Shown here in pieces: positions 1 through 58,076 of a stretch of 58,076 bases of DNA. Within the stretch, counting starts at the first letter, position 1, and each line of letters starts with the position of its first letter. The notes below the pieces were generated by a model. It was not told the DNA's origin. It did no database searches and worked only from the letters and a program-made list of their open reading frames with translations. Made by a program: the position numbers and the translations under genes. Source of the DNA: an uncultured Eubacteriales bacterium. Its GTDB lineage: Bacteria; Bacillota; Clostridia; Lachnospirales; Lachnospiraceae. The DNA is taken from the NCBI GenBank assembly GCA_900314565.1, contig OMVU01000035.1, forward strand, positions 1 through 58,076, in the 5' to 3' direction.

Positions 1-46
1 AAGGTTTTGGGAAAATCTGCAGTTTTGCAGTCAATGTCTGCTGCAT
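1..46 (-). CDS. 5' end of a TnpB-like (IS200/IS605 OrfB) protein, cut by window edge
   Basis: Reading leftwards from an ATG at 46, the first 15 codons give MQQTLTAKLQIFPKP, which resembles the start of TnpB-type RNA-guided nucleases carried by IS200/IS605 and IS1341-like elements. An AGGA lies 8 bases before the ATG, and an extended -10 (TGC-TATAAT, 78 to 70) lies further upstream. A 41-bp hairpin-bearing repeat at 138-178 sits where the left end of such an element would be. Only 15 residues are visible, so the family call is inference. Confidence 0.4.
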   Translation of the reverse strand, partial: MQQTLTAKLQIFPKP

Positions 47-69
47 GGGATACGTCCTTTTTTGATTAT

Positions 70-78
70 ATTATAGCA
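70..78 (-). promoter_or_regulatory. Extended -10 promoter for the TnpB-like gene
   Basis: On the minus strand TGC is followed by TATAAT, a TGnTATAAT extended -10. No good -35 is visible, which is usual for extended -10 promoters. It sits about 25 bases before the ATG at 46. Confidence 0.4.
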
Positions 79-137
79 CATATGTTCGGGAATTGACGAC
101 CGAATTATACATCAGCAGAACAAAAAGGCGCATTCCT

Positions 138-178
138 CTCATGACTCAAGTCACGAGCATCCTGCGCTAGTTGGTGAA
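138..178. repeat. 41-bp hairpin repeat D1, probable IS200/IS605-type element end
   Basis: This 41-bp stretch recurs at 39689-39729 with one mismatch. It contains an imperfect hairpin, CTCATGACT paired with AGTCACGAG over a 2-base loop, followed by GCATCCTGCGCTAGTTGG. Subterminal hairpins are characteristic of IS200/IS605 ends. Its position just upstream of a TnpB-like start supports this, but no transposition boundary can be proved here. Confidence 0.5.
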
Positions 179-184
179 AAAGGC

Positions 185-213
185 TTGCACAAACAACTTC
201 CCTTTGCTATAAT
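185..213 (+). promoter_or_regulatory. Promoter of tRNA-Ser
   Basis: TTGCAC at 185-190, a 17-base spacer and TATAAT at 208-213. The expected start near 220 is about 33 bases before the mature tRNA. Confidence 0.75.
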
Positions 214-252
214 AACTATGCTTCAAACAGCTGAAAGCGACCGGAGCGATCC

Positions 253-338
253 GGAGAGGTATCGAAGTGGTCATAACGAGGCGGTCTTGAAAACCGTTTG
301 TCCGCAAGGGCGCATGGGTTCGAATCCCATCCTCTCCG
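253..338 (+). tRNA. tRNA-Ser (UGA anticodon)
   Basis: A class II tRNA with a long variable arm. The acceptor stem GGAGAGG (253-259) pairs with CCTCTCC (331-337), with G as discriminator. The anticodon loop CTTGAAA gives UGA. The variable arm is TGTCCGCAAGGGCGCA-like, and the T loop is GGTTCGAATCC. CCA is not encoded. It has its own promoter and terminator, so it is a single-gene unit. Confidence 0.95.
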
Positions 339-365
339 CTCAATATTTTAATAGCCCTTAAGGAA

Positions 366-412
366 AGAACCCTGAAGGAAGTCGGACGGCTTCTTCAGGG
401 TTCTTTCTTTTC
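366..412 (+). terminator. Rho-independent terminator after tRNA-Ser
   Basis: A long hairpin, AGAACCCTGAAG paired with CTTCAGGGTTCT, is followed by TTCTTTT. It also faces the 3' end of ispD at 431 and may stop both transcripts. Confidence 0.8.
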
Positions 413-430
413 CCGGCAGGGTATCGGCGG

Positions 431-1099
431 TCATATAAGCCACTTCATATCTTCAGGCGTCGTGATCTTAATATTATAATAAGATCCCATGACGAGCTTT
501 ACCTTCGCCAGTCTCGATCTCTCAACGATCATCGCATCGTCCGTTATTCCGGTCATGTTATTGTCCCGCACGACCTCATACGCTGCGCGGATCAGCGGAT
601 AGGAAAAGGCTTGCGGTGTCTGAATGTTCCAGACATTTTTCCGGGGCGGAGTGCTCTCTACAAAGCCGTCCTCGTCCACGATCTTCACCGTATCCTTGGA
701 CGGAACACCGACAGCACAGGCCTCATACTTTTCCACTGCCTCCTGCGTGCGCACAAGAATTTCTTCCGTCACGAACGGTCTGGCCCCGTCATGTATAAAT
801 ACATAGTCAGCATTCGGGCAGGCCAGAAGCCCCTGATATACAGAGTCATACCGTTCCTTCCCGCCGGCCACGATCTTACGGACCTTGTGAAAGCCTTCTC
901 TCTCAACGATCTCCGTCCTGCAGAAACCGATCCAGTCCTCGCTCGTGACGAGCACGATATCCTGGATCACACTGCTCTCCTCAAAAACCCTGATCGTCTT
1001 CGTGAGGAGCATATCATCCCCCATGGATAGGAACTGCTTGGGCAGCTCTGTGCCCATCCTCTGTCCTTTGCCTGCGGCAAGTATAATTGCAGATGTCAT
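431..1099 (-). CDS. ispD: 2-C-methyl-D-erythritol 4-phosphate cytidylyltransferase
   Basis: This 222-residue protein has the usual IspD length. It opens with the nucleotide-binding loop AAGKGQRMG and the KQF that follows. HDGARPF near residue 104 and GITDDAMIVE near residue 185 are family motifs for CTP and methylerythritol phosphate binding. IspD makes CDP-methylerythritol in the MEP isoprenoid pathway in the cytosol. The start is set by GGAGGAGTT just before the ATG. It is the last gene of a minus-strand run behind tsaD, 14 bases away, and probably shares its transcript. Confidence 0.93.
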   Translation of the reverse strand: MTSAIILAAGKGQRMGTELPKQFLSMGDDMLLTKTIRVFEESSVIQDIVLVTSEDWIGFCRTEIVEREGFHKVRKIVAGGKERYDSVYQGLLACPNADYVFIHDGARPFVTEEILVRTQEAVEKYEACAVGVPSKDTVKIVDEDGFVESTPPRKNVWNIQTPQAFSYPLIRAAYEVVRDNNMTGITDDAMIVERSRLAKVKLVMGSYYNIKITTPEDMKWLI

Positions 1100-1113
1100 A
1101 ACTCCTCCGGTCC

Positions 1114-2130
1114 TTATCGTTCTTCCAGTTTTAAATTGGGAACCGCATTCAGATCCCAGCCGCTGCGCACTCCGGCCATATATTCATGATAGGCAGCGAC
1201 ACCGATCATAGCGGCGTTGTCAGTACAGAAAATCGGTGACGGAATATACAGCGCATAGCCTTCTCTGTCACAGGCCTCCTTCATAGCAGCCCGCAGTGCG
1301 CTGTTGGACGCAACACCTCCGGCCATGCCGATCCTGTCAATTTTCAGATCCTTTGCCGCCCTTATTGTGTGCTCCACGAGCACGTCGACGACGGCTTTCT
1401 GAAAGCTGGCTGCGAGATCCGCACGGTTCACCGTATCTCCGGTCATCTGCGCGTGATTGAGATAATTGAGCACGGCGCTCTTGATGCCGGAAAAACTGAA
1501 GTCATATTCCGATCCGTTCACGTGTGCGATCGGAAAATGAACTGCCAGAGGATCACCGTTCTTCGCCTCCCGGTCGATCTTCGGTCCGCCGGGATATCCG
1601 AGCCCGATCGCCCTCGCGACCTTGTCGTAAGCCTCTCCCGCGGCATCATCCACGGTCCTGCCGAGGATCCTGTATTTCGACCAGTCCTCGACGACGACAA
1701 GATGCGTGTGCCCTCCGGAAACGATGAGTCCGAGATAGGGAGGGGTGAGCTCCGGATGCTCGATATAGTTCGCGGAGATATGTCCCTCGATATGATGAAC
1801 GCCTATGATCGGTTTTCCGGCAGCCCATGCCATGGCTTTGGCCTCTGCCACCCCGACGAGCAGGGCACCCACAAGTCCCGGCCCGTACGTTACAGCTACT
1901 GCATCGACCTCATCGATCGTCTTTCCCGCGTCATTAAGAGCTTTCTGCACCACGTAATTGATCTTGTCGATGTGGGCACGCGATGCGAGCTCCGGGACAA
2001 CACCGCCGAACTCGGTGTGCATATCGATCTGGGTATAAATCACGTTGGATAATATTTCCCTGCCGTCCCTTACGACCGCGCAGGCAGTCTCGTCGCAGGA
2101 GGTCTCAATTGCAAGTATATCTACACTCAT
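1114..2130 (-). CDS. tsaD: tRNA N6-threonylcarbamoyladenosine transferase
   Basis: 338 residues of the Kae1/TsaD family. The metal-binding motif is HHIEGH near residue 111. An ASKHA-fold nucleotide loop (SGGHTHL) and the C-terminal [10 protein letters not shown] are also present. TsaD transfers the threonylcarbamoyl group to A37 of tRNAs reading ANN codons, acting with TsaB and TsaE, which are encoded upstream. The ATG follows the rnz stop codon directly, with GAGG inside the end of rnz as ribosome site, so the two are translationally coupled. Confidence 0.96.
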
Positions 2131-3042
2131 TTATTCGTCCTCAAATTTCAGCGTTATCTCCTGTCCGTCCTTCGCTGCGATGACATTCGGATAAATCGCA
2201 TGCACGGAACCCATATACTGATCCGGGCGGACAAGGGACGGACTGTAATGTGTGAGCCACATATTTACAGGCTGCGCATCCTTTCCGATCTGAGCGGCTT
2301 CCTGCATGGTCATATGCCTGTGCTCTCTCGCCTTTTTGTCCATTCCGGGTTCGCCGTACATTCCCTCGCAGACAAGAAGATCTGCATTCAAAGCGTGCTC
2401 TGCAATGGCCGGAACAGGCCGGGTATCCGTCGCATAGACGACTTTCAGGCCTTTTCGTTCCTCCCCGAGGACCATTTCCGGCGTATAAATGCGCGCTCCG
2501 TCCTCAATCGTTTCTCCCCTCTGGAGAGGATTCCAGAAGCGGAGCGGAATTTCCTGTGCTTTTGCGCGGGCAGCATCAAATCGCCCCTTGCGCCGCACGG
2601 ATATCTCATATGCATAGCAGACAATATTGTGCTGGACTCGAAATGCGGTAATTTCCATCCCGTCGATCAGAAAAGTCTGCTCATTGCCATCGATCTCAAT
2701 AAAATTGACCTCAAAGGGAAGCTCCGGGGCGATGGTACGGACAGCTGTCATGATTCGTGAGAGACCGCGGGGCCCGATCACTGTGACCGGCTCAGTGCGG
2801 TCGGAATTGCCCATGGTGAGAAAGAATCCGGGCAGTCCCGCTATATGATCCGCATGAAAATGCGTCAGAAGAATCGTGTTGACAGGCTTAAAGGACCAGC
2901 CTTTTTCCCGGAGTGCGATCTGTGTGCCTTCACCGCAGTCTACGAGCAGACTCGCTCCATTGTAGCGTACAAGAAGCGATGTGACCCATCTGCGGGGCAG
3001 AGGCATCATTCCGCCTGTCCCGAGCAATGTAATATCAAGCAT
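2131..3042 (-). CDS. rnz: Ribonuclease Z, tRNA 3' processing endonuclease
   Basis: A 303-residue metallo-beta-lactamase-fold protein with the zinc motif THFHADHIAGLPG near residue 61 and later His and Asp ligands (CEGMYG, THYSPS). Overall spacing and length fit tRNase Z, which trims tRNA 3' trailers before CCA addition. That suits genomes like this one, where neither tRNA in the window encodes CCA. It lies between rimI and tsaD in the t6A cluster. The 85-bp spacer to rimI holds a family C palindrome. Confidence 0.88.
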   Translation of the reverse strand: MLDITLLGTGGMMPLPRRWVTSLLVRYNGASLLVDCGEGTQIALREKGWSFKPVNTILLTHFHADHIAGLPGFFLTMGNSDRTEPVTVIGPRGLSRIMTAVRTIAPELPFEVNFIEIDGNEQTFLIDGMEITAFRVQHNIVCYAYEISVRRKGRFDAARAKAQEIPLRFWNPLQRGETIEDGARIYTPEMVLGEERKGLKVVYATDTRPVPAIAEHALNADLLVCEGMYGEPGMDKKAREHRHMTMQEAAQIGKDAQPVNMWLTHYSPSLVRPDQYMGSVHAIYPNVIAAKDGQEITLKFEDE

Positions 3043-3060
3043 AAATCTCCCTCACATTTT

Positions 3061-3110
3061 ATTCTTCATCGCGCAATTTCCGTCTGCCGTGATCCGGCAT
3101 CGTAAGCGGC
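3061..3110. repeat. Family C palindromic repeat, copy 1
   Basis: Starts with the family C head ATTCTTCATCGCGCAAT and contains a hairpin (CTGCCG with CGGCAG). It lies inside the t6A operon, between rimI and rnz. Confidence 0.45.
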
Positions 3111-3127
3111 AGTATGCGTCCGGTCTC

Positions 3128-3634
3128 TCATGAACTGCTGTCAGGTTTTTCATGATTCGGCAGCAGAAGCGTCATGAGGACTGCATCCTCGACCGGGTCC
3201 GTATAGTAACGTTTTCGTATTCCATCCTCGCGAAAGCCCATCTTCCGGTAGAGATTTCGGGCCGGCACTCCGCTCTCCCGCACTTCAAGGTGAATGACAC
3301 TGACACCGTGTTCCGGGCATCTCGCCATGATTTCCGTAAGAAGTTCTGTGCCTATGCCGGCTCTGCGATTTTCATTTCTCACAGTGATATTCAGGATATC
3401 TGACTCATAAGGTACCATGAGCAGCCCGACATAACCGTATATGTGCGGTTCGATATAAGAATCGTCGTCCGCAGTCTCCGCGCCTTCGAACGGATCACTG
3501 GCGACGAGAAAAATCGTATCGTTACGGAGCAGATACGTCAGGAGGCCGTTTTCATCCCATGGAGTCAGCGAGTTCTCACGCTCTATTTCGGCGACCTGGG
3601 AAATATCATCGAAAGCCATCTCCCGTATGATCAT
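3128..3634 (-). CDS. rimI: Ribosomal protein S18-alanine N-acetyltransferase
   Basis: A 168-residue GNAT acetyltransferase. The acetyl-CoA loop is NRRAGIGTELL near residue 90, and the C-terminal NLYRKMGF is typical of RimI. It would acetylate the N-terminus of ribosomal protein S18, though such clostridial homologues may act on other proteins. Its start codon overlaps the tsaB stop in an ATGA arrangement, so it is translated with tsaB. The linkage tsaE-tsaB-rimI-tsaD is a well-known conserved order. Confidence 0.88.
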   Translation of the reverse strand: MIIREMAFDDISQVAEIERENSLTPWDENGLLTYLLRNDTIFLVASDPFEGAETADDDSYIEPHIYGYVGLLMVPYESDILNITVRNENRRAGIGTELLTEIMARCPEHGVSVIHLEVRESGVPARNLYRKMGFREDGIRKRYYTDPVEDAVLMTLLLPNHEKPDSSS

Positions 3635-4482
3635 AGGACATCCTCGGTTTCTGCTGCCTTACCCGCTTCCATCTGCGCTCTCACGCGAAGCTCCTCGACC
3701 ACTTTGGAGGCTGCCTCCACCTGGACTGAGATGAGGTCGGATTCTGCGGGTTCATTTCCAGTATCGTTTCCGTTCATCCGGTCACGCTGCTGCTCCGCCT
3801 GGGATTTTCTCAGATAAATCGGAGTATGCTTTTCGGCCGGCACATATCTTCCCTCTGCGTAAAGCTGCGCAGCCAGGACCCCGACAGCGCCGGCTCTCTG
3901 CATGCACAGGTGCGCCGGAGCATAGGTATGCGGTACGGAGAGGGTCCTGTTCGCCTCCTCACGAAGGACCGGGACACCGTCTCCCAGAAAAATTACGCCC
4001 TCGGATGTCAATGCGTCATCCAGCCCTTCGAGCTCCGCGATCAGGTCCGTCACGGAAACAGGTGTCTGATCCCTCACTGTGATCAGGCGGTCACCCTCGA
4101 AGCGATAGATCCCGCTGTATACCTGCTGCCGCCTTGCATCCATGACCGGACAGACAAGTCCCCTGACAAATCCGAGATTGAACGCGATCCCTGCAAGGGT
4201 AGGTACCTCGATGATCGGTTTTCCGAGCGCGAGCCCGAGTCCCTTCGCGGTAGCCGACCCGATCCGAAGACCTGTAAAAGATCCCGGACCGGCCGCGACT
4301 GCGATCGCGTCGATCGTTTTCCGGTCAAGTTCGACCATACGGGCGATCTCATCAAGCATCGGCAAAAGCGTCTGGCTGTGCGTCTTTTTATAATTAACAG
4401 TGTATTCGGCAAGCAGGGTTCCGTCCGCTATGATCGCGACAGATGCGACGAGACCCGAGCTGTCGAGAGCTAATATTTTCAT
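3631..4482 (-). CDS. tsaB: t6A synthesis scaffold protein TsaB
   Basis: An ASKHA-fold relative of TsaD. It begins MKILALDSSG and carries AGPGSFTGLRIG near residue 64, the clearest TsaB signature. It forms the core complex with TsaD and TsaE that makes t6A. At 283 residues it is longer than usual because of a charged, low-complexity C-terminal extension from about residue 233. The ribosome site GGGAG precedes the ATG by 7 bases. Confidence 0.93.
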   Translation of the reverse strand: MKILALDSSGLVASVAIIADGTLLAEYTVNYKKTHSQTLLPMLDEIARMVELDRKTIDAIAVAAGPGSFTGLRIGSATAKGLGLALGKPIIEVPTLAGIAFNLGFVRGLVCPVMDARRQQVYSGIYRFEGDRLITVRDQTPVSVTDLIAELEGLDDALTSEGVIFLGDGVPVLREEANRTLSVPHTYAPAHLCMQRAGAVGVLAAQLYAEGRYVPAEKHTPIYLRKSQAEQQRDRMNGNDTGNEPAESDLISVQVEAASKVVEELRVRAQMEAGKAAETEDVL

Positions 4483-4535
4483 GTGTGATCTCCCTGTCGT
4501 ACTCTTCTTTCCGACATGATAATGTTTTTACACGC

Positions 4536-4979
4536 TTACAGTTCTCCGGTGAGGGTGATTCTCCGATACTCCGTACCCTTTTCCGGATCCTTCTCAATTT
4601 TTATTCTCACAGTGTTCTCCGGCAGAAGCTCCTCGATGATCTCCGCCCACTCGATCAGACAGACACCGCCCTTCACGAAGCAGTCGTCGTAGCCGATCTC
4701 TTCCATCTCATCGATATCGTCGATCCGGTATACATCGAAATGAAAAAAAGGGAGCCTGCCTCCTTCATAAATCTGCAGAATCGTAAATGTGGGACTGGTG
4801 ACCGGTTCGGTGATGCCAAGTCCGGCAGCGACTCCCTGTGTAAAGACCGTCTTGCCTGTTCCAAGGTCTCCTGTCAGGGCAAAGACGGAACAGGGCTTTG
4901 CATTTTTCCCGATTTCCCGGCCCAGCTCGAAAGTCTCCTCCCGGCTGAAAGATTCAATTATTCTCATATTCCGGTTCAC
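4536..4979 (-). CDS. tsaE: t6A synthesis ATPase TsaE
   Basis: A small P-loop ATPase with Walker A GDLGTGKT and the FHFDVYRI segment typical of TsaE. It drives the TsaBDE cycle. Two starts are possible: a GTG at 4979 closely preceded by AAAGGAAAG, chosen here to give 147 residues, or the ATG at 4967, which lacks a well-spaced ribosome site. It is the first gene of the cluster, with its own promoter and a leader hairpin upstream. Confidence 0.9.
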   Translation of the reverse strand: MNRNMRIIESFSREETFELGREIGKNAKPCSVFALTGDLGTGKTVFTQGVAAGLGITEPVTSPTFTILQIYEGGRLPFFHFDVYRIDDIDEMEEIGYDDCFVKGGVCLIEWAEIIEELLPENTVRIKIEKDPEKGTEYRRITLTGEL

Positions 4980-5050
4980 AATCTTTCCTTTAAGAAATGC
5001 AGCAGCCAAAAAGCCTGCGGTCATATGATTTCCATCTCCCGGTGACACGT

Positions 5051-5071
5051 GGTCATATTATCACTATGACC
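5051..5071 (-). promoter_or_regulatory. Leader hairpin upstream of tsaE
   Basis: A perfect inverted repeat GGTCATA/TATGACC with a 7-base loop lies between the tsaE promoter and start. It could be an operator or an mRNA 5' hairpin. Confidence 0.4.
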
Positions 5072-5106
5072 ATGAAATATCCCGGCAGTTTAACAGCCAA
5101 ATATGT

Positions 5107-5135
5107 ATTATACCACTTAATTGTCTGTCCGTAAA
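5107..5135 (-). promoter_or_regulatory. Promoter of the tsaE-tsaB-rimI-rnz-tsaD-ispD run
   Basis: On the minus strand: TTTACG (5135-5130), a 17-base spacer ending in TGG, then TATAAT (5112-5107). It is therefore also an extended -10. Confidence 0.65.
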
Positions 5136-5249
5136 TCCGAAACATCTTCTCATAGATTCCGGCAGGATCCTCTCCTGCCTTTTCATGTGATCCCAGTGCC
5201 ATCCCCATATTTTTGAAGGTTTTCCTGGCACAGGGACAGGATTGACCGC

Positions 5250-5278
5250 TTTACGAAAAAAGAGTCAGGCGATATAAT
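5250..5278 (+). promoter_or_regulatory. Promoter reading toward the cyclophilin gene
   Basis: TTTACG at 5250-5255, a 17-base spacer and TATAAT at 5273-5278. If used, the mRNA leader is about 350 bases and contains the whole repeat element at 5406-5603. Apart from these features I see no gene between 5072 and 5641. Confidence 0.55.
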
Positions 5279-5405
5279 AGGGCATGGTTCTGTAAAGATC
5301 TCTTCATAACGGAACCTGCTGCTGTCCCGCGAACACACGCTGCAGGCGGAAGACAGTACCGGTATCCGGCGCTTCCTGTCGGACCGAATCGTCATGATTT
5401 AAAGG

Positions 5406-5603
5406 CAGGCTCTTGCGAAGCTCTGTGCGGAATGGAATTGTGTGAACAATTCAAACAATCTGCACAAGCCTTAGAACTTCTTCATGAACGAAAGATGTGG
5501 AATGAGCAAAAACCGTGCTGTCTGAGCGCTAGAAGTTCTTGGCGCGGAAGCCGTTTGAATGTTCATACAATTTCCATGAAGCACAGACTTTCGCAATTGC
5601 CTG
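5406..5603 (+). mobile_element. Nested-palindrome miniature element (MITE), copy 1
   Basis: 198 bp from CAGGCTCTTGCG to CGCAATTGCCTG. The two arms (about 50 bases each) are inverted copies of each other. This copy lacks the inner right arm seen in copies 2-4, so only the outer stem is intact. An imperfect flanking duplication (GATTTAAAGG against GAATTAAAGA) may be a decayed target repeat. It lies between a promoter and the cyclophilin gene. Confidence 0.75.
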
Positions 5604-5607
5604 CGAA

Positions 5608-5631
5608 TTAAAGAATTAAAGAATTAAAGAG
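5608..5631 (+). repeat. Three tandem AATTAAAG units before the cyclophilin gene
   Basis: The 8-base unit occurs three times without interruption, directly after the repeat element and directly before the ribosome site GAGGTG. Confidence 0.7.
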
Positions 5632-5641
5632 GTGAATGCGC

Positions 5642-6160
5642 ATGTCAAATCCAATCGTAACCTTTAACATGGAAGACGGAAAAGTCATCAAGGCCGAACT
5701 CTATCCGGAGATCGCGCCGAACACAGTCAATAATTTCATCAGCCTCATCAGAAAGGGCTTCTACAACGGACTTACATTCCACCGCGTCATCAAAGGCTTT
5801 ATGATCCAGGGCGGCTGCCCGCTGGGCACCGGCACAGGTGGACCGGGCTATCATATCCGCGGTGAATTCGCGATGAACGGATTCGAAAACAATCTGAAAC
5901 ATGACCCGGGCGTTCTCTCCATGGCGCGCGCCATGAACCCGAACTCAGCGGGAAGCCAGTTCTTTATCATGCACAAGGCTGCCCCGCATCTCGACGGCGG
6001 ATATGCCGCTTTCGGTAAAGTGATCGAGGGGATGGATGCAGTGAATGCGATCGCAGATGTCCGCACAAGCTTCACGGATAAGCCTCTCAAGCCGGTCGTC
6101 ATGAAGACGGTGACGGTGGATACGCTCGGAAAAGAGTATCCGGAGCCGGAGACAGTCTGA
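5642..6160 (+). CDS. Cyclophilin-type peptidyl-prolyl cis-trans isomerase
   Basis: A 172-residue single-domain cyclophilin. [13 protein letters not shown] and [16 protein letters not shown] contain the catalytic Arg, Phe and Gln residues of the family. There is no signal peptide, so it should act in the cytosol on proline bonds during folding. The ATG at 5642 has GAGGTG 8 bases away. The ATG two codons earlier is too close to that site. It stands alone with its own terminator. Confidence 0.93.
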
Positions 6161-6178
6161 TCCTGACAGAAACGAATA

Positions 6179-6222
6179 CCTCCATGCAGCTGACATGCTC
6201 CTGCATGGAGGTTCTTTTTTTT
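6179..6222 (+). terminator. Terminator after the cyclophilin gene
   Basis: An 11-bp stem, CCTCCATGCAG with CTGCATGGAGG, is followed by TTCTTTTTTTT. Confidence 0.9.
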
Positions 6223-6263
6223 GCACTCCCGCTCGACCACGCTCATAAAGACCTGCACAAAGA

Positions 6264-6372
6264 CAGTACCGTCCTGCGAGGAACAGGGATCCTCGCTCAG
6301 AAGCTCTCCTTCTCGCAGACGGTGCCGTCACGTAAGGAACAGGCTCTTCGCTCAGAAGCTCTCCCTCTCGAC
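6264..6372. repeat. 55-bp tandem duplication of the yigZ 3' end
   Basis: Two imperfect units, 6264-6318 and 6319-6372. The right unit contains the last codons and stop of the YigZ gene, and the left is a diverged copy downstream of it. Shared blocks include GGAACAGG and CGCTCAGAAGCTCTCC. Confidence 0.7.
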
Positions 6373-7017
6373 CACACCGTCGACGATGCGGTATTCCAGT
6401 TCCCTGGCCAGAAGAAGCTCCGCCTTCCCGTCTGTCGCCTGGACCGTCGCCTTCTTTATTCTCTCCGCCTCTCCCGCCGGCATTAGAACGCTCATGACGA
6501 CGTCCTGCCCGTATTCCATCTCCGGTGTCGGCAGATTTTCCTTCGCATAGACATACTGCAGCTTTCCTGCCTGCTGATAAGTCACTTTGTAGCGCAGAAG
6601 GACACCACGTGTGACAGTCACGATTTCCGCATTTTCAAGCGCAGCCTTGACAGCCTGCGTATAGGAGCGGACCAGCCCGCCGGTCCCGAGCAGCGTGCCC
6701 CCGAAATACCGTGTCACGACTGCGGCGGCATAATGCAGTCCCGCTCCCGTCAGGACTTCCAGCATCGGTTTTCCGGCCGTGCCTCCGGGTTCGCCGTCGT
6801 CGTTGGATCTCAGTATCTCAGAGGGTGTGCCGGGCTCTCCCGTTATGCAGGCAAAGCAGTGATGCCTGGCATCATAATACCGCTTTCTGGCTGCCTGAAG
6901 GAACGCTTCCGCTTCAGGAAGCGTCTTCGCAAAATGCACTTCTCCGATAAATTTTGATTTTTTCTCAATGTATTCACCCGTGCCGGATACACGGATCGTA
7001 GTATAGGAATCGTTCAT
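6352..7017 (-). CDS. yigZ: YigZ/IMPACT family protein
   Basis: 221 residues. The N-terminal UPF0029/IMPACT domain contains KKSKFIGE, the RYYDARHHCFA segment and the highly conserved DDGEPGGTAGKP loop near residue 73. A C-terminal ferredoxin-like domain follows. The family is widespread, with RNA- or ribosome-related roles proposed from the eukaryotic IMPACT homologue. The ATG at 7017 is the only reasonable start, since the family begins about here, yet no ribosome site precedes it. The promoter places transcription start at the ATG itself. Confidence 0.88.
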   Translation of the reverse strand: MNDSYTTIRVSGTGEYIEKKSKFIGEVHFAKTLPEAEAFLQAARKRYYDARHHCFACITGEPGTPSEILRSNDDGEPGGTAGKPMLEVLTGAGLHYAAAVVTRYFGGTLLGTGGLVRSYTQAVKAALENAEIVTVTRGVLLRYKVTYQQAGKLQYVYAKENLPTPEMEYGQDVVMSVLMPAGEAERIKKATVQATDGKAELLLARELEYRIVDGVVERESF

Positions 7018-7023
7018 GCCTAT

Positions 7024-7075
7024 ATTTTACGCAAAACCGCAATGAGTTGCAATATCCTGAGAATTTGCTTATAAT
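7024..7075. promoter_or_regulatory. Divergent promoter pair sharing one -35 box
   Basis: TTGCAA at 7047-7052 is its own reverse complement. Rightward it is followed by 17 bases and TATAAT (7070-7075), with ATG at 7083. Leftward it is followed by 17 bases and TAAAAT (7029-7024), with ATG at 7017. Only 7 and 6 bases separate each -10 from its start codon, so both transcripts should begin at or within a few bases of the ATG. Confidence 0.75.
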
Positions 7076-7082
7076 ATGTAGC

Positions 7083-9812
7083 ATGAATTACACTACAGAA
7101 AATATTGAAAAAATTGAAGAACGGCTGGAATCCTCATCACTGGGATTCCAGAGGCGCATCGGAGTCATGCTGCTCCGGCTGCTCCTCATTGTATTTATCT
7201 CTGTCCTTGTCGTAGGTATTTTCGGCACTCTGGGCATCGCAAGAGGAATTATCGCGAACGCACCGGATATCTCGGACATCAATATCGCCCCGAGCGGCTA
7301 TGCGACTTTCATTTACGCGACAGATAACAACGGAAATGAAATTCAGCTGCAGAAGCTCACGACCTCGAATTCGAACCGGATCGCGGTGTCGATCGATGAT
7401 GTTCCCATTCACCTTCAGAATGCGGTCATTGCCGTCGAGGACGAGCGCTTTTATCAGCATAGCGGGATCGATGCCAAAGGTATTATCCGTGCTGCGGTAG
7501 TCGGAGTCAAAAATCGCTTCAAATTTACGGAGGGAGCGAGCACAATAACCCAGCAGCTGCTGAAGAACAACGTTTTCACGACATGGACGCAGGAGGTCAC
7601 CCTGCTCGACCGGATCAAACGAAAATTCCAGGAACAGTTCCTGGCTGTACAGCTTGAGGAGAAGCTCATCGAAGATCTGGGGAGCAAAGAAGCTGCCAAG
7701 AAGCGTATTCTTGAGAATTATCTCAACACGATCAATCTCGGCGGCGGTACCTATGGTGTCCAGGCGGCATCGAAGAAGTACTTTAACAAAGATGTCAAGG
7801 ACCTGGATCTTGCAGAGGCAACGGTCATCGCGGGAATCACCCAGAATCCGAGCAGATATAACCCGATCCGCCACTGGGATTATAACCTTGAACGCAGGGA
7901 GAAAGTCCTCGGTGATATGCTGCGGCAGGGCTATATCACGCAGGAGGAGAAGGACTGGGCGATCGCGGAATCAGACCGCGTGCATCAGGAAATTCTCGAC
8001 GCGCAGACGGTGATCGCGCAGACGGAAAATACGGTCTACTCTTACTTCATTGATGAGCTTACCGAGCAGGTCGTCGACGATCTTCAGAAGCAGAAAGGCT
8101 ACTCTGAGACGCAGGCTTATCAGGCTCTGTATTCCGGAGGCCTCAAGATCAATACCACTCTCGATATCGATATGCAGGCTATCTGCGATCAGGAGTACGC
8201 GAACCCGGAGAATTTCCCGGAAGGCACGATCTATGAGATGGACTGGGCCCTCTCCGTACAGGATGCAGCAGGCGAGGTACACAATTACAGCAGAGAAATG
8301 CTCCGGAACTTCTATCAGGAAAATGGCCATCCGGATTTTTCGCTGTATTTCAACTCACCGGAGGAAGGTCAGGTCTTTATCGACGATTACCGCAGCAAGG
8401 TCGCAAACCCTGAAGAAGGCAACACGATCATTGCGGAGACGTCTTCCTTTACGCCGCAGCCTCAGTCTTCCATGGTCATCATCGAGCAGAATACAGGCAA
8501 AGTAAAGGCAATCGTCGGCGGCCGGGGTCAGAAGACCGCTTCGCTCACACTGAACCGTGCAACGAACACGACAAGGCAGCCGGGTTCCACATTCAAGGTC
8601 CTGGCAGCTTATTCGAATGCGATCGATACCGGAAAGCTGACGCTCGGGACTGTCATTGTCGACGAGCCGTATAAGTACTCGGACGGCACGGATGTCCATA
8701 ACTGGCTCACGGACACGTATCAGGGCAATCTGACGGTACGTGACGGTATCGCGAACTCCGTCAACGTTCTGGCGGTAAAGGCCATCACGGAGTACAGTAC
8801 TCCCGAGGAAGCGTACAATCAGCTTCTCAAGTTCGGGTTCACGACGCTGTCAAGCCGGTACGACGTTTATCAGCCGCTGGCTCTCGGCGGTATCTACAAC
8901 GGTGTTTCCAACCTGGAGCTGACTGCCGCCTACGCCGCGCTTGCAAATGACGGGACCTACATTAAGCCCATTTTCTACACAAGTATCACGGACAATGACG
9001 GCAATGTGATCATCGACAACACTCCGGAGGAGACGCATGCCGTCAGCAAGTACACTGCTGCTCTTCTGACCAGCGCGATGCAGGATGTCGTCATGGTCGG
9101 TACCGGCCAGAATCTGCAGCTCGAGTGCGGAATGCCGGTCGCCGGTAAGACCGGAACGACTTCAGATTATAATGACGTCTGGTTCGTCGGTTATACACCC
9201 TACTATACATGCGGTGTCTGGGCCGGCTACGACAGAGATGAACATCTTCCGGACGAAGGAATCGGTCACACGTATCATCAGATCCTCTGGAAGAAGGTCA
9301 TGAACAGGATCTCCCAGACACAGGTCGTCAGGCAGTTCAAAATGCCTGAGGAGATGCTGAAAAAAGAGATCTGTCTCGATACAGGACTGCTCTCCACCTA
9401 CGGATGCAATTCAAGACTTGAATATTTCGCTCCGAACACTGCTCCGACGAAGACGTGTGATTCTTCTCACACATATACACCGCAGCAGAATACCTGGAAC
9501 GATAATACCTGGAATCAGTGGCAGGAAACGCCCTCAGAGACTGTGGCACCCACACCGGCACCTGCAACGCCCGCTCCTTCGGATCCATGGACACCGGGAC
9601 CGGGTGGTGAGACCGGCGGAGATACCGGTGGTGACACCGGCGGAGATACCGGCGGTGAGACCGGTGGCGGAACCGGCGGTGAGACCGGCGGCGGAACCGG
9701 TGGTGACACCGGCGGTGAGACCGGTGGTGGAACCGGCGGAGATACCGGTGGTGACACGGGTGGAGAAACCGGCGGAGATACCGGTGGCGGCGAAGCTGTC
9801 ACTGCCGAATAA
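7083..9812 (+). CDS. Class A penicillin-binding protein (bifunctional transglycosylase/transpeptidase)
   Basis: 909 residues. A short cytoplasmic N-terminus and one membrane helix (about residues 29-58) precede a GT51 glycosyltransferase with EDERFYQH (catalytic Glu119) and ASTITQQLLKN. The transpeptidase domain has STFK (Ser502, Lys505), SVN (Ser559) and KTG (Lys689). It polymerises lipid II and cross-links peptidoglycan outside the membrane. The tail from about residue 840 is Gly-Thr-rich low complexity. No ribosome site precedes the ATG at 7083, and the promoter suggests a leaderless mRNA. An earlier in-frame start is excluded because it would lie in the -35 box. Confidence 0.93.
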   Translation: MNYTTENIEKIEERLESSSLGFQRRIGVMLLRLLLIVFISVLVVGIFGTLGIARGIIANAPDISDINIAPSGYATFIYATDNNGNEIQLQKLTTSNSNRIAVSIDDVPIHLQNAVIAVEDERFYQHSGIDAKGIIRAAVVGVKNRFKFTEGASTITQQLLKNNVFTTWTQEVTLLDRIKRKFQEQFLAVQLEEKLIEDLGSKEAAKKRILENYLNTINLGGGTYGVQAASKKYFNKDVKDLDLAEATVIAGITQNPSRYNPIRHWDYNLERREKVLGDMLRQGYITQEEKDWAIAESDRVHQEILDAQTVIAQTENTVYSYFIDELTEQVVDDLQKQKGYSETQAYQALYSGGLKINTTLDIDMQAICDQEYANPENFPEGTIYEMDWALSVQDAAGEVHNYSREMLRNFYQENGHPDFSLYFNSPEEGQVFIDDYRSKVANPEEGNTIIAETSSFTPQPQSSMVIIEQNTGKVKAIVGGRGQKTASLTLNRATNTTRQPGSTFKVLAAYSNAIDTGKLTLGTVIVDEPYKYSDGTDVHNWLTDTYQGNLTVRDGIANSVNVLAVKAITEYSTPEEAYNQLLKFGFTTLSSRYDVYQPLALGGIYNGVSNLELTAAYAALANDGTYIKPIFYTSITDNDGNVIIDNTPEETHAVSKYTAALLTSAMQDVVMVGTGQNLQLECGMPVAGKTGTTSDYNDVWFVGYTPYYTCGVWAGYDRDEHLPDEGIGHTYHQILWKKVMNRISQTQVVRQFKMPEEMLKKEICLDTGLLSTYGCNSRLEYFAPNTAPTKTCDSSHTYTPQQNTWNDNTWNQWQETPSETVAPTPAPATPAPSDPWTPGPGGETGGDTGGDTGGDTGGETGGGTGGETGGGTGGDTGGETGGGTGGDTGGDTGGETGGDTGGGEAVTAE
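9603..9800 (+). repeat. Glycine-rich tandem repeat in the penicillin-binding protein tail
   Basis: About 16 degenerate 12-base units, GGNGANACCGGN-like, encode repeated GG(E/D/G)TGG. This is a slippage-prone coding microsatellite, probably a flexible wall-spanning tail. Confidence 0.9.
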
Positions 9813-9848
9813 AAGAAGCCCGGCGCTTTTGCGCCGGGTCTTCTTTTT
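9811..9848 (+). terminator. Terminator after the penicillin-binding protein gene
   Basis: AGAAGCCCGGCGC pairs with GCGCCGGGTCTTCT around a TTTT loop and is followed by TTT. The A-rich 5' side lets it work in both directions. Confidence 0.88.
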
Positions 9849-9920
9849 GCATTTTTCAGTTTTTTCACAGATACTTTCTTACCCGAAGAACGGGCGGCAA
9901 AGCAGACAGATCAGACGTGA

Positions 9921-10853
9921 TTAAAGAACAAGTCTCGCTGCCCCATAGATTCCCGCGTCATTTCCAAGCTTGGCAAGAACGATCATCGTGTGACGGCATG
10001 CGGAGAATGCACGCGCGCGGAAATAATTTCCCACGATATCTGTCAGGCACTCGCCGGCCTTGGAGACACCGCCACCGATAACGATGACTTCCGGATCCGT
10101 GACTGCTGCGATCGTTGCAATACCTGTTCCGAGATACTTCGCAAAGCGATTGACAATCGTCGAAGCCATTGCGTCGCCATCCTTGTAGGCATCGAAAACA
10201 GCCTTGGAAGTAACTTCCGTGTCGCGCAGTGCTGACGGAAGGACCGGATTCTTCGCAAGTTCTTCCTTAGCCAGACGAACGATACCGGTCGCGGAAGCGA
10301 CCTGCTCCAGGCAGCCGCAGTTTCCGCAGCCGCAGGGATCCGTAATATTGTCTTCTACGTGGATATGACCGATTTCACCGCCGGCACCGTGCGCGCCCTC
10401 GACGATCTTGCCGTCGACGATGATTCCTCCGCCGACTCCGGTTCCAAGCGTGACCATGATGACGGAATCCATACCTTCTCCGCCGCCCTTCCACTGTTCG
10501 CCGAGCGCAGCGACATTGGCGTCATTTCCCGCACGAACCTTCATGTCAAGAAGATTGCCGAGCTCATATTCGACGTTTTTCTCTCCCCAGTGCAGATTTA
10601 CCGCTACCGGGACCACGCCCCGCATGACCGGTCCCGGAATGCCGACGCCCACTCCGATGACATCCTCTTTTGCGATCTTTTTGACCGTCATTTTGGACAT
10701 GACTGTTGCCGCAATGTCGGGGAGGACATTTTCTCCGCCGTTTTCAGTGCGGGTAGGAATCTCCCATTTGTCGATCAGCAATCCGTTCTCCTCAAAGAGT
10801 CCGCACTTCACAGTTGTTCCGCCGACATCGATTCCGAAACAATATTTACCCAT
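9921..10853 (-). CDS. glkA: ROK family glucokinase
   Basis: 310 residues. The ATP loop is GIDVGGTTVKCGLF at the start. The ROK zinc motif, with its conserved cysteines, is CGCGNCGCLEQ near residue 175. The GHIHVED His-containing sugar site is just before it. It phosphorylates glucose to glucose 6-phosphate in the cytosol. It starts 2 bases after the hprK stop with GAGGT as ribosome site, so it is co-translated with the carbon-catabolite kinase HprK. That pairing ties glucose phosphorylation to catabolite control. Confidence 0.93.
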   Translation of the reverse strand: MGKYCFGIDVGGTTVKCGLFEENGLLIDKWEIPTRTENGGENVLPDIAATVMSKMTVKKIAKEDVIGVGVGIPGPVMRGVVPVAVNLHWGEKNVEYELGNLLDMKVRAGNDANVAALGEQWKGGGEGMDSVIMVTLGTGVGGGIIVDGKIVEGAHGAGGEIGHIHVEDNITDPCGCGNCGCLEQVASATGIVRLAKEELAKNPVLPSALRDTEVTSKAVFDAYKDGDAMASTIVNRFAKYLGTGIATIAAVTDPEVIVIGGGVSKAGECLTDIVGNYFRARAFSACRHTMIVLAKLGNDAGIYGAARLVL

Positions 10854-10855
10854 CT

Positions 10856-11791
10856 TCAGTTACCTCGCTTCTTTATCATATTTTCCTGCACACGCCTGTT
10901 AAGCTCATGCACAGCATTGTATCCCATTTTTTTCTGGCGGTGATTGACGGCAGCCGTCTCAACGATGACCGCCAGGTTCCGTCCCGGACGGATCGGCAGC
11001 GAGTGCTGCACGACCTTGTTCCCAAGGATCTCTGTATACTCATCCACAAGCCCGAGCCTGTCGTATTCCTTCTCCTTATTCCAGTCCTCCAGCTTGATGA
11101 CCAGGTCGATCTCCTGACTGTCCTTTACATGCTCGACGCCATACAGCATCCGGACATCGATAATTCCGATGCCCCGGAGCTCGATCAGATGCTTTGTAAC
11201 ATCCGGAGCATTTCCGATCAGCGTCGCGTCCGATACTTTCCGAATGATCACAATGTCGTCGCTGACCAGACGGTGTCCGCGTCGGACCAGTTCCAGAGCC
11301 GCCTCGCTCTTTCCGATCCCGCTCTCACCCATGATCAGCACGCCTTCACCGTAAACATCGACAAGAACTCCGTGTATGGACAGGCTGGGCGCAAGCTCAA
11401 GTCCCAGCCAGCGGATGATCTCTGCCATGAAAGAGCTTGTCGTACGGGATGTCACGAGCAGCGGTACCTTGTACTTCAGCGCGGTCTCGATCATCTGACC
11501 GGTCGGCTCTGTGAGCGTCGTAAAGATCACACAGGGAATCCCGCTGGAAATGAACTTCTCGAACCGCTCCTGCCGTTCCTCCCGCTCCATCTGCATAATG
11601 TACGAATACTCGACATAGCCGATGATCTGAACTCTCTCACTGGAGAAGTGCTCGTAGTAGCCGGCCAGCTGAAGAGCCGGACGGTTGATATCCTTGGTCG
11701 TGAGCTCGATTTTTTCCATATCGATCTCCGGCGTGAGATTTTGCAGCTTCAGGGCTTCAGCAAGCTTCGCAAGTTTGACTACCGTCTTCAT
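10856..11791 (-). CDS. hprK: HPr kinase/phosphorylase
   Basis: 311 residues. The C-terminal kinase domain has Walker A GESGIGKSE near residue 153 and the HprK signature ELRGIGIIDVRML near residue 202. The N-terminal half is the usual regulatory domain. It phosphorylates HPr on Ser46 in response to glycolytic intermediates, and reverses this, controlling catabolite repression in low-GC Gram-positives. It has its own promoter and forms a tight pair with the glucokinase gene. Confidence 0.95.
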   Translation of the reverse strand: MKTVVKLAKLAEALKLQNLTPEIDMEKIELTTKDINRPALQLAGYYEHFSSERVQIIGYVEYSYIMQMEREERQERFEKFISSGIPCVIFTTLTEPTGQMIETALKYKVPLLVTSRTTSSFMAEIIRWLGLELAPSLSIHGVLVDVYGEGVLIMGESGIGKSEAALELVRRGHRLVSDDIVIIRKVSDATLIGNAPDVTKHLIELRGIGIIDVRMLYGVEHVKDSQEIDLVIKLEDWNKEKEYDRLGLVDEYTEILGNKVVQHSLPIRPGRNLAVIVETAAVNHRQKKMGYNAVHELNRRVQENMIKKRGN

Positions 11792-11870
11792 ACTTTTTAT
11801 GTTCCTGCCTTATCTGGAATAACGGGAAGAGTCTCCCTGTCCATTGATTGTGTGCGTTTATTCAAGTGTA

Positions 11871-11899
11871 ATTGTATCATACTGAACCCTTTTATACAA
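11871..11899 (-). promoter_or_regulatory. Promoter of hprK-glkA
   Basis: On the minus strand: TTGTAT (11899-11894), a 17-base spacer and TACAAT (11876-11871). It separates hprK from uvrC upstream. Confidence 0.6.
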
Positions 11900-11957
11900 C
11901 TTTACAGGGTCGTATTCTCTTTTTATCAGAAAACTGCAAGCAAAAGTCTATCTGCTG

Positions 11958-13961
11958 TCAATCTGTTGCCGGTTCCGCAGCAGTTCCTTCACCCTTTTCC
12001 TCATGGAAAAAACGGTAGACCGAGAGAGCTGCCTGCCGGTTCATCGACGGTGCATGCGTAAGTTCCTCGATACCTGCGTCCCGAATCGCCTCCACCGTTT
12101 TGAACGTCCTCATGAGCGCTTTTCTCCTGGTGGCTCCGATCCCCTCGATATCCTCGAGTACCGAGTGGACCTGTCCTTTGGAGCGAAGGAGCCTGTGATA
12201 TTCGATCGCAAAGCGATGCACTTCATCCTGGATCCTCGTGAGCAGTTTAAAACCCTCGGAATCCCTGGCGATCGGAATTTCCTTATCCCGGAAATACAGC
12301 CCGCGTGTCCTGTGATAATCATCCTTTACCATACCGGCGACGGGAATATCAAATCCCAGCTGTTCCAGCACTTTAAGGGCGGAATGGACCTGTCCCTTTC
12401 CGCCGTCCATAAGGATCACATCAGGGAGCTTTGAAAAGCCCGGATCTCCGTCCTTCGCCCGCAAAAATCTCCTGGTCAGGACCTCCTCCATACTTGCGTA
12501 ATCGTTCGTTCCTTTGACCCACTTGATCCTGAATTTTCTGTAGTCGCTCCGCCTCGGCTTTCCCTTCTCATAGACGATCATCGAACCGACCGAGTCAAAT
12601 CCGCTGATATTTGATATATCATAGGACTCCATCCGGTCCGCAGACGGAAGGCCCAGGATCTGTGCGATTTCACGGACGGCACCGATCGTGCGAAGCTCCT
12701 CTCTCTTCAGACGGTCACGGTCACGCAGGAGCACAGTCTCCGCGTTCTCCCTCGCCATCTGGACGAGCTTCTCCTTCATTCCTTTCTGCGGAATCAGGAT
12801 CGAGACCTTTGCCCCCCGTCTTACTGTCAGCCAGTTTGCCAGCAGCTCCCGGTCGGATATCCCGCGGTCAAGCATGAGCTCCTTCGGCACGAAAGGAGCG
12901 CCCGCATAATACTGGGAAATGAAAGCCGAAAGCACCTCCGCCGGCTCATCGGTATCGCCCGGATTCAGTAGAAAATGCTCCCTCCCGATCAGCCGGCCTC
13001 CACGGACAAAGAACACGGATACGACCGCGTTTCGTGTGAATGCAAGCTCGGGATCATTTTCCGCCTGTGCGCTGTCCATCGCGATCGCAATAATATCTCT
13101 GTCATCGCTGTCCGATCCCGTGATCTTCTGCTTCTCCCCGATCTGACGGATGCTCTCGATCAGATCCCGGCAGCGGGCAGCCTCCTCGAAGTTCATTTCC
13201 TCCGAAGCGCTCATCATCCGTTCTGTAAGGCGGTCGATCTCCGGCTGATATTTCCCCTTCAGGAACTCGAGCATCCGCTCTATTCCCTCACGATAGGTCT
13301 CCTCGTGGACATTTCCCTGACACGGGGCAAGACACTGTCCGATATGATAGTAAAGGCAGGGCCGGTCCTTCCCGGCTTCCTGAGGGAGCCGCTTGCTGCA
13401 GGCACGGATCATGTAGAGCTTCCGCAGGAGCTCGATCGTATCCCTGACCGCAGTAGAATTCGTATACGGGCCAAAATACTTAGAACCGTCCTTTTTCATC
13501 GATCTTGCGATGAGGACTCTGGGATACATCTCGTTCGTTGTGACACGGATGTACGGATAATTTTTATCATCCTTCAGCATCGTGTTGTATTTCGGGCGGT
13601 GCTCCTTGATCAGGTTGGATTCCAGCACCAGCGCCTCAAGCTCAGAGTCCGTAACGATATACTCAAATCGATTCACTTTCGAGACCATCCTCTGAATCTT
13701 GGGACTCTTTTTATACCCTTTCTGGAAATACTGACGGACCCGGTTCTTCAGAACGACAGCCTTTCCGACGTAGATGATCGTGTCATGCTCGTCGTGCATG
13801 ATATAAACGCCGGGCTTGTCAGGCAGTTTTTTCAGTTCTTCCTCTATGATAAAGTCTCTGCTCCCGTTCATTTTATCGAAAGCTTCCCCGGAGAGACTGT
13901 CCTTGTTCTCATTCATTTTGTCGAAGGCTTCCTCTCCGGTATAGTCTTTCCTCTCGTTCAT
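11958..13961 (-). CDS. uvrC: Excinuclease ABC subunit C
   Basis: 667 residues. In order: GIY-YIG nuclease (KPGVYIMHD...IIYVGKA), a Cys-rich loop (CLYYHIGQCLAPC), the UVR motif (AARCRDLIESI), the RNase H-like nuclease and C-terminal helix-hairpin-helix pair (DIEGIGATRRKALM). It makes both incisions in nucleotide excision repair. Most relatives begin about 6 residues before IEEELKKLP, which points to the Met at 13871. Upstream, two 45-bp in-frame copies each add a Met and a GGAG-like site, so initiation at 13961, 13916 or 13871 is possible. Confidence 0.94.
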   Translation of the reverse strand: MNERKDYTGEEAFDKMNENKDSLSGEAFDKMNGSRDFIIEEELKKLPDKPGVYIMHDEHDTIIYVGKAVVLKNRVRQYFQKGYKKSPKIQRMVSKVNRFEYIVTDSELEALVLESNLIKEHRPKYNTMLKDDKNYPYIRVTTNEMYPRVLIARSMKKDGSKYFGPYTNSTAVRDTIELLRKLYMIRACSKRLPQEAGKDRPCLYYHIGQCLAPCQGNVHEETYREGIERMLEFLKGKYQPEIDRLTERMMSASEEMNFEEAARCRDLIESIRQIGEKQKITGSDSDDRDIIAIAMDSAQAENDPELAFTRNAVVSVFFVRGGRLIGREHFLLNPGDTDEPAEVLSAFISQYYAGAPFVPKELMLDRGISDRELLANWLTVRRGAKVSILIPQKGMKEKLVQMARENAETVLLRDRDRLKREELRTIGAVREIAQILGLPSADRMESYDISNISGFDSVGSMIVYEKGKPRRSDYRKFRIKWVKGTNDYASMEEVLTRRFLRAKDGDPGFSKLPDVILMDGGKGQVHSALKVLEQLGFDIPVAGMVKDDYHRTRGLYFRDKEIPIARDSEGFKLLTRIQDEVHRFAIEYHRLLRSKGQVHSVLEDIEGIGATRRKALMRTFKTVEAIRDAGIEELTHAPSMNRQAALSVYRFFHEEKGEGTAAEPATD
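13872..13961 (-). repeat. Two extra 45-bp copies of the uvrC start module
   Basis: Each unit encodes a version of MNE.KD...GEAFDK, starts with ATGAA and ends with a purine-rich stretch like GGAGAGGAAGCCTTC before the next ATG. A further partial unit (GAGGAGGCCTTC) precedes the first ATG. Confidence 0.85.
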
Positions 13962-14056
13962 ATTGCTGAAGGCCTCCTCTTAAGCCTTTGAAATGATAAA
14001 TGTCTGCGCAGCCGTGTTTTCAATATGCTGCGCAGCTGTCCGGTGTGCAAGAGAAA

Positions 14057-14104
14057 GGACCGGCCTGCCGCAAGGTGCTTCAGCAGTCATGCGGAGGCCG
14101 GTCC
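14057..14104 (-). terminator. Terminator-like hairpin after ftsH
   Basis: GGACCGGCCT pairs with AGGCCGGTCC, with an inner CCGCA/TGCGG stem. The minus-strand tail is only TTTCTCTT, so termination may be partial. Confidence 0.55.
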
Positions 14105-14110
14105 TGCCGG

Positions 14111-16381
14111 TCAGTTTTTGTCATCGAAAATGCTCTGGGATTCTCCATCTCCCGCTTTATCGGAATAGTCATAATCCTCAAAGCCCATATCTTCCGGATA
14201 GACCGGGGAGTGATAGACTTTGCCCTGACTGTCCTTTGCCCTAAGAGAACCGTCCGGATCCGGTTCATACGATCCGTACCCTGCAGAATTCTGCGAACTG
14301 TCCTTCCGGCCGTCTGCATTCGGTCTGGGGGTATAAGCGTTTCCACCCTGATTCTGCGGGTAGATCCTCCGTCCGCTTCCGTTCGGATTCTGCATGCCGT
14401 AACCCGTATTATACGGATCATATACATCCCGGTTCCTGTCCTCCCGGTTCCTCTGCGTCCGATCCGGAGTTCCCTTATCCAGCTTCACACGGTTGATCTC
14501 TTCCCGCGGATTGGTCTTCTTCTCCGGCAGCGGAAGGCCTTCCACCTCACAGAAGATCTTCATGAATTCCTCGCCGGTGATCGTCTCCTTTTTGATCAGA
14601 TACTCGGCCAGCTTATCCATAGTGCCCCTGTGCTCCCGGAGCAGCCTGAGAGCCTCATCATATGATTTCTTCAGGAGCTTCATGATCTCGTGGTCAATTT
14701 CTGTCGCTGTGGCATCGCCGCAGTTCAGATAAGCCCTGTTATCGAGATACTGGCTCTCAACGCTCGCGAGTCCCATGAGACCGAACTTCTCGGACATGCC
14801 ATACTGTGTGATCATCGCACGCGCGATCTTTGTCGCCTGCTCGATATCGTTCGCTGCGCCTGTTGTGACTGTGTCAAATACGATTTCTTCCGCCGCGCGT
14901 CCGCCAAGCAGCTGGATCAGACGTGCTTCAAGCTCTTTCCGGGTATTCAGGAACTTTTCCTCTTCCGGAACATTCATGACATACCCGAGTGCACCCATCG
15001 TGCGCGGTGTGATCGTAATTTTCTGGACCGGTTCCGTATTTTTCTGGAGGGCAGACAGAAGCGCGTGTCCGATTTCATGATAGGAAACGATCCTTCTCTC
15101 CTCAATTCCCAGGATCCTGTCCTTTTTCTCCTTGCCGACGAGTACGACTTCGACTGCCTCGAGCAGATCCTTCTGGCAGACCTGATGTCTTCCGTTCTTG
15201 ACAGCAAGGATAGCGGCTTCGTTGATCATATTGGCGAGATCCGAGCCGACCGCGCCGCTCGTTGCGAGCGCGATTCCCTCGAGGTCAACTGTGTCATCCA
15301 TGAGAACATCCTTCGCATGGACCTTGAGGATCGCGATTCTTCCCTTCAGATCAGGCCTGTCAACGATGACCCGTCTGTCAAAACGGCCCGGACGCAGCAG
15401 CGCCTTGTCGAGGACTTCCGGCCTGTTCGTCGCGGCAAGGATCATAATACCCTTGGTACCGTCAAAACCGTCCATCTCCGCAAGCAGCTGGTTCAGAGTC
15501 TGTTCACGCTCATCATTTCCGCCATATCGTCCGCCGTCCCGGGACTTTCCGATCGCGTCGATCTCATCGATGAAAATAATACACGGAGCGTTCTTCTTCG
15601 CCTCCTCAAAAAGATCACGGACACGGCTCGCGCCGACACCGACGAACATCTCGACGAATTCCGAACCCGAAAGAGAGAAGAAAGGAACATGTGCTTCTCC
15701 GGCGACTGCCTTGGCGAGAAGTGTCTTTCCTGTACCGGGAGGTCCGACGAGAAGCGCGCCCTTCGGCAGCTTCGCGCCGACCGCAGTGAACTTTCCGGGG
15801 TTGTGCAGGAATTCAACGCACTCCTGCAGGCTCTCCTTCGCCTCATCCTCACCGGCAACGTCCGCAAATGTGATTCCGGTATCCTTCTGGATGTACGCTT
15901 TCGCCTTGCTTTTGCCGACGCCCATCACTCCGCCGCCTTTGTTCATACGGTTCATGAAGACGCTCAGTAAGACCATAAAAAGGACGAACGGTATAAGAAA
16001 TGAGAGGATCGAGTAGACGATCTCGGATACGACCGATGTCTCTTTCCTGGAGAAGCTGACCCCATGCGCGATCAGTCTTTCCGTAAGCGCTGTGGTATCT
16101 TCCGTCTGCTGCGTGTAGTAAGTGATGCTGCCATAGCCTTCCGTCTGATTTTTCGGCGTGATTTCCAGTCGTTCCTGCTGGATCTCGACCTTTTCGACAC
16201 TTCCTTCATCCAGCATCCTGATGAACTGGTCATACGAAATTTCGCGTGACGTGCTCGTGCTCAGAGCATTGGAGAAAACGCTCATTCCGATGAGACCTAC
16301 AAGCAGGCAGATCAGGAAAATGATAATAGACTGTCTGTTGTTGCCGCCACCGGGGCGGTTATTGTTATTGTTGTTGTCCAT
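14111..16381 (-). CDS. ftsH: ATP-dependent zinc metalloprotease FtsH
   Basis: 756 residues. Two membrane helices (about 15-37 and 128-150) flank an extracytoplasmic loop. The AAA domain has Walker A GPPGTGKT, Walker B IIFIDEID and the second region of homology. The zinc protease motif is HEIGH, where most FtsH have HEAGH. It extracts and degrades membrane and regulatory proteins. After about residue 625 comes an unusually long disordered tail rich in Asn, Arg, Gly and Tyr. AAGGAG precedes the ATG. Confidence 0.96.
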
Positions 16382-16414
16382 AATTCTCCTTATTTACAGT
16401 AATCCGGTTTCTTA

Positions 16415-16449
16415 ATGGTACCAGCATCCGAAAACGGAAGGTACCATCA
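16415..16449 (-). promoter_or_regulatory. 5' leader stem-loop of ftsH
   Basis: ATGGTACC and GGTACCAT form an inverted repeat around an inner TTCCG/CGGAT stem. It begins within a few bases of the predicted transcription start, so it would be the first structure of the mRNA. Confidence 0.5.
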
Positions 16450-16453
16450 CACT

Positions 16454-16482
16454 ATTATAGAAATTGCGCGGGCATAATTCAA
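16454..16482 (-). promoter_or_regulatory. Promoter of ftsH
   Basis: On the minus strand: TTGAAT (16482-16477), 17 bases, TATAAT (16459-16454). Confidence 0.75.
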
Positions 16483-16563
16483 GTTTGTTATTCATTTCCT
16501 GCTATGAAAGTTTTGTGAAATATTGTTTTCTGCAGGAAAAAAGGAGAAAAAAACACTGTCACA

Positions 16564-16599
16564 GGAAAAAAGCAGGGAAAGCATTCTGCTCTCCCTGCT
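16564..16599 (-). terminator. Terminator of the lipoprotein gene
   Basis: On the minus strand AGCAGGGA pairs with TCCCTGCT around a 12-base loop, followed by TTTTTCC. Confidence 0.8.
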
Positions 16600-16607
16600 G
16601 CATGATA

Positions 16608-16685
16608 TCAAGAACGCCTCGGCGTTCATGCCGCGCCGCGCAGTGTGCGAAGCACCTTCCTATTTGCGCGGCTGCAATCGCCCGG
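16608..16685 (+). repeat. Family B palindromic repeat, copy 1
   Basis: Matches copy 2 at 50451-50531 over about 75 bases. It contains the hairpins AACGCC..GGCGTT and GCGCGG/CCGCGC. It lies between the lipoprotein stop codon and its terminator, so it is transcribed in the 3' untranslated region. Confidence 0.75.
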
Positions 16686-16696
16686 ATCTGTCACTC

Positions 16697-17455
16697 TCAG
16701 ATAGCTGTGAAGGCAGCCAGCTGGTCTGCTGTCGTATCGTCAATCAGCGCCGTGGCAATGACAACAGCGACGAACGTACCCTTGCGGACGATTACGCAGC
16801 GCTCAAATACGTCGAACTCATTGCCCCCATAGTTCAGGACACCTGTGACGTGCGCACTCGGAACGCTCTTTCCAAGGAAAGTCGTATCTTCAACGGTTCC
16901 TGTACCCCCGGAAACGCCATCCGTAGAATTAAGGTCTTCAATGAGGCTCTGCTTCATGGTCTCAGCCAGATCGGAATCTGACGCAAGCATATCGGCCAGA
17001 CCGACCTTCAGGATCCTGACCATTGTGGTCTCTCCGGTCTCCTGGTTCGAGACAGTCATATCTACGTAGAGATTTCCTTTTTCTACTGCATCCTTGACTT
17101 CTTTATCATCGCTGGCATCCACGATCGCCTGGTTCTGCGCCTGAAGCTCCTCTTCGGTCTCAAATACCCAGGGAGTATCTCTGGTGAGCTGGATCTTAAA
17201 GAAATCCTGTCTGTAGGTCGTACCGCTGACCTCACCGGTAGAGAAGTTCTCATCTTCCTTTTCGGCCTTCGCTTCCGCAGATTCCTCAGCTGTCATCTCT
17301 CCTGATCCCTGCGAAGCAGCTGCAGTGGACTCTGTTTTTGAACTCCCGGATTTTGTCTCCACAGTACCGCGTCCTGCATTGGATCCGCATGCACTGACAG
17401 AAAGTGCCATGATTCCGGCAAGCGCCAGAGCTGTCCATTTCTTTAAATTTTTCAT
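16697..17455 (-). CDS. Lipoprotein of unknown function
   Basis: 252 residues. The signal peptide ends in a lipobox (LSVSACGS), so the protein should be anchored to the outer face of the membrane by Cys23. A Ser/Thr/Glu-rich linker to about residue 75 leads to a folded domain with alternating strand-like segments. I do not recognise the domain. It has its own promoter (17514-17542) and terminator and is probably monocistronic. AAGGAAGG precedes the start. Confidence 0.75.
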   Translation of the reverse strand: MKNLKKWTALALAGIMALSVSACGSNAGRGTVETKSGSSKTESTAAASQGSGEMTAEESAEAKAEKEDENFSTGEVSGTTYRQDFFKIQLTRDTPWVFETEEELQAQNQAIVDASDDKEVKDAVEKGNLYVDMTVSNQETGETTMVRILKVGLADMLASDSDLAETMKQSLIEDLNSTDGVSGGTGTVEDTTFLGKSVPSAHVTGVLNYGGNEFDVFERCVIVRKGTFVAVVIATALIDDTTADQLAAFTAI

Positions 17456-17513
17456 ATTTATGTTTCCTTCCTTTTATCTGTGTGATCAACAGATTCCTAA
17501 ATATCCTGTATAT

Positions 17514-17542
17514 ATAATAACAAATCCATCTGAATGCGTAAA
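17514..17542 (-). promoter_or_regulatory. Promoter of the lipoprotein gene
   Basis: On the minus strand: TTTACG (17542-17537), 17 bases, TATTAT (17519-17514). Confidence 0.55.
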
Positions 17543-17591
17543 CCAAACACTGTCGTTTTTTATTCTGCATCGCATAAAACTTGTATTTTTA

Positions 17592-17684
17592 TTCTTCATC
17601 ACGCTTTTCCTCGTGTCTTCAGACATGAGATACTCGCGCAAAGTGAAACTCGCCTTCGCGTGAGTACAATCTCGCGATGAAGAA
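17592..17684. repeat. Family C palindromic repeat, copy 2
   Basis: Head TTCTTCATC and tail GATGAAGAA are inverted copies about 90 bases apart. Inner palindromes include GTCTTCAGAC and CTCGCG/CGCGTGAG. Confidence 0.65.
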
Positions 17685-17725
17685 AAAACGATGGCGAAAA
17701 GGTTTTGGCACCTCCCTGTTCCGGC

Positions 17726-19204
17726 TCAATGGAAGATCTTCTTGTTCTCATAGACCGGCTCGCAGGTCATCTGGACTCCGAGCTTTTTCATGAGCCTCTG
17801 ATCTACCGGCGAAAGCATCACAGAGCAATGGGCCTGACAGCCTTTCAGCTGCGGAAGAGCAGCCATCGCAGCCGCCGCGTTTTCATCCGTCGCCGCGGAA
17901 ATCGAGAGCGCGATGAGCACCTCATCCGTGTGCAGGCGCGGATTCTTCCCGCCCAGATAGGTCGTCTTCAGCGTCTGGATCGGCTGGATCGCCTCCGGCG
18001 CAATGATCTGCAGCTCATGCGGTACTCCCGCGATTGTCTTCAGCGCGTTTATGACCATCGCCGCAGTGGGCCCAAGGAGCTTTGTCGTCTTGCCGGTGAT
18101 CACTGTGCCGTCCGTCAGCTCGATCGCGCAGGCGGCTGCACCGGTCTCCTCAGCCCGCTTCATCGCCGGCGCAATGATTTTCCGGTCTTCCTTAACGATA
18201 TGCGCCTGCTTCATGAGAAGCTCGATCTTATCGGCTTCCTCCTCACGGCGTGTCCCGTCGGCCAGGCCGGCAAGTGCTTCGTAGTATCTCCGGATGATCT
18301 CCTGCTTCGATGCCTCCCGGCAGATTTCGTCGTCGATAATGCAGTTTCCTGCCATGTTGACGCCCATATCTGTCGGTGATTTGTAGGGCGATTCCCCGTA
18401 GATCGTCTCGAAAATGGCCTGCAGGACCGGGAAGGCCTGCACGTCCCGGTTATAATTGACCGTCGTCTTCCCGTATGCTTCCAGATGGAACGGGTCGATC
18501 ATATTCACGTCGCCCATATCCGCCGTCGCAGCCTCATAGGCAAGGTTGACCGGATGCTTGAGCGGCAGATTCCAGATCGGGAATGTCTCGAACTTGGCAT
18601 AGCCGGCATTGACTCCCCGTTTGTGCTCATGGTAGAGCTGGGAGAGGCAGGTCGCAAGCTTTCCCGAGCCCGGCCCGGGAGCGGTGATGATCACGAGAGG
18701 CCTGCTCGTCTCGATGTATTCATTTTTGCCATATCCCTGGTCGCTCACGATCAGGTCAAGATTGTTCGGATACCCCTTGATAATATAGTGCAGATATACC
18801 CGGATCCCGTACTTTTCCAGGTGGTTCTTAAAGAGGACCGCGCCGTCCTGATTCTTGAAATGCGTTATGCACACAGATCCCACATAGAGACCGCAGTCAC
18901 GGAATTCATTGATCAGACGCAGGACGTCGGTGTCATACGTGATTCCGAGATCCCCGCGTACCTTGTTGTTCTCTATATCGATCGCAGAGATGACGATGAC
19001 CACTTCCGCCTGATCCCGAAGCTGCATGAGCATCTTCAGTTTGGAATCCGGCTCAAAGCCGGGAAGGACGCGGGACGCGTGGTAATCGTCGAAAAGCTTC
19101 CCGCCGAATTCCAGATAGAGCTTTCCGCCGAACTGGCTGATACGCTCCCTGATGTGCTCGGACTGCATTTTGACGTACTTCTCGTTGCTGAAACCGATTT
19201 TCAT
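17726..19204 (-). CDS. DUF1846 family protein
   Basis: 492 residues, full length for the DUF1846 family of Gram-positive bacteria. It starts MKIGFSNEKYVKMQSEHI and contains a P-loop-like TAPGPGSGKLATCLSQ near residue 174. The family has a solved structure with a nucleotide-binding-like fold but no settled function, so none is assigned. GAGGGGAAAT precedes the ATG. Repeat-element copy 2 and a terminator separate it from the next upstream gene. Confidence 0.9.
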   Translation of the reverse strand: MKIGFSNEKYVKMQSEHIRERISQFGGKLYLEFGGKLFDDYHASRVLPGFEPDSKLKMLMQLRDQAEVVIVISAIDIENNKVRGDLGITYDTDVLRLINEFRDCGLYVGSVCITHFKNQDGAVLFKNHLEKYGIRVYLHYIIKGYPNNLDLIVSDQGYGKNEYIETSRPLVIITAPGPGSGKLATCLSQLYHEHKRGVNAGYAKFETFPIWNLPLKHPVNLAYEAATADMGDVNMIDPFHLEAYGKTTVNYNRDVQAFPVLQAIFETIYGESPYKSPTDMGVNMAGNCIIDDEICREASKQEIIRRYYEALAGLADGTRREEEADKIELLMKQAHIVKEDRKIIAPAMKRAEETGAAACAIELTDGTVITGKTTKLLGPTAAMVINALKTIAGVPHELQIIAPEAIQPIQTLKTTYLGGKNPRLHTDEVLIALSISAATDENAAAAMAALPQLKGCQAHCSVMLSPVDQRLMKKLGVQMTCEPVYENKKIFH

Positions 19205-19341
19205 ATATTTCCCCTCTCTGGCTGTACACTGATGCCCTCAGATGTTCAAAAAAGCTTCACTTTGCGCATTATCTCACGATCAGGATCACAATGTTTCTGC
19301 GTCGGAGATTAAATATTCTTTTCATGATCTGCCTGAACTGA

Positions 19342-19560
19342 CAGGCTCTTGCGAAACTCTGTGCGTAATGGAATTGTTTGAACAATTCAAACAATCTGCA
19401 CAAGTCTTGGAACTTCTTCATGAACGAAAGATGTGGAATGAGCAAAAACCGTGCTGTCTGAGCGCAGCGAGTTCACGATTTTTGCGAATGCCTTTCCACA
19501 TCTTGAGCCGTTTGAATGTTCATACAATTCCCATGAAGCACAGATTTTCGCAATTGCCTG
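19342..19560 (+). mobile_element. Nested-palindrome miniature element (MITE), copy 2
   Basis: 219 bp, the fullest copy. The outer arms CAGGCTCTTGCG...GCACAG and its inverse enclose inner arms (AAGATGTGGAA...CAAAAA and its inverse), so the whole element could fold as one long rod. The flanks TCTGCCTGAACT and TCTACCTGAACT match at 11 of 12 and may be an aged target duplication. It fills most of the 502-bp spacer 19205-19706, where I see no gene. Confidence 0.85.
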
Positions 19561-19644
19561 TCTACCTGAACTATAGTATCAGAAAATCTCTTCATAATCC
19601 ACCTGAACTGCAGAATCAGCTCTTTTCCGGATCCCTGTAAAACG

Positions 19645-19685
19645 AAAACTGTCCCTGCTCTCGCAAGGAGTCAGGGACAGTTTTT
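19645..19685 (-). terminator. Terminator of the paaK-ACT operon
   Basis: AAAACTGTCCCTG pairs with CAGGGACAGTTTT. The tail has TTTT on both sides, so it works on either strand. Confidence 0.85.
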
Positions 19686-19706
19686 GGTCTGTCATATTGT
19701 CAAAGA

Positions 19707-20147
19707 TCAGTTTCCGAAAATATCAGACAGTTCATCCTGCTGGACAACGTGGATTCCCGCTCCGGAGAGGATCTGCTCCGCTTTCTTTCTCTCATTGACC
19801 TTGACGATCAGATAAGCTTTCGCCTTCTTGCGGGAGAGGAACGCGTAGGTATATTCCAGATTTATGTTTGCATCCGTAAGCAGGGACAGGATCTTCCCGA
19901 GTGCACCGGGCTTATCCTCCATCTCGACTGTCAGGACTTTTGTGATCTGGCAGACATACCCCTCATCCTTGAGGATCGTAACGGTGGAATAAACATCATC
20001 CACGATGACACGGACGATACCGAAGTCCATCGCGTCTGCAACGCACATGGCGCGCATATCAATATTGTTCTTCTCGAGGACCTTGCAGAACTCAGCGAGG
20101 GTGCCCGGTTTGTTCTCAAGAAATACGGAAATCTGCTGTGTGGCCAT
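19707..20147 (-). CDS. Tandem ACT-domain protein
   Basis: 146 residues made of two ACT domains (about 4-70 and 71-140), each opening with an ENKPGTL- or EDKPGAL-like ligand loop. Such proteins usually bind amino acids or related acids. The start is the Met at 20147 with GGAGAAAAGCAA before it, rather than the Met 8 codons upstream. It follows the phenylacetate-CoA ligase gene by 72 bases. ACT-ligase pairs are common in anaerobes that ferment aromatic amino acids, so a sensing role for that pathway is inferred. Confidence 0.85.
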   Translation of the reverse strand: MATQQISVFLENKPGTLAEFCKVLEKNNIDMRAMCVADAMDFGIVRVIVDDVYSTVTILKDEGYVCQITKVLTVEMEDKPGALGKILSLLTDANINLEYTYAFLSRKKAKAYLIVKVNERKKAEQILSGAGIHVVQQDELSDIFGN

Positions 20148-20219
20148 TTGCTTTTCTCCTTCCATGAACATCGAATAACAGGCTTTGGAAAGCCGTACAT
20201 TTACAGTTTCAAAAACATA

Positions 20220-21527
20220 TCAGCCCTTATACAGGTTTCTCTTATCAATTACACGGACTGCCTTGCCCTCGGATCTTGTAATGGACTTCGGTGCGACCAG
20301 CCTGACGTTCGCGTAAATGCCGAGCATGGACTTGAGACCGTTGACAAGATCCTTCTCAAGCGTTCTGATCTTACCAACTTCGTCGGAGAACATCTCGGGA
20401 GTCATCTCTACGCGGACTTCGATCGTATCGCTGTTGTTCACGCGGTCGACGACGATCTGATAATTTGCAGCATAGCCATGATTGAGAAGAACTGTCTCGA
20501 TCTGGCTCGGGAATACGTTCACGCCCTTGACAATGAGCATATCGTCCGAACGTCCGAGCGGCTTGGTCATTCTGACAAATGTCCTTCCGCAGGAACATTT
20601 CTCACTGTTCAGGATACCGATATCCTTCGTGCGGTAACGGATCAGCGGGAACGCTTCCTTCGCGAAGGATGTGAATACAAGCTCACCCTTTTCACCGTAC
20701 GGAAGGACCTCGCCTGTCTTGGGATCGATGACCTCGACGATGAAGTAGTCCTCGTTGATATGCATGCCGGCCTGCGCCTCGCACTCGAAGGCCACGCCCG
20801 GACCGGAGATTTCCGTGAGTCCGTAAATATCGTACGCCTTAAGGCCGAGAGCCTTCTCGATATCATGGCGCATCTCCTCTGTCCATGCTTCTGCGCCGAA
20901 GATACCCGCCTTCAGCCGGATCCGGTCCCGCACGCCCCTCTCATTGATCGATTCAGCCAGATAAGCTGCATAAGAAGGAGTGCAGCACAGGATCGTAGCA
21001 CCCAGATCCGTCATGAACTGGATCTGACGGTCCGTATTGCCGGATGACATCGGAAGCGTGAGCGATCCGAGCATGTGAGAACCGCCGTTCAGGCCTGCTC
21101 CACCGGTGAAGAGACCAAATCCATAGGATACCTGGACAACGTCATCCTTTGTGCCGCCTGCAGCGACGAGCGCCCTTGCACAGCACTCATCCCACATACG
21201 GACATCATTTTCCGTGTAAAATGCAACTACCCTGCGTCCTGTCGTTCCGGATGTAGAGTGAATGCGGACACAGTCAGAGAGCGGTCTTGCCATCAGCCCG
21301 TACGGATAGGCCTCGCGAAGATCGTCCTTTGTCAGGAACGGAAGCTTCGAAAGGTCGGAAAGATCTTTGATATCGTCCGGCGTGACTCCCTTCTCTTCCA
21401 TCTTTTCGCGGTAATACGGAACATTCTCGTATACCCGCTTCACAGCATCCAGGAATCCTGCAGTCTGCCATTGTGTGATCTGTTCACGGGACGCAGTTTC
21501 CTTCTCAGGTGAAAAATAATTTCCCAT
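20220..21527 (-). CDS. paaK: Phenylacetate-CoA ligase family protein
   Basis: 435 residues of the adenylate-forming family. HSTSGTTGRRV near residue 91 is the AMP-binding loop, and IYGLTEISGPG near residue 236 and IRYRTKDIG near residue 300 are family motifs. It activates phenylacetate or a related aryl acid to its CoA thioester in the cytosol. In anaerobes this often works with aromatic amino acid breakdown, and no indolepyruvate oxidoreductase lies next to it here. AAGGAG precedes the ATG. Confidence 0.88.
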   Translation of the reverse strand: MGNYFSPEKETASREQITQWQTAGFLDAVKRVYENVPYYREKMEEKGVTPDDIKDLSDLSKLPFLTKDDLREAYPYGLMARPLSDCVRIHSTSGTTGRRVVAFYTENDVRMWDECCARALVAAGGTKDDVVQVSYGFGLFTGGAGLNGGSHMLGSLTLPMSSGNTDRQIQFMTDLGATILCCTPSYAAYLAESINERGVRDRIRLKAGIFGAEAWTEEMRHDIEKALGLKAYDIYGLTEISGPGVAFECEAQAGMHINEDYFIVEVIDPKTGEVLPYGEKGELVFTSFAKEAFPLIRYRTKDIGILNSEKCSCGRTFVRMTKPLGRSDDMLIVKGVNVFPSQIETVLLNHGYAANYQIVVDRVNNSDTIEVRVEMTPEMFSDEVGKIRTLEKDLVNGLKSMLGIYANVRLVAPKSITRSEGKAVRVIDKRNLYKG

Positions 21528-21560
21528 AATAATTCTCCTTTTTGAACCAACATTAGGGTG

Positions 21561-21589
21561 ATTTTAGCACGTTAAATCATTGATGTCCA
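21561..21589 (-). promoter_or_regulatory. Promoter of paaK-ACT
   Basis: On the minus strand: TGGACA (21589-21584), 17 bases, TAAAAT (21566-21561). Confidence 0.6.
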
Positions 21590-21619
21590 TGTTTTTCCTT
21601 CTGTTTTTAAAAAAAGGAG

Positions 21620-21711
21620 CCTTATTTCACACCAGCTTATCCGTATTTTAAGACCTTATATCGCACCAGCTTATCGTAAATTCCGGAAACCTTATCTTAC
21701 ACCAGCTTATC
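21620..21711. repeat. Three tandem copies of the deoB 3' end
   Basis: A 22-base unit (CCTTAT.TC.CACCAGCTTATC) occurs at 21620-21641, 21654-21675 and 21690-21711. The last overlaps the final codons and stop of deoB. The others are copies downstream, each preserving the DKLV-like coding end. Confidence 0.85.
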
Positions 21712-22890
21712 GAGAATCGAATACCCGATCGTCCCTTCCGGCATCTCCACGCCGAAATTCTCCGCGATCGTACAGCCGATCACCGCAAAGCTGTCCGTCT
21801 CCGGCAGCACACCGCCCTCCTTCATGGACGGGGAGTACATAAGGAGCGGGACCTGCTCTCTCGTGTGGTCTGTTCCGGTATACGTCGGGTCATTGCCATG
21901 ATCTGCAGTGATCATAAGAAGATCTGTTTCTTTCATTTCCGAAAGGAGTTCTCCGAGCTTGACGTCAAAACGGACGATCTCCTGCGCATAGCCCTGCACA
22001 TTTCTGCGATGTCCCCAAAGAGCGTCAAAATCGACGAGATTCGTAAAGCAGACACCCTTCCAGTCATCTCTCCTGCAGGCATCGATCGTCTGCTCCATTC
22101 CGTGGACGGAGGACTTCGACTTTACACCTTCCGTGATCCCGCAGGTATTGAAGATATCCGAGATCTTTCCGACGGAAAGCACGTCAAATCCCGCTTCCTT
22201 CAGCGCATCAAGCGCTGTGGGATTGGTCGGGCTCAGCGCAAGGTCATGACGGTTGGCGGTCCGGACAAATTCACCGCGGTGCTTCCCGACATAGGGCCGG
22301 GCGATGATGCGTCCGACTCTCCACTCGTCCCGCATGGTGATCTCACGGGCATACTCACAGATATCGTAGAGATTCTGAAGACCGAACGTTTCCTCGTTCC
22401 CGCAGATCTGAAGGACCGAATCGGCGGAAGTGTATACGATCATCTTGTTATTGTAGATTTCATCCTCCGCATATTGGTCAAGAACGACCGTACCGCTGCT
22501 GGACGCGTTGCAGACGACACGACGTCCGCTCTTTTCCTCGAGCAGCTTTATGAGTTCAGGCGGAAATCCGGTATCCGTAAATGTGACGAAGGGCTTCGTC
22601 GTATGGACACCCATCATCTCCCAGTGGCCTGTCATTGTATCTTTGCCGTTGCTCTTCTCCGTCATCCGGCACGCATATCCGAGCGGTCTCCCGGAAGGCC
22701 TGATCCCGGCAAGAGGTTTTATATCGGCGATTCCCATTGAGACAAGATTCGGGATCAGAAATGTTCCCACTGTCTCTGCGATATGGCCAAGTGTATCCGC
22801 TCCGCTGTCCCCAAAATCGGCAGCATCCGGGCCATCTCCGATCCCCATGGAATCGATGACTACGACAAAAACCCGGTCAAATCTGCTCAT
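21697..22890 (-). CDS. deoB: Phosphopentomutase
   Basis: 397 residues. The alkaline-phosphatase-superfamily metal sites are visible: [11 protein letters not shown] at the start, [12 protein letters not shown] and [18 protein letters not shown] near residue 335. It interconverts ribose or deoxyribose 1- and 5-phosphates, feeding nucleoside sugars to DeoC or the pentose pathway. AGGAGG precedes the ATG. It should be the last gene of the nucleoside operon but is split from cdd by element copy 3. Confidence 0.95.
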
Positions 22891-22910
22891 TCGCTTACCT
22901 CCTCTTTAAC

Positions 22911-22920
22911 AGTTGTATCA
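22911..22920. repeat. Left 10-bp target-site duplication of MITE copy 3
   Basis: AGTTGTATCA directly abuts the left end of the element and is repeated exactly at its right end (23105-23114). Confidence 0.85.
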
Positions 22921-23104
22921 CAGGCAATTGCGAAAGTCTGTGCTTCATAGAAATTGTATGAACATTCAAACGGCTTCCGCGCCAAGAACTTCTAACATTC
23001 ACTCAAGATGTGGAAAAACATTCGCAAAAAACGTTAACTCGCTTCGCTCGATTGTTTGAATTGTTCACACAATTCTATTTCGCACAGAGTTTCGCAAGAG
23101 CCTG
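22921..23104 (-). mobile_element. Nested-palindrome miniature element (MITE), copy 3, with target duplication
   Basis: 184 bp from CAGGCAATTGCG to GCAAGAGCCTG, in the opposite orientation to copies 1 and 2. Exact 10-bp direct repeats on both sides show it arrived by a cut-and-insert event and not by chance. It has no coding capacity, so it must be moved by a transposase encoded elsewhere. It sits inside the nucleoside operon. Confidence 0.92.
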
Positions 23105-23114
23105 AGTTGTATCA
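23105..23114. repeat. Right 10-bp target-site duplication of MITE copy 3
   Basis: AGTTGTATCA. Its last three bases are the complement of the cdd stop codon, so the insertion left the gene intact. Confidence 0.85.
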
Positions 23115-23522
23115 GATCAGATCGAAATGGTGCGGGAGCATTTCCCGCAGTGTATACACCTTATAGTCCTCCTCAGTTCTCGCGAGGATGATCAGAAATG
23201 TATCCGGATCACAGAACTCAGACATGACCTGCCGGCACACTCCGCACGGCGGACAGTAATCTGCAACGATTCCGTCCGGTCCGCCCACTATGCAGATCGC
23301 CTGAAATTCCGTCTCACCCTCGGAGACCGCCTTGAAAATGGCAGTCCGTTCCGCGCAGATCGTCGGGGAATATGCTTTGTTTTCAATGTTGCAGCCGCCA
23401 TAGACTTTTCCGCTTTTTGTAAGGAGAGCCGCACCTACATGAAAATGGCTGTAGGGTACATAAGACATCACGAGCATGTCCATCGCTCTTCTGACAAGTA
23501 TCCGGATCGTTTCATCCTGCAT
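23112..23522 (-). CDS. cdd: Cytidine deaminase
   Basis: 136 residues. The zinc site is formed by CAERTA near residue 55 (Cys and catalytic Glu) and PPCGVCRQ near residue 90. It deaminates cytidine and deoxycytidine to uridine forms. The chosen start at 23522 lies 4 bases beyond the deoC stop, with GGAGG within deoC. The longer reading from 23552 overlaps deoC and is unlikely. Confidence 0.93.
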   Translation of the reverse strand: MQDETIRILVRRAMDMLVMSYVPYSHFHVGAALLTKSGKVYGGCNIENKAYSPTICAERTAIFKAVSEGETEFQAICIVGGPDGIVADYCPPCGVCRQVMSEFCDPDTFLIILARTEEDYKVYTLREMLPHHFDLI

Positions 23523-23526
23523 AATA

Positions 23527-24186
23527 TCAATCAGCCTCCAGACTTTTTGCAATCTTTACCACACGGCTTGTACCAAGCCTGTCTGCTCCAAGCTCAAGGA
23601 AATGTTCTGCATCCTCCAGTGAGCTGATGCCGCCGGCGGCTTTCATCTTCACGGCAGGACCGATATGCCTGCTGAACAGTTCTATATCTTCAAAGGTCGC
23701 TCCGGCTTTGGAGAATCCGGTCGATGTCTTGATATAATCTGCCTTTGCCTCCGTGACACATCCGCACAGAGCGATCTTCTCCTCCTCAGTCAGAAGACAT
23801 GTCTCGATGATGACTTTCAGTACGTGATCGCCGCAGACGGCTTTAAGGGCTTTGATCTCCTTCGTGATGGCGTCGAAATAGCCGTCCTTCGCCCACCCGA
23901 TATTGATGACCATATCGATCTCGTCCGCACCGTTCCCGATCGCGTCCGAGGCCTCGAAGACTTTCGCGGCAGTGGTTGTGTAACCGCCCGGGAAGCCTAC
24001 GACGGTACAGATCTTCATTTTTCCTTCCACGTATTCCTTCGCGCGCTTGACGTAAGCCGCCGGGATACAGACTGATGCCGTCCCGTACCTGATCGCGTCA
24101 TCACACAGACTCTTGATGTCCGCCCACCGGGCATCCGGCCGAAGATCCGTATGGTCCACATGCATAAGAATCTCTTTGATTTCCAT
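23527..24186 (-). CDS. deoC: Deoxyribose-phosphate aldolase
   Basis: 219 residues. The Schiff-base lysines of the class I aldolase are in KVIIET near residue 124 and [12 protein letters not shown] near residue 153. It splits deoxyribose 5-phosphate to acetaldehyde and glyceraldehyde 3-phosphate, completing deoxynucleoside breakdown. GAGGTTAATT precedes the ATG. It lies between deoD and cdd. Confidence 0.95.
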
Positions 24187-24240
24187 AATTAACCTCCATG
24201 AATCGTCAACGGTTCGCAGCAGCAGATGCTGTCCGCATCA

Positions 24241-24966
24241 TCAGAAACGAATAGCTGATTCCAGCGCAAGCTTCATCATATCCTTGAAAGAGTTCTGTCT
24301 GTCTTCTGCGCTCAATGCCTTTCCGGTGTAGATCTCGTCGGAAATCGTAAGGATCGTAAGTGCCTTCTTTCCGCAGCGGGCAGCATTCATATAGAGGGCA
24401 GCTGCCTCCATCTCGATGCACAGGATCCCCATCTTTCTCCACCGGTCACTGTCGGATGGATCATCTCCGTAGAAGACATCGCTCGATAAAATATTTCCTA
24501 CGACTGTGTTAATTCCAATCTCCTTCGCCGTTCTTGCTGTCGTCTCGAGGAGATCCCAGTCTGCGATCGGAGCAAAAGTGCCGGGAAGTTTGAAGGTGTT
24601 CACAAAGGAGGAGTTCGTGCACGCCCCCTGTCCGAGAACAATATCCATGACATGGACTTTGTCACTGATCGATCCGGCGGATCCGATACGTACCAGGTTC
24701 TTCACATCATAAAAATTAAAAAGTTCATAGGAGTATATGCCGATGGACGGCATTCCCATGCCGGTCCCCATGACGGATACGCGCTCTCCCTTATAAAGAC
24801 CAGTAAATCCGAGCGCTCCGCGGACACCGGTCACCTGCTTTGCATCCTCAAGAAATGTCTCTGCGACAAGCTTCGCTCTGAGCGGATCTCCCGGCAGAAG
24901 CACTGTATCCGCAAAATCACCGTATTTCGCATTAATGTGTGGTGTCGGAATCTGATCTTTACTCAT
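24241..24966 (-). CDS. deoD: Purine nucleoside phosphorylase, DeoD type
   Basis: 241 residues, the hexameric DeoD length. It starts [25 protein letters not shown], and the family motif [15 protein letters not shown] is near residue 65. EMEAAALY near residue 180 and SDEI near residue 204 form the base site. It phosphorolyses purine nucleosides. Its ATG overlaps the last codons of the upstream uridine phosphorylase gene by 8 bases, indicating coupling. Confidence 0.95.
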
Positions 24967-25747
24967 AGTTATTCCCTTTCTCCTGTCCCATAAGTATCCT
25001 GATTGCCTCTATTGCCGTTCTGATCGCACTGTCCGTGTCATGCACGACCGGATTCGGGAGCCCGGCTTTCGCGCGCTCCTGGTTTGCCATGACAAGAAAT
25101 ACGGAACCGACGCAGACCCTGAGAAGGCTTCCCACGATAAAGAGCGCTGCACTCTCCATCTCGGAAGCTTTACAGCCCATGCGCTTCCAGGCTTCCCATT
25201 TGTTTTCGAGTTCCCAGTACACGGCCTTGGTCTCCGGCTCATGCTGTCCGTAAAATGCATCCTTGCACTGAACGACACCGGTATGATACCGCATGCCGAG
25301 ATTTTTAGCGGCGTCCGCGAGTGCATTGGTCACATCAAAATCCGGAACGGCAGGGTACTCGATCGGAGCATACTCTTTGCTCGTCCCTTCCATGCGGATC
25401 GCGCCTGTCGCGACGACGATATCCCCGCTTTCGATTTCCTTCTGCATTCCGCCGCAGGTCCCGACCCGGATAAAAGTCTTCGCCCCGCAGCGGACGAGCT
25501 CCTCCATGGCGATCGAAGCGGATGGTCCTCCGATTCCCGTAGATGTCACACTGACAGGTCTTCCGTCAAGGGTACCCGTGTACGTGACATACTCTCTGTT
25601 ATCCGCCACAAGGACGGGATTTTCAAAATAAGCCGCGATCTTGCTGCACCTCTTCGGATCGCCCGGCAGGAGAACATATTCACCGACTTCCCCCGGCGCG
25701 ACCTGAATGTGATACTGCCTGCCCTGATCCTCCGAATAATTAATCAT
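24959..25747 (-). CDS. udp: Uridine phosphorylase family nucleoside phosphorylase
   Basis: 262 residues. [15 protein letters not shown] near residue 27, [16 protein letters not shown] near residue 68 and the [12 protein letters not shown] segment fit uridine phosphorylase. It would release uracil and ribose 1-phosphate in the cytosol. The start at 25747 has AGGGGCGG before it, so upstream Met codons are rejected. It is the first gene of udp-deoD-deoC-cdd-deoB. A TATAAT (minus strand, 25836-25831) with a poor -35 lies upstream, as expected of a regulated promoter. Confidence 0.88.
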
Positions 25748-25830
25748 TGTCACCGCCCCTTTCCATTCACCATTCGGATGCATAATACTTTTCCGGATCC
25801 GCATCCGCAATTTATGAAAATCGCAAACAT

Positions 25831-25836
25831 ATTATA
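25831..25836 (-). promoter_or_regulatory. -10 box of the nucleoside operon promoter
   Basis: A consensus TATAAT on the minus strand about 85 bases before the uridine phosphorylase start. I find no convincing -35, so activation or an unusual spacing is likely. Confidence 0.4.
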
Positions 25837-25964
25837 CTACTTTTTGCATATGTTTTGTGTAAAAACGACAATAATTAAAAGTAAAATAGTGCATAAAACG
25901 CTGCTCTGCATCTTCCCATGCTTCTGATTCCGAATAAAGCCGGAAAGCTTCCTGCTCCCGGTCC

Positions 25965-27956
25965 TTATTGCTGATCAGAAGCTTCCTCCCCGTCTGCATC
26001 CGAAGGCTGCTCCGACGTTTCCTCCGTGTCATTTTCCACGGCCGAATTCTCTGTACCCGCAGTCTCTGTCGGATCTGCCTCTCCGGTTCCCGGTCCCTCT
26101 GATCCTTCCGTCTCTCCCGCTCCCGTGCTTGGCAGAAGATCTGCATTCTTCTCCGAGGTATCAAGGGAAGGATCCGACGATTTTTCCACCCTGCCGAATA
26201 CGACCGGATGGATAATATTGATCACCGCGCCGGTAAGCAGGGACATTCCGCCCTTGTCCATGACGTTTCCGAGGAACGGGATCCCCTTCAGGGACTCCGG
26301 ATCCCCTGCATAGGCAATCCCGTCCATGATGATATCGTCCCCGGGTCCCTCTGTGACGCGGAGTTCGATCTTCTCCTTCTCAAAAAAGAATTTGTATTTC
26401 CTGGAACAGGCTTCCTCAAGAAATTCTATATCGAGGATAAGTGTCAGCCTGTCTTTCTCATCCGTCTTCAAGCTCCCCTTCACCGCAACGAGATAGGACT
26501 CTCCATGCTCCAGGATACTGGTCTTCTGCCAGGATTCGAATCCGATCTGCATGCGGTGGTCATCTTCTCCCTCCCGGAAGGAAATGAAGAGCGCATCCTT
26601 CTCCGCCTCGAAAGAAACCGAGCTGATCCCGTCAGTAAAGTTATTGTGAAAGACCTGCATAATAAGCGGGAAGAACCCGACGAACTGCTGCTCCAGCACA
26701 TATGTCTTCCCATTGACAGCATTGCGGAAGGATTCCGGGGATATTCCGATCCTGCTCCCGGAGATACGGCGTCTGTCCCGCTTTCCCCAGCCTCCGCGGA
26801 AGATGACCGGATTTTCCCGGCTTCTGCCCTCGAGATGCCGGATCTCATTTTCAAGGCGCAGATATGCTGCAGGATCCTCCGGAAGAGGCTCATCCGAAGG
26901 CTCGTAGGCTTTGCCCCAGAACCCTCTCATAATATCTGTAAGGTTGCCCATCTGGGAAAGCTCCCGGTTGCCTGCGAAGATCACGAGGATGATCCCGTCA
27001 TCCGGACAGACGATCACATCCTGACCGAGCATCCCGTTGTAGGCAAAGCTTCCTTCCCTCTCATCCAGCCAGATCTGGTATCCGTACCCGAAGGAGTCAT
27101 TGTCGATCTGCTTTCTCGTAGACTCTATGACCCAGTCGGCGGGAATGATCTGCTGCCCCTTCCAGCGTCCCAGGTCAAGGTAAAGCTGCCCGAGCTTCGC
27201 GGCATCCTCCGGCTTCAGGAACATGCCCCATCCGCCCTTTGTATACCCCTCGGGAGATGTTTCCCAGAAGACCTCGTCGATCCCGAGCGGCTCAAAAAGC
27301 CTCGGCTTCAGATACTGAAAAAGTGTCTCTCCCGTCCGTTTCGTGACGATCGCTGAGAGCATGTAAGAGTTCATACTGTTGTAGTCGAACCTCCTGCCCG
27401 CCGGTTCTTTCGTAGCAGACTGCAGATACTCCCGCTTCCAGTTGTTGCCGGAGATCGCGCCTGCCTCCGAAAGGCTGACACCGGATGTCATGCGAAGCAG
27501 ATCCCGCACTGTCACGTGCTGCTTCCTGCGGATCCCCCAGGTCGTACTGTCCTCACGAAAGATCTCCCCGATCTTCTCATCGAGATTGAGTTTTCCCTCC
27601 TCAACAAGGAGGCCGATCGCCATCCCTGTGACAGATTTGCACATGGAATGGGTGATATGCCACATATTCCGCTCACGGGGAGCGAAACTGCACTCTCCGA
27701 TCACATACCCGTTCCGGAGGACCATCGCGTGATGAGGGTTGGCCTCACTGTCATCCGCGAGCGCCCTGAAATACTCCATGATATGCGCAGAGCGGACACC
27801 CTGGGACTCAGGTGTGGCCCTCGGAAAGGGCTGACTGACCGGAAGTCCCTGAAACGCAGGCTTCTGCGGCGTATAGTCAACGCGGCTTATGTCTCCGGTC
27901 CTGCGGCCCAGCATCCGAAATAAAAGTTCATAAAATGCGAAATCAAATCTTGCCAT
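25965..27956 (-). CDS. Class C beta-lactamase-fold serine hydrolase with acidic tail
   Basis: 663 residues. The N-terminal half (to about 360) is a beta-lactamase-related serine hydrolase: SMCK near residue 108 is the SxxK active site and FDYNSMNSY near residue 175 the YxN-type motif. The middle (about 400-590) is a separate beta-rich domain. The last 75 residues are strongly acidic, rich in Glu, Ser, Thr and Gly. No signal peptide is seen, so it may stay in the cytosol. Substrate unknown; esterase or peptide hydrolase roles are typical. AGAGG sets the start. Confidence 0.8.
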   Translation of the reverse strand: MARFDFAFYELLFRMLGRRTGDISRVDYTPQKPAFQGLPVSQPFPRATPESQGVRSAHIMEYFRALADDSEANPHHAMVLRNGYVIGECSFAPRERNMWHITHSMCKSVTGMAIGLLVEEGKLNLDEKIGEIFREDSTTWGIRRKQHVTVRDLLRMTSGVSLSEAGAISGNNWKREYLQSATKEPAGRRFDYNSMNSYMLSAIVTKRTGETLFQYLKPRLFEPLGIDEVFWETSPEGYTKGGWGMFLKPEDAAKLGQLYLDLGRWKGQQIIPADWVIESTRKQIDNDSFGYGYQIWLDEREGSFAYNGMLGQDVIVCPDDGIILVIFAGNRELSQMGNLTDIMRGFWGKAYEPSDEPLPEDPAAYLRLENEIRHLEGRSRENPVIFRGGWGKRDRRRISGSRIGISPESFRNAVNGKTYVLEQQFVGFFPLIMQVFHNNFTDGISSVSFEAEKDALFISFREGEDDHRMQIGFESWQKTSILEHGESYLVAVKGSLKTDEKDRLTLILDIEFLEEACSRKYKFFFEKEKIELRVTEGPGDDIIMDGIAYAGDPESLKGIPFLGNVMDKGGMSLLTGAVINIIHPVVFGRVEKSSDPSLDTSEKNADLLPSTGAGETEGSEGPGTGEADPTETAGTENSAVENDTEETSEQPSDADGEEASDQQ

Positions 27957-28031
27957 TGGTAATCCTCTCATAATCTGAACGCAAAGAGGGATCCCGAAAA
28001 CGCACAAACGTGTCCGGAAATCCCCCTTTTT

Positions 28032-30113
28032 TTATTCATTATTTTCCCAGGTATTCGCAGCAGCCATTCCGAATGCCTGATCCATATACTGCGCCTCGAC
28101 CCAGCCGTCGTAGTCGCCCGATGTTATATGATAGCTGAAGGCGCCGTCCGCATCAATATATGCTCCGTCCGTCCCATCAGCAGCCGTATTCGCGCTGCTG
28201 AGAGAATAGGGATATTCAGCGAGGTCATGGTAGTTTTCTGCAGTATCAAAGTATCCGTACTCCACAAAATCCCCGTTCCAGTCCCAGTAACCGATCAGGA
28301 AATTTCCATACCTGTCGTAATAGCCCTCATACTCTCCGTATTCATTTGTCCAGGTATAATAGTCGCGCTCAGAATCTTCTATCATCCCTGCATCTGTTCC
28401 GGGGATCCGGTACAGACCGTCGATCACGACCTCCGTCCCGGCATGCAGTGTGAGGGTTGTATCCGTACACTCCTTATCCACGCTCACAAGACATGTCTTC
28501 TGGAGCTTTGCCTTGATCCCCTTCTTATAGAGGGTTTTCCCGTCCTTTTTGTCGATGTAACCCACCTGGCTCACACCGGCCTCTTTATCGTCCTGATCTT
28601 CGAGCAGGATCTGCAGCTGACTGACCACGAACTTCCTTTTCTGGACAGGCGTTTCACTTCCCGGGATCCTGAGCTTCATGCTCTGCAAAATGAACAGACT
28701 GCCGTCCCCCGGTACCTCTCCGTAGACGAATGTGCTTCCGAATGAACCTTCCGTGAAGGGAATCTCAGCGACCGTCCCCTGCCTGTAGGCGAACAGTTTT
28801 GTCATCGTCCCTGTTTCAGACTCATAGACCGCGACCAGATTCCGATAACTGTCCTTCGTGTTCAGGTCGACCGCAAAGAGTCTGCAGCGGACATTCCCGC
28901 TGAAATCCTGGTTGAACGTCTCCGCAAAAGGCTCCGTCATCTCGGGTGTCTGCACACGAATATGGATCGTTCTGCTGCGCGTATAGAGCGTATAACCGAT
29001 CTTATCTTTCACGCCCTCCGTGACTTCATATTCCGAGAGCGAATCCTCACTCTCCTTCACTTCGAATACAGGCTGATTCTTCACTTCTTTTTCGGTTCCC
29101 GAATCCGTTTTCCTGCTCTCAGCGGTACTTTCCGAAGCCATGAGCGCGTCGATTTTTTCCTGAATAGCCTGGTCATCCGCACCGAGATCGATCGCGACCT
29201 TATAGTCTCTGACAGCTCTGGTCTTATCTCCCATCAGCGTGAAAACATCGCCCCGCAGGATCCACGGACGGGACTGCGTATCGTCGATATCGATTGCTTT
29301 TGAATATTCGCTGAGCGCCTCTTCATAGCGGCCGGCGTTCTTATAGGCGATGCCCTGACGAATGCATTTGTCATAGCGATACCCGTCAGAGGTATAAAAA
29401 ACAGCCAGCGGCAGTGTGGACGCCAGCAAAATGACGATCAGGACAGCGAGCGCGATACGGATCCTTCTTCCCGAAAGTCTCCGCCTCAGATTTTCTCCGA
29501 TGGTCTCGTCTTCCAAATCCCCTTCGCCGAGTTCTTCCCTTATTTTTTTCCAGTCCCCGTCAAAGACCATGGCCTTCATCCCGAGATCCTTCGCCGTCTC
29601 GACATTGGCCTCAGAATCATCGATAAAAAGGCATTCCTGAGACCGAAGTTCGTTGGTCCTGAGCAGGTGAAGGTAAATCGACGGATCCGGTTTCAGCTTG
29701 TGGACATCACAGGAAACAACAACGTCGTCAAAGATCTCAAGAGGATATTCCTTCGGAAAATAGTCATAGAAAGCAGGCGCTGCGTTGGACAGCACATAGA
29801 GATCATAGCCTGCTTTTCTGACTTCCTTCACAAAATCCTTCGCGCCGGGAACCGGGATCATACAGACCGTCCAGTTCCGAAGGCAGTCCGAAAGGGCCTT
29901 ATGGAATTTCTCCGGGACCCTCTGCTTTATCTGCTCAAGGCTCTCCTCAGGCGTCATCTCGCCCTTATCCATAAGGACCCACTCCGGTCCTTCAAAGAGC
30001 TCACGCAAAACGACCGCCTCTTCCTCCGGAGACTGACAGAACTCTTTACATACAGCGCGGGGATTATATTGAAGAAGCACTTTGCCCATATCGAAGACAA
30101 TGTTCTTAATCAA
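28032..30113 (-). CDS. HAD-family phosphatase fused to membrane helix, TPRs and an unknown C-terminal domain
   Basis: 693 residues from a TTG start with an ideal GGAGG. Residues 1-200 are a HAD subfamily IA hydrolase: FDMGKVL (the second Asp of DxD is Gly), VLSNA, KLKPDP and LFIDDSE. A membrane helix (about 218-238) is followed by two TPR units (about 245-310), a Ser/Glu-rich linker, a beta-rich region and a Tyr/Asp/Gly-rich C-terminus with repeats like YDRYGNF. With the HAD part inside, the TPRs face outside. I know no named family with this order. Function unknown. Confidence 0.75.
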   Translation of the reverse strand: MIKNIVFDMGKVLLQYNPRAVCKEFCQSPEEEAVVLRELFEGPEWVLMDKGEMTPEESLEQIKQRVPEKFHKALSDCLRNWTVCMIPVPGAKDFVKEVRKAGYDLYVLSNAAPAFYDYFPKEYPLEIFDDVVVSCDVHKLKPDPSIYLHLLRTNELRSQECLFIDDSEANVETAKDLGMKAMVFDGDWKKIREELGEGDLEDETIGENLRRRLSGRRIRIALAVLIVILLASTLPLAVFYTSDGYRYDKCIRQGIAYKNAGRYEEALSEYSKAIDIDDTQSRPWILRGDVFTLMGDKTRAVRDYKVAIDLGADDQAIQEKIDALMASESTAESRKTDSGTEKEVKNQPVFEVKESEDSLSEYEVTEGVKDKIGYTLYTRSRTIHIRVQTPEMTEPFAETFNQDFSGNVRCRLFAVDLNTKDSYRNLVAVYESETGTMTKLFAYRQGTVAEIPFTEGSFGSTFVYGEVPGDGSLFILQSMKLRIPGSETPVQKRKFVVSQLQILLEDQDDKEAGVSQVGYIDKKDGKTLYKKGIKAKLQKTCLVSVDKECTDTTLTLHAGTEVVIDGLYRIPGTDAGMIEDSERDYYTWTNEYGEYEGYYDRYGNFLIGYWDWNGDFVEYGYFDTAENYHDLAEYPYSLSSANTAADGTDGAYIDADGAFSYHITSGDYDGWVEAQYMDQAFGMAAANTWENNE

Positions 30114-30133
30114 ATTAATTCCTCCGGATCACT

Positions 30134-30283
30134 TCAAAGTTCTTCATTCAAAAGTTCTTCCCGAATCGCCTGCTCCCGGACAGCTGTCCAGGCTGCAAGC
30201 CGATACGTCACATATCCGGCAGCGGCACAAAGCGCGCCGGCAGCGAAGACGGCAGGATAGAGCAGAATTTTTATTTTTCTCAT
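30134..30283 (-). CDS. Small membrane protein of 49 residues
   Basis: Starts MRKIKILLYPAVFAAGAL and has one hydrophobic helix (about residues 5-30), then a charged amphipathic end rich in Glu and Arg. Its ATG overlaps the stop of the upstream pseudouridine synthase gene (ATGA), and its stop is 20 bases before the TTG of the HAD-TPR gene, whose ribosome site lies between. This tight packing argues for a real translated gene. No homologue is recognised. A partner role for the HAD-TPR membrane protein is only inference. Confidence 0.65.
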   Translation of the reverse strand: MRKIKILLYPAVFAAGALCAAAGYVTYRLAAWTAVREQAIREELLNEEL

Positions 30284-30978
30284 AATGCGTTTACTTCTTC
30301 CTCCGTAAGTCGCCTGTATTCTCCCGGCGAGAGTGCCGGATCGAGAACAAGGCTCCCCATGCGCAGTCGTTTGAGGAAGACTACTTCCTTCCCCAAAGCC
30401 TCAAACATCTTCTTGATCTGATGAAATTTTCCCTCGCGGATGACGACGCTGACAGAGGAGATCTCTCCGCTCTCAAGGATCTCAAGCTCCGCCGGCATAC
30501 AGGTATACTCGCCGTCAATCGTGATTCCCTGAGCAAAACGCTCCTTATCCTCACCGGTCACACGTCCGCGGACTTCCGCAAAATACTGCTTGTCAACATG
30601 CTTCTTCGGAGACAGCAGGCGATGCGCGAGCTGCCCGTCGTTCGTGATGAGAAGAAGACCTTCCGTATCCCGGTCGAGACGGCCGACCGGAAAGAGGTCT
30701 TTCCTCCTGTGCCCTTCGTCGATGAGGTCGACCACGGTCTTCATTTTCCTGTCCTCGCTCGCCGAGATCACGCCCTGCGGCTTGTTCATCATGTAGTAGG
30801 AAAAGTTCTCATACCGAACAATTTCACCGAGATAACGGATCTCCTCTCCGCTCTGTACGGAAAATCCAGCGTCCCGGATCGTTTTTTCCCCGACACTGAC
30901 CCGGCCGGCACGAATGTTTTTCTTAATTTCACTTCGCGTCCCGCATCCCATGTCAGATAGATACTTATCAAGTCTCAT
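30280..30978 (-). CDS. RsuA/RluB-type pseudouridine synthase
   Basis: 232 residues. The N-terminal S4 RNA-binding domain (MRLDKYLSDMGCGTR...) leads to a pseudouridine synthase domain with VGRLDRDTEGLLLIT near residue 97, whose Asp is catalytic. The length fits RsuA, which modifies 16S rRNA U516, better than RluB, but the two are hard to separate by eye. It starts 3 bases after the zinc-ribbon gene and is coupled to the small membrane protein downstream. Confidence 0.88.
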   Translation of the reverse strand: MRLDKYLSDMGCGTRSEIKKNIRAGRVSVGEKTIRDAGFSVQSGEEIRYLGEIVRYENFSYYMMNKPQGVISASEDRKMKTVVDLIDEGHRRKDLFPVGRLDRDTEGLLLITNDGQLAHRLLSPKKHVDKQYFAEVRGRVTGEDKERFAQGITIDGEYTCMPAELEILESGEISSVSVVIREGKFHQIKKMFEALGKEVVFLKRLRMGSLVLDPALSPGEYRRLTEEEVNAL

Positions 30979-30981
30979 GCT

Positions 30982-31629
30982 TTACTCTCTCGCAAGAATC
31001 AGGATCGGCTTCATCTCATACTCTGTAAGTACGGCGCCGAGATTCTGGACATTCATCTTCTTATCCACGTTCAGAGAAAAAGCAGTCACGATCCCCGGAT
31101 CCGTAGTATCGAGAGACAGGGATGCCTTTCTCCCGTTGACAGTAATTTTATAGGGCGAGACGAGAGATGTCTTTTCCTCTGTCTGATCGCCCTTTCCATC
31201 GACGGAAAGATGCGTGCGGTCTATCGTACAGTTCCCATTTTCCTCGAACCGGACGGTGTACGTCTCCGTATGCTGCACGGCAAACGGGTCCTCCACGATG
31301 AACTCGGCATAGCCGTTCCAGCTCGTCCCGGCCAGTTCCTCCCTGATCCGCGCCTCAGCGTTCCTGTTCCTGCTCACTCCGAACCAGATCACTGTCAAAA
31401 AGACGGCTGCCACGATCACGAACAACGCTATGTTCGTAAGAAGACGCTTTCTTTTCATCTGTCTGATCCGCTCCGGATCCCTGCCGGCATCCGTCTTAAA
31501 ACCGCAGACTTTGCAGACATACATTCCGTCCTTCAGAACGACCTTTACACTGCCGCAGTTGCTGCAGGCCTTCGGATTTTTCAGATTGATTTCCTGAGGG
31601 CGGAAAAATTTTTCCAGTATTCCTGACAT
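30982..31629 (-). CDS. Zinc-ribbon single-pass membrane protein
   Basis: 215 residues. The N-terminal zinc ribbon has CSNCG and CKVCG 16 residues apart (about 22-43). A basic stretch leads to one membrane helix (about 64-86) and an outer beta-rich domain of about 125 residues. The family is common in clostridia but not functionally defined. AAGGAATCAAT precedes the ATG at 31629, ruling out the longer reading. It is the first gene of the run to the HAD-TPR gene. Confidence 0.7.
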   Translation of the reverse strand: MSGILEKFFRPQEINLKNPKACSNCGSVKVVLKDGMYVCKVCGFKTDAGRDPERIRQMKRKRLLTNIALFVIVAAVFLTVIWFGVSRNRNAEARIREELAGTSWNGYAEFIVEDPFAVQHTETYTVRFEENGNCTIDRTHLSVDGKGDQTEEKTSLVSPYKITVNGRKASLSLDTTDPGIVTAFSLNVDKKMNVQNLGAVLTEYEMKPILILARE

Positions 31630-31706
31630 ATTGATTCCTTCCACTGACACAGACGGATCGAATCGCCGCGAATCATCCATCGCTTACGCCCCATCCCATA
31701 AATGCA

Positions 31707-31735
31707 ATGGTACCATCTTTCGTAAAATATCTCAA
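31707..31735 (-). promoter_or_regulatory. Promoter of the zinc-ribbon operon
   Basis: On the minus strand: TTGAGA (31735-31730), 17 bases, TACCAT (31712-31707). The -10 lies in a perfect palindrome ATGGTACCAT, the same half-site that appears in the ftsH leader. Confidence 0.45.
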
Positions 31736-31759
31736 GTCAGTTCACTTCTTCTACACAGT

Positions 31760-32353
31760 TTATACACATTTGGAACGAGTGAGGAGACCCATGACGATGC
31801 CGGCGAGCAGGCCGCCCAGATGCGCCGTCAGACTGATTCCCTTATTGTAGAATCCGGGAAGGACTGCCAGCGTGACACCGAAGACTACGCGGAGGACCAT
31901 ATCCCGTCCAAGCCGGCTGCGGTTCTTGAGAAGGATCACAGCGTAGATCCCGATCAGTCCGAAAATCGCGCCTGAAGCACCTGCGGAGACACTCTGCTCC
32001 CCGCTCAGAAGCTCAGCGGCATATGTCAGGATGCTGCCGGAAAGGCCGGCGATCATATAGAAAATGAAATACCGTACATGACCGAGCCACTTCTCCAAAA
32101 TGCTTCCGACCGCGACAAGCGCGATCATATTATTGACCAGATGTCCTATTCCGAAATGCAGAAAACAGGACGTGATCAGCCTCCAGTACTGTCCGTCACG
32201 AATGTACGGCGTGTACGCAGCGCCCAGCCGGAGCATCGTATCTGTGCTTCCCGGCCTTCCTGCAAATTCCGTAAGGAGGAACATGACTGCGTTGATTAAA
32301 AATAGTACTGCTGTGACCGGATACGTCTTAAGAAAGTCTTCACCCTCGCGCAT
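31760..32353 (-). CDS. Rhomboid family intramembrane serine protease
   Basis: 197 residues with six hydrophobic helices. The catalytic Ser is in GASGAIFG near residue 126 and the His in AHLGGLLAG near residue 177. The HLVNN motif of helix 2 is near residue 73. It cleaves within or near membrane helices. GGAGG four bases before the ATG at 32353 fixes the start. It precedes the zinc-ribbon operon in the same direction but has a promoter between, so co-expression is not assured. Confidence 0.93.
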   Translation of the reverse strand: MREGEDFLKTYPVTAVLFLINAVMFLLTEFAGRPGSTDTMLRLGAAYTPYIRDGQYWRLITSCFLHFGIGHLVNNMIALVAVGSILEKWLGHVRYFIFYMIAGLSGSILTYAAELLSGEQSVSAGASGAIFGLIGIYAVILLKNRSRLGRDMVLRVVFGVTLAVLPGFYNKGISLTAHLGGLLAGIVMGLLTRSKCV

Positions 32354-32631
32354 AAAACCTCCAAACACGAAAAAAAACCGCCAACGGCGCGAAGCTCGTC
32401 AACGGTCCCTTCTGTGACGATTCGCATTATAACTCTGTTTTTTTCATTTGTGTGGTCAGATTCCATCATATTCTGGACAAATCTTGCATTTTCAGCACTT
32501 CCTTATGCCCATAAGCAGGAAACAGCACGCAAATATCGTCTGTCAGAACCCCGGCTATGCCACCAGCACGTGCCGGCCGTAAGCGATCCGGCTGTCTCTT
32601 AAGATAAGCCGGGCACCCGGAAAATACCTTT

Positions 32632-33264
32632 TCAGATCACTTTCTTACAGATATCCGAGAGGCAGCACCGATCGCAGTGCGGGTTCGTCCTGGCCGTACA
32701 GACATCCCTGCCGTGCAGGACCAGCCGGTGGCAGAAAGCATTCCCTTCCTCCGGCGGTATGATCTTCCAGAGTGCCCTCTCGACTTTCCCGGGGTCTTTC
32801 GTCCCTTCCACCAGCCCGATCCTGTTCGTCAGACGGATGCAATGGGTATCCGTAACGATCGCGGGTTTTCCGAAAACGTCTCCCATGATCAGATTCGCGC
32901 TCTTCCGGCCGACACCCGGCAGCGCAAGGAGCTCCTCGAAAGTTCCGGGAACTTTTCCTCCGTATTGATCCCGGAGCACCCGCATACAGGCGGAGATGTC
33001 TCTGGCCTTGCTTTTTCCGAGTCCGCAGGGACGGACGATCTCTTCAATATCCTCGGGCTCGCAGGATGCCAGGGCATTGACATCCGGATACTTTTCATAG
33101 AGCTTCTCCACAACGACGTTCACACGGGCGTCCGTGCACTGCGCGGCAAGACGGACGCTGACGAGCAGCTTCCAGGCCTCATCATACTCGAGCGTGCAGT
33201 CGGCATCAGGGTATTCATTTTTCAGTCTCTCGATCACGGAGAGTGCAAGATTCTTTTTATCCAT
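32632..33264 (-). CDS. nth: Endonuclease III
   Basis: 210 residues. The helix-hairpin-helix LPGVGRKSAN near residue 112, with its catalytic Lys, and VTDTHCIRLTNR near residue 134, with its catalytic Asp, define Nth. It excises oxidised pyrimidines and cleaves abasic sites. The C-terminal iron-sulfur cysteines are spaced C-x7-C-x2-C-x5-C, one residue longer in the first gap than in the E. coli enzyme. No ribosome site is obvious beyond AAAGG-like bases. Confidence 0.94.
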   Translation of the reverse strand: MDKKNLALSVIERLKNEYPDADCTLEYDEAWKLLVSVRLAAQCTDARVNVVVEKLYEKYPDVNALASCEPEDIEEIVRPCGLGKSKARDISACMRVLRDQYGGKVPGTFEELLALPGVGRKSANLIMGDVFGKPAIVTDTHCIRLTNRIGLVEGTKDPGKVERALWKIIPPEEGNAFCHRLVLHGRDVCTARTNPHCDRCCLSDICKKVI

Positions 33265-33429
33265 AAAGGTACCTGTCCTTTTTAAGCTTCCTCAGTTCTT
33301 CTGAAGATCGGTATGTGTACCTCTCATCATACATCGTTTCGGGAGAAAATTCCATCACCCGGTTTTACGTCCTTATGTATGGGATTTCTCAGGAAAACTT
33401 TCCCGCGAGCCGCACTGCCGTCGATTTCC

Positions 33430-33458
33430 TTGACGCGTTTTCTCTCAAATGTCATAAT
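33430..33458 (+). promoter_or_regulatory. Promoter of niaR
   Basis: TTGACG at 33430-33435, 17 bases, CATAAT at 33453-33458. It predicts a leader of about 165 bases. Confidence 0.6.
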
Positions 33459-33465
33459 TGAAACA

Positions 33466-33631
33466 ACAAAATTTCGGGAGCAACGTGCAGACAGACGTCA
33501 CCGATCTCCTCGATATTCGTTGATATGCGAGAGCATGTGATTCCCGGTCACAAAAGTCCCGGCTGCCCCGGTATGCGATGCGCACGCCGGCGCGTTCCTG
33601 ATCACATTCATATGGAGAACAGACTACAGCA
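33466..33631 (+). other. Structured 5' leader of niaR
   Basis: No gene is seen in 33265-33631. The transcribed part can fold: ATGTGAT near 33534 pairs with ATCACAT near 33600 around GC-rich inner stems, and CAACG pairs with CGTTG further 5'. It matches no riboswitch consensus I can recall. The ribosome site (GGAG, 14 bases from the ATG) is poorly spaced. Confidence 0.35.
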
Positions 33632-34147
33632 ATGAAAGCAGAAGAAAGAAGGAACAGAATACTGGAAACACTGAGTGTCGCCGCACGGCCGGTCAGCGCT
33701 GCGTCCCTGGCAGCGGATTACTCTGTCAGCCGTCAGATCATCGTCGGGGACATCGCCCTTCTGCGTGCCGGCGGGTATGAAATTGCCGCGACTCCGAGAG
33801 GCTACATGATCCCAAAGAACCGTGCCGTAATTACGCACAGAATTGCAACGAGACATGAAAATGAAGACATGGAAACTGAGATGAATGCAATCGTGGACGA
33901 GGGCTGTACGATCCATGATGTCATCGTCGAGCATCCGATCTATGGTCAGATCACCGGGCTCATAGATGCCTCATCCCGGCGGGATGTCTCTGATTTTATC
34001 GGAAAATGCAGGGAACATCCGGAATCACTCCCTCTCTCCGCCCTCACGAACGGCATCCATCTGCACACGATCCTCTGCCCGACGGAACAGGCATACAAAA
34101 ATGTCTGCGCTGCTCTTGCAAGACTCGGGTTTCTGCTTGATGAATGA
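33632..34147 (+). CDS. niaR: NiaR-type transcriptional repressor of NAD precursor genes
   Basis: 171 residues. An N-terminal winged helix-turn-helix (about 5-60, SLAADYSVSRQIIVGDI) is followed by a 3H domain (about 75-170) with conserved histidines that bind metal and nicotinate. The family represses NAD synthesis or niacin uptake genes when nicotinic acid is present. The next gene, a membrane transporter with a palindromic site on its promoter, is the obvious target candidate. Confidence 0.85.
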   Translation: MKAEERRNRILETLSVAARPVSAASLAADYSVSRQIIVGDIALLRAGGYEIAATPRGYMIPKNRAVITHRIATRHENEDMETEMNAIVDEGCTIHDVIVEHPIYGQITGLIDASSRRDVSDFIGKCREHPESLPLSALTNGIHLHTILCPTEQAYKNVCAALARLGFLLDE

Positions 34148-34185
34148 AGCTTTACTTCAGGAACGCCCGGGCATCCGCGGAATCC

Positions 34186-34241
34186 CCTGCGTCCTGTGTT
34201 CACAGAATTATCACCTGCGTCCTGTGTTCACAGAATTATCA
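34186..34241 (+). repeat. Exact 28-bp tandem duplication upstream of the transporter promoter
   Basis: Units 34186-34213 and 34214-34241 are identical. Each contains the perfect palindrome CTGTGTTCACAG. They abut the -35 box, a position suited to a regulator binding upstream. Confidence 0.85.
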
Positions 34242-34242
34242 C

Positions 34243-34284
34243 TTGACATCTCCCCATATTTACTGTATACATGTGTCTTGACAC
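34243..34284 (+). promoter_or_regulatory. Promoter and palindromic operator of the transporter gene
   Basis: TTGACA (34243-34248), 17 bases, TATACA (34266-34271). A perfect palindrome GTGTC-TT-GACAC (34273-34284) covers the expected start site, where a repressor would block transcription. NiaR, encoded just upstream, is the likely ligand-responsive repressor (inference). Confidence 0.7.
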
Positions 34285-34331
34285 CAGTCCTTTTTAGTCA
34301 GGCGGACACATTGTCTGCAGGAGGAAATGCC

Positions 34332-35423
34332 ATGGATAAGTTCAAAGCTTTTCTCAAGCGGAAAGATATCGAAATTTCCGCGAAACGCTACGGTATTGAC
34401 GCCCTCGGCGCAATGGCCCAGGGTCTCTTCTGTTCCCTTCTCATCGGCACGATCATCAACACGGTCGGTTCCCAGTTCGGCATAGGCTTTCTCACTGCTC
34501 CGGTCGCAAGTGTCGCAGGCGCTGACTATACGGTGGGCGGACTCGCTTCCGCCATGAGCGGTCCTGCCATGGCTGTTGCGATCGGCTATGCGCTCCATTG
34601 CCCGCCTCTGGTCCTTTTCTCCCTGATCACAGTAGGTTTTGCCTCCAACGCCCTCGGCGGTGCGGGCGGACCTCTCGCAGTCCTTTTCGTCGCGATCATT
34701 TCGTCCGAGATCGGCAAAGCGGTATCCAAAGAAACAAAAATCGATATTCTGCTGACTCCGCTCGTGACGATCGGTGTCGGTGTCGCGCTCTCCGCATGGT
34801 GGGCTCCGGCACTCGGAAAAGCAGCCATGAAAGTCGGCGATATCATCATGTGGGCGACCGATCTTCAGCCGTTCCTCATGGGTATTCTGGTCTCCCTCGT
34901 CGTCGGAATCGCGCTTACTCTTCCGATCTCCTCCGCTGCGATCTGCGCAGCGCTCGGTCTGACCGGTCTTGCCGGCGGAGCTGCTCTCGCCGGATGCTGT
35001 GCACAGATGATCGGATTTGCCGTGATGTCCTTCCCCGAGAACAAATGGGGCGGACTCATCTCACAGGGCATCGGCACATCCATGCTGCAGATGGGTAATA
35101 TCGTAAAGAATCCGCGGATATGGATCGCCCCCTGTGTGACGTCCATGATCACAGGTCCGATCGCGACCTGCATTTTCAAATTAAAAATGAACGGCGCGGC
35201 TGTCTCCAGCGGCATGGGCACCTGCGGCTTTGTCGGTCAGATCGGTGTCTACACCGGCTGGCTGAACGATATCGCTGCCGGGCTCAAGACTTCCATCACA
35301 GCCTTCGACTGGATCGGCCTGCTTTTCATCTCCATTGTCCTGCCGGCAGTGATCTGCCCCTGCATCAACATTGTTCTGAAAAAAATCGGATGGGTCCGTG
35401 AAGGTGATCTCAAGTTAGACTGA
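34332..35423 (+). CDS. PfoR/PTS EIIC-like membrane transporter, candidate niacin-family carrier
   Basis: 363 residues with about ten hydrophobic, Gly/Ala-rich helices, matching the PTS_EIIC_2 (PfoR-like) family. There is no EIIA or EIIB domain or neighbour, so classical phosphotransfer is doubtful. The start is the ATG at 34332 after GGAGGAAATGCC; a much longer reading from 33966 runs through niaR and is rejected. It lies next to niaR with an operator on its promoter, which suggests uptake of nicotinate or another NAD precursor. That substrate is inference. Confidence 0.75.
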   Translation: MDKFKAFLKRKDIEISAKRYGIDALGAMAQGLFCSLLIGTIINTVGSQFGIGFLTAPVASVAGADYTVGGLASAMSGPAMAVAIGYALHCPPLVLFSLITVGFASNALGGAGGPLAVLFVAIISSEIGKAVSKETKIDILLTPLVTIGVGVALSAWWAPALGKAAMKVGDIIMWATDLQPFLMGILVSLVVGIALTLPISSAAICAALGLTGLAGGAALAGCCAQMIGFAVMSFPENKWGGLISQGIGTSMLQMGNIVKNPRIWIAPCVTSMITGPIATCIFKLKMNGAAVSSGMGTCGFVGQIGVYTGWLNDIAAGLKTSITAFDWIGLLFISIVLPAVICPCINIVLKKIGWVREGDLKLD

Positions 35424-35458
35424 TCTGCAATATTTGACATGCATAATTACAGTATTTT

Positions 35459-35510
35459 CCCCGGATATTCTTTATTATTTTGAAATATCCGGGGATTTTT
35501 TTCTGTTTTT
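35459..35510 (+). terminator. Terminator of the transporter gene
   Basis: CCCCGGATATT pairs with AATATCCGGGG and is followed by a run of seven T, then CTGTTTTTT. Confidence 0.9.
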
Positions 35511-35583
35511 TGTCAAAATCCGCCTTCACTTAAAATTTCGGTCTTTCTCCGAAAGGAATATACGAGAAATTTCAGTCAATATC

Positions 35584-35613
35584 TTGCATTTCCAAATACA
35601 TTGATAGTATTAT
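35584..35613 (+). promoter_or_regulatory. Promoter of a candidate small RNA
   Basis: TTGCAT at 35584-35589, 18 bases, TATTAT at 35608-35613, in the spacer between two convergent genes. Confidence 0.5.
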
Positions 35614-35619
35614 ATTAGT

Positions 35620-35733
35620 GTAATCAAACGCCTGATATCATTATTTTTAAAAAGCTTACGCACCCGAGCGAAAACCCCTTGCCCGGCGTAAGAACGGCCC
35701 GACTGTATACCTGACAGCCGGGCCGTTTAAATT
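35620..35733 (+). ncRNA. Candidate small RNA of about 114 nt
   Basis: Runs from the predicted start near 35620 to a strong terminator hairpin. It contains CTTACGC paired with GCGTAAG around a C-rich loop, with no open frame or ribosome site. Nothing else fills the 313-bp spacer 35424-35736. The family is not recognised. Confidence 0.4.
35693..35730. terminator. Bidirectional terminator between the candidate RNA and panE
   Basis: AACGGCCCG pairs with CGGGCCGTT, with inner CTGT/ACAG pairing. The plus side ends in TTTAAATT. It also follows the panE stop on the minus strand. Confidence 0.75.
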
Positions 35734-35736
35734 GCA

Positions 35737-36666
35737 TCATATTTGTTTTTCTCCCAGTCCTCTTTTGCGCAGCCCCTCCGCCACCATCTCATAGGCCGGC
35801 ATATAGACGTGGAACTTTCTCGCCATCTTCACGACATCATAGACAAGTCCGTCGATCTCAGACGGTCCTCCCGCCTTTATGTCTCTCTGCATGGACGTCG
35901 TGGCGTCTCCCGGCTGATTCTTCAAAATATCCAGATTGACTTCAACATAATCCTTCTCGAACGGAAATCCCATCTCGTAGGACAGCGCCATGATCTCCCG
36001 GATCATTGTCTTGAACATCGTCCGCGGTTCCCCCGGACGCTGAAATGCATATGCGCTCACATCATAATAAATCCCTGCCGCACCGATCGGAGAAACATAG
36101 GAAAACTTCTCAAGGCAGTCCCTCTCAATATTCTCGGAAAGATGTGTCTCTATTCCCGCATAATTCAGATCATCGGCGATCTGGCGGAGCTCAGGTTCTC
36201 TCTCCCCTTTCCTGGGACCGAAATAGACCCGCAGGATCTCACTGTGCTGCAGGATCCAGCCGGGGCTCTTGATATTTGCGGACACATAGATACATCCGTC
36301 CATGACAGCCAGTTTCGGGAGCTTCGTCTGAAGCATGCCGCCTGTGCCGAAGACATTGCAGAGCGGGATCACGACCGTCTCGGGCTTTGCGATCCTCCGT
36401 ATGAACGGAATCACTTCTTTCAGAGAGTAGCTCTTCACACAGACAAAAATCACATCGGGATCTTCATAATAGTGTTCCTCATCGTAAGCTCTGACCGGAA
36501 CATTCTCACAGGACCCTTTCCACATCTTCTCGAGGATCAGTCCCTGCCCCCACATGGCGCGGAGATGAGGACCGCGTGCAAGAAGCGCCACGTCCAATCC
36601 GGCCCGGGACATATTATAACCAAGCACACCGCCGGTGCCGCCCGCTCCGATAATCAAATATTTCAT
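35737..36666 (-). CDS. panE: Ketopantoate reductase family protein
   Basis: 309 residues. The Rossmann loop is IIGAGGTGGVLG at the start. FVCVKSY and the C-terminal helical domain with SSMQRD-like SMQRDIKAG near residue 245 fit the ApbA/PanE family. It reduces ketopantoate to pantoate for CoA synthesis, though some family members act on other 2-ketoacids. GGGAGG six bases before the ATG at 36666 fixes the start. Confidence 0.85.
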   Translation of the reverse strand: MKYLIIGAGGTGGVLGYNMSRAGLDVALLARGPHLRAMWGQGLILEKMWKGSCENVPVRAYDEEHYYEDPDVIFVCVKSYSLKEVIPFIRRIAKPETVVIPLCNVFGTGGMLQTKLPKLAVMDGCIYVSANIKSPGWILQHSEILRVYFGPRKGEREPELRQIADDLNYAGIETHLSENIERDCLEKFSYVSPIGAAGIYYDVSAYAFQRPGEPRTMFKTMIREIMALSYEMGFPFEKDYVEVNLDILKNQPGDATTSMQRDIKAGGPSEIDGLVYDVVKMARKFHVYMPAYEMVAEGLRKRGLGEKQI

Positions 36667-36846
36667 AAAAAACCTCCCGGCAGCGGCGCACGGTCCTACC
36701 CGAAGGACCGGGTCCCTCAGTAAACAGGAGAGAACCTGCCAATATGCCGAAAACAATTTTAATACGAATATTGAAAAAAAACAACGCAAAGTAGTAAAGA
36801 TCCTCTGCAGTGAGATAATCCATTTCCTGCCGCCGCACGAATACAT

Positions 36847-36874
36847 GCGGCAGGAACGCCGGGGCGTTCCCGAA
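36847..36874. repeat. Family B-like hairpin, partial copy
   Basis: CAGGAACGCC and GGCGTTCCCG form the conserved family B stem. Degenerate GCCTCGGCG and CTGCCGCGGCG pieces follow at 36920-36945. The spacer 36667-37021 holds only this, the promoter below and a family C fragment. Confidence 0.5.
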
Positions 36875-36886
36875 TACGAAGCAAAG

Positions 36887-36915
36887 GTGACAAATGACCG
36901 CATATGTGATAAAAT
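36887..36915 (+). promoter_or_regulatory. Promoter of the amidase gene
   Basis: GTGACA (36887-36892), 17 bases, TAAAAT (36910-36915), between two family B-like pieces. Confidence 0.5.
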
Positions 36916-36968
36916 AAACAGCGCCTCGGCGTACCTGCCGCGGCGTGCGCATATATCTTATAATTCCA

Positions 36969-37000
36969 AAGTGACCGGTATTGCGCGATGAAGAAAAAAC
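36969..37000. repeat. Family C fragment, copy 3
   Basis: AGTGACCGGTATTGCGCGATGAAGAA-like tail of family C without its left half, split here as GTGACC and GCGCGATGAAGAA. It lies directly before the amidase ribosome site. Confidence 0.45.
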
Positions 37001-37021
37001 AAAAGAAGAAACGAGGTGGCT

Positions 37022-38053
37022 ATGTACAGAAAACACATGAAACATATTATTCTGGCTCTTGCAGCCTGCTTCCTGCTCTCCGCCTGCGGGTCGAAGGGCA
37101 CAGACACAAAATCTGATTCAGTTATATCTCCTGCACCGACCTCCTCGGTCTCGGAGGCAGCGTCAGCTCCGGAAAAGCCTGCCGAATCCGGTTCTTCAGC
37201 GGCCGTAACACCGACCGCGCAGGAGACACCGACAGCAGCACCGACAGAAACACCGACTCCGGAGCCGACCGAAGCGCCGCAGCCATCCGAGCCATTTACG
37301 AAAAGTGAAGTCTGGCTCACGGACGACCTTCCTTATGCATCCTTCTCGGCAATTCACTCAGAGCCTGCCATTCTGTACACGAATAATCAGGCGAACAAGA
37401 ACGGTCATACCGTCTGTGTCAACGCCGGACACGGTACTTCGGGAGGCGAATCAGTCCGCACACAGTGTCATCCGGACGGATCGCCGAAGGTAACAGGCGG
37501 TTCCACAGCGGAAGGCGCAACGACCGCTATGGCCGTCGCTTCCGGCATGGATTTCGCAGACGGAACGCCTGAACGGGCCGCCACGCTTGCCGAAGCGCTC
37601 GTCCTTCGCGATCTCCTCCTTCAGAACGGGTATAACGTCCTGATGATCCGGGAGACTGATGACCGCCAGCTCGACAATATCGCCCGTACGGTCCTCGCTA
37701 ACAACTATGCAGAATGCCATGTGGCAATCCACTGGGATTCCTCAGAAAGTGACAAAGGTGCCTATTACATGGCTGTACCGAGCGACCAGACTTACCGCAG
37801 CATGGAGCCTGTTGCTTCGACATGGGAGAAGAGCAATCATTTCGGAGACTGCCTGATCGAAGGTCTCCGCAGTGTCGGAGTGAAGATCTATGGGAGCGGC
37901 TCCATTGAGATGGATCTCACACAGACCTCTTACTCATCCGTCCCGAGTATTGATATCGAGCTTGGAGACAAAGTCTCAGACCATTCAGAGGGCGCGCTTG
38001 CCACGCTCGGACAGGGTCTGCTTGCAGGAATCAATCAGTTCTTCAATTCATAA
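37022..38053 (+). CDS. N-acetylmuramoyl-L-alanine amidase, lipoprotein
   Basis: 343 residues. A signal peptide with lipobox LLSACGS anchors it outside. A Thr/Pro/Glu-rich linker (about 25-85) precedes the Amidase_3 domain. The zinc ligands are His in NAGHGTSGG, Glu in TLAEALV and His in AIHWDSS, and the catalytic Glu is in IDIELG near residue 315. It cleaves the amide between MurNAc and L-Ala in peptidoglycan. GAGGTGG lies before the ATG; a GTG two codons earlier is also possible. Confidence 0.9.
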   Translation: MYRKHMKHIILALAACFLLSACGSKGTDTKSDSVISPAPTSSVSEAASAPEKPAESGSSAAVTPTAQETPTAAPTETPTPEPTEAPQPSEPFTKSEVWLTDDLPYASFSAIHSEPAILYTNNQANKNGHTVCVNAGHGTSGGESVRTQCHPDGSPKVTGGSTAEGATTAMAVASGMDFADGTPERAATLAEALVLRDLLLQNGYNVLMIRETDDRQLDNIARTVLANNYAECHVAIHWDSSESDKGAYYMAVPSDQTYRSMEPVASTWEKSNHFGDCLIEGLRSVGVKIYGSGSIEMDLTQTSYSSVPSIDIELGDKVSDHSEGALATLGQGLLAGINQFFNS

Positions 38054-38070
38054 AAAGAGTGTGATCCTAT

Positions 38071-38128
38071 GAAAAACCGGGCTGCTGCAGCCGGCTTCCT
38101 AACAGCCGCTGCAACAGCCCGGTTTTTC
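38071..38128. terminator. Bidirectional terminator between amidase and larC
   Basis: GAAAAACCGGGCTG pairs with CAGCCCGGTTTTTC, with further inner GCTGC pairing. Both sides give T tracts, serving the two convergent genes. Confidence 0.9.
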
Positions 38129-38135
38129 ATATGTC

Positions 38136-39530
38136 TTAATCGATCCTGTATGTCTTCCTCGGCTTCATGCCTTTCTCAACGCTCTTTTTTACCTCGCTCA
38201 GAGGAATCGCCTTCTCCTTTGCGATCTTCGCCAAATCGTCGTACTCGATCTTCCTCCGCTTAACACCATACCCGCTGCTGATTTTTACCCGCACAGTACC
38301 GTATTCTGTCTCCACTTCCCGGATCTTCCGGCTCAGAACATGTCTTTTCATCTCCTGCTCACGGATCCCAAGTGTCGTCGTGTATTTAAAAATCGCGCCG
38401 GCCAGGAGCTCGCGCCTTGCCGGTCTGCAAAGAACATGCAGCATCGTACCGGGGCGGGACTTCTTCATTCCGATCGGTGTCGTGAACACGTCGAGAGCAC
38501 CTGCGTCAAAAAGCCGCTCCATGGCAAAACCGATCTCTTCCGCAGTCATATCATCGATATTCGCAGTCATTTCGAGAACGCTCTCCCGGGCTTCATTGGT
38601 ATCGCCGATCATTGCCCGAATGCAGTTCAGACGTCCGAAATCCTTCGACCCTATGCCATATCCGATCTTCTCCGTCTTCATGGCCGGCATACTGCCGAAT
38701 TCAGTCACGAAATACTTGACCAGTGCCGCACCGGTAGGTGTGCAGAGCTCTCCCTGAATCTCTCCGCCGTAAATCGGCACATCCCTGAGGATCTCCGCCG
38801 TAGCAGGCGCCGGCACCGGCAGGACACCATGTGCGCACTGAACCGTTCCGGACCCTACATGGACCGGCGACGCGCAGACCTGATCCGGGGACAGCTTATC
38901 CATGATATAGCAGACCGCCGCGACATCCATGATCGCGTCCATTGTTCCGACTTCATGAAAATGAATATCCGTCACCGGCGTGCCGTGCACAGTGCTTTCC
39001 GCTTCCGCGATCATGTTGTAGACATTGACGATATCCGTCTTGACCTTGATGGAAAAGCGCAGACGGTTGATAATGTCCGTGACTTCATAAAGCCCTGTAC
39101 CGTGATGGTGTTCGCCGGGTTCATGCGCATCATGGCTGCGGCCGTCATTACCGGAATTCCCATCATATCCGTGATCATGCGCATGACCGAAATGTTCTTC
39201 ATTCTCAGGCTTGGAATATCCTCCCTGCTGACCTTTCGACCGTCCTCCGTTCCTCTGTTCCGTGTATTGGTCCAGAAAACTGATCGGCTTACGGGAATAA
39301 GAGCCCATAAGCTCCTCCTCTTCCCTGCCGTTGACGCGGACATGCACATGCGTACCCTCGATCCCATACCGTTTGACCTTCTCCGCATTAATCAGCGTGC
39401 CGGGAATTCCTGCGTCATTCAGCTCCCAGATAATGTCGTCCCGCTCTCCTTCACTGAACAGTTCGAGCAGAGCAGCCGTCAGCATATCGCCTGCAGCACC
39501 CATGCTCAAATCCAGATATAATGATCTCAT
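38136..39530 (-). CDS. larC: LarC-type nickel insertion protein
   Basis: 464 residues, with both halves of LarC in one unbroken frame. It starts MRSLYLDLSMGAAGDM, and a His/Asp/Gly-rich insert (about 105-145, HAHDHG and GEHHHG) could bind metal. HFHEVG and ANIDDMTAEEIG are conserved. LarC loads Ni into the pincer cofactor of lactate racemase. No larA, larB or larE lies in the window, so either they are elsewhere or the cofactor serves another enzyme. AGGGGAGAA precedes the ATG. Confidence 0.9.
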   Translation of the reverse strand: MRSLYLDLSMGAAGDMLTAALLELFSEGERDDIIWELNDAGIPGTLINAEKVKRYGIEGTHVHVRVNGREEEELMGSYSRKPISFLDQYTEQRNGGRSKGQQGGYSKPENEEHFGHAHDHGYDGNSGNDGRSHDAHEPGEHHHGTGLYEVTDIINRLRFSIKVKTDIVNVYNMIAEAESTVHGTPVTDIHFHEVGTMDAIMDVAAVCYIMDKLSPDQVCASPVHVGSGTVQCAHGVLPVPAPATAEILRDVPIYGGEIQGELCTPTGAALVKYFVTEFGSMPAMKTEKIGYGIGSKDFGRLNCIRAMIGDTNEARESVLEMTANIDDMTAEEIGFAMERLFDAGALDVFTTPIGMKKSRPGTMLHVLCRPARRELLAGAIFKYTTTLGIREQEMKRHVLSRKIREVETEYGTVRVKISSGYGVKRRKIEYDDLAKIAKEKAIPLSEVKKSVEKGMKPRKTYRID

Positions 39531-39584
39531 AAAAATTCTCCCCTTATTGATCCCCTGTCTGAAGTCCTCATCAGGAACGCCTCA

Positions 39585-39608
39585 TGAAATGATCCCCCGA
39601 TCATTTCA
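39585..39608 (-). promoter_or_regulatory. Perfect inverted repeat upstream of larC
   Basis: TGAAATGATC and GATCATTTCA are exact inverses around CCCC, 55-78 bases before the larC ATG. It could be an operator or a leader hairpin. Confidence 0.45.
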
Positions 39609-39688
39609 ATGTCCGTTCGGCTTTCGAGATGTAATATTCATTCTATCATACTTTGGTGCAACATCCTACAGATTTTCGAGTCAACTTA

Positions 39689-39729
39689 CTCATGACTGAA
39701 GTCACGAGCATCCTGCGCTAGTTGGTGAA
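39689..39729. repeat. 41-bp hairpin repeat D2
   Basis: Matches 138-178 with one difference. Here no transposase is adjacent. TTAC immediately before it recalls the target tetranucleotides of IS200/IS605 elements, so it may be a solo end left by an element. Confidence 0.5.
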
Positions 39730-39769
39730 TCCGCAATCAACTCACAAGTCATATCACGGCAGCTCTTTG

Positions 39770-40170
39770 TCAGCGCTCAGGTGCCCAGGGCATTTTCCGG
39801 GATCTGACTTCCGCACCCTTCTCGATCGACTCCCGCATAAGCAGGGCAGTGTACGCATCCTCAAGCGTCTCTTCAAGGCTGACGGCGCTCTCCGGATCTC
39901 TTACCGTATTCAGCATCAGAGTCAGGATCGCGGCCTCATCCTGAGACAGCGCTGCTTCCCGGGAATACATCTTTTCATAGACCGTCTCTCCGCCGAATGT
40001 GATCTTAAGGATCTCGCGGACCCTTGCAAAGTTCGGATTCGGATCGGGACCAGCACGATCGGTCTTTCAAAGAGATCCGGCAGGGCGCTGGCGATGCGGA
40101 TGTAATAGTGTGCCCGCCACCCGGCCCCGATGACCGCCAGCCTGATCTTCGAACTCTCCTGATTTTTCAT
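39770..40170 (-). pseudogene. Gfo/Idh/MocA oxidoreductase remnant
   Basis: A normal start (GGAGGCCAAAAATG) and Rossmann N-terminus (IRLAVIGAGWRAHYY) run for about 36 residues. The frame then shifts, and the typical C-terminal part (AVSLEETLEDAYTALLMRES) continues in another frame to a stop at 39770. About 230-250 central residues are missing compared with the family. It is therefore a deleted and frameshifted, non-functional gene. Confidence 0.85.
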
Positions 40171-40232
40171 TTTTGGCCTCCATGGATCCTGTGACGGGGA
40201 GAAATCCCCGGAAAGGAAACAGTTCAATCAAT

Positions 40233-40268
40233 GAAAAGACCCTGAAACATATGTATCAGGGTCTTTTC
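40233..40268 (-). terminator. Terminator after tRNA-Met
   Basis: GAAAAGACCCTGA pairs with TCAGGGTCTTTTC; the minus strand ends in a TTTTC tract. Confidence 0.8.
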
Positions 40269-40273
40269 TAACG

Positions 40274-40347
40274 TAGCGAGAGGGAGATTCGAACTCTCGA
40301 CACCGCGGGTATGAACCGCGTGCTCTAGCCAACTGAGCTATCTCGCC
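40274..40347 (-). tRNA. tRNA-Met (CAU), elongator type
   Basis: 74 nt. The acceptor stem GGCGAGA pairs with TCTCGCT, discriminator A. D arm GCTC/GAGC, anticodon stem CGCGG/CCGCG with loop TTCATAC (CAU), T loop GTTCGAATC. A paired first position and overall likeness to Bacillus elongator tRNA-Met argue against initiator. CCA is not encoded. Confidence 0.92.
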
Positions 40348-40381
40348 ATATTCAGTTCCTGCGTTTTTTCAACGCTAGATT

Positions 40382-40410
40382 AGTATATAACAGGGTATTT
40401 ACTTTGTCAA
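40382..40410 (-). promoter_or_regulatory. Promoter of tRNA-Met
   Basis: On the minus strand: a perfect TTGACA (40410-40405), 17 bases, TATACT (40387-40382). Confidence 0.85.
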
Positions 40411-40451
40411 GCACCTAATGTCTGAGTTTTTTGCAAAAATCGCACAAAATC

Positions 40452-40479
40452 GATCAGGAACGCCGAAGCGTTCCTGATC
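40452..40479 (-). terminator. Terminator of purL formed by a family B hairpin
   Basis: GATCAGGAACGC and GCGTTCCTGATC are perfect inverses around CGAA. On the minus strand it is followed by GATTTTG and later TTTTT. A second hairpin (GTTC..GGGGC with GCCCC..GAAC, about 40499-40541) lies between it and the purL stop. Confidence 0.6.
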
Positions 40480-40567
40480 AAAAGCATTTCATAAGCGGTT
40501 CACACACGGGGCTGCCGAAATCGCGGCCCCATGTGCGAACGCCCAAAAACTCCGATCCACCTGCTCC

Positions 40568-43500
40568 TTACAGGAAGTACTTCACTCCGAACTCAAAGAT
40601 CTTCATGTCCTGCTCTCCGCAGATGTTCATGTTTACGCCCCGGTCTCTTCTCTCCGCGTGCGCCATCTTACCGAACACACGTCCATCCGGCGATGTGATA
40701 CCCTCGATGGCTGCGTAGGAACCATTGATGTTCCACTCCTCATCCATCGTGACATTGCCGAACGGATCTGAGTACTGCGTCGCGACCTGACCGTTCTCAA
40801 AGAGCTTATCGATCCACTCCTTCGGAGCGACAAAACGTCCCTCTCCGTGGGAAGCCGGATTGACATAGACACCGCCGAGCTCCGCTCCCTGAAGCCACGG
40901 GGACTTGTTGGTCACGACCTTCGTATAGACCATATGCGAGATATGGCGGCCGATCGTATTGTAAGTAAGCGTCGGCGCATTCTCATCCTGGCCTGTGATC
41001 TGACCGTTCGGAACAAGCCCGAGCTTGATCAGTGCCTGGAAGCCGTTGCAGATCCCCAGAGCAAGACCATCCCGTTCGTTCAGAAGCTTCTCGACCGCCT
41101 CACGGATCTTCGCGTTCCGGAAAGCCGTCGCAAAGAACTTCGCGGAGCCGTCCGGCTCGTCACCGGCCGAGAATCCGCCCGGGAACATGATGATCTGTGC
41201 CTTTTTGATCTGCTTTACGAACTCATCCACAGACTCGCGGATATCTTCCGCTGTCCTGTTTTTAAATACCATGTCCGTGACCGTGGCTCCGGCACGCTCG
41301 AACGCGCGTCTCGAATCATACTCGCAGTTCGTGCCCGGGAAGACCGGGATAAATACGTGCGGCTTCGCGACCTTGTGCTTTGTCACGTAGATCTCCGACG
41401 CGTTATAGAGAGGAGACGGAACTTCCGTCTTATCATCATTTGTCCTCGTCCGGAAGACTTTCTCCAGTGTACCCATCCAGCACCCGAGCGCATCATCAAG
41501 CCATACCTCTGCGTTCCCGTAGCGGAATGTGTCGTCGCCCGTCACCTCGCCGATCAGTGTATAGGAGGAGACCAGATTTCCGACCTGCCCGTCCTTCACT
41601 TCACAGACGATATCTCCGAACGCCGGCGAGAAGAAATCTCGCGGATCAAGATTATGCTCGATCTTCACGCCCAGACGGTTTCCGAATGCCATCTTGGAGA
41701 CTGCCTCACAGATTCCGTGTCTTCCGAGAGCATAGGCCGAAACGACACGTCCCGCCTGAATATCCTCGCGGAGCTTTCCGTATACTTCAAGGATTTCCGC
41801 ATACTTCGGGAGCTGATAACCATCCTTCGGCACACGGATCCATACGATCCTGTTCCCGGCTTTCTTGAATTCCGGGGAAATGATATCCCGCTCCTTCGCC
41901 ACATCTACTGCGAAGGACACGAGCGTCGGCGGTACATCGATATGCTCGAACGTACCGGACATGGAGTCCTTTCCTCCGATCGAGGGAAGGCCGAACCCGA
42001 TCTGAGCGGCATAAGCGCCCAGCAATGCGGAGAACGGCTGGCTCCAGCGGGACGGATCCTCACTCATTCTCCGGAAATATTCCTGGAACGTGAAGCGGAT
42101 CTTCGTAACGTCGCCGCCCGCAGCCGCGATCTTCGCTACAGAATCCGTGACAGCCCAGGCAGCGCCGTGGTACGGGCTCCAGGAGCTCACATAGGGATCA
42201 AAGCCGTAGCTCATGAGCGTGACCGTCTCCGTCGTCCCGTCAAGGACCGGAACTTTCGCAGCCATTGCCTGCGTTTCTGTGAGCTGATACTGTCCGCCGT
42301 AGGGCATGAGGACGGTTCCGGCCCCGATGGATGCGTCGAACATCTCAACGAGTCCGCGCTGTGAGCAGACATTCAGATCAGCGAGGATCTCTTTCCACTG
42401 ACGCTCGATATTGCCGGAATCGTTCACGTCTGTCGGGCAGTACGGATTGACATTGAGAACAGAATCCGCCTTCGAGGGGACATCCACGAGGACGGATGCT
42501 TCCTGATGGGCACCGTTCGTATCGAGGAAGTCACGGGACAGGTCGACGATCGTCTTCCCTCTCCAGTGCATCACAAGTCTCGGCTCCTTCGTCACCGTCG
42601 CGACGATCGTGGACTCGAGATTTTCCTCGTCCGCATACTTCATGAATTTCTTTACGTCTTTTTTGTCGACAACAACTGCCATTCTCTCCTGGGACTCGGA
42701 GATCGCGATTTCCGTCCCGTCAAGTCCCGCATACTTCTTCGGGACCTTGTCGAGATCGATGTCCAGACCGCGCGCGAGCTCGCCGATCGCGACAGAAACA
42801 CCGCCCGCGCCGAAATCATTGCATTTTTTGATGAGATGCGCAGCGTCAGAGCGTCTGAAAAGACGCTGGAGCTTTCTCTCTGTCGGCGCATTTCCCTTCT
42901 GGACTTCAGCGCCGCAGTCCTCCGTAGACTTCTCGGTGTGGACTTTGGAGGAACCTGTAGCACCGCCGATGCCGTCACGGCCTGTCCGTCCGCCGAGCAG
43001 GATGATGATATCGCCCGGATCGGAGTTCTCACGAATGACCGCTGATCTCGGGGCAGCCGCGATGACCGCGCCGATCTCCATGCGCTTCGCAACGTAATCC
43101 GGATGATAGATCTCTTTTACGAGACCGGTCGCAAGGCCGATCTGGTTGCCGTAAGAGCTGTAGCCGCGGGCCGCCTGACGGACGATCTTCTTCTGTGGCA
43201 GCTTGCCCTTAAGCGTCTCGGACTGCGGACGCGTCGGGTCTGCAGCGCCGGTCACGCGCATCGCCTGGTAGACATAGGTCCGTCCGGAGAGCGGATCACG
43301 GATCGCGCCGCCAAGGCAGGTGGCAGCACCGCCGAACGGCTCGATTTCCGTCGGGTGATTGTGCGTCTCATTTTTAAAGTTGATGAGCCACTCCTCTTCC
43401 TTCCCGTTCACATCGACGGGTACGACGATCGAGCAGGCATTGATCTCGTCGGACTCTTCCTGATCATTAAGCTTTCCTTCTTTTTTGAGCTTCTTCGCAC

Positions 43501-44338
43501 CGAGAATGGCGAGATCCATCAGGCAGACGAACTTGTCGCTGCGCCCCCTGTACATCTCGTCGTGATCTGCGAGATAAGCCTTGAAGGTATCTTCGATCGG
43601 AGCGCGCATATCGCCATCCCTGAACTCCACGTTCTTAAGCTCCGTGGAGAAGGTCGTGTGGCGGCAGTGATCCGACCAGTATGTATCGAGGACACGGATC
43701 TCCGTGATCGTCGGATCCCGCTTCTCTGTATCCTTAAAATAAGCGCGGATGAATTCGAAATCCGCAAATGTCATGGCAAGATTCAGTGAATTGTAAAGCT
43801 CCCGAAGTTCCGTGAGATCCATCGTGCGGAAATTCTTCAGTTCGATCACATCCGCAGGCTCGGGATAATCCGCCGCGAGTGTCTCCGGCTTGACTTCATC
43901 TGTCGCACGGGAATCGACCGGATTGATGCGGTCTGCCATGAATTTTCCGAAATCCTCGTCGGAAATATCGCCGATGAGCATATAAGTCGTAGCGGTGTGG
44001 ATGGTCGGTTCTTCATTTTCATTAAGAAAACGGATACACTGTTCCGCGGAATCAGCCCTCTGATCGAACTGTCCCGGCAGGTACTCGACGGAAAAGACGC
44101 GGCTCCTTACGGTCTCCGGGAGCGCCTCCTCGTAGAGATCATCCACCGGAGGTTCCGCGAAGACTGCTTTCTTCGCGATCTCATAGGTCTCGTCCGTGAG
44201 GTTCTCTGCGTCATAACGGATAAATACCCTGACATTCTCGATTCCCTCGATGTGCATATAGTGCTTTGCCTCGTGGAGCAGCTCCTTTGCCTGGACCGCG
44301 TAGGCCGGCTTCTTTTCAACGTATACTCTTCTTACCAT
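40568..44338 (-). CDS. purL: Phosphoribosylformylglycinamidine synthase, single-chain
   Basis: 1256 residues, the large single-chain form that fuses PurS-like, PurL and PurQ parts. The central domains carry THNHPTEIEPFGGAATC and the repeated ATP sites. The C-terminal glutaminase has PGGFSAGDEPDG and the Cys nucleophile in LGICNGFQ near residue 1115. It converts FGAR to FGAM in purine synthesis. The start at 44338 has GGGAGGGG four bases away. No other pur gene is adjacent. Confidence 0.96.
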   Translation of the reverse strand: MVRRVYVEKKPAYAVQAKELLHEAKHYMHIEGIENVRVFIRYDAENLTDETYEIAKKAVFAEPPVDDLYEEALPETVRSRVFSVEYLPGQFDQRADSAEQCIRFLNENEEPTIHTATTYMLIGDISDEDFGKFMADRINPVDSRATDEVKPETLAADYPEPADVIELKNFRTMDLTELRELYNSLNLAMTFADFEFIRAYFKDTEKRDPTITEIRVLDTYWSDHCRHTTFSTELKNVEFRDGDMRAPIEDTFKAYLADHDEMYRGRSDKFVCLMDLAILGAKKLKKEGKLNDQEESDEINACSIVVPVDVNGKEEEWLINFKNETHNHPTEIEPFGGAATCLGGAIRDPLSGRTYVYQAMRVTGAADPTRPQSETLKGKLPQKKIVRQAARGYSSYGNQIGLATGLVKEIYHPDYVAKRMEIGAVIAAAPRSAVIRENSDPGDIIILLGGRTGRDGIGGATGSSKVHTEKSTEDCGAEVQKGNAPTERKLQRLFRRSDAAHLIKKCNDFGAGGVSVAIGELARGLDIDLDKVPKKYAGLDGTEIAISESQERMAVVVDKKDVKKFMKYADEENLESTIVATVTKEPRLVMHWRGKTIVDLSRDFLDTNGAHQEASVLVDVPSKADSVLNVNPYCPTDVNDSGNIERQWKEILADLNVCSQRGLVEMFDASIGAGTVLMPYGGQYQLTETQAMAAKVPVLDGTTETVTLMSYGFDPYVSSWSPYHGAAWAVTDSVAKIAAAGGDVTKIRFTFQEYFRRMSEDPSRWSQPFSALLGAYAAQIGFGLPSIGGKDSMSGTFEHIDVPPTLVSFAVDVAKERDIISPEFKKAGNRIVWIRVPKDGYQLPKYAEILEVYGKLREDIQAGRVVSAYALGRHGICEAVSKMAFGNRLGVKIEHNLDPRDFFSPAFGDIVCEVKDGQVGNLVSSYTLIGEVTGDDTFRYGNAEVWLDDALGCWMGTLEKVFRTRTNDDKTEVPSPLYNASEIYVTKHKVAKPHVFIPVFPGTNCEYDSRRAFERAGATVTDMVFKNRTAEDIRESVDEFVKQIKKAQIIMFPGGFSAGDEPDGSAKFFATAFRNAKIREAVEKLLNERDGLALGICNGFQALIKLGLVPNGQITGQDENAPTLTYNTIGRHISHMVYTKVVTNKSPWLQGAELGGVYVNPASHGEGRFVAPKEWIDKLFENGQVATQYSDPFGNVTMDEEWNINGSYAAIEGITSPDGRVFGKMAHAERRDRGVNMNICGEQDMKIFEFGVKYFL

Positions 44339-44400
44339 TGTTCCCCTCCCAAAGCGAAGTTTTGATGTCTGACTAGTGGCCTCGGATGACTGTTTTGCAG

Positions 44401-44427
44401 CCACTCATGCCAAATTGGCATTCGTGG
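44401..44427 (-). promoter_or_regulatory. Inverted repeat in the purL leader
   Basis: ATGCCAAATTGGCAT is a perfect palindrome flanked by CCAC and GTGG that extend the stem. It lies 63-89 bases before the purL ATG and could be an operator or attenuator part. The spacer 44339-44578 holds nothing else obvious. Confidence 0.4.
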
Positions 44428-44578
44428 GCAAAATATGTCTCCTGACAAAATGAAAGTCCTTCATTGGCTGAACCGGAAATACTCTTCTGCATACCCCTGC
44501 AGAGCACCGGAGCGCAAAAGCAGGGTCATCTATGCAGTTCGTATCATAGCATACCGTTTTGTAAGTTTCCATCTCTTT

Positions 44579-45148
44579 TCACAGGGCTTCACGAAGTTCC
44601 TTGATTACTTCCGCCAAGTACGGGATCCTGAATGTCTCGCAGGCTGCCGCCATCTTGTCCGCAATGCACAGGATCCTGCTCTCCCGGTACTTCGGCGGCT
44701 TCAGATTGAGCGGAAACATATGCCGCGCGATCATATCCTTCTCGATCTCGTTGAGGTCAAAATCCCGGCACGCGTTCTCCATTGCGATCTTCGCGTGGGT
44801 GAAGCCGTGCAGACCTACTTCGGGATGATAATCGTGCCAGTCATACAGAAAGTAATCGTGAAGAAGGCTGCCGCGGACGAGAGCTCTTGTGTCGACCTTC
44901 ATATTGAACTTCTCTGCAAGCATAAGGCTCACGAGCGTTACGCCGACGGAATGCTCAAAGACACTTACCTTTCCGTGCTGCATAAAATCCTTCTCCCGCT
45001 GCATGCCCGGTGCAAAGAGTATATCCTGTCCGTGAAGAAGGAGCAGATTTTTCAGATCCTGCACGGTTCTTTCCCCCTGCGCTTTCTTCACAGAACGGTT
45101 TTTCCCGCTCCCCTCCGTCCCCGTATCTGTCCGCATTTGTCTGTTCAT
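44579..45148 (-). CDS. HD-domain phosphohydrolase
   Basis: About 189 residues from the ATG at 45148. HSVGVTLVSL, LLHDYF (His-Asp) and later HGFTH and ARHMFP supply the metal ligands of the HD superfamily. Related clostridial proteins are uncharacterised. The frame is open further up to 45295, but residues 1-22 of that longer version are encoded by repeat-element copy 4. The true start is uncertain: ATG 45148 has a weak ribosome site, and a TTG at 45196 lies 12 bases after AGGAAAGGA. Confidence 0.75.
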   Translation of the reverse strand: MNRQMRTDTGTEGSGKNRSVKKAQGERTVQDLKNLLLLHGQDILFAPGMQREKDFMQHGKVSVFEHSVGVTLVSLMLAEKFNMKVDTRALVRGSLLHDYFLYDWHDYHPEVGLHGFTHAKIAMENACRDFDLNEIEKDMIARHMFPLNLKPPKYRESRILCIADKMAAACETFRIPYLAEVIKELREAL

Positions 45149-45230
45149 GTCTCTTGCGGCCGTTTCCAGTATAACTATCTCCTCTGTATCCTTCAAAAAC
45201 CGTTCACGTCCTTTCCTCTTCAGGTCTCGT

Positions 45231-45413
45231 AAAGCGATTGCGATACTCTGCTCTTCATGGGAATTGTATGAACATTCAAACGGCTTCCGCGCCAAGAACT
45301 TCTAACATTCACTCAAGATGTGGAAAAGCATTCGCAAAAAACGTAAACTCGTTGTGCAGATTGTTTGAATCGTTCACACAATTCCATTGCGAGCAGAGTT
45401 TCGCGCTCGCCTG
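45231..45413 (-). mobile_element. Nested-palindrome miniature element (MITE), copy 4
   Basis: About 183 bp. The terminal stem is ACTCTGCTC/GAGCAGAGT, where other copies have ACTCTGTGC/GCACAGAGT, so both strands changed together. The left tip is degenerate. It lies 6 bases after the stop of the helicase gene and provides in-frame codons upstream of the HD-domain gene. Confidence 0.85.
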
Positions 45414-45419
45414 TCAGTT

Positions 45420-47930
45420 CTAATCATATACGTCAGTACACCCGTCTGCTTTTTCCCAGAAGTCGCGGATCAGCGCTCCCGCCTGCCCCTCCCTGCAGGA
45501 AATGAAATGCCTCCACTCCCTCGGGAACATGCCCAGACAGTCCCGCGAAAGGAACCGGTCGTCCAGGAGGAGAATGATCCCCCGGTCCGTCGCCGTCCGG
45601 ATCACGCGCCCCGCAGACTGAAGGACCTTATTCATTCCGGGATAAAGATAGGCGGACGCGAACCCGCTATGGTCCTTCTCCTCGTAATAGCTCCGGAGGA
45701 GCTCCGTCTCCGCCCCGACCTGCGGCAGCCCGCAGCCGACGACGATCGCCCCGACAAGCCGTGAGCCTGTGAGGTCGATCCCCTCCGCGAAGATACCGCC
45801 CATAACACAGAATCCGATCAGGGACATTTCCGGAGCTTCATAAAAATTCTCCAGAAAGATCTCACGGTCCATCCCGCCCATATATCTTGACTGCGCGACC
45901 CAGTTCACATCCGGCTCATCGAACTCCTCCCTGTAGAGGGCGAGCACATCCTCCATGAATTTGTAGGATGGGAAAAATGCCATGTAATTTCCCCTGTGCG
46001 CCGTCACAGTCTCGTGAATATAGGACGCGATTCTCCGATACATCGCCTTTCCGCGGCTCCGCATGCGCGTACTCACATCTCCTCCGACGAGAATCAGCCG
46101 CTGTTCCTCCTTAAAGGAACTCTCGGCATAGACCGTATAGGCATCCTCCTTAAGGGACAGGAGTTTTTTATAATAGCCGACCGGGAGCAGCGTCGCGGAA
46201 AAGAAAATGGCGCTCCTTCCGCGTTCGATCATCTCCCCAAGCCTCCGCGCCGGGTTCACACAGAAGAGCCGGACATGAAAATGCCCCTTCTCATCGGCAA
46301 ATGCATATGTCACGTAGTCGTCATCCATCGCTTCGTATGTCGACACGAACCCGGAGATCTGGAAATAAAAATCGAGCAGGTCCTCCCTGCACGAGGCATC
46401 CCTCTCCTCCTTGAAAAAGACTTGCAGCTCACCGAATGCTCTGACCGCCTCGGTAATGAGATTTCCGCTCTCCGGAAGCAGCATCCACCTCTCCCGCCCC
46501 GCATCCGGGACTTCGGCGTCGAAGGTCTTTCTGAGCTCGAGCATCGTTTTATTGACGCGGGAAAGCGCGCGGTAAGCCTTCCGGTTCACATCCTTTACGA
46601 GATTCCGGGCTTTCAGTACATCCTCTTTGACGAGCTCCGCGCTGTACATTTCTCTGGCGCGGTCGACCAGATTGTGGGCTTCGTCGATCAGAAAAATCGC
46701 ATCACTCTTTTTTCCCTCCCCGAAAAAGCGCACAAGGTGAGCATTCGGGTCGAAGGCATAATTATAATCGCATATGACCGCATCGCACCAGCTCGAGACA
46801 TCGAGCCCGAGCTCGAACGGACACACATTACGCTTTTCTGCCCATTCCGAGATCGTCTCCCTGTCGAACACCTCCTTTTCAGAGAGGAGATCAAAGACTG
46901 CCTCATTGATCCGGTCGAAGTGTCCCTTCGCGTGCGGACAGTCATCAGGATTGCAGGAGACCTCATTCATCGGACAGATCTTTTCTTTCGCGGTAATGGT
47001 GATCGTCCTCATGGAAAGGCCCGCATCCTTTAAGATACCGAAGGCTTCCTCCGCGACATGATGCGTCTGATTCTTTGCGGTCAGATAAAAGATCCGTTCC
47101 GCAATTCCCTGGCCGATTGCCCTGACGGACGGATAGACGACTGCCATTGTCTTCCCGGTCCCGGTCGGAGCCATGAGAAAAAGCTCTTTCTTCTCCCGGA
47201 TCGTGTGGTAGACGGAGGATACAAGGACCTTCTGTCCTTTTCTGTACTCGAACGGAAAGGACAGCGGCTCCATTGAAAGATCCCGTTTTCTTTCCCATGC
47301 GTTCTGCATATCCGTCCATTTTTTAAAGTCCGCAATGAGTTCTTCATACCAGCCAAAGATCTCTTCCCTCTTGAAAATGAAGGAAAACCGCCTGATCCGT
47401 TCATTTTCCTCAAGATGCACATACGTCATGCGCACACCGATCTCGGATCCGGACATCTCCGTCCCCGGAGCAATGCCGAACTGCTCACGGAAGTCCCCTT
47501 CCTTCTCCGGGAGCTGTTTCAAAATGATGGCTGCATAGCACTTCGCCTGTGCCAGGTGGACCTGTACCGGCTCAGTAAGGCTGTCAGGATCCGCATAGAT
47601 CCCCTTGATCTCATCGACCGCAAAGCGTCGAATGCCCTCCGTATCCGTCTTCTCCGTGAAGACGCCGTCGGCACGTCCCTCGATCTTTATCTGATATCCG
47701 CCGCAGTCGATCTGATCCTTCAGGGACATCTCGGCCTGATAATCCCCGGCCATCCCCTTCTGAATCTTTCTGTGGGCGCGCCCTCCCGCAAGCATGGCCT
47801 CCGTATCGAAGCTGCTCCCGGAACGGGTGTCGATATCTCCGCTCCTTCTGATGAATTCGACGAGTGATCTCACGGAGATCCGGACATCTTCACTTTTTTT
47901 GTCTGGTATATCCTGCTCTTTTTCAGCCAT
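45420..47930 (-). CDS. PD-(D/E)XK nuclease fused to a DinG/XPD-type helicase
   Basis: 836 residues. Residues about 15-150 look like a Cas4/RecB-type nuclease: GRADGV (Asp), VDEIKG (E-x-K) and a QAKCYA motif. Then Walker A MAPTGTGKT near residue 254, four cysteines typical of the XPD iron-sulfur cluster (CPMNEVSCNPDDC and later CPFE), and the DEAH box LIDEAHNLVD near residue 413. The C-terminal motor domain has IFFSATL and QSAGRVIR. It should unwind and perhaps cut DNA during repair; the exact role is unknown. Confidence 0.88.
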   Translation of the reverse strand: MAEKEQDIPDKKSEDVRISVRSLVEFIRRSGDIDTRSGSSFDTEAMLAGGRAHRKIQKGMAGDYQAEMSLKDQIDCGGYQIKIEGRADGVFTEKTDTEGIRRFAVDEIKGIYADPDSLTEPVQVHLAQAKCYAAIILKQLPEKEGDFREQFGIAPGTEMSGSEIGVRMTYVHLEENERIRRFSFIFKREEIFGWYEELIADFKKWTDMQNAWERKRDLSMEPLSFPFEYRKGQKVLVSSVYHTIREKKELFLMAPTGTGKTMAVVYPSVRAIGQGIAERIFYLTAKNQTHHVAEEAFGILKDAGLSMRTITITAKEKICPMNEVSCNPDDCPHAKGHFDRINEAVFDLLSEKEVFDRETISEWAEKRNVCPFELGLDVSSWCDAVICDYNYAFDPNAHLVRFFGEGKKSDAIFLIDEAHNLVDRAREMYSAELVKEDVLKARNLVKDVNRKAYRALSRVNKTMLELRKTFDAEVPDAGRERWMLLPESGNLITEAVRAFGELQVFFKEERDASCREDLLDFYFQISGFVSTYEAMDDDYVTYAFADEKGHFHVRLFCVNPARRLGEMIERGRSAIFFSATLLPVGYYKKLLSLKEDAYTVYAESSFKEEQRLILVGGDVSTRMRSRGKAMYRRIASYIHETVTAHRGNYMAFFPSYKFMEDVLALYREEFDEPDVNWVAQSRYMGGMDREIFLENFYEAPEMSLIGFCVMGGIFAEGIDLTGSRLVGAIVVGCGLPQVGAETELLRSYYEEKDHSGFASAYLYPGMNKVLQSAGRVIRTATDRGIILLLDDRFLSRDCLGMFPREWRHFISCREGQAGALIRDFWEKADGCTDVYD

Positions 47931-47970
47931 TTCCGTGTCTCACCGATCAGATTCCTGTAACGGTATTCTT

Positions 47971-48891
47971 TCAGTTCTTTGCTCTGTACACGACCTTCCG
48001 GTCCGCCCTGTCCCCGATTACCTCCAGATCCGGAATGCTCTCGATAAAACGATAGAGCTGACTGTACCCGTAAAGCTTGACATTAAAGCCTCTGTGCCGT
48101 CTGCGGATCTCAAGTCCCAGCGTTGCAAGCGCGATCCCACGGCTCCCGCGCCTTCTCACGATCTCTCGGATATCCTGGATCGTGGAATCCTCCTCATTTT
48201 TCTCATCCCGGAGGCTGACCGTGATCTGGCTGCTCTCCTTATTGAGAACGATCGCAGGAATATCCTCCAGGAATTTTGAGAGCTGCGTATATCCGAAAGT
48301 CCGGATATCAAAATCCGGATACTTATTCTGGAGCTTGCTTCCGATCTCACCGGAACCGGTCACTTTGCCCTTGTTGTCATTCTGCGTGATGATATTGATG
48401 ATCGTCTCCTCGATCGCCTGCTTGTCCGTTCCGTTTGAACTGTTTTCATTTTCAAGCAGGTTCTCGAGCTCCGTGAAGATCGTGCAGGCCGACCGGAAGG
48501 AATCCGGCGTCTTTTTCTCGCCCATGCCGATGATGATCTTGCCTGACTCGCGCAGGCGGGAGGCAAGGCGCGTGAAATCGCTGTCACTCGAGACGATGCA
48601 GAAGCCGTCGACATTGGACGTGTAGAGCAGATCCATCGCGTCGATGATCAGGGCCGAGTCCGTTGCGTTCTTGCCGCTCGTATTTGAAAACTGCTGGATC
48701 GGGATAATGGATTTTTCGAGCAGACGGTCGCTCCAGCGGGCGTTGGCCTGCGTTGTGAAATCTCCGTAAATTCTTCTGTATGTGATGATTCCATACTGTG
48801 AAAGCTCGTCAAAAATACCGTTCAGATACTTCGACGAGACATTGTCGGAATCGATCAGGAGCGCCAGCTTGCGCTCTTCTCTTTCTTCCAT
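47971..48891 (-). CDS. NYN-domain ribonuclease-like protein with two OST-HTH/LOTUS domains
   Basis: 306 residues. The N-terminal NYN (PIN-like) domain has LALLIDSDNVS, SALIIDAMDLLY and VSSDSDF, with the acidic residues of the nuclease fold. Two LOTUS-type modules follow (about 150-215 and 235-300), each with a GYTQL or GYSQL-like core. LOTUS domains bind RNA or G-quadruplexes in eukaryotic homologues, so a role as an RNA-targeting nuclease is inferred. AGGAAAAACATT precedes the ATG. It sits upstream of the nuclease-helicase gene. Confidence 0.85.
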   Translation of the reverse strand: MEEREERKLALLIDSDNVSSKYLNGIFDELSQYGIITYRRIYGDFTTQANARWSDRLLEKSIIPIQQFSNTSGKNATDSALIIDAMDLLYTSNVDGFCIVSSDSDFTRLASRLRESGKIIIGMGEKKTPDSFRSACTIFTELENLLENENSSNGTDKQAIEETIINIITQNDNKGKVTGSGEIGSKLQNKYPDFDIRTFGYTQLSKFLEDIPAIVLNKESSQITVSLRDEKNEEDSTIQDIREIVRRRGSRGIALATLGLEIRRRHRGFNVKLYGYSQLYRFIESIPDLEVIGDRADRKVVYRAKN

Positions 48892-48920
48892 AATGTTTTT
48901 CCTCGTAATAATTGTTTACA

Positions 48921-49013
48921 CTTCATCGCGCAATACCCGTAACCTCAGAATCATGAGATCCGCGCGGAAGGTAATATCCGTCTTCATCGCGAGTATGATT
49001 CCGGGATGAAGAA
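48921..49013. repeat. Family C palindromic repeat, copy 4
   Basis: Head CTTCATCGCGCAATACCCGT and tail GGGATGAAGAAT are inverted ends. An internal CTTCATCGCG suggests two joined half-copies. It fills the gap between the NYN gene and the pyrophosphorylase gene. Confidence 0.6.
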
Positions 49014-49039
49014 TAAGATCCTCTGTCGGGCTCAACTAT

Positions 49040-50266
49040 TTACAGTTCAATCCCGTTCTGAAGGCAGAGTTCCCTCGCCGTCTGCACAGAATCCGCGCCC
49101 TCCTTATTCTTTACCGGCGCGAACTCGCGGCTCCGAACGACCTCAAAGGGCAGGCAGCCGTTCATTCCTTTCAGCAGATCGAAAATGAAAAGCTCGAACT
49201 TGCATCCGTTCGGTGTCTCCGGTTTTACCGCATTGCCCTCCTCATCGATGCAGGCAATCTTTTTCCGTGCGATATGATTTGTCATCTCGTCGTTCATAAC
49301 TTTCTCCGCGGCGGGCAGACTGAAGAGATAATTGAGAATTACGCCGTAATAATATGCGTAATCTCCGGAATCGTCCTTCGCGTAGCGCATTTCCTCCGAA
49401 AGCTCAGAATACTCGACGACCGCGGTCCTGCCGTCCTCGCTGCAGATCACGCCGATCGCCTCCTCCGGATTTGCCTTTCGGACGACCTTTGAGCCGGAAT
49501 CACGGCCCGAGAGGATCGTCGCGCCCACAAAGACCGGGTCACAGATCTTCTGGAGGACATTATCGACGCTGAAGGTGTTGAGCCACTCGACCCCTTCTCT
49601 ATGCATTTCCTGTAGAAGTCCCGCGCGCTCGAGTGATTTCATCCATCCGCCGTTCCCGTTCGGAGAGGTGGCGATGCGGCCTTTGCTCTCCATAAGGACT
49701 TTTCCGTTAAAATCCACTGTCGGAGCGTTGTCCTGGCAGAAAAAAGCGACAAATGAAGGATCGTAGCCAAAATAATCGTGCTCTTTAAAGAAGGCGCGGG
49801 TCTTTGCGTCATTTTTCTCACTGGTCATGACATAGAGGTGGAAGAAGCAGCCGGCTTCGCGGACCACATCAAGCATGTTCTCGATGAGCCTCTGGAATAT
49901 ATACACATGCCTGCTGATCCCGATGTCATACATCCCCTTGGGGTCCGGGCTTCCCAGTCTGGTCCCCATACCGCCTGCGAGCAGAACAGCGGCGACCTTG
50001 CCGGCGCGGATGGCGGCAAGCCCTTCTTCCCTGAAGATTTCCTTCCTGCTCTCGATCTCATCCGCACGCATTGCCGCGAGCGGAGTGATCACACCGCGTT
50101 TTATGTTCTCCTTCTCATTGCCGAGTGCGGAAATCACAGAAAAATCAGTCTCATCGATCTGACGGAGAAGTGCCTCCTTCTCTCCCTCGTCAAGGGTCTC
50201 ATAAAAACGGAGCACATGCTCCTGCCCATATTCGGAAAGCTTTTTTACTGCATCTTCATATTTCAT
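49040..50266 (-). CDS. UDP-sugar pyrophosphorylase, UDPGP type 1 family
   Basis: 408 residues. The nucleotide loop is LLAGGMGTRLGSPDPKGMYDIG near residue 98 (written here as two overlapping parts, LLAGGMGTRLG and PKGMYDIG). NGNGGWM and NVLQKICDP are also family motifs. It joins UTP to a sugar 1-phosphate; UDP-N-acetylglucosamine or UDP-glucose are both possible in this eukaryote-like family. The start at 50266 has GAGGAG; the longer reading to 50392 is rejected. Confidence 0.85.
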   Translation of the reverse strand: MKYEDAVKKLSEYGQEHVLRFYETLDEGEKEALLRQIDETDFSVISALGNEKENIKRGVITPLAAMRADEIESRKEIFREEGLAAIRAGKVAAVLLAGGMGTRLGSPDPKGMYDIGISRHVYIFQRLIENMLDVVREAGCFFHLYVMTSEKNDAKTRAFFKEHDYFGYDPSFVAFFCQDNAPTVDFNGKVLMESKGRIATSPNGNGGWMKSLERAGLLQEMHREGVEWLNTFSVDNVLQKICDPVFVGATILSGRDSGSKVVRKANPEEAIGVICSEDGRTAVVEYSELSEEMRYAKDDSGDYAYYYGVILNYLFSLPAAEKVMNDEMTNHIARKKIACIDEEGNAVKPETPNGCKFELFIFDLLKGMNGCLPFEVVRSREFAPVKNKEGADSVQTARELCLQNGIEL

Positions 50267-50450
50267 TTTCTTACTCCTCGAAACTGCCGGAGTCCCTGAC
50301 TGTACCGGCCTCCTCTTTCGTACAGGATCCGTCTCCGGATCCCGTATTTCCTCCATACGCTTCTTCACGTACGAAAGTCCCGCTCTCTGCACCCGTAGCC
50401 CTGTAAGCTGTTTCCCGGGCCGGCAGACATGTTATCATGCACAGCCTGAT

Positions 50451-50531
50451 TCAAGAACGCCTCAGCGTTCTTGCCGCGCCGCGCAAGGTGCGAAGCACCT
50501 TCCTCTTTGCGCGGCTGCGATCCGCCGGAGG
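50451..50531 (+). repeat. Family B palindromic repeat, copy 2
   Basis: The best copy: AAGAACGCC/AGCGTTCTT hairpin, then GCCGCGCCGCGCAA/TTTGCGCGGC around GGTGCGAAGCACC, ending CCGCCGGAGG. Family C copy 5 follows directly. The spacer 50267-50608 holds only these two repeats. Confidence 0.8.
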
Positions 50532-50536
50532 CTTTT

Positions 50537-50584
50537 ATTCTTCATCGCCACGACTAAAATCACGAGTATTGCGCGATGAAGAAT
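50537..50584. repeat. Family C palindromic repeat, copy 5
   Basis: A near-perfect 48-bp hairpin: ATTCTTCATCGC with GCGATGAAGAAT and CGACT..TCACGAG inside. Its core resembles the hairpin of repeat D (GACT..AGTCACGAGCAT..TGCGC). Confidence 0.75.
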
Positions 50585-50608
50585 CAAAAACGCTCCCGCT
50601 TTCCCTGC

Positions 50609-51856
50609 TCAGCGCTCGTGTACGATCTGGAAAATATAGAACTTCAGGTACGAACTCTCCTCCGCCGACCACAGGATCGGATGATCCGGCGCCTGTGCCC
50701 GGGCTTCGATCTGGCGGAGCCGCACATGTGCCTCCCTCGACGCTTCGAGCAGCATTTTTTCGAACAGCTCCCGCGTCATAAAATGAGAGCATGTACAGGT
50801 CATAAGAAATCCCCCGTCCCGCGTGATCCGCATGCCGGCAGCGTTAATCTTGCGGTAGCCCTTCACCGCACTCTTTACGTTCTGACGGCTTTTTGCGAAC
50901 GCAGGCGGATCGAGGATCACGACATCGTACCGCTCCTCCCCCGCAGCGATCTCCGGGAGCAGTTCAAGTAGATCAGCCTCCATGAACCGCAGGGATGTGC
51001 CTTTCTCATTCCGCATCCATTTATCTTCGGTATCTTCAGAAAATGAGAACCCGTTGAGCTTCGCATTTCTCTCCGCCATCGAAAGTGCGGACGCCGAGGC
51101 ATCGACCGCAAGGACACTCTCCGCTCCTGCAAGCGCAGCGTTCAGCGCAAAGGAACCCGTATGCGTGAAGCAGTCAAGGACCTTCTTTCCCCGGCAAAGC
51201 TTTCCGCAGGCCTTACGGTTATACTTCTGGTCAAGGAAAAAGCCGGTCTTCTGGCCTTCCGCCACGTCCACAAGATAACGGACCCCGTTTTCCGTGATCG
51301 GGACAAGCGTGTCAAAGGGCTCTCCGAGAAATCCCTTCTTCCGCTCCATCCCTTCCTTCAGGCGCTCCTTCGCATCGCTCCGCTCATAGATTCCCCGGAC
51401 TGTAATTCCGTCTTCTGCCAGGATTTCCGTAAGGATGTCCAGGATCTTCATTTTCAGGCGGTCCATGCCGAGAGACAGAGACTCGATGACCAGGATGTCC
51501 TCATACTTGTCGATCGTAATGCCGGGGAGAAAATCAGCGTCTCCGAACACGATCCTGCAGCATCCGGTATCGACGACAGACTTACGATAGCTCCACGCGT
51601 CCAGGAGACGTTCCCTCAGGAATTCGTCGTTGATCACGGCATCGCCCCTGCGTGTGAGCATACGTACCCTGATCTTCGAATTCATATTGATGACGCCCCT
51701 GCCCATCGGATATCCGTCAAAATCATGGACGCTCACGATGTCTCCGTTGAGAAAGCTTCCGCTGATTCCGGCTATCTCGTTGTCAAAGACCCAGGCTCCG
51801 CCGGATTTCAAAAGCCGGCCCTGTCCTTTCCTCAATGTAACGATTGCTTCCGGCAT
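50609..51856 (-). CDS. rlmI: RlmI-type 23S rRNA (cytosine-C5) methyltransferase
   Basis: 415 residues. An N-terminal PUA domain (AIVTLRKGQGRLLKSG) precedes a Rossmann methyltransferase with the SAM loop VLDCFTHTGSFALNAAL near residue 223 and the motif IV DPPAFAKS near residue 310. It would methylate a cytosine of 23S rRNA, by analogy with E. coli RlmI (C1962). GGAGGAGAAT precedes the ATG at 51856. Confidence 0.85.
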   Translation of the reverse strand: MPEAIVTLRKGQGRLLKSGGAWVFDNEIAGISGSFLNGDIVSVHDFDGYPMGRGVINMNSKIRVRMLTRRGDAVINDEFLRERLLDAWSYRKSVVDTGCCRIVFGDADFLPGITIDKYEDILVIESLSLGMDRLKMKILDILTEILAEDGITVRGIYERSDAKERLKEGMERKKGFLGEPFDTLVPITENGVRYLVDVAEGQKTGFFLDQKYNRKACGKLCRGKKVLDCFTHTGSFALNAALAGAESVLAVDASASALSMAERNAKLNGFSFSEDTEDKWMRNEKGTSLRFMEADLLELLPEIAAGEERYDVVILDPPAFAKSRQNVKSAVKGYRKINAAGMRITRDGGFLMTCTCSHFMTRELFEKMLLEASREAHVRLRQIEARAQAPDHPILWSAEESSYLKFYIFQIVHER

Positions 51857-52029
51857 ATTCTCCTCCTCGCACATGTATTCACAGACAAGAATTAAGACCC
51901 TGCTCCTCTATATTCTATCATCAAAATCATGGTTTTTGACCCGATGATCTTCAAACTGCAGTCTGAAAATATTTAACAGTTCAGTCCTGAAAATGAGGGA
52001 TGCTATTATCAATTATTTCATCTTTTATA

Positions 52030-52058
52030 TTGCTTTTTTGAACAATTCATGCTATAAA
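52030..52058 (+). promoter_or_regulatory. Promoter of the candidate hairpin-rich RNA
   Basis: TTGCTT (52030-52035), 17 bases, TATAAA (52053-52058). Confidence 0.45.
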
Positions 52059-52064
52059 AGAACT

Positions 52065-52199
52065 GTGCTATATAGCACTCACTTTTTCAATGTCGGCTAT
52101 GCCGGCATCCCCGGAGGGCCGCAACCCCTCATAGCGGCCTTCTAGAATATTACAGTGTTTCACTGTTACAGGAGCTGTGCCTGCACAGCTCCTTTTTTA
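52065..52199 (+). ncRNA. Candidate structured small RNA of about 135 nt
   Basis: Runs from the predicted start to a strong terminator. Successive foldable units are GTGCTATATAGCAC (palindrome), GGCTATGCC, GGCCGC..GCGGCC, ACAGTG..CACTGT and the terminator stem. No open frame or ribosome site is present. It lies on the opposite strand to both neighbours in the spacer 51857-52209. It matches no RNA family I recognise, and is neither 6S, SRP nor tmRNA. Confidence 0.5.
52171..52198 (+). terminator. Strong terminator of the candidate RNA
   Basis: GGAGCTGTGC and GCACAGCTCC are perfect inverses with a 2-base loop, followed by six T. Confidence 0.9.
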
Positions 52200-52209
52200 T
52201 TCTTCATCT

Positions 52210-52776
52210 TTATCCCACAGCCTCTATACTGAATTTCAGACTCTCCATGGATAATTGGAACATGAGCTTCTTCATATTCGTCTCATTCAGATTTCCAAGG
52301 ATCGTAAGCTCAAATGCCACGGTTCCCTCTTTTCTGTTTACCTCGGTCAGCTCCATAAGTTCCATATTATATCCGTAATCCCCGATCATAGAGAGGATCT
52401 CGGACATGGAATTCGGACGGTCCGGACGGGAAAGGCGTACTCTCACACGGGAAGCATTTTCCGGAACCGTAATATCTCCGATCAGCGGGTCAAAGAGACC
52501 TTCGTTCCAATCATAGAGAAGACCGTACTGGTACATGCGGCTGGCCTGCATGATCTTGCGGACGACAGCCAGATACCCTGCCTTCTTCGATTCGGGGACT
52601 TTCTCCGAAAGACGGGCAAGGATCTCCTCCTCACGGTCCGGGCGATAGACTCTGAGATCACCGGATATATTCTTCGCTTCAGCCACGCGATATGCATAGT
52701 CGAGCCGCTCCATAAGAAGAGCGCGGATCCTGGGATCGATTGCATCGATCTCTTTTCGGATTTCTTCAAGGGTCAT
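52210..52776 (-). CDS. AroQ-type chorismate mutase with C-terminal ACT domain
   Basis: 188 residues. The first 85 form an AroQ helical chorismate mutase (IRKEIDAIDPRIRALLMERL, R and K in the active-site positions, EEEILARL). Residues about 105-185 look like an ACT domain (VRLSRPDRPNSMSEIL). The prephenate dehydratase that usually lies between them is absent, so this is a stand-alone mutase likely feedback-controlled by an aromatic amino acid. GAGGAGG precedes the ATG. It follows the methyltransferase gene by 22 bases. Confidence 0.87.
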   Translation of the reverse strand: MTLEEIRKEIDAIDPRIRALLMERLDYAYRVAEAKNISGDLRVYRPDREEEILARLSEKVPESKKAGYLAVVRKIMQASRMYQYGLLYDWNEGLFDPLIGDITVPENASRVRVRLSRPDRPNSMSEILSMIGDYGYNMELMELTEVNRKEGTVAFELTILGNLNETNMKKLMFQLSMESLKFSIEAVG

Positions 52777-52798
52777 ACAGACCTCCTCGTATCATCAA

Positions 52799-54316
52799 TT
52801 ATGCTCTGGTCAGCTTCTTAGCCCTTCCTGAACCGGTTTTGGAAAGGAGCACGATGACCTCCGCATTTTCCGTGAAAGGAAACATATCGTATGCAGCCGC
52901 CTCCCTGGCTTTATAGCCATGTGACTGAAGCCAGTGAAGATCCCGTGCAAGCGTCTCCGGCTCACACGATATGTAAATGATCCGGCCGGGCGACATCGAT
53001 ACCGCAGCCGACATGAACTTCTCCGTCGAGCCCGATCTCGGCGGATCCATGAAAACGACCTCCGCTTTCTCCCCGTTCTGAGCCATTCCGGCAAGAAAAT
53101 CCCCGGCATCATTGGTATAAAAACTGATATTCTTTATCTTATTTTCCCGTGCATTTCTCACAGCATCCCGGACAGCATCCCCGTTCAGCTCGACACCGAT
53201 AACTTCCTTCGCCTTTGCTGCCGCCGTAATTCCGATCGTTCCGATTCCGCAGTACGCATCGATCACGCGCTCATGTCCCGTGAGGTTGGCGTACTCAACA
53301 GCCTTTCGATACAGCTTCTCTGTCTGCACGGAATTGACCTGGTAAAATGATTTTGCTGATATTCTGAACGTATGCCCGCAGAGAACGTCCTCGATATATC
53401 CTTTCCCATACAGAACGATTTCACGCTCACCGAGGACCATCGAAGTCTGTTCGTCGTTCACATTCAGCAGGATTGTCGTAATTTCCGGATGTTTTTCCCT
53501 GAGAGCCTTCACGAAATTATTCTTTCCGGGAAGGATCGGCGAGGAGAGGACCAGCACGACCATGATCTGCCCTGTGACATGGGCCGTCCGTACTAGGACA
53601 TGGCGCAGAAGACCGTATCCGGTGTCTTCGTCATAGACCTTGATCTTAAAGCCTGAAAGCATCTTCAGGATATCCTGTATGATCGCATCCGCCTTCTCGT
53701 TCTCGATCATGCATTTTTCTACCGGAACGACCTTGTGCGTTCCCTGTTCGTATATGCCCGCGACATTTCGTTCCCTGTGACCGTCCCGAACATGGGCGAA
53801 GACCGCATGGACCTTGTTGCGGTAATGGAAAGGATCCTCCATGCCGACGATCCCGGACAGCTCAACGTACGGCTTGAGGAGCTTGCGGATCTTCATTTCC
53901 TTGTAGCCGAGCGACCACTTATAGTCTCTGTTAATATAGGAACAGCCGCCGCAGCGCTTTGCATAGGGACAGACAATATCCTTACCGGATACGGCGTCGG
54001 ACTTCTTTTCGCGGAAGCTCTTCCTATACATCCCGTCCTGCTCTTCCCCTATGCGCTTTCTTTCAGACCCGATTGTCTCTTCCCGTACGCTCCTGTTTTT
54101 CTCGGCGTCCTTCTCTTCCCGTATGTTCTTTTTGCCCCGGCTGCCATTCTCTTCCCGTACGTTCTTTTTGCCCCGGCTGCCATTCTCTTCCCTTATGTTC
54201 TTTTTACTCCGGGTGCCATTCTCTTCCTGTATGTTCTTTTTGCCCCGGCCGCTCTTTTGTTCTTCCCGGAGCCACTTCTCATATGCCTTCTTTATATCAA
54301 ATTCTCTGTCACTCAT
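52799..54316 (-). CDS. RlmD/TrmA-type RNA (uracil-C5) methyltransferase with repeat-rich N-terminus
   Basis: 505 residues. After a charged N-terminal extension (about 17-110), CPYAKRCGGCSY marks the iron-sulfur cluster site. The C-terminal methyltransferase has VIDAYCGIGTIGI near residue 340, DPPRSGS and the catalytic Cys in YISCEP. It should methylate uracil in 23S rRNA or tRNA. The extension contains about five degenerate 12-residue repeats (RGKKNIREENGS-like), probably a disordered RNA-binding tail. GAGG sets the start at 54316. Confidence 0.9.
   Translation of the reverse strand: MSDREFDIKKAYEKWLREEQKSGRGKKNIQEENGTRSKKNIREENGSRGKKNVREENGSRGKKNIREEKDAEKNRSVREETIGSERKRIGEEQDGMYRKSFREKKSDAVSGKDIVCPYAKRCGGCSYINRDYKWSLGYKEMKIRKLLKPYVELSGIVGMEDPFHYRNKVHAVFAHVRDGHRERNVAGIYEQGTHKVVPVEKCMIENEKADAIIQDILKMLSGFKIKVYDEDTGYGLLRHVLVRTAHVTGQIMVVLVLSSPILPGKNNFVKALREKHPEITTILLNVNDEQTSMVLGEREIVLYGKGYIEDVLCGHTFRISAKSFYQVNSVQTEKLYRKAVEYANLTGHERVIDAYCGIGTIGITAAAKAKEVIGVELNGDAVRDAVRNARENKIKNISFYTNDAGDFLAGMAQNGEKAEVVFMDPPRSGSTEKFMSAAVSMSPGRIIYISCEPETLARDLHWLQSHGYKAREAAAYDMFPFTENAEVIVLLSKTGSGRAKKLTRA
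54110..54255 (-). repeat. 36-bp tandem repeats in the methyltransferase N-terminus
   Basis: Four to five units that share GTTCTTTTTGCCCCGGCTGC on the plus strand, encoding the charged 12-residue repeat. The near-identity of adjacent units at DNA level shows recent expansion. Confidence 0.85.
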
Positions 54317-54795
54317 ATAAACCTCAATATGCAGGCTCATCCCCCCGACTCAGGTTTCGGAAGGCCGCTCACCGGATTCTCAAAGTTTTCCGTTCTGTCT
54401 GCAGTAATGCACCTTTCCTGCGCTTTAAGCACCACTGTCGCTTAAACCTTAACGAATCAGACTGTCAATGTCAACTTTTTTATGATACTGAAATCACCGG
54501 CAGTGCGGGACGAAGCATGCAGCGGATCTGCATCTTTCCGATCTTCCCGGAGAGGTCGGAAAACACCCGTACCATGCCATCTGAAAAAAGAAACAAAAGA
54601 GCCTAATTGTCTCTTTATTTCCGCTTGTTCACAATGACCTCTCCGGAAGATTCCGAAAAACAAGAAAAAAAATAAAAGGCTCTGATTTTCAGCGCCTGTT
54701 ATCAGCCATTATTTGCACTTTCGAGCATAATCTCTCATCTTCATCCATTTTCCTCGGATTTATGAAAGTTTTTTGATGAAATCCCCGTTTTTTTC
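54317..54795. other. Gene-free spacer
   Basis: About 480 bp with no convincing reading frame or ribosome site. It contains an imperfect inverted pair of ACCTCTCCGGAAGATTCCG and CGGA..TCTTCCCGGAGAGGTCGG (54531-54655), and AT-rich stretches before the AraC promoter. Otherwise nothing is recognised. Confidence 0.4.
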
Positions 54796-54824
54796 TTGCT
54801 CAAAGTACTTCTCTACTTTATTAT
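54796..54824 (+). promoter_or_regulatory. Promoter of the AraC-family gene
   Basis: TTGCTC (54796-54801), 17 bases, TATTAT (54819-54824). The leader of about 210 bases includes family B copy 3. Confidence 0.6.
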
Positions 54825-54856
54825 ATGCATATGTTCGAGGGAACCTCCCGTCAGGG

Positions 54857-54936
54857 TCAGGAATGTCTCTTGTTCCTGCCGGAGCACGCAGGGTGCGTAG
54901 AACCTTCCTCTATTTACGGCTGCGATCCGCCGGAGG
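54857..54936 (+). repeat. Family B palindromic repeat, copy 3 (diverged)
   Basis: Aligns end to end with copy 2, from TCAGGAATG to CTGCGATCCGCCGGAGG, with many substitutions. It is part of the AraC mRNA leader. Confidence 0.65.
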
Positions 54937-55040
54937 ATTTAATCCCGGAGAGCCATCGGGATCCGAACATGATACACCATCATTTCGCTGCAGCAGATGA
55001 TATCATCCTGCGCTTTGCAATCCAACGGGAAAGGATCATT

Positions 55041-55919
55041 ATGTATTCCCTGTTCTATAAAGAAAAAAACGATTTTGAAATTTTTCGGATGCAGTCCAAG
55101 CATATTCCGCCACATCTTCACAAGAACTTAGAAGTCGTCTATGTTCTTGAAGGGACACTGGCCGTCGGAATCGGAACGCATCTTTACAGCATGGAAAAAG
55201 GAGACATTGCGATCATTTTCCCGGAACAGATCCATCACTATCAGGCTTTCGAACAGAGTGGCTCTTCTCTTTATATGCTTGCAACGCCGTCGCTCAGCGG
55301 TCCTTTCCTACAGTCAATCACCACTCTCAGTCCGAAAAATCCCGTCGTGCACGCGAAAGACGTCCATCCGGATATCTATTACGCGCTTGAAACACTTTTG
55401 GATGATAAGGACAGTCCTGAGGAAGACGTTCTGCATCAGGCTTATGTTATGATCATTCTTGCCCGTCTGCTCCCGCATCTTACTCTGGTAGAAAAGGGAA
55501 GCGCGAACAGCGAAGACCTGGTCTACCGCACCGTCTCTTACATCGCGGAGCACTATACAGAGGACGATCTTTCTCTGACAAAGATGGCGCATGATCTTTT
55601 CGTAAGTCCTTTTTCTCTGTCACGCATTTTCTCAGGTACTTTCCACATGAATTTCAACAAGTATCTGAATATTACAAGACTGGAATACGTACGTTACCTG
55701 CTTGAGTATACAGAGCAGACGATCACCGAGGCCTACTCGAACGCGGGCTTCGGAAGTCAGAGGACTTTCAACCGGGCTTTCCGCGATCATTTTCATATGA
55801 CACCGAAGGAATACCGCGAACAGAGCAAGCTCAGGGAAAAAGATTCCTCTGCAATACAGGACCCCGTCGACACAGACATCGCACCTGCGTATCTGATCAC
55901 AGATCCGGAGACCACATGA
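55041..55919 (+). CDS. AraC-family transcriptional regulator with cupin sensor domain
   Basis: 292 residues. The N-terminal cupin (about 15-120, HIPPHLHKNLEVVYVLEG) probably binds a small ligand such as a sugar. The C-terminal pair of helix-turn-helix motifs (about 195-280) ends with the family signature GFGSQRTFNRAFRDHF and TPKEYR. The start at 55041 has AAAGG 6 bases upstream; earlier in-frame Met codons lie inside repeat sequence. No catabolic genes are adjacent in the window, so its target is unknown. Confidence 0.9.
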   Translation: MYSLFYKEKNDFEIFRMQSKHIPPHLHKNLEVVYVLEGTLAVGIGTHLYSMEKGDIAIIFPEQIHHYQAFEQSGSSLYMLATPSLSGPFLQSITTLSPKNPVVHAKDVHPDIYYALETLLDDKDSPEEDVLHQAYVMIILARLLPHLTLVEKGSANSEDLVYRTVSYIAEHYTEDDLSLTKMAHDLFVSPFSLSRIFSGTFHMNFNKYLNITRLEYVRYLLEYTEQTITEAYSNAGFGSQRTFNRAFRDHFHMTPKEYREQSKLREKDSSAIQDPVDTDIAPAYLITDPETT

Positions 55920-55966
55920 TCCGGGTCATGCGATGCGCGCTCCACACGAATAACGCCCTGGAAATC

Positions 55967-56038
55967 AAAAAGAGGCTGTCGCTGCAGAATAAAAGACCGA
56001 TCCACATGTCTTTTCTTCTGATCAGACAGCCTCTTTTT
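55967..56038 (+). terminator. Terminator of the AraC-family gene
   Basis: AAAAAGAGGCTGTC pairs with GACAGCCTCTTTTT around an inner AAAAGAC/GTCTTTT hairpin. Confidence 0.85.
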
Positions 56039-56040
56039 AT

Positions 56041-56090
56041 GCTTCACTGCACAATGCCCGAGATTACTGTAATCGTGAAATACGCGCGCA
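56041..56090. repeat. Family C palindromic repeat, copy 6 (diverged)
   Basis: GCTTCACTGCACAATGCCCG head, an inner ATTACTGTAAT palindrome and a GCGCGCAG end. It lies between a terminator and the stop of the dihydrouridine synthase gene. Confidence 0.45.
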
Positions 56091-56096
56091 GTCAGT

Positions 56097-57065
56097 TCAT
56101 ACATTCCCTCTGACATCCGCAAACTGCTGCTCAGCAAAAATCCTCTCACTCACGATCTCCATGTCAGTAAGCGTCTTTGCCCTTCTTACCTTTTTAAGTA
56201 CCCATTCTCTGTCCTCAAAAAGCATGCTCATATACCACCAGAGTTCCTTCATGCGGGCAAGGACCGGTTTCGGTCCCGGCAGCACTTCCCGATACGCCTC
56301 GAAAAGCTCATTGTGGAATGACGCAAGCTCGGCCATCTGAAGCCGCTTCCCGCCCTTGATTTCCCGGACCAGAGCCGGATTCCGAAGAAGCCCCCGGCCG
56401 ATCATCATGGCAGAAGCTCCTTTGAACCGTTCTTCAAGGCGGGACGCCTCCTCAGGCTGGTAAATGCTCCCGTTATAGACGAGCGGATGAACACTCTCCG
56501 GGAGGACGGAGGCGAACACATCCGCATGCGCCTCCCCGTCGTACATCTCACGCAGCGTGCGTGCATGAATGATGACTTCACAGATCGGAAATTCGTTGTA
56601 TAGCCGGACCAGTTCATAAATCTCATCCGGATCCTCTGTCCCAAGCCGTGTCTTGACCGAAATTATCATATCCGGGGTATCCTTCCCGATCAGCTCGAAG
56701 CTCTGCGAAAAGAATTCCCGCAGCTCCTCCGTCCTTCCGAGAAATGCAGCCCCTCTTCCTTTCGTCGTCACAGTCGGGGACGGACAGCCGAGGTTCAGAT
56801 TGACTTCCCTGTAGCCAAGATCATGGAGTTCACGAACCGTCCAGGTGAAATCCTCCGCAGATTTCGTAAGGACCTGCGGAACGGCGAAAAGGCCGGCATT
56901 GTTGGCCGGCCGTATATCCTCTTTTTCCTTATGCTTCATCGAATGGCTCACATGCGCGGATATGAACGGCATGTAATATCGGTCAATCTCCGGAAAATGC
57001 CTGTGATGCACGTTCCGGTATATATATCCCGTGATTCCCTCCATCGGAGCAAAGTAATACTTCAT
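56097..57065 (-). CDS. dus: tRNA-dihydrouridine synthase family protein
   Basis: 322 residues. The FMN-dependent TIM barrel opens with YYFAPMEGITG. NLNLGCPSPTVTTKGRGAAFL (conserved CPSP with the catalytic Cys) is near residue 98, and MIGRGLLRNPAL near residue 222 binds FMN. It reduces uridines in tRNA. AGGAG before the ATG at 57065 fixes the start. It follows the PHP phosphatase gene by 53 bases. Confidence 0.9.
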   Translation of the reverse strand: MKYYFAPMEGITGYIYRNVHHRHFPEIDRYYMPFISAHVSHSMKHKEKEDIRPANNAGLFAVPQVLTKSAEDFTWTVRELHDLGYREVNLNLGCPSPTVTTKGRGAAFLGRTEELREFFSQSFELIGKDTPDMIISVKTRLGTEDPDEIYELVRLYNEFPICEVIIHARTLREMYDGEAHADVFASVLPESVHPLVYNGSIYQPEEASRLEERFKGASAMMIGRGLLRNPALVREIKGGKRLQMAELASFHNELFEAYREVLPGPKPVLARMKELWWYMSMLFEDREWVLKKVRRAKTLTDMEIVSERIFAEQQFADVRGNV

Positions 57066-57118
57066 AGATGAACTCCTGTGAACGGGCTGCGCAGCAAATA
57101 CTGCCGCAGCCCCTCTCC

Positions 57119-57949
57119 TCAATCGGTCAGCGTATCCAGCGCCAGCTGCTCAAAATGGATCTTTCCCGTTCCCCTGCGTGTCAGAATATTTATGTGCGTA
57201 AATCCGCAGGCAAGAGCCCGTTCGACCGCCACATCAAATCCGCCGTCCAGCAGCTCTTTCTGGTGTGCATCCGAGTTGATCAGGATCTCCCCGCCAAATT
57301 CCCTGAGATTTTTCAGCAGGAACATATTCGGATAGAGCTCCTTCTTCCTGTTCCTGTTCAGCGCACCGCAGTTGATCTCGAACGGCACGCCTTCTTTGAC
57401 GAGATACTCCATGGCTTCCAGCGCCGGCATTCTGTAACGGGGATCCTCCTCGTCAAGAAAATGCATGGAATCATTGAACCGCGTCACCAGGTCAAAATGA
57501 CCGACGAACGTGCAGTGCAGTTTGTCATATACCCGGGAAACAAGGTCATAGTAAGATTTCGAGAGCTTATAATAATCCCCTCCGAAGAACTCCTCCGCGA
57601 GTCTGCCCATGATCTCCTCGTTATTGTCGACCGACATCGGAATTTCGCTCGGCACATCAAGGAAATGCGTCGACCCGATCACATATTCTGCTCCGTCCGC
57701 ACAGTGCGGATCATACAGATTGTCGAGCTCGACCCCGCAGAGGATCTCAATTCTGTCCGCATACTTTTCCCTGAGTCTCCCGATCTCTGCTAAGTAAGCA
57801 TCAAAGTCCATATGGATGTCAGGATCCATGTGCCCTGAAAACCCGAGATGAGAAAACCCTTTATCGATCGCGGCAAGGACGACGTCCTCCGCGGCATCTG
57901 ACCCGTCGCAGAAGGTCGTGTGCGTATGATAATTTGCGCGAAGAGCCAT
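57119..57949 (-). CDS. PHP-domain histidinol-phosphatase-like protein
   Basis: 276 residues. The PHP metal site is visible as NYHTHTTFCDG at the start, GFSGHMD near residue 37, GVELD near residue 72, STHFLD near residue 93 and NSDAHQ near residue 230. It resembles HisJ-type histidinol phosphatases, but no his genes are adjacent, so another phosphoester substrate is possible. AAGGAG sets the start at 57949. Repeat-element copy 5 ends 30 bases upstream, in the promoter region. Confidence 0.85.
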   Translation of the reverse strand: MALRANYHTHTTFCDGSDAAEDVVLAAIDKGFSHLGFSGHMDPDIHMDFDAYLAEIGRLREKYADRIEILCGVELDNLYDPHCADGAEYVIGSTHFLDVPSEIPMSVDNNEEIMGRLAEEFFGGDYYKLSKSYYDLVSRVYDKLHCTFVGHFDLVTRFNDSMHFLDEEDPRYRMPALEAMEYLVKEGVPFEINCGALNRNRKKELYPNMFLLKNLREFGGEILINSDAHQKELLDGGFDVAVERALACGFTHINILTRRGTGKIHFEQLALDTLTD

Positions 57950-57978
57950 ACTTACTCCTTTCTCCGCAGATATATAGT

Positions 57979-58076
57979 CAGGCTCTTGCGAAACTCTGTG
58001 CGAAATGGAATTGTGTGAACAATTCAAACAATCTGCACAAGCCTTAGAACTTCTTCATGAACGAAAGATGTGGAAT
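57979..58076 (+). mobile_element. Nested-palindrome miniature element (MITE), copy 5, cut by window edge
   Basis: The first 98 bases match copies 1 and 2 almost exactly, from CAGGCTCTTGCG through ACGAAAGATGTGGAAT. The rest lies outside the window. Confidence 0.85.

What the first reader, a model, noticed from the sequence alone, without database searches (positions are those of the whole stretch)
7018..7082. Two divergent, apparently leaderless promoters sharing one palindromic -35
TTGCAA reads the same on both strands and serves a TATAAT to the right and a TAAAAT to the left, each at 17 bases. The start codons lie 7 and 6 bases past each -10, so both mRNAs would begin at or almost at the ATG. 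Neither gene has a Shine-Dalgarno site. Leaderless starts are rare in Firmicutes, and the shared -35 would make the cell-wall synthase and yigZ compete for polymerase.
Basis: partly seen in the sequence, partly recalled or inferred. Interest (0 to 1): 0.75.

Follow-up and report, generated by a model that had tools for sequence, protein, structure and literature searches.

The report
Back-to-back promoters without mRNA leaders
In an uncultured Lachnospiraceae-type bacterium, a cell-wall synthase gene and its neighbour yigZ appear to be read in opposite directions from two promoters that share one recognition box and start right at the first codon, an arrangement that some related species keep although such leaderless starts are rare in this group of bacteria.

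Summary
Between the start codons of yigZ (7017, -) and a class A penicillin-binding protein (PBP; 7083, +) lie 65 bp: TAAAAT-17-TTGCAA-17-TATAAT, with 6 and 7 nt from -10 to ATG and no Shine-Dalgarno (SD) site. A promoter scan of this window alone is no better than chance; comparison makes the case. In 24 of 36 species of the genus a TATAAT-type box lies 5-8 nt (19 of 24 exactly 6) before the PBP ATG, none of the 24 with an SD. Outside the genus it is 1 of 54; 50 of 54 have an SD, and in 20 of 54 an exact TATAAT lies 22-30 nt upstream. So this lineage probably lost a short SD-bearing leader but kept the promoter. yigZ looks leaderless in 11 of 37 genus members, all 11 leaderless-type for PBP too. 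The shared TTGCAA with 17/17 spacing and a 65-bp gap recurs in two clades (six species): 17 of 18 hexamer positions are invariant against 14 of 46 elsewhere. Leaderless genes show no genome-wide peak here. Polymerase competition is plausible but untested. No transcript start has been mapped. Verdict: a real, conserved, new variant of known things.

The parts
6352..7017 (-). yigZ / IMPACT-family protein gene (221 aa), ATG start at 7017
   Evidence: TIGR00257 E 2.8e-45, below its cut-off; UPF0029 and DUF1949 above cut-off; N-terminus aligns with homologues, SD-led in most
7018..7023 (-). 6-nt gap between yigZ -10 and ATG; predicted start of the yigZ mRNA at or within a base of 7017
   Evidence: sequence; TSS is inference from the -10 to start distance
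7024..7029 (-). yigZ -10 box TAAAAT (TACAAT in the second clade)
7047..7052 (.). shared palindromic -35 TTGCAA, 17 nt from each -10
   Evidence: invariant in six species, with flanks GAGTTGCAAT
7070..7075 (+). PBP -10 box TATAAT (consensus)
   Evidence: exact TATAAT in 23 of the 24 leaderless-type genus members
7076..7082 (+). 7-nt gap between PBP -10 and ATG, no SD; predicted mRNA start at 7082 or 7083
   Evidence: TSS is inference
7083..9812 (+). class A PBP (bifunctional peptidoglycan synthase, 909 aa), ATG start at 7083
   Evidence: PF00912 and PF00905; PBP_1a_fam E 9e-152, just below its cut-off; M1 matches starts in other genera, SD-led in 50 of 54
9818..9839 (+). terminator-like hairpin after the PBP gene (also scored on the minus strand)
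   Evidence: 4 such sites found against 2.7 +/- 1.8 in shuffles

Best explanation
Two sigma-A type promoters stand back to back in 65 bp and share the palindrome TTGCAA as -35. Each -10 sits 6-7 nt before the start codon, so transcription should begin at the A of the ATG or one base before it and both mRNAs are leaderless; the ribosome must start on a bare 5' AUG without an SD. In the PBP gene this state probably arose in this genus of Lachnospiraceae-type bacteria by loss of a short SD-bearing leader (about 16-24 nt in sister genera) between an existing -10 and the ATG, was kept in most species, and was lost again a few times. yigZ became leaderless in part of the genus. In two clades the promoters came to share one -35, which should make polymerase binding mutually exclusive. 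Shown: sequence, conservation, absence of SD, start codons by homology. Inferred: TSS, initiation on a bare AUG, exclusion of two polymerases, the order of events.
For: PBP: box at 5-8 nt before ATG in 24 of 36 genus species (19 at 6, 4 at 7, 1 at 8; 23 exact TATAAT), SD in 0 of the 24; outside the genus 1 of 54, SD in 50 of 54. In 20 of 54 outside genomes an exact TATAAT lies 22-30 nt upstream, all 20 with an SD. Fisher p 6e-12, and 1e-10 after thinning near-copies to 19 of 29; neither is tree-aware. C precedes the ATG in 19 of 24 leaderless-type against 19 of 65 others, as expected if the A is +1. Tree with 29 of the 36 genus species: 4 changes, e.g. one gain and three losses. yigZ: 11 of 37 genus members, all 11 also leaderless-type for PBP and divergent neighbours of it. 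Shared TTGCAA, 17/17, 65 bp in G000/G005/G034 and G011/G033/G037; hexamers invariant at 17 of 18 positions, elsewhere 14 of 46, p 3e-6. Not a genome-wide habit: 498 genes, no peak.
Against: No transcript data. -1 pyrimidine as such does not discriminate (23 of 24 against 53 of 65, p 0.17). 12 of 36 genus members do not fit for PBP: five have an SD of 4 bases or more, seven have neither SD nor box. The shared -35 matches TTGACA at only 4 of 6 (one search scores the pairs 10 and 9 of 12). In G019, G027 and G037 a 4-base SD-like match also lies near the yigZ start. The five other both-leaderless species do not share a -35 (gaps 91-139 bp). The best tree does not group the two shared-35 clades, and the AU test leaves it open (p 0.10). 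Family-wide there is no clear excess of shared TTGCAA pairs over independent halves (37 against about 29).
Confidence: 0.8

Rival explanations
1. The PBP promoter is leaderless but yigZ is not expressed from TAAAAT; the left boxes are AT-rich chance matches in a short spacer, and yigZ uses another weak start.
For: TAAAAT is not full consensus; only 11 of 37 genus members show a yigZ box; the -35 is weak.
Against: TA[A/C]AAT at 17 nt from TTGCAA is kept in six species from two clades while spacers vary, and boxes at 6-7 nt recur without a shared -35 in G019, G021, G023, G027, G040. No SD lies before yigZ in the window.
Confidence: 0.15
2. Both genes have leaders: the real TSSs lie upstream, and translation is SD-independent on a leadered mRNA (A-rich or unstructured start).
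For: SD-less leadered starts exist (recalled); 7 of 36 genus members have neither SD nor box at 5-8 nt.
Against: The scan of 6300-10000 shows no other promoter-like site on the + strand; TATAAT-type boxes at exactly 6 nt in 19 of 24 would be unexplained.
Confidence: 0.08
3. Compatible with leaderless starts: the shared -35 is a by-product of spacer shrinkage with no regulatory meaning; the two promoters are each weak enough not to disturb each other.
For: At E. coli bidirectional promoters basal activity gives no competition (PMC12825309, passages). Family-wide, TTGCAA with 17/17 boxes occurs 37 times, close to about 29 expected from independent halves.
Against: Kept at 65 bp and 17/17 in two clades with PBP stem branches of about 0.4-0.5 changes per column; PBP has a consensus -10.
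Confidence: 0.5

Closest known systems
Leaderless mRNAs (TANNNT shortly before the start codon, e.g. Actinobacteria, Deinococcus)
   Same: -10 directly before ATG, no SD
   Different: here in a Lachnospiraceae-type lineage where 364 of 498 sampled genes have a start with an SD; Zheng et al. 2011 found Firmicutes leaderless genes concentrated in Lactobacillales and Mycoplasma (PMC3160421, passages)
M. tuberculosis prpD / Rv1129c, divergent pair both leaderless
   Same: divergent neighbours both with mapped leaderless starts (PMC3898074, figure legend passage)
   Different: a gene and its regulator in an actinobacterium; the passages I saw do not speak of a shared -35
Bidirectional promoters of E. 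coli with a shared -10 (TSSs most often 18 bp apart, 10 and 23 also common)
   Same: one DNA element read on both strands; polymerases exclude each other (PMC12825309, passages)
   Different: here the -35 is shared and the predicted TSSs are about 65 bp apart
Ordinary divergent promoters of yigZ and PBP in other genera of the family
   Same: same two genes back to back, often with a TATAAT before PBP
   Different: there 71-538 bp apart in the 33 genomes measured, and SD-led in most

Membership tests
leaderless mRNA | TSS within about 5 nt of the start codon | not testable with these tools
   no RNA data for this uncultured genus
leaderless mRNA | -10 box 5-8 nt before the start codon, conserved | tested here: met
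   PBP 24 of 36 genus species; yigZ 11 of 37
leaderless mRNA | no SD | tested here: met
   0 of 24 for PBP; window yigZ none; 3 of the 11 yigZ have a 4-base SD-like match
leaderless mRNA | AUG as start codon | tested here: inconclusive
   all 24 PBP starts are ATG, but the script looked for ATG only and that required ATG for a leaderless label; leadered homologues mostly use ATG too
bidirectional promoter with a shared element | one element read on both strands with functional spacing to both -10s | tested here: met
   TTGCAA, 17/17, in six species; spacing only, function not tested
bidirectional promoter with a shared element | transcription in both directions from it | not testable with these tools
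   needs RNA or in vitro transcription
bidirectional promoter with a shared element | shared -10 (published E. coli class) | tested here: not met
   the two -10s are separate, 7024-7029 and 7070-7075

The most novel reading that the evidence does not exclude
The shared TTGCAA works as a one-polymerase switch that sets PBP against yigZ expression, and the missing leaders free both genes from SD- and leader-based control, so that cell-wall synthase output depends directly on promoter occupancy and on initiation at a bare AUG; selection, not shrinkage, keeps the 65-bp unit.
Probability: 0.12. Interest if true: 0.75.

Novelty: new variant of a known kind. Interest (0 to 1): 0.5.

Why it matters
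It gives a one-gene case of a switch from SD-led to leaderless initiation: same gene, same promoter type, sister genera with a leader and without. That makes the question of how leaderless genes arise and persist in SD-using Firmicutes directly testable. The 65-bp unit is also close to the smallest spacer two full promoters could share, and TTGCAA is the only palindromic hexamer that keeps the TTG of the -35 on both strands (simple reasoning: a palindrome that begins TTG must end CAA).

Tried and rejected
Third leaderless candidate in the window (ATG 54831, + strand): the AraC-type ligand-binding and cupin matches begin at residues 90-91 and a likelier start lies further in by eye, so I dropped it. 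The other nine pattern hits are in my judgement mostly weak (-35 matches of 1-4 of 6, or far inside the frame); one, in L168 of G027 (TATAAT at 6 nt, 5 of 6 in the -35), is plausible and was not followed up.

Genome-wide leaderless use in this genus: tested on 498 genes and rejected, no peak at 5-7 nt. The 364 of 498 with an SD is a lenient count: any candidate start in the first quarter of the frame.

Is the shared palindromic -35 a common family device? ATTNTA-N17-TTGCAA-N17-TANAAT occurs at 37 sites in 36 of 397 family genomes and in 13 of 42 genus genomes (14 sites, six of them at this locus). Control N21/N21: 5 sites in 5 of 397. Mixed N21/N17: 24 sites in 24 of 397, two orientations. Independent halves predict about 29, so no clear excess for sharing itself is shown. 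The tool's own backward control (0; 2 sites) is biased because it changes the central hexamer. Of 30 of these 37 sites that were given as loci, 27 have an ORF of 60 aa or more starting within 400 nt on both sides; no random control was run for that.

Rows dropped before counts: PBP covers 36 of 42 genus genomes (G002, G006, G012, G035, G038, G039 lacked a usable 5' end), 45 of 48 family genomes (not G059, G061, G084) and 9 of 55 order genomes (only 9 fetched). yigZ covers 37 of 42 genus genomes (no match in G029, G032; start not fetched in G002, G025, G039) and 34 outside genomes whose stretch held a divergent yigZ; 2 of these 34 gave a box, G075 plausible and G043 with an SD-led start further in. 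In one search the start of G086 was set too far in by the script; by eye its GTG start has an SD, so the outside SD count is low by one. The tree holds 29 of the 36 genus species; that holds 27 genus genomes.

Papers: leaderless + Lachnospiraceae + Shine-Dalgarno gave 0 papers. The listings showed no paper on this locus; some searches listed only 25 of 125, 15 of 503, 12 of 216 and 10 of 23. The 34% 'some Firmicutes' figure is quoted in PMC12131743 (passage).

Full report
What is there. One search shows the 65 bp between two start codons: yigZ ATG at 7017 (-) and PBP ATG at 7083 (+). Reading left to right: 6 nt, ATTTTA (TAAAAT on the minus strand), 17 nt, TTGCAA, 17 nt, TATAAT, 7 nt. Neither start has an SD of 4 bases or more. 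The genes are a YigZ/IMPACT protein and a bifunctional class A PBP. A plain promoter scan is no better than shuffles (3 sites against 2.2 +/- 1.4), so the case rests on comparison.

Start codons. In 50 of 54 homologues outside the genus an SD stands before the PBP start, and the first residues (mostly MNY, MNF or MDY) align with M1 of the window protein. So the ATG at 7083 is very probably the ancestral start. For yigZ most homologues' SD-led starts lie within a few residues of the window's M1.

Leaderless PBP across the genus. Of 42 genus genomes, 36 had a usable PBP 5' end. In 24 a TATAAT-type box lies 5-8 nt before the ATG: 19 at 6, 4 at 7, 1 at 8; 23 are exact TATAAT, one TAGAAT; none has an SD. 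Outside: 1 of 54 (G082). There 20 of 54 have an exact TATAAT 22-30 nt upstream, all 20 with an SD before the ATG, and 34 of 54 have an exact TATAAT somewhere within about 70 nt. Near-copies do not drive the contrast (19 of 29 after thinning). C precedes the ATG in 19 of 24 against 19 of 65; pyrimidine in general does not discriminate (p 0.17). The 12 genus exceptions are five with an SD (G004, G010, G013, G024, G031) and seven with neither: three with a -10-like box 62-63 nt upstream (G003, G018, G026), three that by eye follow another gene closely (G007, G025, G030), and G029. On a PBP tree of 35 rows, 29 of them from the genus, the label needs 4 changes, for example one gain and three losses, with leadered G031 and G010 branching first (support 90 for the rest). 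In the joined PBP plus yigZ tree the deepest branches are not resolved.

yigZ. In 11 of 37 genus members an ATG follows a box by 6-7 nt: G000, G005, G034; G011, G033, G037; G021, G023; G019; G027; G040. All 11 are leaderless-type for PBP as well, and in all 11 the genes are divergent neighbours. Outside, 2 of 34, of which one is plausible.

Shared -35. Six species from two clades have TTGCAA exactly 17 nt from both boxes in a 65-bp gap. Across the six, 17 of 18 hexamer positions are invariant and 14 of 46 others (p 3e-6; a count over positions, not tree-aware). In the five other both-leaderless species the gap is 91 (G023), 92 (G021), 123 (G019), 133 (G027) and 139 bp (G040), too long for one -35 to serve both at that spacing. 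Whether the two shared-35 clades are sisters is open: the best tree does not group them, and the AU test does not reject it (p 0.10).

Is it a habit of the genome? No. In 498 genes from samples of ten genus genomes 364 have a start with an SD of 5 or more bases, and boxes at 5-7 nt number 12 with no peak over other distances.

Is the shared palindrome a family device? The pattern occurs in 36 of 397 family genomes (37 sites), against 5 sites for a spacing control and 24 for a half-right control. The halves alone predict about 29, so I do not claim selection for sharing across the family.

How it most likely works. RNA polymerase with the housekeeping sigma binds TTGCAA in either orientation. 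It melts TATAAT or TAAAAT and starts at or next to the A of the start codon. The ribosome, probably as a 70S particle (recalled from work on leaderless mRNAs), begins on the bare AUG. Two polymerases should not fit on one -35 at a time; that this limits output is inference. In E. coli, competition at shared-10 promoters appears only with strong transcription (PMC12825309, passages).

Compared with what is known. TSS maps give few leaderless genes in clostridia: 15 in C. difficile (PMC7438776, passage), about 2-3% of transcripts in solventogenic species (PMC9045289, passage), 4% of intergenic sense TSS in C. phytofermentans, whose genes generally have another TSS and an RBS (PMC5171806, passages). 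Zheng et al. report leaderless genes in 56 of 209 Firmicutes genomes, mean 4.2%, concentrated in Lactobacillales and Mycoplasma (PMC3160421, passages). A divergent leaderless pair is shown for M. tuberculosis (PMC3898074, legend). So each ingredient is known. The joint arrangement, and a one-gene switch across a genus with leadered sister genera, I found in none of the listings (several of them capped).

Organism. The window's genome has no name here. Two close relatives match, by contig number and length, named MAG contigs: G005 C17 = CAMOXU010000017.1 (uncultured Clostridia) and G034 C32 = CADABA010000032.1 (uncultured Lachnospiraceae RUG13128). 'Lachnospiraceae-type' rests on these names.

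Noticed in passing
L007, L008, L009 (PBP upstream of G026, G018, G003): One clade has a longer leader: TTGCAA-17-TAAAAT/TAGAAT with the box 62-63 nt upstream, then AAGGAGG some 30-40 nt before the ATG, too far to serve it. A short upstream ORF or a hairpin may bridge the gap.
   Followed up: no
L097 (G030), L099 (G025), L030 (G007): PBP follows another gene closely with no SD and no promoter box (in G030 and G025 the upstream reading frame ends like the window's glucokinase, by eye), as if SD-less translation persisted after the gene moved behind a new neighbour.
   Followed up: no
window 7076-7081: ATGTAG, a start codon directly followed by a stop, lies between -10 and PBP ATG in G000 and G005; with a start at 7082-7083 it would not be transcribed.
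   Followed up: partly
L178, L185, L193, L195: Other divergent ORF pairs in the family with TTGCAA at 17/17 and 32-56 nt from -10 to start on both sides: candidates for shared -35 promoters with ordinary leaders.
   Followed up: partly
L110 (G082): Outside the genus, one PBP homologue has TATAGT 6 nt before ATG and no SD: possible independent leaderless origin.
   Followed up: no
L168 (G027), minus-strand gene 5696-7456: Another gene of the genus with TATAAT 6 nt before its first ATG, a 5-of-6 -35 at 17 nt and no SD: a further leaderless candidate.
   Followed up: no
window about 9600-9810: PBP ends in a long Gly/Asp/Thr-rich repeat tail; aligned lengths of relatives' C-terminal parts differ.
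   Followed up: no
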